From: a virus
IMG/VR virus record: IMGVR_UViG_3300028275_000422
Span: 1-36,228 of that record
Reading direction: 5' to 3' (one strand)
DNA length: 36,228 nt
Under the pieces are notes generated by a model. The model was not told the origin of the DNA and did not search any database. It was given only the letters and a program-made list of their open reading frames with translations. This document shows positions 1 to 36,228 of the stretch, one piece after another. Within the stretch, counting starts at the first letter, position 1. Each line of letters begins with the position of its first letter. The position numbers were made by a program, and so were the translations under genes.

Positions 1-52
1 CTGAAACGAAGAGGAAAGGAACCCATGCTAAAAGCAAGAGTGCTTTAGTCAT
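1..52 (-). CDS. 5' end of a small membrane or exported protein (partial)
   Basis: An ATG at 52-50 opens a reading frame that leaves the window after 17 codons (MTKALLLLAWVPFLFVS). This is a hydrophobic stretch that fits a transmembrane helix or signal peptide. It lies downstream of speD on the same strand. A TATAAT-like sequence in the gap (near 78-83) has no convincing -35 partner, so it may be read from the speD operon. No family can be named from this much sequence. Confidence 0.45.
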   Translation of the reverse strand, partial: MTKALLLLAWVPFLFVS

Positions 53-130
53 AGGATGAACGGTAGAGGATTATTATACCTCTAATCAACTTATATAGGA
101 AGTTTTGTGTGTATTTCCTGATACAATTTT

Positions 131-457
131 TTACCTCTCAATATAACTTAATGTATGATTGGTAGCATAAAGTTGTTGGATAATTATATCGCATCCAATT
201 TTAGGATTACAATCTCCACAAGTATAAACATCCACTGCTGCTTTACCTTCTTCAGGCCATGTATGAATACTAATATGACTTTCTGAAAGTAAACAAATTA
301 CAGTAACTCCCTGTGGTTCAAACTTTTTTGAAATTGTTTGAACCACAGTAGCACCACTTGCAACTGCTGCATTTTCGAGTAAGTCTATAAGACAACGCTC
401 GTCGTCCAAAAGGACAAACGAGCATCCATACAAGTTAAGTAGATAATGCTTTCCCAT
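131..457 (-). CDS. speD: S-adenosylmethionine decarboxylase proenzyme (SpeD)
   Basis: Makes decarboxylated S-adenosylmethionine, the aminopropyl donor for spermidine. The 108-aa length fits the short prokaryotic class. The self-cleavage motif SESHISIHTWPE is present: cleavage between Glu59 and Ser60 would create the pyruvoyl group on Ser60. His65 and Cys80 sit where the processing and catalytic residues occur in the family. It is the last gene of a minus-strand run of small phage genes, seven bases after its neighbour. speD is a recurrent auxiliary metabolic gene of T4-like cyanophages, presumably supporting polyamine supply for DNA packing or translation (inference). Confidence 0.95.
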   Translation of the reverse strand: MGKHYLLNLYGCSFVLLDDERCLIDLLENAAVASGATVVQTISKKFEPQGVTVICLLSESHISIHTWPEEGKAAVDVYTCGDCNPKIGCDIIIQQLYATNHTLSYIER

Positions 458-464
458 TTTGACG

Positions 465-647
465 TTAGTTTTCTTCCGCTTCTTTTATTAATGAACTTAT
501 AATATCTTCCGTACCATCCATCGTTTTAATAGTAAACAAAGATGACCTTTGATATTTTTTAATTTTTTTATATTTTTTAAGAAGTTTATTTAGTTCTTCT
601 TTATAAATTGCTACTTCAATTTTTTCTTCACTAAAACCTTCACTCAT
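465..647 (-). CDS. Small charged phage protein, unknown function
   Basis: A 60-aa protein rich in Lys and Glu with no cysteine and no membrane segment; a central run of basic residues (about 24-34) suggests a helix. Its ATG overlaps the stop of the upstream 112-aa gene as ATGA, the usual sign of translational coupling. No function is recognisable. The packed position between speD and other phage genes is the main evidence that it is real. Confidence 0.6.
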   Translation of the reverse strand: MSEGFSEEKIEVAIYKEELNKLLKKYKKIKKYQRSSLFTIKTMDGTEDIISSLIKEAEEN

Positions 648-982
648 TTTCTTTTTTTCTTCTCGGGTTGTTTATATCCCCAAAGCTTTGGATTTGTTCT
701 ACCATATCCAAAATCAATCTTTTTAACAGCACCTGGACCATACTTGTCATAGTACATATCAAAAAGATTTACTCGTTTGGGACAACGAGTTAAATCAATA
801 TGTTCTTCACCATCAACAACATACCAAATCAAGTATGCATCGTTGGGAAGTGAAGAATCTTTTGCTTTTTCTACAGTAGTTTTTTCAAAAAGAATTTCAC
901 ATCCATACTCATGAGGCAGAACTTTATTAATCTTGCTTTTATTTTCTGCCATTTTCTTTTTCGCTCCTACTGCTATACTCAT
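644..982 (-). CDS. Conserved phage protein, unknown function
   Basis: The start at 982 (MSIAV...) is preferred to an ATG five codons further up because it forms an ATGA overlap with the stop of the upstream DUF6433-like gene. The product is 112 aa, soluble, with a basic C-terminus (KKKRK) and an aromatic-rich centre. It has no motif I can assign. It sits in the speD-proximal run of small genes. Confidence 0.65.
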   Translation of the reverse strand: MSIAVGAKKKMAENKSKINKVLPHEYGCEILFEKTTVEKAKDSSLPNDAYLIWYVVDGEEHIDLTRCPKRVNLFDMYYDKYGPGAVKKIDFGYGRTNPKLWGYKQPEKKKRK

Positions 983-1548
983 GAACGACCACCCCACTGA
1001 ACATCGGGGTATGCTTCTTTTACATTTTCAAGAGTTATTTTGTATTTAGTTTGCAGTTTTTTATCTTTTGTAAGGATCAATAATTCTGCTTCTTTTGGAT
1101 GAAGTCCCTGAAGTAAATTGATAAACATCATCTCTCTACGAATTGTAGATAGACTGTTGTTTCCACCTTTTACATAGTGATATAAATTTTGATACTCTCT
1201 GCGAAGAGAGGTTCTGCCGCGAGCATTAAGATCCTGTCCAGTGGCAGATTCACCACCAGAAGCTTCTCTCATCAAATTCTCAGAAAGAGTTCCAGAATAA
1301 ACAGATTGCTCATCCGCATTTGCATAAGGAACATCACCTTCAGGAAGAAGAGAAACTACAGACTCATCAAAGTTCCAAATAAAAATAGTTTTTAAAGAAT
1401 CATGTTCATAAGTTTTTAAAACTTCAATCTTCTTTGCATTCGATCTCTGCTTTGAAGCAAGTTCCAAAATTTCAAATACAAAAGGATTTGGCGGAAGAAC
1501 TTCGATATTTTCTTCAGTCTTCTTCCTCGTCTTCGTCGGTGTAGTCAT
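979..1548 (-). CDS. DUF6433-like conserved phage protein
   Basis: The start is placed at the ATG at 1548 (MTTPTKTRK...); the in-frame codon six residues upstream is TTG. The protein is about 189 aa, and its first third resembles the DUF6433 family common in T4-like marine phages (ILELASKQRSNAKKIEVL, then a LPEGDVPY-like segment). That match is from memory, not a search. Function is unknown. The start lies inside the 3' end of the upstream 77-aa gene, a 35-base overlap, and the stop overlaps the next ATG. Confidence 0.75.
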   Translation of the reverse strand: MTTPTKTRKKTEENIEVLPPNPFVFEILELASKQRSNAKKIEVLKTYEHDSLKTIFIWNFDESVVSLLPEGDVPYANADEQSVYSGTLSENLMREASGGESATGQDLNARGRTSLRREYQNLYHYVKGGNNSLSTIRREMMFINLLQGLHPKEAELLILTKDKKLQTKYKITLENVKEAYPDVQWGGRS

Positions 1549-1747
1549 AATCGTAATCGTTTTCAAATCGTACAGATACTATTTCGTCAGGTATTACCTG
1601 CCCATTTTCATCAAAAAACTCTGGATGCAAATATGGAGGTTTTGATTCCAATAAATGTCTATAAGTTAACCAACCTATTATACCTCCTACCATAAAAAAG
1701 AGCAATGTGAACATCGTGACGAATGTTATTACATATGCTGTTTCCAT
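1514..1747 (-). CDS. Small single-pass membrane protein with acidic tail
   Basis: A 77-aa protein with an N-terminal hydrophobic helix (about residues 5-28) followed by a polar domain and a very acidic, Tyr/Asp-rich tail (about 64-77, ending DEDEEED). The tail codons double as the start region of the next gene in another frame, which may explain part of the odd composition. A TTCTCC complement (GGAGAA) just upstream is a plausible ribosome binding site. Function unknown. Confidence 0.65.
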   Translation of the reverse strand: METAYVITFVTMFTLLFFMVGGIIGWLTYRHLLESKPPYLHPEFFDENGQVIPDEIVSVRFENDYDYDYTDEDEEED

Positions 1748-1765
1748 TTTTCTTCTCCAGAGAGT

Positions 1766-1972
1766 TTATTTTTTCCTAATATCAAAATGAAATTCTATAA
1801 AGAAATGAAACTCCCTACGGAATAGAGAAATCATTTTACCAAACTTCACTTGAAAAGTTTTTGGTTCTGGTAATTTTTTCCTCCTATTCCTAAGTAATAA
1901 TTCAATTCCCCGATTAATTTCGGGTTCTGATTTATTTAGTTTGCTTCTTTCGTCTTCCTGGTCTCTTATCAT
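1766..1972 (-). CDS. Small basic phage protein, unknown function
   Basis: The start is set at the ATG at 1972 (MIRDQEDERS...), which has GGAG nine bases upstream, rather than the longer frame beginning at 2005. The 68-aa product is basic and soluble-looking. It overlaps the 3' end of the upstream 119-aa gene by 41 bases in another frame, so one of the two overlapped segments is probably not strongly constrained. Unknown function; may be spurious. Confidence 0.45.
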   Translation of the reverse strand: MIRDQEDERSKLNKSEPEINRGIELLLRNRRKKLPEPKTFQVKFGKMISLFRREFHFFIEFHFDIRKK

Positions 1973-2291
1973 GATTATATCTCCAGGCATCCTCAAGAAT
2001 ACCATGCAGGTAATTTCTTATTTTTCTTGCTTGTGGTTTGGGAATGTGACCATATCCTTCACGAAGTTGTTTATGAATTTCATCAGATCCACCCTCAAGA
2101 TAATCGTCCAAATCCATCACAAGATTACTTAACTCGTGTGCTGTATTGCTTTCAATAAACTGTTCAACTTCTACTTTTTTAGTTCCACGAACTTTTAAAT
2201 AATCATAAAAACTCAAAACAAATTGTCCATTAAAAGCATAATCAATTGCTTTTTCCACATCGTTACAAACTTCGTAAAAATTATTATCCAT
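1932..2291 (-). CDS. Conserved phage protein, unknown function
   Basis: A 119-aa, probably helical protein with a strongly basic C-terminus (RRKKQTK). No enzyme motif is visible. The ATG shares a base with the stop of the glutaredoxin gene (TAATG), indicating coupled translation. It looks like one of the small conserved cyanophage proteins usually found near nrdC-type glutaredoxins (recollection, unverified). Confidence 0.7.
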   Translation of the reverse strand: MDNNFYEVCNDVEKAIDYAFNGQFVLSFYDYLKVRGTKKVEVEQFIESNTAHELSNLVMDLDDYLEGGSDEIHKQLREGYGHIPKPQARKIRNYLHGILEDAWRYNHDKRPGRRKKQTK

Positions 2292-2527
2292 TAAACTAGT
2301 TTTTGCTCCTGAAGGTATTGAACAGTATCAGAACAACCACCAATGTGTTGATCATTAACAATCACTTGGGGAAAGGTAGATCCATTCCCAAATTCCGCAT
2401 AGAATTCTTCTCGCGTAAAATCGCTATTCAATTTATAAACTACATGCTGTAGTTGCGCCAACTCTAGCACTTGTTGAACTTTTGTGCAATATGGGCAACC
2501 ATCTTTTGAATAAACTGTAAACTTCAT
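2291..2527 (-). CDS. Glutaredoxin
   Basis: A 78-aa glutaredoxin with the dithiol active site CPYC at residues 11-14, a cis-proline segment (TFPQV) and a GG-C-SD glutathione-side motif. It reduces disulfides, most likely in phage-encoded ribonucleotide reductase, feeding deoxynucleotide supply. T4 and most cyanomyoviruses carry such a gene (often nrdC or grx). It is embedded in the small-gene run and followed by the TAATG-coupled 119-aa gene. Confidence 0.93.
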   Translation of the reverse strand: MKFTVYSKDGCPYCTKVQQVLELAQLQHVVYKLNSDFTREEFYAEFGNGSTFPQVIVNDQHIGGCSDTVQYLQEQKLV

Positions 2528-2547
2528 AATTGTTATAAAACTGAAAG

Positions 2548-2832
2548 TTATTTAGCGTTAACTGGAATTCCTTGTCCTTCAGGTAACCATACTTGTTGTT
2601 GAAGTTCCACATAAGGTAGTTCTTCTTTTGCTGCAGGTAAACCCAATTGACCAGGAAGCTGTTTATCTGTGGTTGATGTTACTGTAATAACTTGATCTAA
2701 AATAAACTTTTGTTTGCGATAACTTCTTTTATCCTTATCAAATCCAACTAACATCAATGCATCTTTTTCTTCTCCACAGTGAGCAATTACTCTACCTGTG
2801 GTTTTGTCAGTGACCACCCAATAATCATACAT
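2548..2832 (-). CDS. Conserved phage protein, unknown function
   Basis: A 94-aa protein with no signal peptide or transmembrane helix. It has a compact N-terminal half and a Pro/Gln-rich C-terminal tail. I recognise the general pattern from cyanomyovirus genomes but no function is known. Its start overlaps the stop of the 39-codon gene just upstream (ATGTATGA), so it is probably translated by coupling. Confidence 0.65.
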   Translation of the reverse strand: MYDYWVVTDKTTGRVIAHCGEEKDALMLVGFDKDKRSYRKQKFILDQVITVTSTTDKQLPGQLGLPAAKEELPYVELQQQVWLPEGQGIPVNAK

Positions 2833-2944
2833 TCTTTTCTTGTGCTTTTGATTGATTATAAGTCTTTGCTGTCGGTCTGTAAAGTCCTGGCCATGTATCT
2901 CTAATGATTTCTGCGAGTTTGTATGGTGTTGTGGAAGTTATCAT
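2825..2944 (-). CDS. 39-aa small protein, unknown function
   Basis: A short frame starting MITSTTPYKLAEIIRDTWPG and ending KAQEKNV. Its ATG overlaps the stop of a 24-codon ORF as ATGA, and its own stop overlaps the ATG of the 94-aa gene by eight bases. The double coupling and the protein-like composition (amphipathic helix around YKLAEIIRDTW) support it as a real gene. Function unknown. Confidence 0.6.
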   Translation of the reverse strand: MITSTTPYKLAEIIRDTWPGLYRPTAKTYNQSKAQEKNV

Positions 2945-3015
2945 AAGTCTTGCATAACAGATAATATAAACATTATGATTCCAAAGAGTTGGAATAGTAT
3001 GAGAATAAGAAGCAT
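2941..3015 (-). CDS. Possible 24-aa hydrophobic peptide
   Basis: A 24-codon frame encodes an almost entirely hydrophobic single-helix peptide (MLLILILFQLFGIIMFILSV, then MQDL). Its stop overlaps the next ATG (ATGA). The start lies directly beyond the U-tract of the psbD terminator, so it would need read-through or another promoter. It could be a tiny thylakoid or inner-membrane peptide, or a leader frame. Low certainty. Confidence 0.3.
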   Translation of the reverse strand: MLLILILFQLFGIIMFILSVMQDL

Positions 3016-3041
3016 AAAAAAAGGAGTTCAGAGAACTCCTT
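3016..3041 (-). terminator. Intrinsic terminator after psbD
   Basis: A perfect 8-bp stem (arms 3021-3028 and 3034-3041, 5-base loop) is followed on the minus strand by seven T. It lies ten bases past the psbD stop codon and should end the psbD message, separating it from the speD-side genes. Confidence 0.9.
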
Positions 3042-3051
3042 GTATTTATTT

Positions 3052-4113
3052 TTAGAGTGCGTTTCCTCGCGGCAGAACCTCTTCTGGGAACACAAAGTTC
3101 TCATGAGGTTGATCGACTGGTGCCATCCAAGCGCGAAGACCTTCATTTAAAAGAATATTCTTTGTATAGAAGGTTTCGAACTCAGGATCTTCTGCTGCTC
3201 TAACTTCCTGACTAACAAAGTCGTAAGCACGAAGATTGAGAGCAAGACCGATAATCCCGATAGAAGATGTCCAGAGACCCATGACGGGAACAAAGAGCAT
3301 AAAGAAATGTAGCCAACGCTTATTGCTAAAAGCAATGCCGAAGATTTGAGACCAAAATCTGTTCGCAGTGACCATACTATAAGTCTCTTCCTCTTGCGTG
3401 GGTTCAAAAGCTTTAAAAGTGTTTGCTTGATCGCCATCTTCAAAAAGCGTGTTTTCTACGGTAGCACCATGAATTGCACAAAGTAGTGCTCCGCCTAGAA
3501 TACCAGCAACTCCCATCATATGGAAGGGGTTGAGGGTCCAGTTGTGGAAACCCTGAAGGAACAACAGAAACCTGAAGATAGCAGCAACACCAAATGAAGG
3601 TGCGAAGAACCAACTGGATTGTCCCAGAGGGTACATCAGGAACACGCTGACGAACACAGCAATAGGACCAGAGAAAGCAATAGCATTGTACGGACGAATA
3701 CCTACCAGACGAGCAATCTCAAACTGGCGGAGCATAAATCCAATCAGGCTGAAAGCCCCGTGGAGCGCCACAAAAGTCCATAGTCCCCCAAGTTGGCACC
3801 ACCTGACGAAATCCCCTTGAGACTCAGGACCCCAAAGTAGAAGAAGAGAATGACCCATAGCGTCAGCAGGGCTGCTGACTGCCGCTGTGAGAAAATTGCA
3901 GCCTTCAAGATAAGAAGACGCCAACCCGTGGGTATACCATCCTGTGACAAACGAAGTGCCAGTAAGCCAGCCACCAAGCGCAAGATAAGCAGTGGGAAAA
4001 AGTAGTAGTCCAGACCAACCCACAAATACAAAGCGATCTCGTTTAAGCCAGTCATCCAGGACATCGAACCAACCTCTCTGAGAAATGGGCGGTGAAAGAG
4101 TTGAAGAAGTCAT
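3052..4113 (-). CDS. psbD: Photosystem II reaction-centre protein D2
   Basis: A full-length 353-aa D2 protein, partner of D1 in the photosystem II core of the thylakoid membrane. Redox and cofactor residues are present: Tyr161 (Tyr-D), His198 (P680 chlorophyll), and His215 and His269 (non-haem iron and QA site), each one higher than standard numbering because of one extra residue. The start has a strong AGGAGG site. A sigma70-type and a late-type promoter overlap upstream and a terminator follows. It presumably keeps photosystem II repair running during infection. No frameshift or intron is seen; the gene is less AT-rich than its neighbours, as expected for a host-derived gene. Confidence 0.99.
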
Positions 4114-4115
4114 AG

Positions 4116-4121
4116 CCTCCT
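4116..4121 (-). promoter_or_regulatory. Strong ribosome binding site of psbD
   Basis: AGGAGG lies two bases before the psbD ATG (unusually close), whereas psbA has no clear Shine-Dalgarno site. The D1 and D2 messages may therefore be translated with different efficiency. Confidence 0.6.
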
Positions 4122-4134
4122 ATATCGTTTCTCA

Positions 4135-4168
4135 TATTTATCTTAACATTGCTTAACAAAGAAGTCAA
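4135..4168 (-). promoter_or_regulatory. psbD promoter: sigma70-type overlapped with late-type
   Basis: On the minus strand TTGACT (4168-4163) is followed after 17 bases by TAAGAT (4145-4140). The -10 runs directly into GATAAATA (4142-4135), one base off the T4 late box TATAAATA. Both would start transcription 20-30 bases before psbD. The same early/late fusion is seen at psbA. Confidence 0.65.
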
Positions 4169-4181
4169 TGAGTGTTTGTGC

Positions 4182-4304
4182 TCATCCCCAATAAATTACC
4201 GAAAGAGTGAATACGACAAACACAATGATTGTGAATCCCATCATACCTACACCTGCCCAGATAATCCAGGGTTCCATAGGATGATGTTGATTATTATGAG
4301 ACAT
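4182..4304 (-). CDS. 40-aa single-pass membrane protein between psbA and psbD
   Basis: A 40-codon frame (MSHNNQHHPMEPWIIWAGVG...) with a His/Asn-rich head and one hydrophobic helix (about residues 12-38). Its start lies inside the last codons of the homing endonuclease gene (11-base overlap), and it ends before the psbD promoter. It resembles small photosystem or cytochrome subunits in size and topology, but I cannot match it to PsbN, PsbT, PetN or similar. Real-looking, function unknown. Confidence 0.5.
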   Translation of the reverse strand: MSHNNQHHPMEPWIIWAGVGMMGFTIIVFVVFTLSVIYWG

Positions 4305-4734
4305 TGGTTTTATGCTTTTTAACATATTCTATCATATTCCTAATCAAATCAACATCCTCATTTACATATCCAATAGTTCTATTGCAGACATTACAGAGTA
4401 GACCTCTTACCTTACCAGTTTTATGGTTATGGTCAACATAGAAAACATCTACACCACCACCTCTACCAGATTTTCTACCTTTCGGGTCAGTAGAACCACA
4501 GACAGCACATTTATGTCCTTGTTTTTCTAGAAGATTATTATACTCTTCAATACCAATACCATAAACCCTTTTCAAGTTTTCATCTCTCTTTTTTATAGGG
4601 TCATAGTTTTCTTGTTGCTTTTTTACATAACATTTTTTACATTTACCATGATGTCCATAAGGAGTTCCATTCCTTACTGTCTGGTAAAATTCTGTAAGTG
4701 GTTTTAATTCGTTGCAAATTTTACAGGTTTTCAT
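4294..4734 (-). CDS. Endonuclease VII-like free-standing homing endonuclease
   Basis: A 146-aa protein with an N-terminal zinc pair (C4/C7, C32/C35) and a C-terminal recombination endonuclease VII fold: zinc cysteines C76/C79 and C114/C117, and the catalytic signature D101-H102-x-H104 with N118 (VDHNHKTGKVRGLLCNVCN). An EndoVII-type enzyme in the same psbA-psbD interval is known in cyanophage S-PM2 (F-CphI), where it cuts the intron insertion site of psbA. By position and motif this is probably a homologue. The psbA here is intronless, so it could be a substrate. It has its own promoter and SD-like AAAGGA. Confidence 0.85.
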   Translation of the reverse strand: MKTCKICNELKPLTEFYQTVRNGTPYGHHGKCKKCYVKKQQENYDPIKKRDENLKRVYGIGIEEYNNLLEKQGHKCAVCGSTDPKGRKSGRGGGVDVFYVDHNHKTGKVRGLLCNVCNRTIGYVNEDVDLIRNMIEYVKKHKTNVS

Positions 4735-4752
4735 AGTCCTTTGATTAAGTTG

Positions 4753-4790
4753 TTAAAGTTATTATAGCATAACTTTAAGTATTTAGTCAA
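4753..4790 (-). promoter_or_regulatory. Promoter of the endonuclease gene with overlapping inverted repeat
   Basis: TTGACT (4790-4785), an 18-base spacer and TATAAT (4766-4761) form a near-consensus sigma70 promoter on the minus strand, 26 bases before the ATG. A perfect 10-bp inverted repeat (4753-4762 and 4769-4778, 6-base gap) straddles the -10, which could be an operator or a cruciform/RNA hairpin. Confidence 0.8.
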
Positions 4791-4796
4791 GTAGTC

Positions 4797-4825
4797 ACAA
4801 AAAAAGACCTCTCGAAGGAGGTCTT
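4797..4825 (-). terminator. Intrinsic terminator after psbA
   Basis: An 8-bp stem (4804-4811 with 4818-4825, 6-base loop) is followed by a T-run on the minus strand, 20 bases past the psbA stop. It separates psbA from the endonuclease gene, which then has its own promoter. Confidence 0.9.
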
Positions 4826-4844
4826 AAAAACTATTGAGTTTTTA

Positions 4845-5924
4845 TCAACCGATTGCAGGAGCAGTCAGAGCAACAGGAGTGTTCTGTGCAGTAGCAAGGT
4901 CCAGAGGGAAGTTATGAGCATTGCGCTCGTGCATTACCTCCATTCCCAGTCCAGCACGGTTAAGGACATCTGCCCAAGTATTGAGCACACGACCCTGACT
5001 ATCCAGAATGCTCTGGTTAAAATTCAGACCGTTGAGATTAAAAGCCATCGTGCTTACACCAAGAGCAGTGAACCAGATGCCAACCACAGGCCAGGCAGCC
5101 AGGAAGAAGTGCAGCGAACGGGAGTTATTAAAGGAAGCATATTGAAAAATAAGGCGTCCGAAATAACCGTGAGCAGCAACGATGTTATAGGTCTCTTCTT
5201 CTTGACCGAACTTGTAACCATAGTTCTGTGACTCGTTCTCGGTGGTTTCACGAACCAGCGAGGAAGTAACCAGAGAACCGTGCATAGCACTGAACAGAGA
5301 ACCACCGAACACACCAGCAACTCCAAGCATATGGAAGGGGTGCATCAGGATGTTGTGCTCTGCCTGGAACACAAGCATATAGTTGAAGGTGCCACTGATA
5401 CCCAGAGGCATTGCGTCAGAGAAGGAACCCTGACCAAAAGGATACACCAAGAACACTGCACTCGCAGCAGCAACAGGTGCAGAGTAAGCAACGCAGATCC
5501 AAGGACGCATACCCAAACGGTAGGAAAGTTCCCACTCACGACCCATATAGGCATAGATGCCGATGAGGAAGTGGAACACAACCAGTTGGAAAGGTCCACC
5601 GTTGTAAAGCCACTCATCTAGGGAAGCAGCTTCCCAGATGGGGTAAAAGTGCAGTCCAATTGCGTTGGACGAAGGAATCACAGCACCAGAGATGATGTTG
5701 TTTCCGTACATCAGAGAACCAGCAACTGGTTCGCGGATGCCATCAATGTCCACTGGGGGAGCACCGATGAATGCGATGATGAAACAAGTTGTTGCAGCAA
5801 GCAGACAAGGGATCATCAGCACACCGAACCAACCCACATAGAGGCGGTTGTCGGTTGAAGTTACCCAGTTGCAAAACTGTTCCCAAGTATTCGATTGTCG
5901 TTGTTGTGAAATTGTAGCAGTCAT
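4845..5924 (-). CDS. psbA: Photosystem II reaction-centre protein D1 (high-light form)
   Basis: A complete 359-aa, intronless D1. Visible functional residues are Tyr161, His190, His198, His215, Ser264 and His272, the Mn-cluster ligands Asp170, Glu189, His332, Glu333, His337 and Asp342, and Ala344 as the mature C-terminus with a 15-residue extension for CtpA to remove. Position 130 is Glu, the residue of the high-light/stress D1 form in cyanobacteria. It replaces photodamaged host D1 during infection. No clear Shine-Dalgarno precedes the ATG. A dual promoter lies upstream and a terminator downstream. Confidence 0.99.
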
Positions 5925-5975
5925 TGTTTTTAAAAGCTAAGTAGTCCATCAGGGAAATGGTGGAGATACTTATTT

Positions 5976-5996
5976 CCTAAACACCCTTAGTTTAGG
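5976..5996 (-). other. Hairpin in the psbA 5' leader
   Basis: A perfect 7-bp inverted repeat (5976-5982 and 5990-5996, 7-base loop) lies about 50-70 bases before the psbA start, in a roughly 160-base untranslated leader. It may affect message stability or translation. The rest of 5925-6090 shows no gene. Confidence 0.45.
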
Positions 5997-6090
5997 ATAT
6001 GAGAGACGATTTTATACTCCCTATAGGTCTCGGTTTGCGGAGAGTTTAACAATGTTGCAAAACATTAAAGATTCGTAACATTTGTTTACC

Positions 6091-6124
6091 TATTTATAAT
6101 ACACCCCTTTCAGAACTCTGTCAA
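6091..6124 (-). promoter_or_regulatory. psbA dual promoter: consensus sigma70 fused to T4-type late box
   Basis: On the minus strand TTGACA (6124-6119), a 17-base spacer and TATTAT (6101-6096) form a near-perfect sigma70 promoter. Its -10 overlaps TATAAATA (6098-6091), an exact T4 late promoter. The host polymerase and the phage late sigma factor could therefore both transcribe psbA from almost the same point. Confidence 0.85.
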
Positions 6125-6128
6125 GCCC

Positions 6129-9100
6129 CTATTTGGGTTTTTTCTGTGCTGCTTTGACTTTTTTATCAATATGAGGATTGCCTGTAGGAGGCATTGCCTT
6201 TGCACTCTCAGGATCTAGACGATTAAATCTATTAGCAACTTTTTTACCATCAACCAAATCTGAATGCATACCATTAACCATTTCTGGTGGTTTTTCTACT
6301 GGGAATCCTAATGGTGCTGGTTTTCCATCATAATACCCAGGAATTTTACCTAATACTTCTTCTGGAGATTTGAGTTTTTTTCTTTCTGAAATTAGTTGTC
6401 CTTTTGGTTCATAATGTGCCAGTCTAACAGGAGGTCCAGATGGAGTTGGTCCAGTATAAGGTCTTTGACCAGGATGTAATGGCTCTCCAGGAGCCCAAAC
6501 AGGAGCGATTGGTGTTGTTTGAGATGGTTTTGCATCTTTTATAGATGGCCAATTTTGAGCGATTTGAGTATCTTGATCCGAAGTAATTTCAACACCAGGT
6601 GTTTCACTACTTTCTCCAGGAGGAACTGCACCAGTTCCTGGAAATTCTGGTCCTAGAATTTTTTCAAGATATTCATCAGAAGCTTCAAGCATTTCTTTAA
6701 GTTTTTGTTGTTTTTCTTGCGGTGAAAGATTTGACAGGTTTGGTTCAGTGCGAATAAATACAGTTGCTTCTGGACTATCAAGAGAAACAAAAACATTCAT
6801 AGGTGCTCTTCTTTGAAAACTTATATTTGAGATTCCATAAGTAGCAGCACCACTAAACTGGAGATAAATTTGTTTTCCAATATAAATGTAATCTGCTGCA
6901 GTCATGTACCCTAAACCAGCAGGAGGTTCAGTAGATAAACTCCAATACTTAGTTCCGCCAGAAATAGGTCCAGGAGGTCCTTGAATGTTAGCATTAGGAC
7001 CCCACCCAATAGTGCTTCTTAAAATATTATCCCAAAAGAATCTACCCATACTATACCAAGATGGTTGAATAGATTGAGGATCTCTATTAATTATTTGATT
7101 ATATGGAACATTAATATAAAAATCAAGTATATTTGAATATGAAGACGTCAGAGGATAATTACTTATTCCAGAAACTGATAAAGTTTTTCCGATAAATTGC
7201 TTTCCATCATACCCATGACCATCACTCGTAATATCATAAAAATAAAACTGAACATTTTTTCCTTGTGCTTCTTTTGGCAAACTAAAAGATTGTTTAGTTA
7301 ATGAAGTTGGTCCAGAAGAACTCATTACTGTTATTTCACCAAATTCTTCAGTATCAATATTATAGTAAATTAAAACTAAATCTGATGCTGGTGTTACTCC
7401 ACCATTTGAATTATTTCCTCTCAAACCAGTTATTGAAATACTATCAACAGTGGAAGTATCTACTGGATTTAAAGTTGCAACTCGAACAGTATTTGAATCT
7501 TTTCCATTAAATGCAAGATAATTACTGCCAACATTAAACCCACCATTAATACCACTTCCAGTTCCACTATTAGAAATACGAGTGCTTGGGAGTTGACCAT
7601 AACTACCATAAGAATCACCCTGACCCAAGCTATAATAGATACTAGAATCGCCACCAGATAATGAAGTCAAGTCAGTGTCACCGGTAGCAGGAAGTGTTGT
7701 AGAAAAAACTCCCGAAGATGTCATTCCTTCTTGAACAACTTTACCTTCCATGTAATGTTTTTTATGTTTAGAAATATCTTTTTTCCAATTAATTTTTGAC
7801 TCCTCTTTTACTTTAAATTTCTTGGTCTTAGACTTTTCTACTTTTGCATCAATCTCTGGATTTTCTGTGGAGGGCATAAAATCAGCACTTTGAGGATCCA
7901 ACTTATTATAGTAATCAGCACGATCTCCAAATTTAGGATGCCATCCATTAATCATCTCAGGTGGTGGATCATTTGGATATCCTTTCTTTGCTGGTTTGTC
8001 TGGATAATCAATTTCTTTTTTCAATCTTTTTGATACCTTTTTAAATAGAGGATCTTTATCTACTTGAGCAGTTTCTTGTTCACCGATATATTGGGAAAAA
8101 AGTTTCTTATCATATTCATCAGCAATTTTACAACTTAAATCGGATTGCAAGATACTTTCTTTTTTTCCATTTTCATCGACAAGAAATAGTAGAGTATCTC
8201 CCTTCAATTCTTCTTTACGAATAACTTTATATTCTTTTTTATTTTTACCATCAAAATTTCCATACATGATTGTATTATTTTTATCACGACTAGTTTCAGT
8301 CATCCACTCCCAAGCATGATCAGCAGCACCAAGATGATCTAATATTTCATTTTTCTTTTCTTGAGACGATCTTTCATTTTTAGCATAATCATACTTCCTC
8401 CAGATATTTGGTTCTGGTTTGAACTCTTTTGGAATATCAGGAGTCTTCATTAGATTTTCGCCAATAGATCTAGTTCTTGGTTTATGCTTAAACTTTATCT
8501 TTGGTTCTTCTGGAAGAACATAAGGTTTTTTAATGTTCTTGAGGATTGATCTTGTTGATTCCGAAATAAATTTTCCTTCAGGATCATATGAATTTGCTAG
8601 ACCATATGTTTTAGTCTTAGGGTTCCACTTTGCTCCAGTAACTGGATTTTTATTAGGTGTCCAAGGTTCTATTGGTTGAACCCCACCACCACTACCACCA
8701 CCACTAGGAAGTCCGGGAGTTCTTACCACAGTTCCTGGATTTGGTCTACGACCTCCTCTCGGTTGAACATTTCCAGTTCTTGCGCCTCTATCAGCAACAT
8801 CCTTTGGGAGGGCAGTTTGAGTACCTCCCCAATCAGGAAAAGTTATTCCAGAACCTCTAGGAATTCTAACTGGTATAAGTGTTCTATTATCTGGAGCGTT
8901 TTTGCCCATACTACCAGAAGATCTTCCACCTTTTGAATAATCTCCAGCAACATTTTTATCACCAACCCAAACCCTATCTGGAACTAATCCAGTCTTTGTT
9001 GTTTTAAATCCATCATTTTTAATCTTGCCAGCAGCATCTTTACTTGTACCATGCCACTTTGTATCTATTCGAATACCTTTATTGGTTTTTGGTTTTGTTG

Positions 9101-9836
9101 AATCTTTTTTTGGAGGTTCTTTATCTGGATAGGGTCCATAAAGTTCATCTTCTTTTTTCTTTTTCTTTTTATCTTTATCCTTAGCAGATCCAGGAACAAG
9201 ATTAGGATCAAAACCACCCAGTCCAGGAGGAATTCTGTTTAGAATTTCTCTCGCCAATTCTTTAGCTGCATCTATCATGTCTCCAAGATACCTTCCCCAT
9301 TGATCTGCAGGATTTGAAGGTGGTCCAGGATAAAAAGCTCTGTATTGTTGCGTATTTCCATTTAAATATTGATCTCTATACCACTGTGCCTGAGCAAGTG
9401 TTAATTGACCATAACTATTAAGACTAGACCCATTCCAATTACCTATTCTACCGGTAATGGATCCAAGATTAACCATTCGCCTATCAGACTGTCTTACATA
9501 TCCAATAGTCGTAAAATTTCCCCACGCATACCACATACTCATCATTGGACCTAAGATATAGGAAGTATCGCCTGGAGGTTCAATAGTTAAGATACTTCCA
9601 TCCTCAGCAAACAACCCAGAAGTGTCTCTACCATTTTTAGTTGGATCGTCTTGAGTTAAATCTAAGGGAGCATTGATATTTTGCCCTACTATCTCATTTC
9701 TTTCAGGCTCTACAACATATATCCCTGCAGTATTATTCGTAGGAATTTCACTAAGCAACTGAAGTTTTTCATCAATCTGAGTTGATTTCAGATGACGAAT
9801 TGCTTTCTTAAAAGTATTTTTGCTCCTCTTACTCAT
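6129..9836 (-). CDS. Large (1235-aa) presumed virion protein with ART-like segment and internal duplication
   Basis: A multi-domain protein with Pro-, Gly- and Lys-rich linkers. Residues 1-205 form an N-terminal domain. A Lys-rich linker (about 222-257) is followed by a segment with H262-G-T, a VWVG strand and Tyr300, then IPVRIP, which recalls the ADP-ribosyltransferase/PARP-type fold. About 725-900 is Gly/Ser-rich beta structure, and a short collagen-like GPPGP lies near 960-970. Two related 60-70-residue modules (about 610-672 and 1163-1235; PPEM-NG-H, N-LDP-SA, MP-T-NP-ID-KV) frame the second half. Large proteins of this style in cyanomyoviruses are virion or tail-fibre associated (recollection). 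It starts six bases after the oxygenase stop with AGAGGAAT as RBS. Function not proven. Confidence 0.7.
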   Translation of the reverse strand: MSKRSKNTFKKAIRHLKSTQIDEKLQLLSEIPTNNTAGIYVVEPERNEIVGQNINAPLDLTQDDPTKNGRDTSGLFAEDGSILTIEPPGDTSYILGPMMSMWYAWGNFTTIGYVRQSDRRMVNLGSITGRIGNWNGSSLNSYGQLTLAQAQWYRDQYLNGNTQQYRAFYPGPPSNPADQWGRYLGDMIDAAKELAREILNRIPPGLGGFDPNLVPGSAKDKDKKKKKKEDELYGPYPDKEPPKKDSTKPKTNKGIRIDTKWHGTSKDAAGKIKNDGFKTTKTGLVPDRVWVGDKNVAGDYSKGGRSSGSMGKNAPDNRTLIPVRIPRGSGITFPDWGGTQTALPKDVADRGARTGNVQPRGGRRPNPGTVVRTPGLPSGGGSGGGVQPIEPWTPNKNPVTGAKWNPKTKTYGLANSYDPEGKFISESTRSILKNIKKPYVLPEEPKIKFKHKPRTRSIGENLMKTPDIPKEFKPEPNIWRKYDYAKNERSSQEKKNEILDHLGAADHAWEWMTETSRDKNNTIMYGNFDGKNKKEYKVIRKEELKGDTLLFLVDENGKKESILQSDLSCKIADEYDKKLFSQYIGEQETAQVDKDPLFKKVSKRLKKEIDYPDKPAKKGYPNDPPPEMINGWHPKFGDRADYYNKLDPQSADFMPSTENPEIDAKVEKSKTKKFKVKEESKINWKKDISKHKKHYMEGKVVQEGMTSSGVFSTTLPATGDTDLTSLSGGDSSIYYSLGQGDSYGSYGQLPSTRISNSGTGSGINGGFNVGSNYLAFNGKDSNTVRVATLNPVDTSTVDSISITGLRGNNSNGGVTPASDLVLIYYNIDTEEFGEITVMSSSGPTSLTKQSFSLPKEAQGKNVQFYFYDITSDGHGYDGKQFIGKTLSVSGISNYPLTSSYSNILDFYINVPYNQIINRDPQSIQPSWYSMGRFFWDNILRSTIGWGPNANIQGPPGPISGGTKYWSLSTEPPAGLGYMTAADYIYIGKQIYLQFSGAATYGISNISFQRRAPMNVFVSLDSPEATVFIRTEPNLSNLSPQEKQQKLKEMLEASDEYLEKILGPEFPGTGAVPPGESSETPGVEITSDQDTQIAQNWPSIKDAKPSQTTPIAPVWAPGEPLHPGQRPYTGPTPSGPPVRLAHYEPKGQLISERKKLKSPEEVLGKIPGYYDGKPAPLGFPVEKPPEMVNGMHSDLVDGKKVANRFNRLDPESAKAMPPTGNPHIDKKVKAAQKKPK

Positions 9837-9842
9837 TAACTA

Positions 9843-10385
9843 TTATTCCTCTATTGGAGTATTTATTATTATACTTGCATCAGAATATTCTACACAACCC
9901 TCTGGCCATCCAACAACAGTTATTCTATTATGAGTTGCATTTGAGTTTACAACTTCTATACCGTGCCAAACTGCAGGATTAATCCAAACAAATCTATTTG
10001 GTTTTGGTTCTATTTTTTCTACACTACAATTTTTAAATTTCAAGTACCCATCCCAAGAAGAGTTCCAAGATGGATGTAAGTAATAAACAAATCCACCAAA
10101 CTCACTATGATAACCACCATTATCAGAGGAAGATTCTCTATCAATTCCAGAAGGAAGAGAATTTATATAAGACCACATATCAATAGTATGTTCCCAATGA
10201 TCCTGCCAAATATTAATGGATTTCAATTTTTCCTTTATCCAGGAAATTGTTTGAAAATATATTTCACTTCTACCCTCAACAAACTCCCCAGTGTGAAGAT
10301 AGTCATTGATATTATTTTGAATGATGTTCCATTTTTGATTATCTAAAAAATTATCAATAACTACTACGGCAGTTCTTGTTTTCAT
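9843..10385 (-). CDS. 2OG-Fe(II) oxygenase-like protein
   Basis: A 180-aa protein with a double-stranded beta-helix oxygenase pattern: candidate iron ligands H93-x-E95 (YHSEFGGF) and H141 (AVWHGIEVV), and R154 (HNRITVVGW) to bind 2-oxoglutarate. The WDGYLKFKN strand between them fits the fold. HxE instead of HxD is less common but known. Such oxygenases are abundant in cyanophages, with substrates mostly unknown; directly upstream of the large virion protein it might hydroxylate a phage protein (inference). Confidence 0.75.
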   Translation of the reverse strand: MKTRTAVVVIDNFLDNQKWNIIQNNINDYLHTGEFVEGRSEIYFQTISWIKEKLKSINIWQDHWEHTIDMWSYINSLPSGIDRESSSDNGGYHSEFGGFVYYLHPSWNSSWDGYLKFKNCSVEKIEPKPNRFVWINPAVWHGIEVVNSNATHNRITVVGWPEGCVEYSDASIIINTPIEE

Positions 10386-10390
10386 ATATT

Positions 10391-10411
10391 ATTACTTTTT
10401 AGATATTTATT
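10391..10411 (-). promoter_or_regulatory. Late-like promoter and shared leader motif of the oxygenase gene
   Basis: AATAAATA (10411-10404), one base off the late consensus, is followed by TCTAAAAAGTAAT. Nearly the same 20-base string precedes the 180-aa gene at 14322, suggesting an extended late promoter or leader element. Confidence 0.45.
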
Positions 10412-10461
10412 TTACATCATCTTCCTAAATACTTCCAGTGTTTATCTACAATAATAAGAAA

Positions 10462-10926
10462 ATGAAAAGACTTCTATTAGCCTTTTCGTTATTCTTCGCA
10501 ATCCCAGTTAATGCTGCTGAAATTACATCTAAAATCACTGATTCCGTTCAATTGAAAGTTGATGGTGCTGCTGTTCAATCAACCCGAATTGGTGCTTCCT
10601 ATTCAGCGTCAGGAACCAATATCCAAGCAACATCCTTTGGGGGTGTTGGTGGTGCTGGAACCTACGACATTAATACTCCAGGTCAAGCATTTAGTTTTTC
10701 AGAAAGTATCATTGATGCAGATACTCCCGTTCTTAACCAAACGGTTACTAACCAAGGAACAATTACATCACCAAATCTTTATGGAGATAGTGTAACTCAA
10801 GTTGGTGGTGAGAAAGGAACTCTTGCAGGTACTCTTTCCCCAACTGGTGTTCCTACTGTTACTGCTGGTGGTGCTGGTACAAGTGCTACTGCTCAAAGAT
10901 CCATCGAATTAAGCGTATTCAAATGA
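10462..10926 (+). CDS. Exported phage protein, unknown function (tandem paralogue 1)
   Basis: The start at the ATG at 10462 gives a typical signal peptide (MKRLLLAFSLFFAIPVNA, cleavage before AE); an in-frame GTG at 10438 is less likely. The mature part (about 136 aa) is Thr/Ser/Gly-rich and probably beta-structured. It shares spaced motifs with the next gene: SYSASGTNI, GQAFSFSES and a C-terminal ELSVFK. First gene of the only plus-strand group in the window; no clear promoter is visible in 10412-10461. Likely periplasmic, outer-membrane or virion-associated. Confidence 0.75.
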   Translation: MKRLLLAFSLFFAIPVNAAEITSKITDSVQLKVDGAAVQSTRIGASYSASGTNIQATSFGGVGGAGTYDINTPGQAFSFSESIIDADTPVLNQTVTNQGTITSPNLYGDSVTQVGGEKGTLAGTLSPTGVPTVTAGGAGTSATAQRSIELSVFK

Positions 10927-11288
10927 GACATTTAACTCCCGCTTTGCTTTTAGCAACGGGAGTCATTTGTACTCCCGTTTATGCTGAGAGTGTTGTACCC
11001 AATTTTACTAGAGGTACAATTAATGCAACAACAGAATCTACAACAAAAATTGTAGAAGCAATCCGCCAAGTTGAATATACTACTGGCGAATCATATACTG
11101 TAACTGGAACTAATATTAACATTCCTGGCGTTCCTCAAAGGGGTGCTGGTTATTCTGTGATGACTCAAGGTGCTCCATTCCAGTTCAGTGAAACCTATCT
11201 CGGTCCTGGAGTGGCAAAAGAAACATGGATAGATCGCACCACAGAAACCCAATCAACCACTACATCAATCTCTGTCTTTACACAATAA
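10923..11288 (+). CDS. Exported phage protein, unknown function (tandem paralogue 2)
   Basis: A 121-aa protein with a signal peptide (MRHLTPALLLATGVICTPVYA, 21 residues in all, cleavage before ESV). The motifs SYTVTGTNI, GAPFQFSET and terminal SISVFTQ match those of the preceding gene in order, so the two are diverged tandem duplicates. Its ATG overlaps the previous stop (ATGA). Function unknown. Confidence 0.75.
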   Translation: MRHLTPALLLATGVICTPVYAESVVPNFTRGTINATTESTTKIVEAIRQVEYTTGESYTVTGTNINIPGVPQRGAGYSVMTQGAPFQFSETYLGPGVAKETWIDRTTETQSTTTSISVFTQ

Positions 11289-11809
11289 TATCAACAGGGA
11301 CTGCATTTGCTCAAAGTACTCCTGCACCTAGTAATACAAACATTGCTGGACCAAGTGCAAGTGCTACAGGGAATGTAACTAACCAAGCGGTTCAAGTTCT
11401 TCAAGGACCTTATGCACTCAATACTTATGGTGGTGGAGTAAGTTGTCAGGGGGCAACTTTTTCAGTATCTCCATTTGCCATGAGTAGTAACAACAATAGC
11501 GATGACCCAGAATCCTTTGCATCACGCAATGGAAACTGGGGTATTTCTGCCGGTCTCAATATTCCATTAGATAATAATTTAATGAACTTGTGTAAGAAAA
11601 GAGCAGAAACTGAAATTGCTAGACAACAAGCAGAAACCGACAAAGCAAGATTAGATTTTGAACTTGTAAGATTATTGAAATGTGGTGAAGCATATAAGAA
11701 TGGAGTGATGTTCCATCCAGATAGTCCTTACTTCAAAGTTTGTGCAGATGTTGTTGTGAAGTACCCAAAAGTTGAGGATGTAGTCAATGGAACCAATACA
11801 ACTAATTGA
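11225..11809 (+). CDS. Exported coiled-coil phage protein, unknown function
   Basis: A frame of 194 aa. A signal-like hydrophobic stretch ends TGTAFAQS (about residues 17-31). It is followed by a Gly/Ser-rich domain, then a helical, charged segment (about 120-150, alternating K/E/R/A/Q) and four cysteines that could pair in the periplasm. The ATG at 11225 has GGAG upstream but lies 64 bases inside the previous gene; a non-ATG start nearer the signal peptide cannot be excluded. Its stop overlaps the next start by 23 bases. Confidence 0.65.
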   Translation: MDRSHHRNPINHYINLCLYTIISTGTAFAQSTPAPSNTNIAGPSASATGNVTNQAVQVLQGPYALNTYGGGVSCQGATFSVSPFAMSSNNNSDDPESFASRNGNWGISAGLNIPLDNNLMNLCKKRAETEIARQQAETDKARLDFELVRLLKCGEAYKNGVMFHPDSPYFKVCADVVVKYPKVEDVVNGTNTTN

Positions 11810-12671
11810 TAATCCAAATCTAAGACCAATAATCGGAAATAATCCGATTAACATACCAAATGCAAACATCAATAGAATATCTGGTCCGTCTGTAATTTCA
11901 ACTATAGAGAGACCCAATGTTCGTGCTGTAGAACAACCTGTAGTGCGTGGTCTTGAAGTTCCTGTAATTGATGTTCCAAATACTGCGATTAAATATCCAG
12001 TTATTAATGTTCCAACTCAAGCAGAGTTTGATGCTGCTGTAAAAGCAGAGAGAGAAAAACAAGCAGCAGAAGAGCAACAAAAAACAAGGGGACTACCTGA
12101 CACTACCCCCCCTCCTCAACTGCCTCAGGTTACTCAAACCCCCCTCACTCAAACTCCTGTACCTACTCCAGTTGCAGAAGTTCCAGCAGATAAACCTCAA
12201 CCAACCTTTACTGTCGGTGGAATCGATATTAATTTACCTGACCCTTCTCTTGTTGCTACGGCTGGTGCTGTCGCAGTAGTCACAACTGCTGCTACAATGG
12301 CATCCACAGCAGTTTTAAATGTATTGAAGAATGCTGCTGAACCATTTATCAAAGAAGCAACAAAGAATAAGTTTAAAATTAAAATCAAACAAGTTAAACC
12401 TGTTCTCCATTATGTGATGGCAGAAGCAGGTCATATTGATATTTTTGAATACTCAGCAGAAGGAACAAGATTAGTTGCTCAAGTTGATAATGTTGAACAG
12501 TACATTAGAGACCAAATAGAGCAAAACACACTTTACGAAATTGAAAATAAAGTAATCATTGATGAACCAATAAAAGATAAGTTCACAAAAGAAGGACAAG
12601 AAAGATTCAAACCTCTCTATGCCCCTCCTAAAAAGATTGCTAAAAAATTATCTGCTCGCTTGTCTTTTTGA
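11787..12671 (+). CDS. Proline-rich membrane-anchored phage protein
   Basis: A 294-aa protein. The N-terminal third is rich in Asn, Pro, Ile and Val (repeated IPVIDVP-like strings). A short charged coil (about 72-92) and a Pro/Gln/Thr linker (about 93-140) follow. An Ala/Val/Thr-rich hydrophobic segment (about 155-183) suits a membrane helix, and the C-terminal domain is basic (about 190-294). I recall similar proteins in cyanomyoviruses annotated as structural, without defined function. GAGG precedes the start. Its last 24 bases overlap the convergent nuclease gene. Confidence 0.7.
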   Translation: MEPIQLIDNPNLRPIIGNNPINIPNANINRISGPSVISTIERPNVRAVEQPVVRGLEVPVIDVPNTAIKYPVINVPTQAEFDAAVKAEREKQAAEEQQKTRGLPDTTPPPQLPQVTQTPLTQTPVPTPVAEVPADKPQPTFTVGGIDINLPDPSLVATAGAVAVVTTAATMASTAVLNVLKNAAEPFIKEATKNKFKIKIKQVKPVLHYVMAEAGHIDIFEYSAEGTRLVAQVDNVEQYIRDQIEQNTLYEIENKVIIDEPIKDKFTKEGQERFKPLYAPPKKIAKKLSARLSF

Positions 12672-13088
12672 TTCCAATAGAGAAAAATCTTTCTTTTTAG
12701 TTCCACCATCATATTCCCAAGCATATCCTTCATCAATCATCATTTGATTAACTGATTTCTTTTTATTGACTGCGGATACTTCAGCATCTCCAATAAACAA
12801 ATGTCCCAGAATTCTTCCGTACTTTTCGGTAGAATCTGGGAGTTCTGTTTTAACAATAATATCAGTTTGTCCATCTAACTTTTTCTTGAGCCATTCTTTA
12901 ACTTCAAGACCAAGTGCTTTTTCTTTTGCATCAGTTGTTCTGCTCTCTGGGGTATCGACACCAGCAAGACGAATTCTTTTTTCTAAACTTATATCAAACC
13001 CTAAATCTATTGACGCATCTATTGTATCACCATCTACAACTTTTAAAACTGATTTAATCCTATAAATGTATGGGTCTTTATCTGCCAT
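12648..13088 (-). CDS. Staphylococcal nuclease-like (SNase/TNase) protein
   Basis: A 146-aa nuclease of the thermonuclease family. Motifs in order: VVDGDTI (Asp19/Asp21, calcium side), RIRLAGVDTPES (Arg40, Asp45, Glu48, catalytic), KYGRILG (Arg92, second catalytic arginine) and EGYAWEYDGG. No signal peptide, so it acts in the infected cell, perhaps on host DNA or RNA. It overlaps the plus-strand gene at its 3' end (24 bases, convergent) and follows the GIY-YIG gene by four bases. Confidence 0.88.
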   Translation of the reverse strand: MADKDPYIYRIKSVLKVVDGDTIDASIDLGFDISLEKRIRLAGVDTPESRTTDAKEKALGLEVKEWLKKKLDGQTDIIVKTELPDSTEKYGRILGHLFIGDAEVSAVNKKKSVNQMMIDEGYAWEYDGGTKKKDFSLLESKRQASR

Positions 13089-13092
13089 TTAT

Positions 13093-13683
13093 TTAATTTG
13101 ATTTACTCTTACTATATATTCTTCCCTGAACCCATCCACATTCAGGAACTTCATTACGACCAAAAAGTCTTTCAACTTCACCATCATTCCACCACTTTCT
13201 CCCAGTCATATAATTTTTTCTTTTGTCCTTGAATTCTTGGGAACGAACTGCTCCTTTCTTATTTTGTGGTAGTTTTTCTATATGTTCCTTTGTTTTTTTC
13301 TTACCAGATAAAGCATTACTTATGTTTTCTCTATGAGATTTTGAAGCAGTCTTACCATAAAAAGGGTGATTTATACCACTCATCCTCAAACTATGAGATT
13401 TCTTTTGTTCTTCACTAATAATCTTACCAGAAGTTCCCTCACCACCATCAGTAAGGTTTCTCAAAATCCCAGTCCCATTATCTTTTCTACCATAAACAGC
13501 AATCATATAAATTTCGTGTTTGATTGCCTCTTGTTCTGTTAGATTTCTTTTTAGATATATTATTCTATCTTTACTTGGTAAAGGTACAATTCTTTTTTTA
13601 ACATACAATCTAAACCCTTTACCTTTACCGATGTAATAAGGTGTTCCGTCTTCCCGCAAGTATGCGTAAGTATAATATTCCAT
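13093..13683 (-). CDS. GIY-YIG homing endonuclease with NUMOD3 repeats
   Basis: A 196-aa protein. The GIY-YIG-type core is Y6-A-Y, then YYIGKG (16-21), Arg25, catalytic-type Glu57 (HEIYMI) and N76. NUMOD3-like DNA-binding motifs follow (SEEQKKSHSLRM, KSHRENISNALSGKKK), with an aromatic C-terminal segment. This is the layout of T4 Seg-type free-standing homing endonucleases. It sits between two phage genes with an exact late promoter and an upstream terminator, and inverted repeats on its upstream side. Confidence 0.88.
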   Translation of the reverse strand: MEYYTYAYLREDGTPYYIGKGKGFRLYVKKRIVPLPSKDRIIYLKRNLTEQEAIKHEIYMIAVYGRKDNGTGILRNLTDGGEGTSGKIISEEQKKSHSLRMSGINHPFYGKTASKSHRENISNALSGKKKTKEHIEKLPQNKKGAVRSQEFKDKRKNYMTGRKWWNDGEVERLFGRNEVPECGWVQGRIYSKSKSN

Positions 13684-13705
13684 CTGCTTTGTTTGTGGTT
13701 ATAGT

Positions 13706-13713
13706 TATTTATA
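13706..13713 (-). promoter_or_regulatory. Late promoter of the GIY-YIG gene
   Basis: Exact TATAAATA on the minus strand, 23 bases before the ATG at 13683 and almost touching the U-tract of the preceding terminator. Confidence 0.75.
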
Positions 13714-13714
13714 C

Positions 13715-13738
13715 AAGAAAAGGAGCATTTCTGCTCCC
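13715..13738 (-). terminator. Intrinsic terminator upstream of the GIY-YIG gene
   Basis: GGAGCA/TGCTCC stem with a 4-base loop (13722-13737), followed by TTTTC on the minus strand. It ends the message of the 180-aa gene before the late promoter that restarts transcription. Confidence 0.85.
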
Positions 13739-13779
13739 AATCCTTTGCTTGAATAACCACAAACAAGCACTAATATTTA

Positions 13780-14322
13780 TCATCCAAGAATAGAATCTCT
13801 CCACTCTTCACTCATATTCACCATAATTGCTTCTGCTGCTTCTGGTGTTTCAGCATATCCTTCATCAAGTAAGTGTGAGAGGATGATGTCGTAGAGGTCA
13901 TATTGGTCAGAAAGTCCCTGCCTCTCAGCAGCATTTGACATTCTTCTTCTCATATCCTCTCTTTTTCTTTTTTTAATTTCTTCTGGACTTATCTTAGATG
14001 CTTTTTTTTCTTGTTGAGATTGATAATATTTCCCGTGAAAACCCGAACCTCCAATACTTCTTGCAGTGGGTTTTCCTTTACCTCTCCTTTGTTTATGTGC
14101 TTGCTGCCTATTTTGATTTACACTCGTATCACCGGATCTAACAATCATATCCAATCGTCTTCTGTTTTTTGGACTTAATCTATCAATATGTCTTTTGTCA
14201 CGAACATTCATTTTCTTCCAATCATCCATAGTATCATCAACTTTTGCTTCATCAAGTTGCTGTTGATTTTCAACAACTTCCATATATGCTTCTTGAAGAC
14301 TACGAAAATCTTGTGCGTCCAT
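13780..14322 (-). CDS. Conserved cyanophage protein, possibly virion-associated
   Basis: A 180-aa, charged protein: a helical N-terminus (DFRSLQEAYMEVVENQQQ), a basic low-complexity middle (about 75-125) and a well-ordered acidic C-terminal tail (YDLYDIILSHLLDEGYAE, then AEAIMVNMSEEW). I have seen this head and tail shared by several proteins of a single cyanomyovirus, suggesting a common assembly or processing module (recollection). Late-like promoter upstream, terminator downstream. Confidence 0.7.
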   Translation of the reverse strand: MDAQDFRSLQEAYMEVVENQQQLDEAKVDDTMDDWKKMNVRDKRHIDRLSPKNRRRLDMIVRSGDTSVNQNRQQAHKQRRGKGKPTARSIGGSGFHGKYYQSQQEKKASKISPEEIKKRKREDMRRRMSNAAERQGLSDQYDLYDIILSHLLDEGYAETPEAAEAIMVNMSEEWRDSILG

Positions 14323-14330
14323 TTTTATGA

Positions 14331-14350
14331 ATACTTTTTAGGTATTTATT
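14331..14350 (-). promoter_or_regulatory. Late-like promoter and shared leader motif
   Basis: AATAAATA (14350-14343) then CCTAAAAAGTAT before the 180-aa gene; it closely matches the sequence upstream of the oxygenase gene (10411-10391). Confidence 0.45.
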
Positions 14351-14561
14351 AGAATGGCAACTTGAACTTCTCAGTATTTAGTTTAGGAATAGGTAGTTTC
14401 TCAAATGCTTTATTAACTTGATTCTCTACGACTTTACCAACAAACTCTTCTGGATTGTTGAGGATTGCTTCCGCTTTCTTATAAGTCACATAAGCACCGT
14501 AACAAAGTGCTCCACTAATTGCCAGACTCGTTGCTGACAGAATGATTGCTAGATTTTTCAT
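14349..14561 (-). CDS. Small single-pass membrane protein
   Basis: A 70-aa protein with a hydrophobic N-terminal helix (about residues 4-26) and a polar, Lys/Asn-rich helix after it. Its start lies 47 bases inside the 49-codon gene upstream in another frame. Probably an inner-membrane phage protein; function unknown. Confidence 0.65.
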   Translation of the reverse strand: MKNLAIILSATSLAISGALCYGAYVTYKKAEAILNNPEEFVGKVVENQVNKAFEKLPIPKLNTEKFKLPF

Positions 14562-14664
14562 CTTTCATTTCCTCGTGTGCTAATCGTAGTATGTAGTAAA
14601 TTACATATGCAGTAAAGATAAGACCGCATCCCAATATTGTAACAACTCCCCACGGAAAATCCAT
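14515..14664 (-). CDS. 49-aa membrane protein, unknown function
   Basis: A short frame starting MDFPWGVVTILGCGLIF, with one transmembrane helix (about residues 6-27) and a charged tail (HEEMKDEKSS). Its ATG shares one base with the stop of the protease gene (TGATG), a strong sign of coupled translation. Its 3' end overlaps the start of the 70-aa membrane protein. Confidence 0.6.
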   Translation of the reverse strand: MDFPWGVVTILGCGLIFTAYVIYYILRLAHEEMKDEKSSNHSVSNESGN

Positions 14665-15410
14665 CAATACTTACCCTCAGTGCAATACTCAACTTTCTTA
14701 TTTGGATAATAAGGATACTTACCTTCTTGTGGTTTCATCCATCCACATCCAATTAACCAATCCATCGTCATTGGGGTAGGACGAATTTGTTCCCACAGAG
14801 GACCATTCGCACACATTTCTAACTTTTCTGCAGTCTGATTTGATTGCTCTTCTGCCCAGTTAGCATCTGCTTCCCAGGGAACAGCACGACTTTGCATCAT
14901 TGATTCATAAGTTAATCTAGTTTGCTTCATTACCCATGCAGGTATTTCAGAATCCTGATGTACCTGAGCCATAAAAGAAGTTTGTAGTCCACCACCCATA
15001 CAATCTTGTACAGCGTGCCACCCTTCATGTCTCATTGTTCCCAGAAACTCTCTAGGATCTTTGAGAAGTTGTTCATTCACGAAGAAACGATTATAGTTTG
15101 GCTTATATAATCCTACTGTTCTTGGAGTAAAGTATCTTTCCGGTGCAACATAAACAGGAACATTTACACCATCAAGAGCAGTAATAATTCTTTTTAGTTC
15201 TTCTCTGAACGGGTCAAAATCTGGATTCTTTAGTAGTTCAGAATCCACTGTGAGTTTCTCTATACCCTCAGTGCATTCTAGGAGAATCATGCAACCCATT
15301 GCCTCTGCACTATAAGGTCTTACTGTTGGTTGCTTTGGTTCCAGTGATGATGCAATAGCAGGAAATGCTAAGGATAAAACTAAACCAACTGAGGTGAACA
15401 ACTTTTTCAT
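14664..15410 (-). CDS. Exported HExxH zinc metalloprotease-like protein
   Basis: A 248-aa protein starting at the ATG at 15410, which overlaps the upstream stop as ATGA (preferred to an ATG four codons further up). Signal peptide MKKLFTSVGLVLSLAFPAIA. Zinc motif H128-E-G-W-H132 (TMRHEGWHAVQDCMGG), with E180 in WEADANWAEE as the probable third ligand (gluzincin style). Cysteines suggest disulfides. It would act in the periplasm or on the virion. Target unknown; next to the lysis block, it may help breach the envelope (inference). Confidence 0.75.
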   Translation of the reverse strand: MKKLFTSVGLVLSLAFPAIASSLEPKQPTVRPYSAEAMGCMILLECTEGIEKLTVDSELLKNPDFDPFREELKRIITALDGVNVPVYVAPERYFTPRTVGLYKPNYNRFFVNEQLLKDPREFLGTMRHEGWHAVQDCMGGGLQTSFMAQVHQDSEIPAWVMKQTRLTYESMMQSRAVPWEADANWAEEQSNQTAEKLEMCANGPLWEQIRPTPMTMDWLIGCGWMKPQEGKYPYYPNKKVEYCTEGKY

Positions 15411-15607
15411 TCGTTCCACCATCCTTCTTCTTTGTGTATCCAGACTTTCAAATCTTTTACATACTTTCTCAAGATCTGGGCCTGCTCTTCATGCCAAAAA
15501 TCACCCGTCTCCATGTGAAGACGGGTGTGATTATCTATAGCTTTGAGTATTTGGTGGATGGGAGCATTCCAACACTCTCGTTTTGGAGTGTTCCATTCTC
15601 TTGGCAT
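15407..15607 (-). CDS. Small soluble phage protein, unknown function
   Basis: A 66-aa protein rich in Trp and His, with a helical core (IHQILKAIDNH and QAQILRKYVKDLKVWI). Its 5' third overlaps the 3' end of the upstream 59-codon gene in another frame, and its stop overlaps the protease ATG (ATGA). An internal ATG (Met32) could be an alternative start that avoids the overlap. Two hairpins fall inside this gene. Confidence 0.6.
   Translation of the reverse strand: MPREWNTPKRECWNAPIHQILKAIDNHTRLHMETGDFWHEEQAQILRKYVKDLKVWIHKEEGWWNE
15502..15592. other. Two hairpins inside overlapping coding sequence
   Basis: A perfect 9-bp inverted repeat (15502-15510 with 15519-15527, 8-base loop) and a 7-bp one (15571-15577 with 15586-15592) lie within the 66-aa gene, the second also inside the overlapping 59-aa gene. 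Neither is followed by a T-run, so they are not terminators. They may shape the message. Confidence 0.5.
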
Positions 15608-15714
15608 TGGTATGTAAATGTGTAAATTTGATTATCACTTAAAAAATCAGTTTGACATAAGTTAGGTCCAACTAACACATGACCAACAATAGTCAAAGTC
15701 ATGAATTCAATCAT
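15535..15714 (-). CDS. 59-aa small protein, unknown function
   Basis: A frame starting MIEFMTLTIVGHVLVGPNLC and ending KYSKL. Its ATG overlaps the stop of the 40-codon basic protein (ATGA), and its 3' end runs 73 bases into the 66-aa gene in another frame. Composition is protein-like (alternating hydrophobics, two Cys, Gly/Pro turns). Unknown function. Either this gene or the N-terminus of the 66-aa gene could be non-functional. Confidence 0.5.
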   Translation of the reverse strand: MIEFMTLTIVGHVLVGPNLCQTDFLSDNQIYTFTYQCQENGTLQNESVGMLPSTKYSKL

Positions 15715-15833
15715 TTTTTCTTTCCACCATTCTTTGCTTTTTTAGCGTTAGCATTACCAGAGTTTTGCTTTTTGTTGTTAGAAGATCCAGCACCGCCAGA
15801 ACCTTTTTTACCTTTATTTGCAGACTTAGACAT
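15711..15833 (-). CDS. 40-aa Lys/Gly/Asn-rich basic protein
   Basis: A low-complexity, very basic peptide (MSKSANKGKKGSGGAGSSNN..., ending GGKKK) with no hydrophobic core. Its ATG overlaps the upstream stop (TAATG). It might bind DNA, RNA or acidic surfaces. I believe similar basic micro-proteins recur in cyanomyoviruses, but this is unchecked. Confidence 0.6.
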   Translation of the reverse strand: MSKSANKGKKGSGGAGSSNNKKQNSGNANAKKAKNGGKKK

Positions 15834-16147
15834 TATGCTCCACCTGTGCGAGGTTGTACTTGACCTTCCAGAACTTCTACTCTTTCTTCAAGAGTTGGTT
15901 CCGATGCGGAAACTTCGGGAGTAGGTAGTTCAGGAAGAGATTCTACAACCTCTTCTCTTTTTGTCTCATCCTTTTTTTCATCATCATCACCACCCTTCTT
16001 CATTGTGTTAATACCAAAGGTTGCAGCAGATGCGGTGAAAACAGTAGCAATGAAAGTGGGGTCCATCTTAGATAGAGCACCAGCATAACTAGCAGTAAGG
16101 AGAGCAGCAGACCAACCCAAAATCGCAATGCGTATAACAGTACTCAT
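15833..16147 (-). CDS. Two-helix membrane protein, candidate holin
   Basis: The start at the ATG at 16147 (MSTVIRIAILGW...) is supported by AAGGAAAAG upstream. The 104-aa protein has two hydrophobic segments (about 3-24 and 30-49), a charged stretch (KKGGDDDEKKDETKRE) and an acidic/Pro C-terminal tail. It follows the lysozyme gene directly. Topology and context fit a class II-like holin that lets the endolysin reach the wall, but there is no family motif; it may be another membrane protein. Confidence 0.5.
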   Translation of the reverse strand: MSTVIRIAILGWSAALLTASYAGALSKMDPTFIATVFTASAATFGINTMKKGGDDDEKKDETKREEVVESLPELPTPEVSASEPTLEERVEVLEGQVQPRTGGA

Positions 16148-16195
16148 ACACTTTTCCTTTTTAGTTTGTGTTTCCATTTGTTCCTTTGTGTGAGG

Positions 16196-16867
16196 TTAAC
16201 CTTTTTTCCAAGCTTCACCTTCTGCTTTTCTTCTACGAGCAAGTCCTGCTTCTACATTTGAACCAGGATTACGATAGAGGAATAACGCATCAGGAACCAA
16301 GTCCCATTCTTTATTCTTCAAGCGTTTAGTAATAGTATTAAAGTTATCACCACCGTAAAAACCGGCACCAAGATTATAAGCAAAGCTGAGCAGAGCGCCT
16401 CTTTTTCCATCTGACATTTCACTCCAATAAGGGATTTTTCTTAATGCAGGAAGAAACTCTTTCTTACACTGCTCAATTAAAAGTTCATCTGCTTCCGCCT
16501 GAGTGAGTGTATCTCCCATATGGAACGCTGAACCATCTTTCTTACGGGTTGAACCCCAACCAATCGTGATTGGAAGTCCTCCAGTAAGAGGATCGGGATA
16601 TGCTTTTAGATGACATCCCTCAAACTCTTTGATTAATTTGAGTCCCATCATTGGAACATCATCACCACCAACTACAGGTGCTGCAGCAGCGGGAGTGGAT
16701 GCTGGTGCAGCACTAGTCTTTTTTCCTCTGTAAATCTCCGCCCAATCAATATTATCTTCTAGATATTTGACTGGGAGATTATCTTCCAACCACTGAACTG
16801 CTTTAACATGATTAGGATTCTTCTCGTCATAGAATTTGAAGAAGTTATGAAGATCGATTCTTGCCAT
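16196..16867 (-). CDS. Lysozyme (GH24, T4-type endolysin) with N-terminal module
   Basis: A 223-aa peptidoglycan hydrolase. Residues 1-48 are a module shared with the next upstream enzyme (LHNFFKFYDE, AVQWLEDNLP, DW--I-R). An Ala/Pro-rich linker (51-68) and a GH24 domain follow, with Glu83 (FEGCHLKAY), Asp92 (YPDP) and Thr101 (ITIGWG) in the catalytic positions. No signal peptide, so release needs a holin. GGAGA precedes the start. The gene downstream is the candidate holin. Confidence 0.92.
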   Translation of the reverse strand: MARIDLHNFFKFYDEKNPNHVKAVQWLEDNLPVKYLEDNIDWAEIYRGKKTSAAPASTPAAAAPVVGGDDVPMMGLKLIKEFEGCHLKAYPDPLTGGLPITIGWGSTRKKDGSAFHMGDTLTQAEADELLIEQCKKEFLPALRKIPYWSEMSDGKRGALLSFAYNLGAGFYGGDNFNTITKRLKNKEWDLVPDALFLYRNPGSNVEAGLARRRKAEGEAWKKG

Positions 16868-16952
16868 TGTTGTCTCCGAAATACCGTTGATAAAGTTCGT
16901 TTGCTTCTAAATGCTTTCCGTTATTTGTAAGATCTTTAATCACCTTAAGCAT
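16845..16952 (-). CDS. 35-aa small protein between the two lytic enzymes
   Basis: A 35-codon frame (MLKVIKDLTNNGKHLEANEL..., ending GKNRSS) fills most of the gap between the peptidase and lysozyme genes and overlaps the lysozyme start by 23 bases. Amphipathic-helix-like composition. The ribosome site is weak. Function unknown; it could act in translational coupling or as a lysis regulator. Confidence 0.45.
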   Translation of the reverse strand: MLKVIKDLTNNGKHLEANELYQRYFGDNNGKNRSS

Positions 16953-16965
16953 CTTTCTTTTAAAA

Positions 16966-17637
16966 TTAATCGAAGATTCTTCCCCATCCATCGTTGCCTC
17001 CTGGACACCAACGGTGCTTAAGAACTGCTTTAGTATAAATGGTTTTCTTTCCGTTAGTTACAGGACCAGTGTAATTATCATTTAGTGATCCATATGGGTC
17101 ATTAACATAGTACCCTTTTCCATCTGGTGTCTTGCCGATTACAACACACATGTGCCCACCAGTAGGTGCAGAAAGAGAACCCCTATGGAGTATGCCAATA
17201 ACAACGGGCTTCCCAGCGTCCAGACTTTTATCGATATCAGCAAAAGATAAATTGTAACTAAAGTGTGACTTAACACCATAACCTGCCAGAACCTTCGTCT
17301 GTACGGCATGGTCCGTTGTATCACCAATTGCGAATACTTTCTTAACATATTCATCGTCGCCTTTGATACTGCCTGGCTTGAGGAAAGCAAGGCACATAGC
17401 ACACGATGAAGAGTTGCAAGTTCTATGTGCATCTCTGTAGTTGTCTACTTGGTTGAAGTATGGAACTGCTAGAACTGCTGGTGTAGGGGGCTTAGTTCTA
17501 AAAATTCCAATCCAATCAGTTTCCGCATCATCTAAAAACTGAGAGGGAAGATTATCTTCTAACCACTGGACCGCTGCAACATGATTTGAATTGCTATCAT
17601 CATAAAACTTAAAAAAGTTATGAAGATCTAGGGTCAT
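16966..17637 (-). CDS. C39-like cysteine peptidase with the same N-terminal module
   Basis: A 223-aa protein. Residues 1-48 match the lysozyme's N-terminal module (LHNFFKFYDD, NHVAAVQWLEDNLP). The rest fits the peptidase C39-like papain fold: Gln63 (PYFNQVDN), Cys74 (RTCNSSSCAM) as probable nucleophile, His162 (GGHMCVVIG) and Asp180 (YYVNDPYGS). It probably cleaves peptide cross-links of the wall or a host or virion protein. An exact late promoter lies 25 bases upstream. Confidence 0.8.
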   Translation of the reverse strand: MTLDLHNFFKFYDDSNSNHVAAVQWLEDNLPSQFLDDAETDWIGIFRTKPPTPAVLAVPYFNQVDNYRDAHRTCNSSSCAMCLAFLKPGSIKGDDEYVKKVFAIGDTTDHAVQTKVLAGYGVKSHFSYNLSFADIDKSLDAGKPVVIGILHRGSLSAPTGGHMCVVIGKTPDGKGYYVNDPYGSLNDNYTGPVTNGKKTIYTKAVLKHRWCPGGNDGWGRIFD

Positions 17638-17662
17638 GGATTATCTCTATAAACACTGAGAA

Positions 17663-17670
17663 TATTTATA
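17663..17670 (-). promoter_or_regulatory. Late promoter of the peptidase/lysozyme block
   Basis: Exact TATAAATA on the minus strand, fused to the U-tract of the peroxiredoxin terminator and 25 bases before the peptidase ATG. Confidence 0.8.
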
Positions 17671-17695
17671 AAAAAAGCGCCCCTTTGGGCGCTTT
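17671..17695 (-). terminator. Intrinsic terminator of the photosynthesis/redox operon
   Basis: Perfect 9-bp GC-rich stem (17674-17682 with 17687-17695, 4-base loop) followed by a run of T on the minus strand, eight bases after the peroxiredoxin stop. Confidence 0.93.
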
Positions 17696-17703
17696 GATTA
17701 TTT

Positions 17704-18231
17704 TCAAGCAGTAACAGTTTCTCGAACCGTAGATTTCACATAATCAAGAACCACTTCTGGAGTAGTCGCTTCGTAAGGGTCGGTTTCTGCATTATCCCGC
17801 TGCCCATCCTCAACGAATAGTTTTTCGATGATTCCGTTATCCACGACTGCAGCATAACGCCAAGAGCGATCACCGAAACCAAGGTTAGACTTAGTGACAA
17901 GCATTCCCATAGAGCGTGTGAAATATGCATTGCCGTCTGGAATGAGTTTTACATTCTTGATGTTCTGATCTTGTGCCCAAGCATTCATCACAAACCCATC
18001 ATTAACAGAGATGCAGTAAATAGCGTCGATGCCACTACCAACAAAGTCGTCGTATTTCTCTTCGAATCCAGGTAGCTGATAGGCACTGCAAGTAGGAGTG
18101 AAAGCACCAGGCAGACTAAACAGGACCACACGCTTTCCATCGAAAAGTTCTGCAGTTGTACGATTTACAAACTCTCCGTTCTCACGAAATACAAATTCAA
18201 CTTGAGGAACTTGATATTGTTCTTTACGCAT
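17704..18231 (-). CDS. Peroxiredoxin (Prx5/AhpC-TSA type)
   Basis: The start at the ATG at 18231 (MRKEQYQVPQ...) has GGAGG five bases upstream; a longer frame reaching 18321 only shadows the hli gene. The 175-aa protein has the PxxxTxxC site (P41, T45, C48 in PGAFTPTCS) that reduces peroxides. It should protect the cell or phage machinery from oxidative stress during light-driven infection, fitting its place behind hli and ferredoxin genes. It is the last gene before the terminator. Confidence 0.92.
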   Translation of the reverse strand: MRKEQYQVPQVEFVFRENGEFVNRTTAELFDGKRVVLFSLPGAFTPTCSAYQLPGFEEKYDDFVGSGIDAIYCISVNDGFVMNAWAQDQNIKNVKLIPDGNAYFTRSMGMLVTKSNLGFGDRSWRYAAVVDNGIIEKLFVEDGQRDNAETDPYEATTPEVVLDYVKSTVRETVTA

Positions 18232-18242
18232 TTTAACCTCCA

Positions 18243-18350
18243 TCACCATACACCAGGAATGATTTGACCAGTAAGGGTATAAGAACCCATTGCGGCAACA
18301 ATACCAATCATTGCTGCCCAACCATTAATGCGTTCTGCGCGTTCGTTCAT
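18243..18350 (-). CDS. hli: High-light-inducible protein (minimal, 35 aa)
   Basis: A single-helix chlorophyll-binding-type protein: ERINGWAAMIG, then a hydrophobic helix and TGQIIPGVW, the typical HLIP end. The usual NGR of the Chl-binding motif is NGW here, the Arg being lost. It associates with photosystem assembly or photoprotection in thylakoids. Its ATG overlaps the stop of the 92-aa gene (ATGA) with AAGGAG upstream. Too short for standard gene callers. Confidence 0.9.
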   Translation of the reverse strand: MNERAERINGWAAMIGIVAAMGSYTLTGQIIPGVW

Positions 18351-18625
18351 TGTTTTTCTCCTTGATAAGAATGTTTTTGTTTAAGTTCAGGATTTGGTTG
18401 TGAAGGAACAACTGGGTTCCTTGATTTGTTTTTAATGACGATGAAAGCATCGTTTTGGTAAGATACAGTTCCAAATGGTTTTGCCCATTTTGGATTTGCA
18501 TCTGGACTAGTAGGAGTTCCTGTGACTGCTACACCACCAATTTCAACTGAGATATCATCATCTTTATCCCATCCAAGTGTTTCAAGAGCAATAGCAAATT
18601 GCCCTAGCATACCAGCAGTACTCAC
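18347..18625 (-). CDS. Conserved phage protein between ferredoxin and hli
   Basis: A 92-aa soluble protein with an acidic first half ([20 protein letters not shown]) and a Pro/Lys/Gln-rich tail. No cofactor motif. It overlaps ATGA on both sides, with petF before and hli after, so it is part of the photosynthesis/redox operon. Function unknown; a role in electron transfer or photosystem protection is only implied by context. Confidence 0.7.
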
Positions 18626-18915
18626 AGATTTTCTTCCTGTTCAGTAAGGATCACACAATCACTTGTGGGATAAGCAACGCAAGTGAGAACCCAACCTTCT
18701 GCTTGTTGATCATCATCAAGGAACGATTGTTCTTCGTTGTCAACGGTGCCAGAGATGAGTTTTCCAGCGCAGGCACTACAAGCACCTGCTTTACACGATG
18801 AAGGGAGGTCAACACCTGCCTCTTCTGCTGCTTCAAGAATGTACTGGTCATCAGCACATTCAATAGTGGTTTCTGTGCCATCAGGGGATTGGAGAGTGAC
18901 ATTAAAAACGGTCAT
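18622..18915 (-). CDS. petF: Plant-type [2Fe-2S] ferredoxin
   Basis: A 97-aa ferredoxin starting at MTVFNV; Cys41, Cys46, Cys49 and Cys79 ([22 protein letters not shown]) ligate the 2Fe-2S cluster. It accepts electrons from photosystem I and could feed phage-favoured reductases such as bilin or nucleotide pathways. Its ATG overlaps the stop of the 28-codon peptide gene (TAATG). Known cyanophage auxiliary gene. Confidence 0.96.
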
Positions 18916-19001
18916 TAGTAAGTCTCGCAAATTTTTTCAACAGATGCTGCCAGTAATACAAAAAAGGCAACGGATGTTATTGTAAAGATAGTTGAAGTCA
19001 T
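18915..19001 (-). CDS. 28-aa single-helix membrane peptide
   Basis: [20 protein letters not shown], then VEKICETY: one hydrophobic helix and a short charged tail. The stop shares a base with the petF ATG (TAATG), placing it in the operon between hli and petF. Size and topology resemble small photosystem or cytochrome b6f subunits, but the sequence does not match PsbT, PsbM, PetN, PetL or PsaM as I remember them. Possibly a new micro-protein. Confidence 0.5.
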
Positions 19002-19010
19002 TGTCAACCC

Positions 19011-19220
19011 TCAGAAGATTCCGAAGAAGAGGTGCCCAGTGAGAGCATAAGAAATAGCGCCAGCAACAATGCCGACCATAGCCCAGCGTCCATTCATTTT
19101 CTCCGCTTTCTCTGCATAAGGTTCGATACCATAACGCTCAAGGGCTTCTTTGGTCATATACATCGCGGGTTCTTTGGCAAACATATTCATTTGCCCAAAC
19201 TCGTTTTTTGTTACGGTCAT
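19011..19220 (-). CDS. hli: High-light-inducible protein (69 aa)
   Basis: HLIP with a longer N-terminal extension and the chlorophyll-binding helix EKMNGRWAMVGIVAGAIS, ending TGHLFFGIF. It keeps the full E-x-x-NGR-x-AM motif. Thylakoid photoprotection or photosystem II assembly during infection. First gene of the operon behind a perfect consensus promoter; the ribosome site is weak. Confidence 0.95.
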   Translation of the reverse strand: MTVTKNEFGQMNMFAKEPAMYMTKEALERYGIEPYAEKAEKMNGRWAMVGIVAGAISYALTGHLFFGIF

Positions 19221-19246
19221 TTTCGTTTATTACGAATTGTTACACA

Positions 19247-19275
19247 ATTATATAGCAAAAATAAAGGGGTGTCAA
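19247..19275 (-). promoter_or_regulatory. Perfect consensus sigma70 promoter of the hli-petF operon
   Basis: TTGACA (19275-19270), exactly 17 bases, TATAAT (19252-19247) on the minus strand: full E. coli consensus. The -35 box is made mostly from the loop of the preceding terminator hairpin. Start about 30 bases before hli. Predicts strong early expression by host polymerase. Confidence 0.92.
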
Positions 19276-19283
19276 GCACCCCT
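19254..19283 (-). terminator. Terminator of the outer-membrane protein gene, fused to the hli promoter
   Basis: A 7-bp stem (19265-19271 with 19277-19283, 5-base loop) then TTTATTTTT on the minus strand. The U-tract lies in the spacer of the next promoter. Confidence 0.8.
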
Positions 19284-19315
19284 GGTAGTCATTTATACTT
19301 AGTTTTGTTAGGAAA

Positions 19316-19762
19316 TCAGAACTTCCAAGCAAGTCCAACAGTAGGAACAACGGAAGTACCATCAGTCAGAGCAACTTTCACATCAGCAAACACAACTGCA
19401 TGTTCCGCAAGTTGAGTTTCAGCACCTGCTTGAATATAACCAACTGTATCATTATCAAAGGTAAGAATACCAGCATCACCAAAAGCAGCACCACCACCCA
19501 GATAAACATTGGTGTTTTCTGCAACAGCGAGATCGTAGGTTGCGCCAATGGCACCTTCAACCTCGCTATTAATAGTCACTTGAGGACGGACAGAAAGAGG
19601 GAGATTACCTGCCTCTACACGACCAACAATAGTTGCTGCAGCACCTTGACCATCAGTGCCTACGGCAATACCAGGACCAACATAGGAACCTTCAAGACCA
19701 CCAGCAAGTGCTGAACCACCAGCAAAAACAGCAGTAGTAGTAGCAAGAATAATAGATTTCAT
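19316..19762 (-). CDS. Outer-membrane beta-barrel-like exported protein
   Basis: A 148-aa protein with a signal peptide (MKSIILATTTAVFAGGSALA), then alternating short Gly/Ala-rich beta strands (YLGGGAAFG, GYIQAGAETQ, VPTVGLAWKF) and a C-terminal Phe, the usual end signal of barrel proteins for Bam. Eight or fewer strands would fit. It could sit in the host outer membrane and change receptor availability or permeability (inference). Own promoter and terminator. Confidence 0.7.
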   Translation of the reverse strand: MKSIILATTTAVFAGGSALAGGLEGSYVGPGIAVGTDGQGAAATIVGRVEAGNLPLSVRPQVTINSEVEGAIGATYDLAVAENTNVYLGGGAAFGDAGILTFDNDTVGYIQAGAETQLAEHAVVFADVKVALTDGTSVVPTVGLAWKF

Positions 19763-19816
19763 AGTTTGTTCAACCCATTTTAAAGTTTACTAGTCTCATT
19801 GTGCGAGACTTGATAC

Positions 19817-19845
19817 ATTTTACATTTGCTTCGGGATCATGTCAA
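19817..19845 (-). promoter_or_regulatory. sigma70-type promoter of the barrel protein gene
   Basis: TTGACA (19845-19840), 17 bases, TAAAAT (19822-19817), overlapping the last codons of the glycosyltransferase gene; a small GTCTC/GAGAC hairpin lies in the leader. Confidence 0.8.
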
Positions 19846-20639
19846 GTATTTTGTTGTGCAACAGAGTTTTCGGTTATTCGACCCAAATATGGATCATAAT
19901 TCATATATTCTCGAATATCAACATCTGCACCAGATTGTTGCCACCAGTTTAGCAATGCATCATGAGGACCTTTATGAAAAATATTAAGATGATCTGTATG
20001 GATTGTAGATCCCATATCCAAGTTATACAAGAATAGAGGAATTGTATATGTTTTACCGGTTTCCAAAATTGTATCTTCAGAAACTGCTCTTGGTTTTACA
20101 CCATTATCAAGTTTATATTTACTACCGCGAATATGATGCTTCATAAGTTTTGCAGCATGATGTCTACTGATTAAGTAAATTGCTGCGGAAAAATCATTAA
20201 TAAATTTCAAGTGCAATTTTACATGAATATCTCCAGTACAAATTGTAGTTAATTGCACGCAATCCCAATCATATGGAAGAAGTGAGAAAAATTCTGTCCA
20301 AGTAAAATTCCAATATCTGGCAATATCAAGATTTACATCATCTTCTAAAATTAAACAATATTCATCATTTGTATTTTCATAAAAATGTCGAATTGCTTTG
20401 AGATGAGACATACAACATCCCAACTCATTCTGAGATACATTATCAGGAATTCTTCCTTTTAAATGGGAAGATACATCATCAACCCTACCATCATAACCGG
20501 AAATGCGTGTATGATTTTCGATTTCCCAATACTTAAATTGATTTTCCATATACTCACGACGATGAGTATCTGCATCTAAATTTAACCAATAGATGTTAGG
20601 AAGATCTTTAAGTTTAAATACTGATTTGTTCTTATCCAT
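19842..20639 (-). CDS. GT25-family glycosyltransferase
   Basis: The start at the ATG at 20639 shares a base with the upstream stop (TGATG); the codon before it is GTG. The roughly 265-aa protein has the LPS galactosyltransferase-like (GT25) features: NIYWLNLDADTHRREYM near the N-terminus, GCCMSHLKAIRHF and the metal-binding YCLILEDDVNL. It transfers a hexose to a surface glycan. Last gene of the glycan operon; its end overlaps the next promoter. Confidence 0.85.
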   Translation of the reverse strand: MDKNKSVFKLKDLPNIYWLNLDADTHRREYMENQFKYWEIENHTRISGYDGRVDDVSSHLKGRIPDNVSQNELGCCMSHLKAIRHFYENTNDEYCLILEDDVNLDIARYWNFTWTEFFSLLPYDWDCVQLTTICTGDIHVKLHLKFINDFSAAIYLISRHHAAKLMKHHIRGSKYKLDNGVKPRAVSEDTILETGKTYTIPLFLYNLDMGSTIHTDHLNIFHKGPHDALLNWWQQSGADVDIREYMNYDPYLGRITENSVAQQNT

Positions 20640-22186
20640 CACTGAAAATACTTGACAATGTTTTCTCTATTTCCTTTAATATAACCGATACATTCTTTTA
20701 AATCATCTGGAAGATTATTCCATAAATTTGCCATTTCTTGTCCAGCTTCATCTTTGTTATAATTTGTTCCTTGTGCATGTTGGATTTGATGATCATAATC
20801 TCTGATCACTGGTCTCTTCATAATAAAAGAAATTGCATTCATTACAAGATCCCAACCCCACCCCATTTTCATAGTCTCGGGAGTCATAATCTTTAAAAGA
20901 TCTCTCTTGTAAAAATCACCAATCACATCTTTATGAATAAACCATACTGTTTCATCAGTACACGCAACCATTTTAATATTAGAATCTTCAGATTCTAATC
21001 CTTCAATATCAGTCTGATCTGGAGTGTACCAAATGTTAGTTACATCCGGAGCATAAACTCCCCATTCATATAGATTATAATACTTTCTTGCATCATCAAC
21101 AAGTTGTTTCCAATTAGTATATTGAGTATCTCCTTGGATATGAAGTAAAACTTTTTTATCATCTTTAAAGAGTTCCAGTGCTTTAGTAAATTGAGATGTA
21201 AAATAAGCAGAGTCTCCAAGATTAACCCAACCTTCTCTAGTATTATTATCATCACTATTGATAACAGTAACATCATCAAATACTTCTTTCAGTGCATCTT
21301 CAATGGCACAAGTTTTTTCAAACTGACGATTCCAATTAAAAATGAATGGTTGAATATCCTTTACTCTAATTTGAGGAAATCTTTCCAAGTAACCTCTACC
21401 ATTAAGATCCGCATGATCTCCATGATCATTGCTAGTATTTAAATCCTGATAAAGAATCTCAACATAAGGATTTAAAATACGCGCATAGTTTGTAATGTTT
21501 GAAGACTTACCAATAATTGTTTTACACATTGACAAGGTAGTTGCATCAATCAAAACTTCATCACCAGCAAGAATTCTTTCGGCACTATTAGGTTCTGCTT
21601 GAATAGAATAATGAAGACCAGCAGTACTCATCGTGCGTTGATGATCATAATGATGAATTGTGATATCTAGGAAATAATTTTTAAATTCGTCAATTACATT
21701 ACTTTGATCTGTCGTAAGAAATATACAATCATATCCACCAGAATTAAACTCTTCTTTGGCTACCTTTAAGTATTTTTCAATAGCAACAAATTCAGTATGA
21801 CCAACTCCATCAGTTCCACGATAGTGAACACCCAAAGCATTTTTATATTTTTCTTTAGCAATACTATCAATTTTTGCTTGCATTCTTTCATTATAAGGCA
21901 AGTACTTGCGGTACTTATCCAAATCAAAGTCCCTAAAAGATGCCCAAGGATAGTCACAATCCCATCCATCTTGAGAATTAAACGCTTTATTGGCATCATC
22001 AGATACACGAGAGGAATCAAACCAATGATCTGGAGTTCCATACAACATAAACATTGATGGAGAAACGCAGACTTGATTAAGATCAACTCCTTTATTCTCA
22101 AGTGTTCTAAAACTTGTCAAAATAGTAAGATAGTTTGAGAGAAATCCGCGATGCATTCCCTCAACTAACTTAATCTCAAAACTCAT
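20639..22186 (-). CDS. Two-domain glycosyltransferase (fucosyltransferase-like plus second domain)
   Basis: A 515-aa protein. The first half has a NodZ/O-fucosyltransferase-type signature (ALGVHYRGTDGVGHTEF, LTTDQSNVIDEF) as in GT-B enzymes using GDP-sugars. The second half (about 280-515) looks like a separate transferase-like domain rich in aromatic/Asp motifs. The same HYRGTD-type domain recurs in the 280-aa gene at 29600, so the operon holds two related enzymes. A GDP-sugar donor fits with the GDP-mannose epimerase of this operon. Confidence 0.75.
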   Translation of the reverse strand: MSFEIKLVEGMHRGFLSNYLTILTSFRTLENKGVDLNQVCVSPSMFMLYGTPDHWFDSSRVSDDANKAFNSQDGWDCDYPWASFRDFDLDKYRKYLPYNERMQAKIDSIAKEKYKNALGVHYRGTDGVGHTEFVAIEKYLKVAKEEFNSGGYDCIFLTTDQSNVIDEFKNYFLDITIHHYDHQRTMSTAGLHYSIQAEPNSAERILAGDEVLIDATTLSMCKTIIGKSSNITNYARILNPYVEILYQDLNTSNDHGDHADLNGRGYLERFPQIRVKDIQPFIFNWNRQFEKTCAIEDALKEVFDDVTVINSDDNNTREGWVNLGDSAYFTSQFTKALELFKDDKKVLLHIQGDTQYTNWKQLVDDARKYYNLYEWGVYAPDVTNIWYTPDQTDIEGLESEDSNIKMVACTDETVWFIHKDVIGDFYKRDLLKIMTPETMKMGWGWDLVMNAISFIMKRPVIRDYDHQIQHAQGTNYNKDEAGQEMANLWNNLPDDLKECIGYIKGNRENIVKYFQ

Positions 22187-22187
22187 T

Positions 22188-22544
22188 TCAATCTCCTTTA
22201 ATTACACGATAACTATCTTCATCAAAATGTTGCGTTGAAAATTCAAAAAGTTCAGTATCTTCAAGAGCAATCATTTGATGTCTTAATCCACGATAAACAT
22301 GAAACTTATCTCCTTTATTCAGGGTCAGTTCATGTGCTAAAGCAATATCATCTTCATCATAATATTTTAACAAAATTTTTCCAGATTGTAAATAGAAAAC
22401 TTCATCTTTCAATTTATGAAAATGCCAGGAGCATCTTTTACCCTTAACAAAATATAAAAGTTTTCCACAGTACTCTTCTGAATTGACAATCCATTTTTCA
22501 AATCCCCATCCTTTAGGGACAAATTTAATTTCCGAAGAACTCAT
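22188..22544 (-). CDS. Cupin-fold sugar isomerase/epimerase-like protein
   Basis: A 118-aa protein from the ATG at 22544. It is a single cupin barrel: SWHFHKLKDEVFYLQSGKI holds the H-x-H-x5-E metal ligands, and FHVYRGLRHQM the second cupin motif. Similar small cupins act on phosphorylated sugars (mannose-6-phosphate or lyxose isomerase-like) or as sugar-binding proteins. It overlaps the HAD gene by 20 bases, suggesting action on the same intermediate. Confidence 0.75.
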   Translation of the reverse strand: MSSSEIKFVPKGWGFEKWIVNSEEYCGKLLYFVKGKRCSWHFHKLKDEVFYLQSGKILLKYYDEDDIALAHELTLNKGDKFHVYRGLRHQMIALEDTELFEFSTQHFDEDSYRVIKGD

Positions 22545-22848
22545 TTGCGTTAATTCCTTTGTCATCTATGTAGACATCACCAGCAGGTTTACCCATAAAC
22601 AATTTGTGATATTTACAACCCCATTCTTTAAGTTGTAACTCTGTTATATATCTCAAATCTGACTCTGCTAGTTGTGCATTATTATCATATCTACCCATAC
22701 CTCGTGCAGTAAGATAAACAATGTAATGTCCTTCATCATAAAGTTGATTGATTACTTTTATCCTATCTCTTTTTGGTGTAGATGATGAATAACTATCGCC
22801 ATCAGATTTATCACAAATAGTTCCATCAATGTCAACAACGTATTTCAT
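22525..22848 (-). CDS. HAD-family phosphatase, capsule/LPS type
   Basis: A 107-aa minimal HAD fold: nucleophile motif VVDIDGTIC (Asp6, Asp8), YLTARG (motif II) and GDVYIDDKGI (acidic motif IV). This short subgroup is common in capsule and LPS loci, where it removes a phosphate from a sugar. Beside an HldE-like kinase and nucleotidyltransferase it could play the GmhB role (inference). Overlaps the kinase gene by 17 bases. Confidence 0.8.
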   Translation of the reverse strand: MKYVVDIDGTICDKSDGDSYSSSTPKRDRIKVINQLYDEGHYIVYLTARGMGRYDNNAQLAESDLRYITELQLKEWGCKYHKLFMGKPAGDVYIDDKGINANEFFGN

Positions 22849-23581
22849 TAATGTCATCTCCACTTAAAACATAAGTCCCAAAGTTTTGAACTGCTATTGC
22901 AGCTGCCTTGTTAGCGTAAGGTATTGCTTTTTCTATCGTACCACACTCTAGGTAAAAGTAAACTAGTGCAGATAAAAAGGTGTCTCCCGCGCCACAAACA
23001 TCAAATACACTTACTTTTTCTCCAGGGTAAGTTATACCATCATATTCTGCTCCACCAGAACCTCTAGTAATGATAATGTTGTCATGTTTACTTTTTAAGA
23101 GTTTCGATTCATTATCATTAATCTTAATAAAACAATTTGACTCTGGGAGAATTGTCTTTTTACTATCAACAAAAACAGGAATTCTAGAGTTAAAAACTAC
23201 TTCAAATAATTTTTGTTGAGTAATAAATCCTTTGTCATAATCAGAAATAACCAATGCATCATATTTTTCATTTGGTATTTCATATTCCATTGGAGATAAA
23301 GGATCCTCAATATCTACGCGAAGAATTTGATGATTATATTTTTCATCAATATATCTTGTTTTATAAATTTTTTCTTTATTGGTTAGCATATAAACTTCCA
23401 TACCGAATGCTTGGAGATTATCTCTAACATTCCACGCCATCCCATTCTTACTTTCTTTTCTATGAAACTTAAGAATTGGCACTGGTGCTTCTGGATTTAA
23501 TCTTTCACAAGTTCCATAGACATATTCATCGACGCAACTATCTCCGATTAATAATATCTTGTATGGTTTTTGTTGTGGCAT
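22832..23581 (-). CDS. PfkB-family sugar kinase, HldE kinase-domain-like
   Basis: A 249-aa kinase with RfaE/HldE-type N-terminus (GDSCVDEYVYG, ERLNPEAPVPI), GMAWNVRDNLQAFG (equivalent of the GGAANVA loop) and DVCGAGDTFLSAL with catalytic Asp200. Shorter than the roughly 320-residue HldE kinase domain. It probably phosphorylates a heptose phosphate or related sugar. In E. coli kinase and adenylyltransferase are fused; here they are adjacent, overlapping genes (44 bases). Confidence 0.85.
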   Translation of the reverse strand: MPQQKPYKILLIGDSCVDEYVYGTCERLNPEAPVPILKFHRKESKNGMAWNVRDNLQAFGMEVYMLTNKEKIYKTRYIDEKYNHQILRVDIEDPLSPMEYEIPNEKYDALVISDYDKGFITQQKLFEVVFNSRIPVFVDSKKTILPESNCFIKINDNESKLLKSKHDNIIITRGSGGAEYDGITYPGEKVSVFDVCGAGDTFLSALVYFYLECGTIEKAIPYANKAAAIAVQNFGTYVLSGDDINEIRC

Positions 23582-23936
23582 AATCTCCTATCCTATCAAA
23601 GAATATTAATTCAGCAGCATAATAAGAACCTATTACAGACTTACCTTTCCAGTCAGAACCAACAACCATTATATCAGGTTTAAAGGATTTTACCAAACCC
23701 TCAAGTTCTTCATCGCTAGAAAACAGTTTTACCTCATCCACTGCCTTTAGATTTTCTAGAAAAAATTTCCTTTCATCTTGATTATGTATGGGTCTTGTTG
23801 AACCCTTCTTTTCTTTTACTCTTTCATCAGTATCAATACCAACACACAAATAATCACCAAGACTTTTTGCATAATTCAAAAGTTCAAGGTGACCTCTATG
23901 TAGAATATCAAATGTTCCGTTTACAAAAATGTTCAT
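23538..23936 (-). CDS. Nucleotidyltransferase, HldE C-domain-like
   Basis: A 132-aa cytidylyltransferase-fold protein with GTFDILHRGH (H13-x-x-H16), GIDTDERVKEKKG and a late TTKTIQDIINR segment replacing the ISTT-I motif. The family covers heptose-1-phosphate adenylyltransferases and glycerol-3-phosphate cytidylyltransferases. The kinase neighbour favours a heptose-type sugar. Overlaps the SDR gene by 29 bases. Confidence 0.88.
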   Translation of the reverse strand: MNIFVNGTFDILHRGHLELLNYAKSLGDYLCVGIDTDERVKEKKGSTRPIHNQDERKFFLENLKAVDEVKLFSSDEELEGLVKSFKPDIMVVGSDWKGKSVIGSYYAAELIFFDRIGDYATTKTIQDIINRR

Positions 23937-24729
23937 AACAGTTTTTAATCTCTTTTTCTAATCCACTAAACTTTATTCCAAAAGTTTTTAACAATTCACC
24001 AGAACCACAATACGACTTGTCCATCCCTTCTTCCAAAACAGTTACGGGAACTTTATATTCCGATAGACTGTTTATAATCCTAGAAACATCAGACAATTTC
24101 GTTTTTGTTTCATAAACTAAATTAACTTCCTTTGGTAAATCTTTTCTCAATTCAAGATATAAATCAATAACTTTTTTTGTATCTTCTATTCCAAAAAAGT
24201 CCATAAACTTATCCTTAAAAATAACAATTTCTTTCTTAAGGATATAATTTTTTATATTCACAGAGGTAAACATATTATCTGGAGTTTCTGGTCCAAATAC
24301 ATTAAAGAACCTCAAGTTATAAACATGATCCAATTGACGACATCTTTGTGATATAAGACACTTTGCAAAACCATAATAATCTTCAGGAATTATTTCTCCC
24401 ACTTGATTTTCTTTTGCAAGATAAATGTCTTTTTGTCTACCAAATGCAGCACCACTACAAAAATTAATCATTGGAACTTTTTGTGCTGCAAGGTTTTCAA
24501 ACATTTTCATATTTACATAAAAATCGTCAGGAATATCCTGACGAATTCTACGACCACCTTTAATTGCAGCGTGGAGAATAAAATCAATATTATTCTCCTT
24601 TACAAACAAATCAACCAGACCTTTATTTGTATAATCAACATCAGGATAAAAAACATCATGAGTTTTAAGAAGATGCGGTATGACTTCTCTCCCTAAAAAT
24701 CCACGATGTCCAGTAAAAAGAATATTCAT
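23908..24729 (-). CDS. NAD(P)-dependent sugar epimerase/reductase (extended SDR)
   Basis: A 273-aa Rossmann enzyme: nucleotide-binding FTGHRGFLGREV (7-16), then Ser92 and Tyr119-x3-Lys123 (YYGFAK) as catalytic residues, and NVFGPETPDNMF. The GHRGFLG start and short length recall GDP-fucose synthase or RmlD-type enzymes. The substrate is probably a nucleotide sugar made by the neighbours. The start overlaps the transketolase stop (ATGA). Confidence 0.8.
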   Translation of the reverse strand: MNILFTGHRGFLGREVIPHLLKTHDVFYPDVDYTNKGLVDLFVKENNIDFILHAAIKGGRRIRQDIPDDFYVNMKMFENLAAQKVPMINFCSGAAFGRQKDIYLAKENQVGEIIPEDYYGFAKCLISQRCRQLDHVYNLRFFNVFGPETPDNMFTSVNIKNYILKKEIVIFKDKFMDFFGIEDTKKVIDLYLELRKDLPKEVNLVYETKTKLSDVSRIINSLSEYKVPVTVLEEGMDKSYCGSGELLKTFGIKFSGLEKEIKNCYEHFCKRNI

Positions 24730-25196
24730 CTACTTAGGTTAATATAGGAAGGAGAAGAACCATACAGAAATTCTTTAATATTAATGTCTTCTTTATCCTT
24801 TGGTCTAAAAGTTTTTATGTTTGGAAACAAAGAAAGAACTTGTTGGTCTTCACAAGCATAGTGAGAAAATCCACAAACTCCATAGTCATCATCTCTACCA
24901 CTTCCCACAAGTTTAACAGGGATATTCTCGTGGTTTACATAGTTGCGAATAAACTCAAATGGACGATAAAGAACAAATGGAGTAATAGAGTAAACAACAG
25001 GAATAATACCTTCCATTGCCATACCAACTGCCATACCGATCATAAGTTGTTCAGAAGCACCAGGATTAATAACTCTATTCGGAAACTCTTTTCTCAAATC
25101 ATCAAATAATCCATATCCAACATCACCAACCAAAAGAGAGATATTTTCATTCTCTCTCATTTCACTAGTTAGTAAATCTCTAAAAGTTCTTCTCAT
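24726..25196 (-). CDS. Transketolase C-terminal half-like (pyrimidine-binding) subunit
   Basis: A 156-aa protein matching the transketolase pyrimidine/central domain: INPGASEQLMIGMAVGMAMEG with the conserved Glu that activates thiamine diphosphate, VVYSITPFVLYRPFEFIRN, and SGRDDDYGVCGFSH. The usual C-terminal third domain is missing, as in other split TPP enzymes. It works with the adjacent N-terminal subunit (ATGA overlap). It would move two-carbon units between sugars. Confidence 0.85.
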   Translation of the reverse strand: MRRTFRDLLTSEMRENENISLLVGDVGYGLFDDLRKEFPNRVINPGASEQLMIGMAVGMAMEGIIPVVYSITPFVLYRPFEFIRNYVNHENIPVKLVGSGRDDDYGVCGFSHYACEDQQVLSLFPNIKTFRPKDKEDINIKEFLYGSSPSYINLSR

Positions 25197-25816
25197 AGTG
25201 CCTCCAAAGCAGATTGATATTGTTCCTCACTAAAGTTTGTATAATGTGCATGAAGACCTTCTAAACCATAATGATTTACTGTTGTCCTTACAAAGTTTAC
25301 ATATGGATTAAATGCTTTAATCCTATTTTCAAGATAGTCTAAGTCAACAGCATCATAAGCAGCCCATCCATTTGCGTTCACATAAATCTTGAGATTGTGA
25401 AGATTGTTCTCATAAGCAAAACGAAGTGCTTCCCACACAGAACCTTCTGCTGATTCGCCATCAGAAATCATACAGTAAACATTACGATTAGGATTTGCAA
25501 GTGCTCTTCCAACAGCAACTGTAATGCCCATTCCAAGACTTCCTGTTGAGCAATGAAGTTTTACAGTCTCATCTCTTTTTGGATGCTCTCCATATTTTTC
25601 TAGAAGTTCTTCAGCATTAAATCCAAAGTACTTTTCAAGAACAACATATAAAGACACTACTGCGTGACCATTTGAAAGAATAAAAATATCATCTTCATTC
25701 ATTTCACTATAGATCTTATCAATTAGGTCAAGACAAGAAAAGTAACTTCCTAGATGATGAAGTTGCTTTTCATAACAGATATCAAGAAGTCTCCTAGTCA
25801 GTTTTTCATCCGTCAT
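25193..25816 (-). CDS. Transketolase N-terminal half-like (TPP-binding) subunit
   Basis: Starts at MTDEKLTRRLL (25816), about 207 aa. Motifs: HHLGSYFSCLDLID, FILSNGHA, GSLGMGITVAVGRALA, and the TPP/Mg motif SDGESAEGSVWEALRFAYEN with N-A-N. Forms a split transketolase-like enzyme with the next gene. Split transketolases in O-antigen loci are thought to serve unusual sugars. Overlaps the methyltransferase gene by 11 bases. Confidence 0.87.
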   Translation of the reverse strand: MTDEKLTRRLLDICYEKQLHHLGSYFSCLDLIDKIYSEMNEDDIFILSNGHAVVSLYVVLEKYFGFNAEELLEKYGEHPKRDETVKLHCSTGSLGMGITVAVGRALANPNRNVYCMISDGESAEGSVWEALRFAYENNLHNLKIYVNANGWAAYDAVDLDYLENRIKAFNPYVNFVRTTVNHYGLEGLHAHYTNFSEEQYQSALEAL

Positions 25817-26516
25817 AACCAAGAACTCCATCATAAGTAAGTTTCATTGTCTTTTTACCAAGTGATTCAAGTCTTTCAATAACTTTATTCACATTCTCTT
25901 CCATCTTACCAACACCCTCAAAATCATGAACCTCAACATAGATTGCATCAATTTCTTTAATAGCGTCTTCGAATGATGGATCATGCACAACTACATTTTC
26001 AAATCCTTCAATGTCCATCTTTACAAAATTCACTCTCTTTTTCACAGTATTTTTAATAAAATCGGCAAGAGTTGTAGTAGGAACCATGACACTATCAGTG
26101 CCACCAGGATCAATACCATGACGAAGAAAAGAATTCATAGTCGAATTGCTACTATTCAACTGAAACTCTTCTTCTCCATTTTTAGTATGAATAGCAACTT
26201 GATGTGGAAAAATATTTTTTACCTTAAGACTTTTTAAAATATCTCCCATAATTTCAATATGAGATGGAGTTGGTTCTACTGCATATACTTCTTTACAGAT
26301 AGAACTCATATAAAGAGAAAACAATCCAATATTAGCACCAAGATCAACCATTACAACATCTTCATTGTCCTCAAGAAATGAATAAAAACCATCCTCAAAT
26401 TGATCAAGAATTGCAATTGTTTTTGAATGAGGTGTATTATGGTGCTCCAAAAACTTTTTAGATTTGGAAAGATCATATGTTTCAAGATCTTTAATTGTTT
26501 TCAAAATAACAGACAT
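25806..26516 (-). CDS. FkbM-family methyltransferase
   Basis: A 236-aa SAM-dependent methyltransferase with motif I VVMVDLGANIGLFSLYMS, acidic motif II (VEPTPSHIEIM) and the FkbM signature VNFVKMDIEGFENVVV. FkbM enzymes O-methylate sugars or lipids in exopolysaccharide loci; a methylated surface sugar is likely. One base separates it from the upstream glycosyltransferase stop. Confidence 0.9.
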   Translation of the reverse strand: MSVILKTIKDLETYDLSKSKKFLEHHNTPHSKTIAILDQFEDGFYSFLEDNEDVVMVDLGANIGLFSLYMSSICKEVYAVEPTPSHIEIMGDILKSLKVKNIFPHQVAIHTKNGEEEFQLNSSNSTMNSFLRHGIDPGGTDSVMVPTTTLADFIKNTVKKRVNFVKMDIEGFENVVVHDPSFEDAIKEIDAIYVEVHDFEGVGKMEENVNKVIERLESLGKKTMKLTYDGVLGYDG

Positions 26517-26517
26517 T

Positions 26518-27396
26518 TTATTCTCCTAAAATTGTTTGAATGTAATCGCGTACTTCTGATTTAATTATACCATATAACCAGTTATAATGGTCACCATATT
26601 GTTTAATAGTTTCCATTGTACCTACTCCAGCGGCATGAAGTATGCTTGTTCTCAATGGTTCTCCCGTAATTGGGTGATCAATATAAACAGAGTTGTCTTT
26701 TATGTAAAGATTTTTCCAACTCTCACAATGATCTTTTTCTCCCCACTGATTAACTATACCATAAGTTACACCACTTCCCTCTCTATCAATTATTTCACTT
26801 GTATACTTATCTTTTGCATGAAATATATGATTCCAAGTATCTTGTTCATTACGAATTAAGGGCCATGGTTTATAGGTAAAAGTTCTTCCATCACTTTGCT
26901 CAGCAACAAACTTATTAAAGTCTCTCCACTCATACCAAAATTGCTTATCATTTGAAGCAATAAATCCCGCATTAAGAAACTCATTTACACCTATCATTCC
27001 ACCATCGCCATATGGTTCATAAAAAGGACTTACACAAGGTTGTGCTGATCCTGCTTTACCAAAGAAGTTATTGTTTCTAACTCCTATCAATTCTGCATTT
27101 GAATCAATAACTTTATCAAGACTACCAATACAAAAAGAGTCTGCATCAATATGAATTACCATATCATAATCTTCAACTAAAGGAAGACATGTCACGACCA
27201 TCATCCAATCAGAAAACCTAACATTTTCTGCACCAAGCCAAGGATATTCTTTTGTTATATTTTTTGTATCCTCTGTCCCAAAAATATGAAAGTCTATCTC
27301 CGGATGAAAATGATTGATGAGTTTTTGCAACTTATCTGGTCTTAGATAAGGTGCATAGTCATCAGTACACCATGTAGAAACTGCAATCTTTTTCAT
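26518..27396 (-). CDS. GT-A-type glycosyltransferase
   Basis: A 292-aa protein with a nucleotide-sugar fold and the metal-binding DxD motif in DYDMVIHIDADSFCIG (near residue 80); a later ILHAAGVGTM segment may hold the active-site His. Similar to GT8-like enzymes. ATGA overlap with the methyltransferase gene upstream. Acceptor unknown. Confidence 0.75.
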   Translation of the reverse strand: MKKIAVSTWCTDDYAPYLRPDKLQKLINHFHPEIDFHIFGTEDTKNITKEYPWLGAENVRFSDWMMVVTCLPLVEDYDMVIHIDADSFCIGSLDKVIDSNAELIGVRNNNFFGKAGSAQPCVSPFYEPYGDGGMIGVNEFLNAGFIASNDKQFWYEWRDFNKFVAEQSDGRTFTYKPWPLIRNEQDTWNHIFHAKDKYTSEIIDREGSGVTYGIVNQWGEKDHCESWKNLYIKDNSVYIDHPITGEPLRTSILHAAGVGTMETIKQYGDHYNWLYGIIKSEVRDYIQTILGE

Positions 27397-28016
27397 TTTA
27401 TTTTTTTGAAGATAGATGTAAGTATATTTGGATATGAATGCTCGGTCTTACGAATAGAGTCTTCAATATTTGTATGGTTAACATATTCATAATTTTGAGA
27501 CTCAACAAAACTCCTCAAAGATTTTTCATCAAAATGCCAGAGGTGTTCATCTGGTCTTCTATGCTTCCAATTTTCAAACCATTCATCATTAAAATTATGA
27601 CACCAAGGAACACTTATACAAATATAATCACACTGCAGTTTATCTAAAAAGTAAATATCATCAAAATGTTCTAAAGAATCAAAGAAACTAATGACATCAT
27701 AATGACTATCAAAGATATTATCTACAGTTTTAATTTTACTTGGCAAATTAACACCACTAACATCATACCCAAAACAATTTGGAATTATTTCACTACATGT
27801 TTTTAAAAAACTTCCATTCCCGTATCCAACATCAAGAATAGAATTTGGAACTTTACCTAGAGAACCTATAACAAATCCAAGTCTTAGATAAGACATATAG
27901 TTTGTCAATTCGCCATAAGAGTTATATCTAGTATCGACATATTTTTGATCATATGTAATTGGTTTGCATATAATCTGTTTTATTACGCCATTATCATCTT
28001 TTTGATAGTTTTTCAT
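27393..28016 (-). CDS. Class I SAM-dependent methyltransferase
   Basis: A 207-aa protein with motif I SILDVGYGNGSFLKTC, YDVISFFDSLEHFDD (motif after strand 4) and VPWCHNFNDEWFENWKHR, typical of Methyltransf_23-type enzymes in glycan loci. Coupled by ATGA overlaps on both sides. Probably methylates a sugar intermediate. Confidence 0.85.
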   Translation of the reverse strand: MKNYQKDDNGVIKQIICKPITYDQKYVDTRYNSYGELTNYMSYLRLGFVIGSLGKVPNSILDVGYGNGSFLKTCSEIIPNCFGYDVSGVNLPSKIKTVDNIFDSHYDVISFFDSLEHFDDIYFLDKLQCDYICISVPWCHNFNDEWFENWKHRRPDEHLWHFDEKSLRSFVESQNYEYVNHTNIEDSIRKTEHSYPNILTSIFKKIK

Positions 28017-28792
28017 ATTTTTTGATCATATTCAACGATAACCCAACGATTATCATTTAAATGGGAATTTACCAACAGCAATCCATTATCAGCTCTTAGA
28101 TCATGAAAATAAAGATCTGCTTTTAAGTCTAAAGGTAAAGAATCAACTAGACAAAATACAGAACTTGGGGAAACATGAATCTCTGTAGCATTTTCAATGA
28201 CTTTAATCCAATCTAATAGATTATCTGTTATATTATCTTTTATTTTTATGATTGTCAAGTCAGAGTTTTTGCCATTTCTCCAACCAAACATATCAAATTC
28301 ATATTCATCGCTTGCACTTGATGAATCGTGTACAAGAATATAATTTTTTACATTCCCAACTACTTTTTCGTAAAGATCATCCGCTCCCTTTATTTGTTTT
28401 GGTAATTTGAAATTACTATATCTTTCCGAATAAAGAACTTCTGCTTGTTCATAAAACTGTCTCTCAAAATTTATTCCAACCCATTTTGGGGGGCATTGTT
28501 CTCTTTCCAGATAAGTATAAATGACTTTATCATAACCTATTTTAAGGTAATCAAATTTAGTTTCAGAAGACCAATCAGAAACTTCTTTTTCAAGATTATC
28601 CCAATCATTATCAAATGCTTTTGGAATAATATTTGGGAAATCTTGATAGAGACAATCTATTGTGTTATAAAACTTTTTTCTGCATGGTAAATATAAAGTC
28701 TCATACTTTTGTGCATAATGATGCACCATACCATTACAAAGAAAATGATCACCCAAACCAGGATGATGATGAAGAATTAAATTTTTTTTCAT
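28013..28792 (-). CDS. GT-B-like protein, tandem paralogue B
   Basis: A 259-aa protein whose N-terminus, LILHHHPGLGDHFLCNGMVH, recalls the glycine-rich opening of GT9 heptosyltransferases (GLGD). The order of motifs (LYQDFPNII, EHNQ-less FERQFYEQAEVLYSERY, IHVSPSSVFCLVDSL) matches the next upstream gene, so the two are a tandem duplication. Probable transferase; donor unknown. Confidence 0.65.
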   Translation of the reverse strand: MKKNLILHHHPGLGDHFLCNGMVHHYAQKYETLYLPCRKKFYNTIDCLYQDFPNIIPKAFDNDWDNLEKEVSDWSSETKFDYLKIGYDKVIYTYLEREQCPPKWVGINFERQFYEQAEVLYSERYSNFKLPKQIKGADDLYEKVVGNVKNYILVHDSSSASDEYEFDMFGWRNGKNSDLTIIKIKDNITDNLLDWIKVIENATEIHVSPSSVFCLVDSLPLDLKADLYFHDLRADNGLLLVNSHLNDNRWVIVEYDQKI

Positions 28793-29598
28793 TACATTAA
28801 ATGAGAGTATCTAACTATGTTCCAGCGATTAAATCCTGTTGCTAAACAATTTATTTGCTGCATAGTGTTATATCGAATATCATGATAAAAAAGTTTGGCA
28901 TTAATTTTAGTACATACACTATCAACAAGATGAAAAAATCCACTGTTTACACAATGTATCTCTCTTGCATTTTCAATTAGTTTCATATAAGAAAGAACAT
29001 TATTAGTTTGCCCCTTTTTAATTTCAATTACTTTGCTTGGAATTTTTTCATCAGGTCTCCAAGATGAAATTTCTATGGGATATTCATTTCTAAAACTTGA
29101 ATTTTTATGAACTACAATGTAGTCATTATTATCACCAACTAATTTTTCATAGACTTCATCAACATCAGGAATTTTTTTAGGCAAAACAAACTTTTCATAT
29201 CTATCTTTATAAAACATATTTGCTTGTTCATAAAACTGTCTTTCAAAGTTTGGAGCAAACTTTTCTGGATATGCTTCACCTTCTCCTCTTGGAGTATTTT
29301 TCCTCATCATTTCTCGATAATTTAAGTTCTCAAACCCAAGTCTTATAATTGGGTATCCCATCTGTTGAGCCCAAGGAAACATTTCTCTTTCAAGAGTTGC
29401 CCAATCATCATGAAAAGAATGAACAATAATATTTGGATAATCACTATACAAACATTCTAAAGTTTCAAAATACCTATGATGAGTAGGGATATGCAAACGA
29501 TCGGTCATTTTTACATATTCATGAACAATTGCATTACAAATGAAATGATCACCAAGTCCAGTATGATGATGAAAAACTAAATCAGAATATTTTTGCAT
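28792..29598 (-). CDS. GT-B-like protein, tandem paralogue A
   Basis: A 268-aa paralogue of the preceding entry: LVFHHHTGLGDHFICNAIVH, CLYSDYPNIIVHSFHDDW, FERQFYEQANMFYKDRY, IHCVNSGFFHLVDSV. The shared segments run the full length. Its stop shares a base with the paralogue's ATG (TAATG). A GT9-like transferase is the best guess, which would suit a heptose-type donor made in this operon. Confidence 0.65.
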   Translation of the reverse strand: MQKYSDLVFHHHTGLGDHFICNAIVHEYVKMTDRLHIPTHHRYFETLECLYSDYPNIIVHSFHDDWATLEREMFPWAQQMGYPIIRLGFENLNYREMMRKNTPRGEGEAYPEKFAPNFERQFYEQANMFYKDRYEKFVLPKKIPDVDEVYEKLVGDNNDYIVVHKNSSFRNEYPIEISSWRPDEKIPSKVIEIKKGQTNNVLSYMKLIENAREIHCVNSGFFHLVDSVCTKINAKLFYHDIRYNTMQQINCLATGFNRWNIVRYSHLM

Positions 29599-29599
29599 A

Positions 29600-30442
29600 T
29601 TAGTTTAGATTACCAAATTCATCAAATTGAAAAACATTATTGACACTTCCTCGATAAAGATTCATCCATAAACCACAATTGCCCGTATGATTGACGACAT
29701 ATGAACATTCAGAAACACACCTAAGTGCAGAATCAAACCACTGCATCCAATCCATAGTATCTTTCCCTTCGTTCTCCATTACAGTGTTCATTGCATCTGT
29801 ACCGTAAGTCGAAGGAGTTTCTTCAAAGTGAATAACCATATCTCCAAGTTCATTTTTAAAATAATCTATAACTTGTGTCTGATCACTTTGAACTAAAACT
29901 TTTTTAGCAGAAGTTGCTTGTAAAAGTTGCTTAACCGCTATCAAATAATTTGAAGGATGCGATAAACGAACTTCAGTCCACTTATCAGTTCCTCTATAAA
30001 GAACAGAAATTGTTTCTGTAGGATTAATATTATATTTTTGCATTAAAAAATTTTTTCTTTCCAAAATTAAATCACTTGGATTAAAAAACTTATTAATTAC
30101 TTGATTATAATATTCAAAATCATAAAGTCCAAATTGCTTTTTATTTTCGTCAGGCAAAGCAACTTTTTTAAACAACTTTACTTTTTTATTAAAATCAATT
30201 TTATAAAAATCTGGGAAAATATCACGATTCTCATCTTTTTTGAATCTCTTGAATCCCATTGAATAATTAATTACATCAGGTTCTATACCATGACTTAATA
30301 AGATTAAGAGAGAAAGAAATGCTTGTGTTTGATTAGAATAAAACCCACAGTTCCACATGCAATCCAGCTGATTCATTTCTGGATGATTAATCGAACTGCA
30401 CCCCCCAGTAGATGCAGTATATTTACAATGTCGTAACTTCAT
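29600..30442 (-). CDS. Fucosyltransferase-like glycosyltransferase
   Basis: A 280-aa protein with Cys-rich N-terminus (CKYTASTGGCSSI), ISVLYRGTDKWTEVRLSHP, VQSDQTQVIDYFKNEL and SYVVNHTGNCGLWMNLYRG. The YRGTDK motif is that of GDP-sugar-using NodZ/FUT8-like enzymes and recurs in the N-terminal half of the 515-aa enzyme at 20639. It overlaps the epimerase stop (ATGA), so its donor may be the GDP-sugar made by that enzyme. Confidence 0.75.
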   Translation of the reverse strand: MKLRHCKYTASTGGCSSINHPEMNQLDCMWNCGFYSNQTQAFLSLLILLSHGIEPDVINYSMGFKRFKKDENRDIFPDFYKIDFNKKVKLFKKVALPDENKKQFGLYDFEYYNQVINKFFNPSDLILERKNFLMQKYNINPTETISVLYRGTDKWTEVRLSHPSNYLIAVKQLLQATSAKKVLVQSDQTQVIDYFKNELGDMVIHFEETPSTYGTDAMNTVMENEGKDTMDWMQWFDSALRCVSECSYVVNHTGNCGLWMNLYRGSVNNVFQFDEFGNLN

Positions 30443-31524
30443 TTTAATTCAATTTGAGTTTTAATCCAGTTATAAGTTTTACGAATACCCTCTTCAAGAG
30501 TTTGAGAGTAATCCCAACCTAGTTTTTCGCGAATAAGATCATTGTTAGAATTTCGACCACGAACACCTAGAGGACCATCAATATGATTTTTTTCTACAAC
30601 TTTACCTGCGACTTTAGCAGCAGTATCTACTAGTTGATTAATAGTAACCATTTCTTCAGAACCAATATTCACAGGTCCAATAAAATCACTATCCATCAAT
30701 CTGCGGGTTGCTTCGATACATTCATCAATATACAAGAAGGAACGAGTTTGTAACCCGTCTCCCCACACCTCGATAGTTCCACCTTCCTCTGAAAGGTAGG
30801 CAACTTTACGGCAAATTGCTGCAGGAGATTTTTCCCTTCCCCCTTCCCAGGTTCCTTCAGGTCCAAAGATATTATGATACCGAGCAACCCGAACAGGGAT
30901 CCCGTGATTACGAGAATAAGCGAAAAACAACCGCTCTGAGAAGAGTTTTTCCCAACCATATTCAGAATCTGGTGCTGCGGGATATGCTGATTCTTCACGG
31001 CAATCTGGATTATTGGGATCAAGTTGATTATGTTCTGGATACATGCAAGCAGAACTAGAATAAAAGATTTTAGTCTGATAGTCTAGAACAGGTCGAACAC
31101 ATTCAGTACCATTATCTACACCATTAAAAGTTTCATTAAACTGACGCTGTGCTTCAAGAACATTAAGATTAATGGTTGCAGAGTTATGCATGATGTCTGC
31201 ATCATTTTCGCCAGTGAAAACAAATCCAGCACCACCCATATCTGCAGCAAACTGATAAATCTCATGGAAAGGGCGAATGTAACGATAAGGGACTGAATTA
31301 TAAAAATTACCCTGTTCGCCTTTGAATTCAAGGGTACATCGAACAAAACCCATGTCCCTCAAGTCTCCCAAAACAAATTCATCTGCTTCGGAAATTGAAA
31401 ACTCGGGATACTTAATATCAACTCCACGGACCCAATATCCCTCAGACTTTAATCTCTTTACCATGTGACTTCCAATGAATCCACCAGCACCTAATACAAG
31501 TGCAGTTTTCTTATAATCACTCAT
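30439..31524 (-). CDS. gme: GDP-mannose 3,5-epimerase
   Basis: A 361-aa extended SDR: LGAGGFIGS for NAD, YQFAADMGGAGFVFTGENDA, SSSACMYPEH with Cys160, and catalytic Tyr189-x3-Lys193 (SEYGWEK), then RYHNIFGPEGTWEGGREK. These are the diagnostic segments of plant-type GME, which turns GDP-mannose into GDP-L-galactose (or GDP-L-gulose). First gene of the glycan operon with its own promoter. Looks full length and intact. Confidence 0.93.
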   Translation of the reverse strand: MSDYKKTALVLGAGGFIGSHMVKRLKSEGYWVRGVDIKYPEFSISEADEFVLGDLRDMGFVRCTLEFKGEQGNFYNSVPYRYIRPFHEIYQFAADMGGAGFVFTGENDADIMHNSATINLNVLEAQRQFNETFNGVDNGTECVRPVLDYQTKIFYSSSACMYPEHNQLDPNNPDCREESAYPAAPDSEYGWEKLFSERLFFAYSRNHGIPVRVARYHNIFGPEGTWEGGREKSPAAICRKVAYLSEEGGTIEVWGDGLQTRSFLYIDECIEATRRLMDSDFIGPVNIGSEEMVTINQLVDTAAKVAGKVVEKNHIDGPLGVRGRNSNNDLIREKLGWDYSQTLEEGIRKTYNWIKTQIELK

Positions 31525-31550
31525 AGATCAATAAATTTCTCTTAGTATAT

Positions 31551-31579
31551 ATTATACAAAAAAAGAGGGGTTATGTAAA
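31551..31579 (-). promoter_or_regulatory. sigma70-type promoter of the glycan operon
   Basis: TTTACA (31579-31574), 17 bases, TATAAT (31556-31551) on the minus strand. The -35 is formed by the loop of the terminator just upstream, the same layout as at the hli operon. It would drive about 11.7 kb of overlapping glycan genes. Confidence 0.82.
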
Positions 31580-31589
31580 CCCCTCTTTT
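31557..31589 (-). terminator. Strong terminator ahead of the glycan operon
   Basis: A perfect 12-bp stem (31561-31572 with 31578-31589, 5-base loop) with T-runs on both sides, so it could stop transcription in either direction. It ends the small-gene message from 31717 upward. Confidence 0.9.
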
Positions 31590-31716
31590 GAAAATTCAGG
31601 CTCGCCACCAATTCTTTGACTGGAAATTGGAAACCAGGCGGAGAAAGAATTCCCCATCCGCACCACTTGCTCTTGAGAGAAGCAAGAAACTCATAGGGGT
31701 CATTTGACTCCACCAC
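31590..31716 (-). other. Short intergenic stretch with hairpin and doubtful 35-codon frame
   Basis: Between the 77-aa gene and the terminator is a 35-codon frame on the minus strand (MTPMSFLLLSRASGADGEFF, ending KNWWRA) and a CTTGCT/AGCAAG hairpin. Another frame is open across the whole stretch without an ATG. I see no decisive sign that either is translated; it may be untranslated leader or a decayed gene. Confidence 0.3.
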
Positions 31717-31950
31717 TTAGTTTTGAGAAACTAAGAAAAGTTGGGTTAACTTTGATATCTCGGTAATACCAAAGAATGCACATAAGAATAATACATCCCA
31801 AAGTTTTAGTTTAATAGCAAAAGGTATTGTGAGTAGTCCCCCAATAACTTTTATCATTAAACCGTATTTAAATTCTCCCCACAACATAGTTTGATAACCA
31901 ATTATAAGGAGAATGTTTCCAATCCACCGAAGCAAATCAGATTTAGACAT
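31717..31950 (-). CDS. Small membrane protein (two or three helices)
   Basis: A 77-aa protein with hydrophobic segments near residues 8-24, 31-46 and 50-62 and a short polar tail. No motif. It stands alone between conserved small genes and the strong terminator. Function unknown; inner-membrane location likely. Confidence 0.6.
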   Translation of the reverse strand: MSKSDLLRWIGNILLIIGYQTMLWGEFKYGLMIKVIGGLLTIPFAIKLKLWDVLFLCAFFGITEISKLTQLFLVSQN

Positions 31951-31998
31951 AAGGGGTTTTGCTCCCGACCAGTGCTGTTAAAGTCCATCCGTGACTAT

Positions 31999-32238
31999 TT
32001 ACTCATCATCATCTCTCACATAACAAGGAACACGATCTGGATCTAACCATTTCGCATATTCAATATCTTCCATTGCAGTAGAACATTGTAAAACATTATC
32101 AAAAAGATAAATGTCATTCCAGCGTTTGGTATACTCGTTTTGTTTTTGCATACGGTAATCAGGTTTACCGTTGATTTCAAGGATACCCGCCTCAATAAAG
32201 CGATATCCTTCTCGTTCAAGAAGAACTTTTGTCTTCAT
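31999..32238 (-). CDS. Conserved phage protein, unknown function
   Basis: A 79-aa acidic soluble protein (ends RDDDE) with several aromatic residues and no recognisable motif. ATGA overlap with the upstream 71-aa gene indicates a two-gene unit under the promoter at 32473-32501. Confidence 0.6.
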   Translation of the reverse strand: MKTKVLLEREGYRFIEAGILEINGKPDYRMQKQNEYTKRWNDIYLFDNVLQCSTAMEDIEYAKWLDPDRVPCYVRDDDE

Positions 32239-32450
32239 GCCACCTCTACAGATTCGAGATCAGCAAGAACATATTCCATAAGCATTTCATAGTCATCTAG
32301 AGGATCACCAGAGAATACTACACCTTCGTTCTCATAGTACCGACGAACCTTTTTGTAGAGTTTCGGATTCTTTACATCAAGGTAGAAGTCACCGTTTGCT
32401 GCTCCACGAAGAGTTTGGATGTCTTTCTTGAATTTTGCTGTGAGAGTCAT
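32235..32450 (-). CDS. Conserved phage protein, unknown function
   Basis: The start is set at 32450 (MTLTAKFKKDIQTLRGAANG...), just behind the promoter; the longer frame to 32501 would begin inside the promoter itself. The 71-aa protein is a mixed alpha/beta small protein with acidic C-terminus (DDYEMLMEYVLADLESVEVA). Function unknown. Confidence 0.65.
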   Translation of the reverse strand: MTLTAKFKKDIQTLRGAANGDFYLDVKNPKLYKKVRRYYENEGVVFSGDPLDDYEMLMEYVLADLESVEVA

Positions 32451-32472
32451 TGTTTTGAATGTTGACCTTAGT

Positions 32473-32501
32473 ATTATAAGGGGTTGACTTGAAGAAGTCA
32501 A
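32473..32501 (-). promoter_or_regulatory. sigma70-type promoter with palindromic -35 region
   Basis: TTGACT (32501-32496), 17 bases, TATAAT (32478-32473). A TTGACTT/AAGTCAA inverted repeat (32484-32501, 4-base loop) covers the -35, which may be an operator or attenuating hairpin. Located between the CAT tRNA and the 71-aa gene. Confidence 0.85.
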
Positions 32502-32526
32502 GGTGGACAGTAGAGTTTCTGTCCTA

Positions 32527-32599
32527 TGCTCGTCAGGGGAATCTAACCCCTCTTCGGCGCTTTATGAGAACGCTGCATTCGACAGATTGCTAGACGAGC
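32527..32599 (-). tRNA. tRNA with CAT anticodon (Ile2 or Met)
   Basis: A 73-nt cloverleaf: 7-bp acceptor (GCTCGTC/GACGAGC), a short 3-bp D-stem without the usual GG in the loop, anticodon loop CTCATAA (anticodon CAT at 32566-32564), 5-base variable loop, 5-bp T-stem AGGGG/CCCCT, discriminator A. No CCA encoded. T-even phages carry a lysidine-type tRNA-Ile2 with the same anticodon, but Met cannot be excluded. Its first ten bases overlap the end of the HNH gene. Confidence 0.85.
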
Positions 32600-33033
32600 G
32601 TTTGTAAAAATTGATTCCAAGAATTTCCATTATGGAGTTCTTGATGACAATTATGACATAAAAGATCACACTTGTCTATTTCTTCTTTTAGAGTTTCATA
32701 CTTTGTATTTCCAAATCTTCTAGCATCAAGATTTAGTTCTTTTTGTGATGGATCTCTATGATGAAAGCACAGCATTGCTGGTCTGTTTTCACCACACTGT
32801 TGACATTTTCCACCTTTATTTTGAATTGCTTCCCATTTTCTTTCATAAGAAACTCTTTTTTGTCTTTCGTAAGTGTTTCTTTGTACTTGTTTAGGTTTAT
32901 AGTTTGTGTCGTTTTTATAACGCCATCTTTGTCTACAAGCATTGCTACACCATTTTTTTAGTCGTCCTTTTGTGACTCTTTCATTTAATATATCACAACC
33001 ACAATTATGACAGGTAGATATTAAAGTAAACAT
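32590..33033 (-). CDS. HNH homing endonuclease running into the CAT tRNA
   Basis: A 147-aa protein with an N-terminal treble-clef-type zinc finger (C8/C11, C29/C33), a basic linker, and an HNH domain: C77/C80, LCFHHRDP with H91/H92 and CDLLCHNCHQELH with C126/C129 and H130. Probably a free-standing homing endonuclease. The stop codon TAG lies inside the 5' part of the CAT tRNA (10-base overlap), and an exact late promoter lies 27 bases upstream. Confidence 0.85.
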   Translation of the reverse strand: MFTLISTCHNCGCDILNERVTKGRLKKWCSNACRQRWRYKNDTNYKPKQVQRNTYERQKRVSYERKWEAIQNKGGKCQQCGENRPAMLCFHHRDPSQKELNLDARRFGNTKYETLKEEIDKCDLLCHNCHQELHNGNSWNQFLQTLV

Positions 33034-33059
33034 ATTGGTGTTATGAATATATACATAAT

Positions 33060-33067
33060 TATTTATA
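33060..33067 (-). promoter_or_regulatory. Late promoter of the HNH gene at 33033
   Basis: Exact TATAAATA on the minus strand between the Ile tRNA and the HNH start. Confidence 0.75.
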
Positions 33068-33079
33068 AAAATTATGTAA

Positions 33080-33151
33080 TGGGAATACTGGGAGTTGAAC
33101 CCAGACTAAGCCCTTATAAGGAGCCCGCTCTAACCATTAAGCTATACTCCC
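33080..33151 (-). tRNA. tRNA-Ile (anticodon TAT, most likely)
   Basis: A 72-nt cloverleaf: acceptor GGGAGTA/TATTCCC, D-arm with GG, anticodon stem GGCTC/GGGCT (two G-T pairs) and loop CTTATAA giving TAT, 4-base variable loop, T-arm CTGGG/CCCAG. Discriminator A, no CCA. The wobble-rich anticodon stem leaves a little doubt about the register. TAT would read AUA, a codon favoured by AT-rich phage genes. Confidence 0.8.
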
Positions 33152-33157
33152 CTGAAT

Positions 33158-33194
33158 CCAGATCTATAATAGCGGATCTGGAACGCTTTGTCAA
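33158..33194 (-). promoter_or_regulatory. Consensus promoter of the Ile tRNA with inverted repeat
   Basis: TTGACA (33194-33189), 17 bases, TATTAT (33171-33166), overlapping the end of the antitoxin gene. A 7-bp inverted repeat CCAGATC/GATCTGG (33158-33164, 33175-33181) brackets the -10. Confidence 0.85.
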
Positions 33195-33421
33195 GAACCT
33201 TCTTCGTGGTCGGTGTGTATTCGTATCACATCGTCGTCCACATCAGATTCTACTGCAAACTTTATGGTTTCGTTGTATGGAACAATCACTGCGCTTCTTT
33301 CTCCATCAGTAATAATAAACGATTCACCATTTTCTACTCTTTGTATTAGATTGTCAAAATCTGCTTGAAACTCTTCAACCGTAAATTTTTGGAGATCTGA
33401 AAGTTCTGGATACATTTTCAT
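33191..33421 (-). CDS. Phd/YefM-like antitoxin (orphan)
   Basis: A 76-aa protein with the Phd/YefM pattern: FTVEEFQADFDNLIQRVENGESFIITDG (the first 18 or so residues being the classic helix-turn start), a beta hairpin ERSAVIVPYNE and an acidic C-terminus that would wrap a toxin. No toxin gene lies beside it; neighbours are tRNA genes. It may neutralise a host toxin during infection or repress transcription (inference). Confidence 0.75.
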   Translation of the reverse strand: MKMYPELSDLQKFTVEEFQADFDNLIQRVENGESFIITDGERSAVIVPYNETIKFAVESDVDDDVIRIHTDHEEGS

Positions 33422-33439
33422 AAAGTGAAGTTTTATGAG

Positions 33440-33513
33440 TCGGGGTGACAGGATTCGAACCTGCGACCCTCTGCTCCCAAAGCAGATGCGCTACCAAGCT
33501 GCGCTACACCCCG
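33440..33513 (-). tRNA. tRNA-Pro (TGG)
   Basis: A 74-nt canonical cloverleaf: acceptor CGGGGTG/CACCCCG, D-arm GCGC/GCGC with GG, anticodon stem TCTGC/GCAGA, loop TTTGGGA (anticodon TGG), T-arm GCAGG/CCTGT, discriminator A, no CCA encoded. Confidence 0.95.
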
Positions 33514-33630
33514 TTACTTGTTTTTGTGTATGTACATAATACCAGCAAAAGGTACAACTGTCAATCCCATTCCACAAAGAAAAAGAAAGAAAGGACTTGC
33601 TGCTAGGGTTTCAACCAAGTGGAAAATCAT
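33514..33630 (-). CDS. 38-aa membrane peptide abutting tRNA-Pro
   Basis: Frame MIFHLVETLAASPFFLFLCG..., with one long hydrophobic helix and a KNK tail. ATGA overlap with the upstream 64-aa gene; its TAA ends exactly one base before the tRNA-Pro 5' end. This tight packing supports a real gene. Function unknown. Confidence 0.55.
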   Translation of the reverse strand: MIFHLVETLAASPFFLFLCGMGLTVVPFAGIMYIHKNK

Positions 33631-33821
33631 CTTCCTCTCCAGTTCTTGTATTCATAATACATGTATTGGTCAACTTCGTCAAGTCCTTGTAAAGGGGCGT
33701 TAACATTCCAAATAGACCATTCTTTGCAAAACTGTTTAATATCTATATTGTTTACAATATTGTGCCCATACATTCTCACAAAAGAAGACATTGCAAAATT
33801 GTATCTTTGTTTATTTGACAT
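33627..33821 (-). CDS. Small soluble phage protein, unknown function
   Basis: Starts at MSNKQRYNFAMSSF (33821), 64 aa; a longer frame begins two codons upstream. Aromatic-rich, with a tyrosine-heavy C-terminus (QYMYYEYKNWRGR). The 30-codon gene overlaps its start by 11 bases. No motif. Confidence 0.55.
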   Translation of the reverse strand: MSNKQRYNFAMSSFVRMYGHNIVNNIDIKQFCKEWSIWNVNAPLQGLDEVDQYMYYEYKNWRGR

Positions 33822-33903
33822 ATGCATAATTAAGTCCCCAATAAATCCACAAACTAATTGTAGAAAAATATATTAAGGATAATACAAAAAGTGTTTTAGT
33901 CAT
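33811..33903 (-). CDS. 30-aa single-helix membrane peptide
   Basis: MTKTLFVLSLIYFSTISLWI followed by YWGLNYAYVK: one hydrophobic helix, aromatic at its end. It begins inside the last codons of the 37-aa gene (8-base overlap) and ends inside the start of the 64-aa gene. Coupling suggests it is translated. Unknown function. Confidence 0.4.
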   Translation of the reverse strand: MTKTLFVLSLIYFSTISLWIYWGLNYAYVK

Positions 33904-34009
33904 CTTCTTCGTCCTCGTAAGTTGATGGTTCTTCAAAGAGTTCATCCATTTTCTGTTGAAAAACTCTTTGGTATAGTTCTTGTAAGTCTTCTTCGGTGAA
34001 TCTTACCAT
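33896..34009 (-). CDS. 37-aa acidic small protein
   Basis: MVRFTEEDLQELYQRVFQQK followed by a Glu/Asp-rich tail ending YEDEEDD. A GAGAGA ribosome site overlaps the upstream stop region. Probably a helical, acidic micro-protein. Function unknown. Confidence 0.5.
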   Translation of the reverse strand: MVRFTEEDLQELYQRVFQQKMDELFEEPSTYEDEEDD

Positions 34010-34014
34010 TCTCT

Positions 34015-34215
34015 CTATAAGGATATTTTTAACCAGGGTAATAGAGGAGGAATAACACCAACTAATCTTAAAAGTCCCTCAGCAAATAAAGCAAGAACCA
34101 CCCAACCGACGCACATACTAATGATAGAAGCATTACGGTTGTGTCTTCTGATAGCATCATCGATCATCTCCTGAACTTCAGAACGGGTAATAAACTCTTC
34201 TTGTTCGTGCATCAT
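34015..34215 (-). CDS. Small membrane protein, unknown function
   Basis: A 66-aa protein: charged N-terminus (EEFITRSEVQEMIDDAIRRH) then two hydrophobic stretches (about 30-50 and 53-66). ATGA overlap with the 49-codon gene upstream. Function unknown. Confidence 0.6.
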   Translation of the reverse strand: MMHEQEEFITRSEVQEMIDDAIRRHNRNASIISMCVGWVVLALFAEGLLRLVGVIPPLLPWLKISL

Positions 34216-34361
34216 TTCTCGTCTCCAAGAAACTTTGCAAGAGGATCTTTGCGGGTTTTTAAAATCTCACATGCTCTATAATAAAACATATTATTGGTGT
34301 TACCAGAGGCTTCAAAAGTTGCCTTGATCTTCACCCAATTTTCATAGGTGTGTTGATCCAT
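34212..34361 (-). CDS. 49-aa small soluble protein
   Basis: Starts MDQHTYENWVKIKATFEASG and ends DPLAKFLGDEK. Protein-like, helical; Cys31 is the only cysteine. Its stop overlaps the next start (ATGA). First gene of a chain of six tiny genes leading to tRNA-Pro. Too short for common gene-calling thresholds. Confidence 0.6.
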   Translation of the reverse strand: MDQHTYENWVKIKATFEASGNTNNMFYYRACEILKTRKDPLAKFLGDEK

Positions 34362-34381
34362 AGGTTTGTCCCTGTGATACT

Positions 34382-34414
34382 ATTATATACTAATCACAGA
34401 CACTTCAAAGTCAA
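34382..34414 (-). promoter_or_regulatory. Possible promoter of the micro-gene chain
   Basis: TTGACT (34414-34409) and TATAAT (34387-34382) are present, but 21 bases apart; a TTGAAG with 15-base spacing and a TATATA -10 are alternatives. Suboptimal, so only a suggestion. The rest of 34415-34474 shows nothing definite. Confidence 0.4.
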
Positions 34415-34474
34415 CTTTTTGTGTTCATATCGTAACACTGTTGAAGAAATTATTAAATTTGTAAGTTATCTTAA

Positions 34475-34557
34475 CGGAAAGAACAGGAATCGAACCTGCG
34501 AGGGCGTTAACCCCAGCCGCTTTCAAGGCGGTGTCCTCGACCAACCGGACTCTTTCC
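34475..34557 (-). tRNA. tRNA-Ser (TGA)
   Basis: An 83-nt class II tRNA: acceptor GGAAAGA/TCTTTCC, discriminator G, long variable arm (16 bases with a GGG/CCC pairing), anticodon loop CTTGAAA giving TGA, T-arm GCAGG/CCTGT. The anticodon stem has four pairs and an outer A/C mismatch. No CCA encoded. Confidence 0.93.
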
Positions 34558-34567
34558 AGTAATAGGT

Positions 34568-34819
34568 TCAACGAACCTCAAAATCCAAACGCTTTACTTT
34601 GCGTTGGCGTCTTGCCTCTTGCCAGGCAATATCTTGTGAAGTCAGAACATTTGATTTTTGTTCTTTCTGAATAGAGTTTAGCATAACAATACGAGATAAG
34701 TCAACTGCTGAAACTTTATCTCCACGGATCGTTGCCATATTAGGACATCCACAAGTGACTGTTTTTGATGGGTGTCCTGTTAATTCTTTATTGCAATCTT
34801 TGCATCTTATTGAAATCAT
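34568..34819 (-). CDS. Zinc-ribbon-like conserved phage protein
   Basis: An 83-aa protein with CKDC (6-9) and C-x-C (23-25) in the first 26 residues, able to hold a small zinc ribbon, then a basic helical C-terminus (ARRQRKVKRLDFEVR). Similar proteins occur in cyanomyoviruses (recollection). Possibly nucleic-acid or protein binding. Confidence 0.65.
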   Translation of the reverse strand: MISIRCKDCNKELTGHPSKTVTCGCPNMATIRGDKVSAVDLSRIVMLNSIQKEQKSNVLTSQDIAWQEARRQRKVKRLDFEVR

Positions 34820-34834
34820 TATTCTTCATCCTAT

Positions 34835-35269
34835 TCATTGTAAGTGAGACCTTAACATCCAAATAAACTTACCGTGAGACTCCATCAAATCTTGAACTAG
34901 ATTAGCAGTTGCATATTGCTTTTGTGCTTCGGATTCCTCTGAAATCTCTTGCATCATTTCACAAAACTTTTCATTATTTTCAAGAAGTTCTTGAAGCATT
35001 TCTCTTGCTCCAGATGAACTTGCTGCTTCTTTGATTTGAGTTACCTCAAGCATTCTCGAAAGAGAACTGAGAGGTTTTACATTCAAATAACGCATATGTT
35101 CTGAGAGACGATCGATCTCTTCAAACATAGTCTCATACTGACCACCAAAAAGTTGATGGAGTTGAGTAAAGTCTTCACCTACAACATTCCAGTGAAATGC
35201 CCAAGTTTTATGGAATAAAACAAAAAGCGATGACTGTGCATCACTCAAGAGTTTATAAAGTTTTTCCAT
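34835..35269 (-). CDS. Dps-like ferritin family protein
   Basis: A 144-aa four-helix protein with the Dps signature HWNVVGEDFTQLHQLFGGQY and the intersubunit ferroxidase set His26, His38, Asp53, Glu57, with spacing identical to bacterial Dps (12, 15, 4). Dps oxidises and stores iron and protects DNA. There is no Lys-rich DNA-binding tail, so iron/peroxide detoxification is the likelier role. A late-like GATAAATA precedes it and tRNA-Val lies upstream. Confidence 0.85.
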   Translation of the reverse strand: MEKLYKLLSDAQSSLFVLFHKTWAFHWNVVGEDFTQLHQLFGGQYETMFEEIDRLSEHMRYLNVKPLSSLSRMLEVTQIKEAASSSGAREMLQELLENNEKFCEMMQEISEESEAQKQYATANLVQDLMESHGKFIWMLRSHLQ

Positions 35270-35288
35270 TATACTCTTTTTTTATTTT

Positions 35289-35296
35289 TATTTATC
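35289..35296 (-). promoter_or_regulatory. Late-like promoter of the Dps gene
   Basis: GATAAATA on the minus strand, 20 bases before the ATG and just behind the tRNA-Val 3' end; same one-base variant as at psbD. Confidence 0.5.
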
Positions 35297-35299
35297 AAG

Positions 35300-35372
35300 T
35301 GGGAGCAGAGGGATTCGAACCCCCGACATTCTGCGTGTAAAGCAGACGCTGCTACCGCTGAGCTATGCTCCC
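35300..35372 (-). tRNA. tRNA-Val (TAC)
   Basis: A 73-nt cloverleaf: acceptor GGGAGCA/TGCTCCC, anticodon stem TCTGC/GCAGA, loop TTTACAC giving TAC, T-arm GGGGG/CCCTC, discriminator A. The D-stem is slightly irregular. Its first 21 bases are also the last codons and stop of the HNH gene. Confidence 0.93.
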
Positions 35373-35783
35373 GTATTTAGGATGCCCACCGTTTTTATAT
35401 CTTCCACCTCTACTCTTATTTGGAGGTTGAGTTTTAAGAGAGTGGCAATTTGGACAGAGAACCTGCAAATTGCTTGGCGAATGATTAAATGGGTCATCGT
35501 CAATATGGTCGATTTCTAATGGAACTTTACCAGTATGGATATTAGTTCCAGACCAACCACATTTAGAGCACTTGTGTAGTGCTTCCTCCAAAAGATAGTT
35601 TCTTACATATTGCGATAAATTGTAAGAAGAACCACCTGAAACTAAACCTTGTTTCCATTCAGTAATATACTGATTTCTTGTGTGTTCTTGTTGACATTTG
35701 TTGTTACAATACTTACCTCTTTTATGATAAGGATTGTAAGTAAATATCGTAGAACAATTTAAACAAGTAGCGGTTTGTTTCAT
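35352..35783 (-). CDS. HNH homing endonuclease running into tRNA-Val
   Basis: A 143-aa protein with an N-terminal zinc finger (C7/C10, C26/C30) and an HNH domain: C72/C75, LEIDHIDDDP (Asp92-His93), Asn105, CPNCHSLK (C110/C113, His114). Same architecture as the HNH at 32590. The last seven codons including the stop lie in tRNA-Val. Exact late promoter 22 bases upstream. Likely a free-standing homing endonuclease whose target may be near a tRNA gene. Confidence 0.88.
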   Translation of the reverse strand: MKQTATCLNCSTIFTYNPYHKRGKYCNNKCQQEHTRNQYITEWKQGLVSGGSSYNLSQYVRNYLLEEALHKCSKCGWSGTNIHTGKVPLEIDHIDDDPFNHSPSNLQVLCPNCHSLKTQPPNKSRGGRYKNGGHPKYGSIAQR

Positions 35784-35804
35784 CAGTTTAGTAGAACACT
35801 TTAT

Positions 35805-35812
35805 TATTTATA
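35805..35812 (-). promoter_or_regulatory. Late promoter of the HNH gene at 35783
   Basis: Exact TATAAATA on the minus strand, inside an imperfect inverted repeat (GTAGAA/TTCTAC). Confidence 0.75.
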
Positions 35813-35826
35813 AGGTATTCTACTAA

Positions 35827-35898
35827 CTCCCCCGACAAGATTCGAACTTGTGACCTGGAAATTAACAGTTTCTCGCGCTACCGCTGCGCCACAGGGGA
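35827..35898 (-). tRNA. tRNA-Asn (GTT)
   Basis: A 72-nt cloverleaf: acceptor TCCCCTG/CGGGGGA, discriminator G, D-arm GCGC/GCGC with GG, anticodon loop CTGTTAA giving GTT, T-arm ACAAG/CTTGT. The anticodon stem has four pairs with an outer mismatch. No CCA. Confidence 0.92.
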
Positions 35899-35903
35899 AT
35901 AAG

Positions 35904-35923
35904 TGTAGGTGAACCAACCTACA
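35904..35923 (-). other. Hairpin between tRNA genes
   Basis: A perfect 7-bp stem TGTAGGT/ACCTACA with 6-base loop between tRNA-Asn and the next tRNA-like gene; no T-run. It may be a processing or spacer structure of the tRNA precursor. Confidence 0.4.
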
Positions 35924-35954
35924 GTTTAGAGATTGCTCTCAAGGTCTTTTATGT

Positions 35955-36027
35955 GCCTCTGGCTGGGAATCGAACCCAGTATCCAACTCCTTTGTCAGGG
36001 TGTCCTTACCAATAGACTACGCAGAGG
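35955..36027 (-). tRNA. Irregular tRNA-like gene (possible Val-GAC or decayed tRNA)
   Basis: A 73-nt sequence with a good T-arm (CTGGG/CCCAG, loop TTCGATT), GTC/GAC D-stem with GG in the loop, and a six-pair acceptor CCTCTG/CAGAGG with a C/C mismatch and discriminator C. The anticodon arm is poor: ACACC/GGAGT with an A/A mismatch and an eight-base loop CTGACAAA. The best reading is GAC with an expanded loop, but a pseudo-tRNA is as likely. Confidence 0.5.
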
Positions 36028-36031
36028 AAAT

Positions 36032-36128
36032 GGGAAGTATTAGAGGACTTCCCAGCAAGGGTGATCAATCCCTTGACCTATGAGAGTCCCATAGGATTTA
36101 GTTGGCGTCTTTCTATGCTATCTGCATA
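36032..36128 (-). ncRNA. Four consecutive hairpins between tRNA genes
   Basis: Stems at 36032-36053 (7 bp), 36057-36074 (5 bp), 36077-36095 (6 bp) and 36114-36128 (5 bp), all perfect, in a 97-base gap without an ORF. None has a terminator U-tract. It could be a structured spacer, a remnant tRNA or a small RNA cut out with the tRNAs. Confidence 0.35.
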
Positions 36129-36140
36129 ACGACTACCAAG

Positions 36141-36212
36141 AGCGAAAGACGAGATTCGAACTCGCAACAACCTGCTTGGAAGGCAGGGACTCTACCGTTG
36201 AGTTACTTTCGC
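36141..36212 (-). tRNA. tRNA-Gly (TCC)
   Basis: A 72-nt canonical cloverleaf: acceptor GCGAAAG/CTTTCGC, D-arm ACTC/GAGT with GG, anticodon stem CCTGC/GCAGG and loop CTTCCAA giving TCC, T-arm GCGAG/CTCGT, discriminator T, no CCA. Confidence 0.95.
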
Positions 36213-36228
36213 AATGAGACAATCATAA

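What the first reader, a model, noticed from the sequence alone, without database searches (positions are those of the whole stretch)
35300..35812. A second HNH gene overlaps a different tRNA (Val) by 21 bases
Same domain layout, same exact late promoter, same position at the 5' end of a tRNA, but a different protein sequence and tRNA. Two independent cases in 3 kb imply a rule: these HNH genes enter just upstream of tRNAs and use tRNA sequence as their last codons. This could help explain the spread or loss of phage tRNAs.
Basis: partly seen in the sequence, partly recalled or inferred. Interest (0 to 1): 0.72.

Follow-up and report, generated by a model that had tools for sequence, protein, structure and literature searches.

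The report
Mobile nuclease gene lodged against tRNA
A small DNA-cutting (HNH) gene in a cyanobacterial virus sits so tightly against a tRNA gene that it borrows the tRNA's own letters for its stop signal, and many of its relatives in viruses and bacteria also sit against tRNA genes, which suggests mobile genes that use tRNA genes as landing sites.

Summary
The HNH ORF 35352-35783(-) ends inside tRNA-Val (35299-35372), overlapping it by 21 nt; a second HNH gene overlaps tRNA-Met by 10 nt. This is not ordinary packing: in contigs chosen only by a tRNA-Val pattern, 22 of 27 HNH genes ending near a tRNA run into it, against 8 of 59 other genes. Related phages without the HNH gene have the two tRNAs 0-4 bp apart, so a promoter-hairpin-HNH cassette was inserted exactly against the tRNA. 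The stop codon comes from conserved tRNA bases in whichever frame arrives. The tRNA-coded tail differs between close relatives and is predicted disordered, so it is probably incidental. The family is anchored to tRNA genes beyond phages: of 79 bacterial-genome relatives examined, 71 have a tRNA-Thr within 300 nt, two lying inside a split tRNA-Thr. Some leaders keep a broken tRNA 5' half, as if the element entered a tRNA and rebuilt it. Best reading: a free-standing HNH homing endonuclease that works like T4 SegB but with another nuclease domain. Cleavage and mobility are inferred.

The parts
35352..35783 (-). HNH nuclease gene 2 (143 aa), no stop codon of its own before the tRNA
   Evidence: ORF; PF01844 E=5e-6; PHROG HNH; AF2 model pLDDT 82
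35299..35372 (-). tRNA-Val(tac)
   Evidence: ARAGORN; Rfam
35352..35372 (-). 21-nt overlap: tRNA 5' end read as last six codons plus TAG stop
35805..35812 (-). TATAAATA late-promoter-like box, in the loop of the leader inverted repeat
   Evidence: S-PM2 late promoter NATAAATA in PMC2984593 (passage); activity not tested
35789..35825 (-). leader inverted repeat TAGTAGAATAC/GTGTTCTACTA around the promoter box
35826..35899 (-). tRNA-Asn(gtt), the left neighbour; directly beside tRNA-Val in empty sites (0-1 bp after its CCA)
32590..33033 (-). HNH nuclease gene 1 (147 aa)
   Evidence: PHROG HNH E=6e-22
32527..32599 (-). tRNA-Met(cat), overlapped by 10 nt by HNH gene 1
33060..33067 (-). TATAAATA late-promoter-like box of HNH gene 1
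33052..33078 (-). leader inverted repeat TACATAATT/AATTATGTA of HNH gene 1
   Evidence: same sequence in L152
33080..33151 (-). tRNA-Ile(tat), left neighbour of HNH gene 1; directly beside tRNA-Met in empty sites

Best explanation
A free-standing HNH homing-endonuclease cassette. Shown: it consists of a late-promoter-like box inside an inverted repeat and an HNH gene, and compared with relatives it is an insertion placed precisely between two adjacent tRNA genes, against the 5' end of tRNA-Val. Shown: it brings no stop codon, so its frame runs into the tRNA and ends at whichever stop the conserved tRNA bases give (bases 8-10 or the D-loop TAG). Inferred: the enzyme nicks or cuts HNH-less relatives in or beside the tRNA gene, and repair copies the cassette in. 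Inferred from tRNA 5'-half stubs in some leaders: entry can be into the tRNA itself after the D-arm, with the cassette's own copy rebuilding a whole tRNA downstream. tRNA-Val is identical in the window and in an empty site, so self-protection probably comes from splitting a target that spans the junction (inferred).
For: Empty sites with matching flanks: L007 against L161, 309 nt at 79% and 299 nt at 80%, 4 bp between the two flanks; window against L201, L145 and L186 for gene 2 (left flanks of 205, 77 and 29 nt) and L033 and L211 for gene 1; tRNA-Val 73 of 73 identical to L161. Overlap in 21 of 21 closest gene-2 relatives and 13 of 13 gene-1 relatives, many of them near copies. Enrichment over other genes. 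The gene-1 arrangement tRNA-Ile/HNH/tRNA-Met recurs at another genome place in S-SRM01, beside baseplate and tail-fibre genes. Bacterial relatives: 71 of 79 near tRNA-Thr, with 2 ORFs inside a split tRNA-Thr, a classic setting of a homing endonuclease; of 17 other HNH genes from 20 of the same genomes, 2 lie near any tRNA. tRNA stubs: 7 in 39.6 kb of leaders, 10 in 836 kb elsewhere, p=5e-6. Nested late-promoter repeat in 27 of 68 endonuclease leaders against 3 of 95 others, as described for T4 endonucleases (PMC2988022, passages).
Against: No cleavage or homing has been measured. Loci L022-L034 (13 of 13) carry relatives with a stop of their own and no overlap. In the Asn and Pro families 30 of 58 and 26 of 52 do not overlap; of 45 distinct viral gene-2 loci 13 have no tRNA within 300 nt. 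Stubs are few, and two (L009, L012) were seen before the test; without them p=0.0004. Rfam does not call the tRNA-Thr inserts group I introns. At cluster level the nested repeat is in 5 of 17 endonuclease clusters. Shared descent inflates the raw counts.
Confidence: 0.77

Rival explanations
1. The overlap is itself selected. RNase P cuts at the tRNA 5' end and so removes the stop codon from the HNH message: one transcript can give either HNH protein or mature tRNA, which limits a harmful nuclease. Or the tRNA-coded tail is needed for activity.
For: Overlap is far commoner in HNH than in other genes beside tRNAs. In the gene-1 family 13 of 13 loci, many near copies, keep the same 10-nt overlap. 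T4 endonucleases are known to be held down after transcription (PMC2988022, passages).
Against: Tail sequence and frame vary among close relatives; the tail is predicted disordered; many relatives end 0-60 nt before the tRNA or follow it.
Confidence: 0.13
2. Ordinary compact packing: any gene placed before a tRNA in these dense arrays would run into it.
For: Non-HNH genes do it sometimes: 8 of 59 in the scan set, for example genes in L102, L168 and L175 that look CpeT-like (name recalled, not tested) and overlap tRNA-Val by 21-26 nt.
Against: 22 of 27 against 8 of 59, p=1.4e-9; clusters 14 of 19 against 10 of 58. All 50 members of another gene family beside tRNA-Ser (by eye the phrog_8074 protein of the window) stop 2-12 nt before it. 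Anchoring to tRNA-Thr in the bacterial relatives examined.
Confidence: 0.03
3. The HNH protein acts on tRNA, not DNA (a tRNA-cutting weapon or processing enzyme encoded beside the tRNA it concerns).
For: Septu needs the HNH motif of PtuB and the system cleaves tRNA-Tyr (PMC13096335, passages). Most bacterial family members examined keep company with one tRNA species.
Against: Exact insertion with empty sites, a promoter-hairpin leader shared with other endonuclease genes, and relatives inside a split tRNA gene all fit a DNA-level mobile element.
Confidence: 0.05

Closest known systems
SegB of phage T4/T6
   Same: Free-standing endonuclease gene between tRNA genes (tRNA-Arg/tRNA-Ile), predicted late promoter, hairpin control, breaks mapped inside tRNA genes (PMC2988022 and PMC13096335, passages)
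   Different: SegB is GIY-YIG, this is HNH; in the passages seen SegB is not described as overlapping a tRNA; this family also occurs in bacterial genomes next to tRNA-Thr
T4 MobA-E (free-standing HNH homing endonucleases)
   Same: HNH nuclease, free-standing, gene between host genes; four T4 endonuclease genes (segC, segF, mobA, mobC) overlap the ORF upstream by 11-24 bp
   Different: Insertion sites listed are between protein genes; overlap is at the start, with an upstream ORF, not at the end with a tRNA
Intron-encoded endonucleases of tRNA introns (Bonocora and Shub 2001, tRNA-fMet; seen only as a reference title in PMC3984707)
   Same: Endonuclease specific for a tRNA gene; two relatives here lie in a split tRNA-Thr
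   Different: The window gene lies in no intron; I recall the tRNA-fMet enzyme as not being HNH (no call)
Collaborative (trans) homing of an endonuclease beside an endonuclease-less intron (named in PMC3984707, figure legend passage)
   Same: In Clostridia-like loci the HNH gene stands beside a tRNA-Thr that carries an insert without an ORF
   Different: Not the arrangement in the window; splicing and cleavage untested
HNH genes within mycobacterial tRNA clusters (PMC6582537, passages)
   Same: HNH gene inside a tRNA cluster, proposed to move tRNAs
   Different: No overlap or exact insertion described in the passages seen

Membership tests
Free-standing homing endonuclease | Nuclease domain of a known homing family (HNH) | tested here: met
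   H93, N105 and seven Cys (C7, C10, C26, C30, C72, C75, C110) invariant in 28 rows, C113 nearly so; model; best fold match the HNH enzyme ScoMcrA, E=2.6e-3, none at 0.001 or below
Free-standing homing endonuclease | Presence/absence alleles at one exact site with conserved flanks | tested here: met
Free-standing homing endonuclease | Not inside an intron or intein | tested here: met
   Rfam finds no intron in 31500-36228; tRNA-Val is whole; inteins not searched
Free-standing homing endonuclease | Own middle or late promoter and hairpin leader, as in T4 | tested here: met
   By sequence only: for the window copies; many relatives lack the nested form
Free-standing homing endonuclease | Site-specific DNA cleavage of the empty allele | not testable with these tools
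   Needs purified protein
Free-standing homing endonuclease | Preferential inheritance in mixed infection | not testable with these tools
   Needs co-infection
SegB | GIY-YIG nuclease domain | tested here: not met
   HNH instead
SegB | Gene lies between tRNA genes with late promoter | tested here: met
Intron-encoded tRNA endonuclease | ORF inside a tRNA intron | tested here: not met
   Window copy is free-standing; of the relatives only L394 and L463 read as inside a split tRNA-Thr; the L462 label is doubtful

The most novel reading that the evidence does not exclude
A broad class of HNH elements uses tRNA genes as landing sites in phages and in bacterial genomes. They enter a tRNA gene just after the D-arm and rebuild it from a copy they carry, leaving the old 5' half as a stub in their leader. 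One family has stayed with tRNA-Thr, as an ORF inside a split tRNA-Thr in Bacilli, as a neighbour of a split tRNA-Thr in Clostridia and of an intact tRNA-Thr in Patescibacteria and phages, and moved to tRNA-Val in cyanophages. Each move replaces the recipient's tRNA 5' half, so these elements would remodel tRNA genes.
Probability: 0.4. Interest if true: 0.85.

Novelty: new variant of a known kind. Interest (0 to 1): 0.72.

Why it matters
It turns a curiosity of one phage into a testable rule: a family of HNH nucleases tied to particular tRNA genes in phages and bacteria. It offers a mechanism for how tRNA genes in phage arrays are moved and rewritten, which matters because phage tRNAs can counter tRNA-cutting defences, and T6 SegB helps the phage amplify such a tRNA (PMC13096335, abstract start and passages). 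It also points to an annotation gap: of the 14 annotated phage loci around gene-2 relatives read here, 4 (RN05-S, avDM5, MET_P1-88, iF6) list no coding sequence for an HNH ORF that overlaps a tRNA, and DSL-LC03 lists the HNH gene but not the tRNA; the S-SRM01 locus around gene 1 also lists the gene but no tRNA.

Tried and rejected
Packing null: rejected. tRNA-coded tail as a functional part: not supported. Leader repeat as a general late-promoter feature: rejected, 3 of 95 other late-promoter genes have it. A conserved leader hairpin in bacterial loci L408-L461 was looked for and not found as a general feature. Group I intron by Rfam: none called in 16 bacterial loci at gathering score, nor in 3 of them at E up to 1, although ARAGORN with introns allowed reads a tRNA-Thr split at base 37 by 206-244 nt in 13 of 22 loci examined, and by 624 nt holding the ORF in 2 more; a tRNA-Gly intron call in L407 was taken as doubtful. 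In some searches intron-bearing calls were accepted only if they read tRNA-Thr, which leans towards tRNA-Thr: 16 of the 71 rest on such calls, one of them L462, whose 'inside an intron' label is doubtful but which has a whole tRNA-Thr 34 nt before its ORF. Mismatched-tRNA stub test: own tRNA 6 of 123, other tRNAs 5 of 984 at score 9 or more; at 10 or more 3 and 3. Rows dropped: one search set aside 48 duplicates, 1 contig end and 3 open ORFs of 240; one search dropped loci with identical 200-nt ends (75 viral to 45, 80 genome to 79); one search dropped identical proteins, proteins under 80 aa, and loci L072-L075 and L223; merged tRNAs with identical first 40 nt and identical 60 nt upstream, and one search counts ORFs of 100 aa or more ending within -45 to +60 of the tRNA. 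HNH labels are BLAST cluster 0 plus a motif search; one 'non-HNH' overlapping gene (L062) looks HNH-like by eye. Endonuclease labels are my judgement by eye. The 14 annotated phage loci were picked by hand from 60 listed hits of 189, two of them (RN05-S, avDM5) because a tRNA lay under the match.

Full report
Observation. The HNH gene 35352-35783 (minus strand) ends within tRNA-Val 35299-35372, sharing 21 nt. Its stop TAG is the D-loop TAG of the tRNA. HNH gene 1 (32590-33033) shares 10 nt with tRNA-Met, its stop being bases 8-10 of that tRNA. Both follow a TATAAATA box by 29 and 34 nt; a late promoter NATAAATA is reported for cyanophage S-PM2 (PMC2984593, passage). The two proteins are both HNH by PHROGs but not alike by BLASTP.

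Source. The nearest annotated records by coverage are T4-like cyanophages such as S-SRM01 and RN05-S (records very near the window may be left out there). The window's own record is a virus record of 36228 bases.

Close relatives. In 75 viral-contig loci found by gene 2, the 21 closest (81-100% identity) all overlap tRNA-Val: by 21 nt in 18, 10 nt in 2, 6 nt in 1. The next 13 (53-54%) have a stop of their own and no overlap. All 13 loci found by gene 1 overlap tRNA-Met by 10 nt. Many of these loci are near copies, so these are not independent events.

Survey against packing. All called tRNAs in 212 loci were paired with the nearest upstream ORF on the same strand. Among ORFs of 100 aa or more ending within -45 to +60 nt, in the 120 blind loci HNH genes overlap the tRNA in 22 of 27 and other genes in 8 of 59 (p=1.4e-9); in all 212 loci 42 of 55 and 11 of 77; by 50%-identity clusters, where at least half the members overlap, 14 of 19 and 10 of 58 (p=1.2e-5). 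Overlap is therefore strongly, not exclusively, an HNH trait. The HNH genes of cluster 0 abut 11 kinds of tRNA.

Second families. Using an HNH family noticed beside tRNA-Asn, 28 of 58 distinct loci overlap a tRNA and 6 more lie 0-60 nt before one; using one beside tRNA-Pro, 26 of 52 and 6 (each search kept the best 80 of 140 and of 104 relatives). These families were chosen because they had been seen to overlap, so only the distant members are a fresh test.

Empty sites. For gene 2, L161 has tRNA-Asn and tRNA-Val side by side (1 bp after the CCA), with flanks matching occupied L007 over 309 and 299 nt; L145, L186 and L201 show the same for the window, with left flanks of 77, 29 and 205 nt. For gene 1, L033 and L211 have tRNA-Ile and tRNA-Met 0-1 bp apart. 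tRNA-Val is 73 of 73 identical between window and L161, so an intact tRNA alone cannot distinguish donor from recipient; a target spanning the junction can (inference). S-SRM01 carries the tRNA-Ile/HNH/tRNA-Met unit (59% protein identity) beside baseplate and tail-fibre genes, away from its main tRNA region, and has a tRNA-Val with no HNH gene annotated beside it.

Leader. The promoter box lies in the loop of an inverted repeat. In 12 gene-2 leaders 91% of paired cells are standard pairs; 0 of 500 shuffles reach that figure or the covariation score, 8 of 500 reach the number of two-sided changes, and 53 and 45 of 500 reach the two coarser counts. Of 205 TATAAATA boxes, 163 have an ORF of 50 aa or more behind them; nested repeats (p<0.05 against dinucleotide shuffles) occur in 27 of 68 endonuclease genes and 3 of 95 others; by cluster 5 of 17 and 2 of 51, p=0.009. 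The pattern was noticed first and tested on overlapping data. The T4 review describes hairpins by-passed by late promoters for I-TevI to III, segB and mobE of Aeh1 (PMC2988022, passages).

Bacterial relatives. Of 79 distinct loci, 71 have a tRNA-Thr within 300 nt, before or after the ORF; 16 of these rest on tRNA-Thr genes that ARAGORN reads as split, other split tRNAs not being accepted in that count. In L394 the ORF lies inside the insert of a tRNA-Thr split in the anticodon loop; L463 is read the same way (sequence not inspected). Without intron reading, 34 of 78 have a tRNA within -38 to +60 nt of the stop, all tRNA-Thr, 19 overlapping. Control: 20 of these genomes hold 88 Pfam HNH matches; the 30 with loci were examined. 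Gene-2 relatives, mostly the same loci again, lie within 300 nt of a tRNA in 12 of 13 (one of them tRNA-Leu), other HNH genes in 2 of 17; those two overlap tRNA-Ser and tRNA-His and are weakly similar to the family. Among 45 distinct viral loci of the family the nearest tRNA within 300 nt is Val in 15, Thr in 7, another in 10, none in 13; among 14 hand-picked annotated phage loci tRNA-Thr in 9. On a tree of 131 rows (few columns, 65 of 128 inner branches open) the tRNA label, 'none' included, needs 27 changes against 50 when shuffled, and the Val rows form one clade of 14 (SH-aLRT 87).

Stubs. The leaders of L009 and L012 begin with the 5' half of a tRNA-Val, ending after the D-arm. A consensus search outside called tRNAs in 252 loci finds 7 such stubs in 39.6 kb of HNH leaders and 10 in 836 kb elsewhere (p=5e-6); without the two seen first, p=0.0004. 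Where compared by eye (L009, L012, L414) the stub is not a copy of the downstream tRNA, which suggests that the stub is the old tRNA and the whole one came with the cassette (inference); in L014 and L066 the first 9-10 nt agree.

Protein. The AlphaFold2 model has mean pLDDT 82, and residues 121-143 are under 50. The best solved-fold matches are the HNH enzymes ScoMcrA and EcoKMcrA, none at E 0.001 or below (sequence). The tRNA-coded residues 138-143 lie in the unordered tail, and relatives such as L053-L055 end at about residue 117.

Known or new. SegB, between tRNA genes of T4, is the nearest working parallel (PMC2988022, PMC13096335, passages). The SegB motif RAWTSGAAC reads, on the other strand, like the conserved T-arm GTTCGAATC (my inference; a search of that paper for T-arm, T loop and TPsiC found nothing). 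HNH genes in tRNA clusters were noted in mycobacteria (PMC6582537, passages). Full-text searches turned up, in their listings and the passages I read, no description of HNH genes that overlap tRNAs or of an HNH family tied to tRNA-Thr; the library is open-access only and most listed papers were not opened.

Verdict. A real and unusual arrangement, best explained as a free-standing HNH homing endonuclease lodged against a tRNA: a new variant of a known kind. Insertion, overlap enrichment and tRNA anchoring are shown; cutting, homing and tRNA rebuilding are inferred.

Noticed in passing
31594-31694 (-): wcaG RNA motif, Rfam RF01761, 98 bits.
   Followed up: no
34475-34558 (-): A tRNA missed by ARAGORN, matched by the Rfam tRNA-Sec model just below its cut-off (43.7 against 47 bits); by eye it looks like tRNA-Ser(TGA).
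   Followed up: no
35955-36027 (-): tRNA of undecided identity with a four-base anticodon call (gaca), possibly an enlarged anticodon loop.
   Followed up: no
35820-35826 (-): The upstream tRNA-Asn carries CCA in empty sites (L145, L186, L201, L161) but not in the occupied ones seen with tRNA-Asn upstream, so the insertion replaced the encoded CCA.
   Followed up: partly
L102, L168, L175 at tRNA-Val: Non-HNH genes, by eye CpeT-like, also end 21-26 nt inside tRNA-Val.
   Followed up: no
L473, L489, L479: In bacterial genomes that hold gene-2 relatives, further HNH genes overlap tRNA-Ser by 24 nt and tRNA-His by 15 nt, and one lies 2 nt from tRNA-Leu.
   Followed up: no
L385, L386, L389, L392 and others: tRNA-Thr(TGT) of Clostridia-like genomes is read as split at base 37 by an insert of about 206-244 nt that Rfam does not recognise.
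   Followed up: partly
33191-33421 (-): Phd-like antitoxin gene; a toxin partner was not looked for.
   Followed up: no
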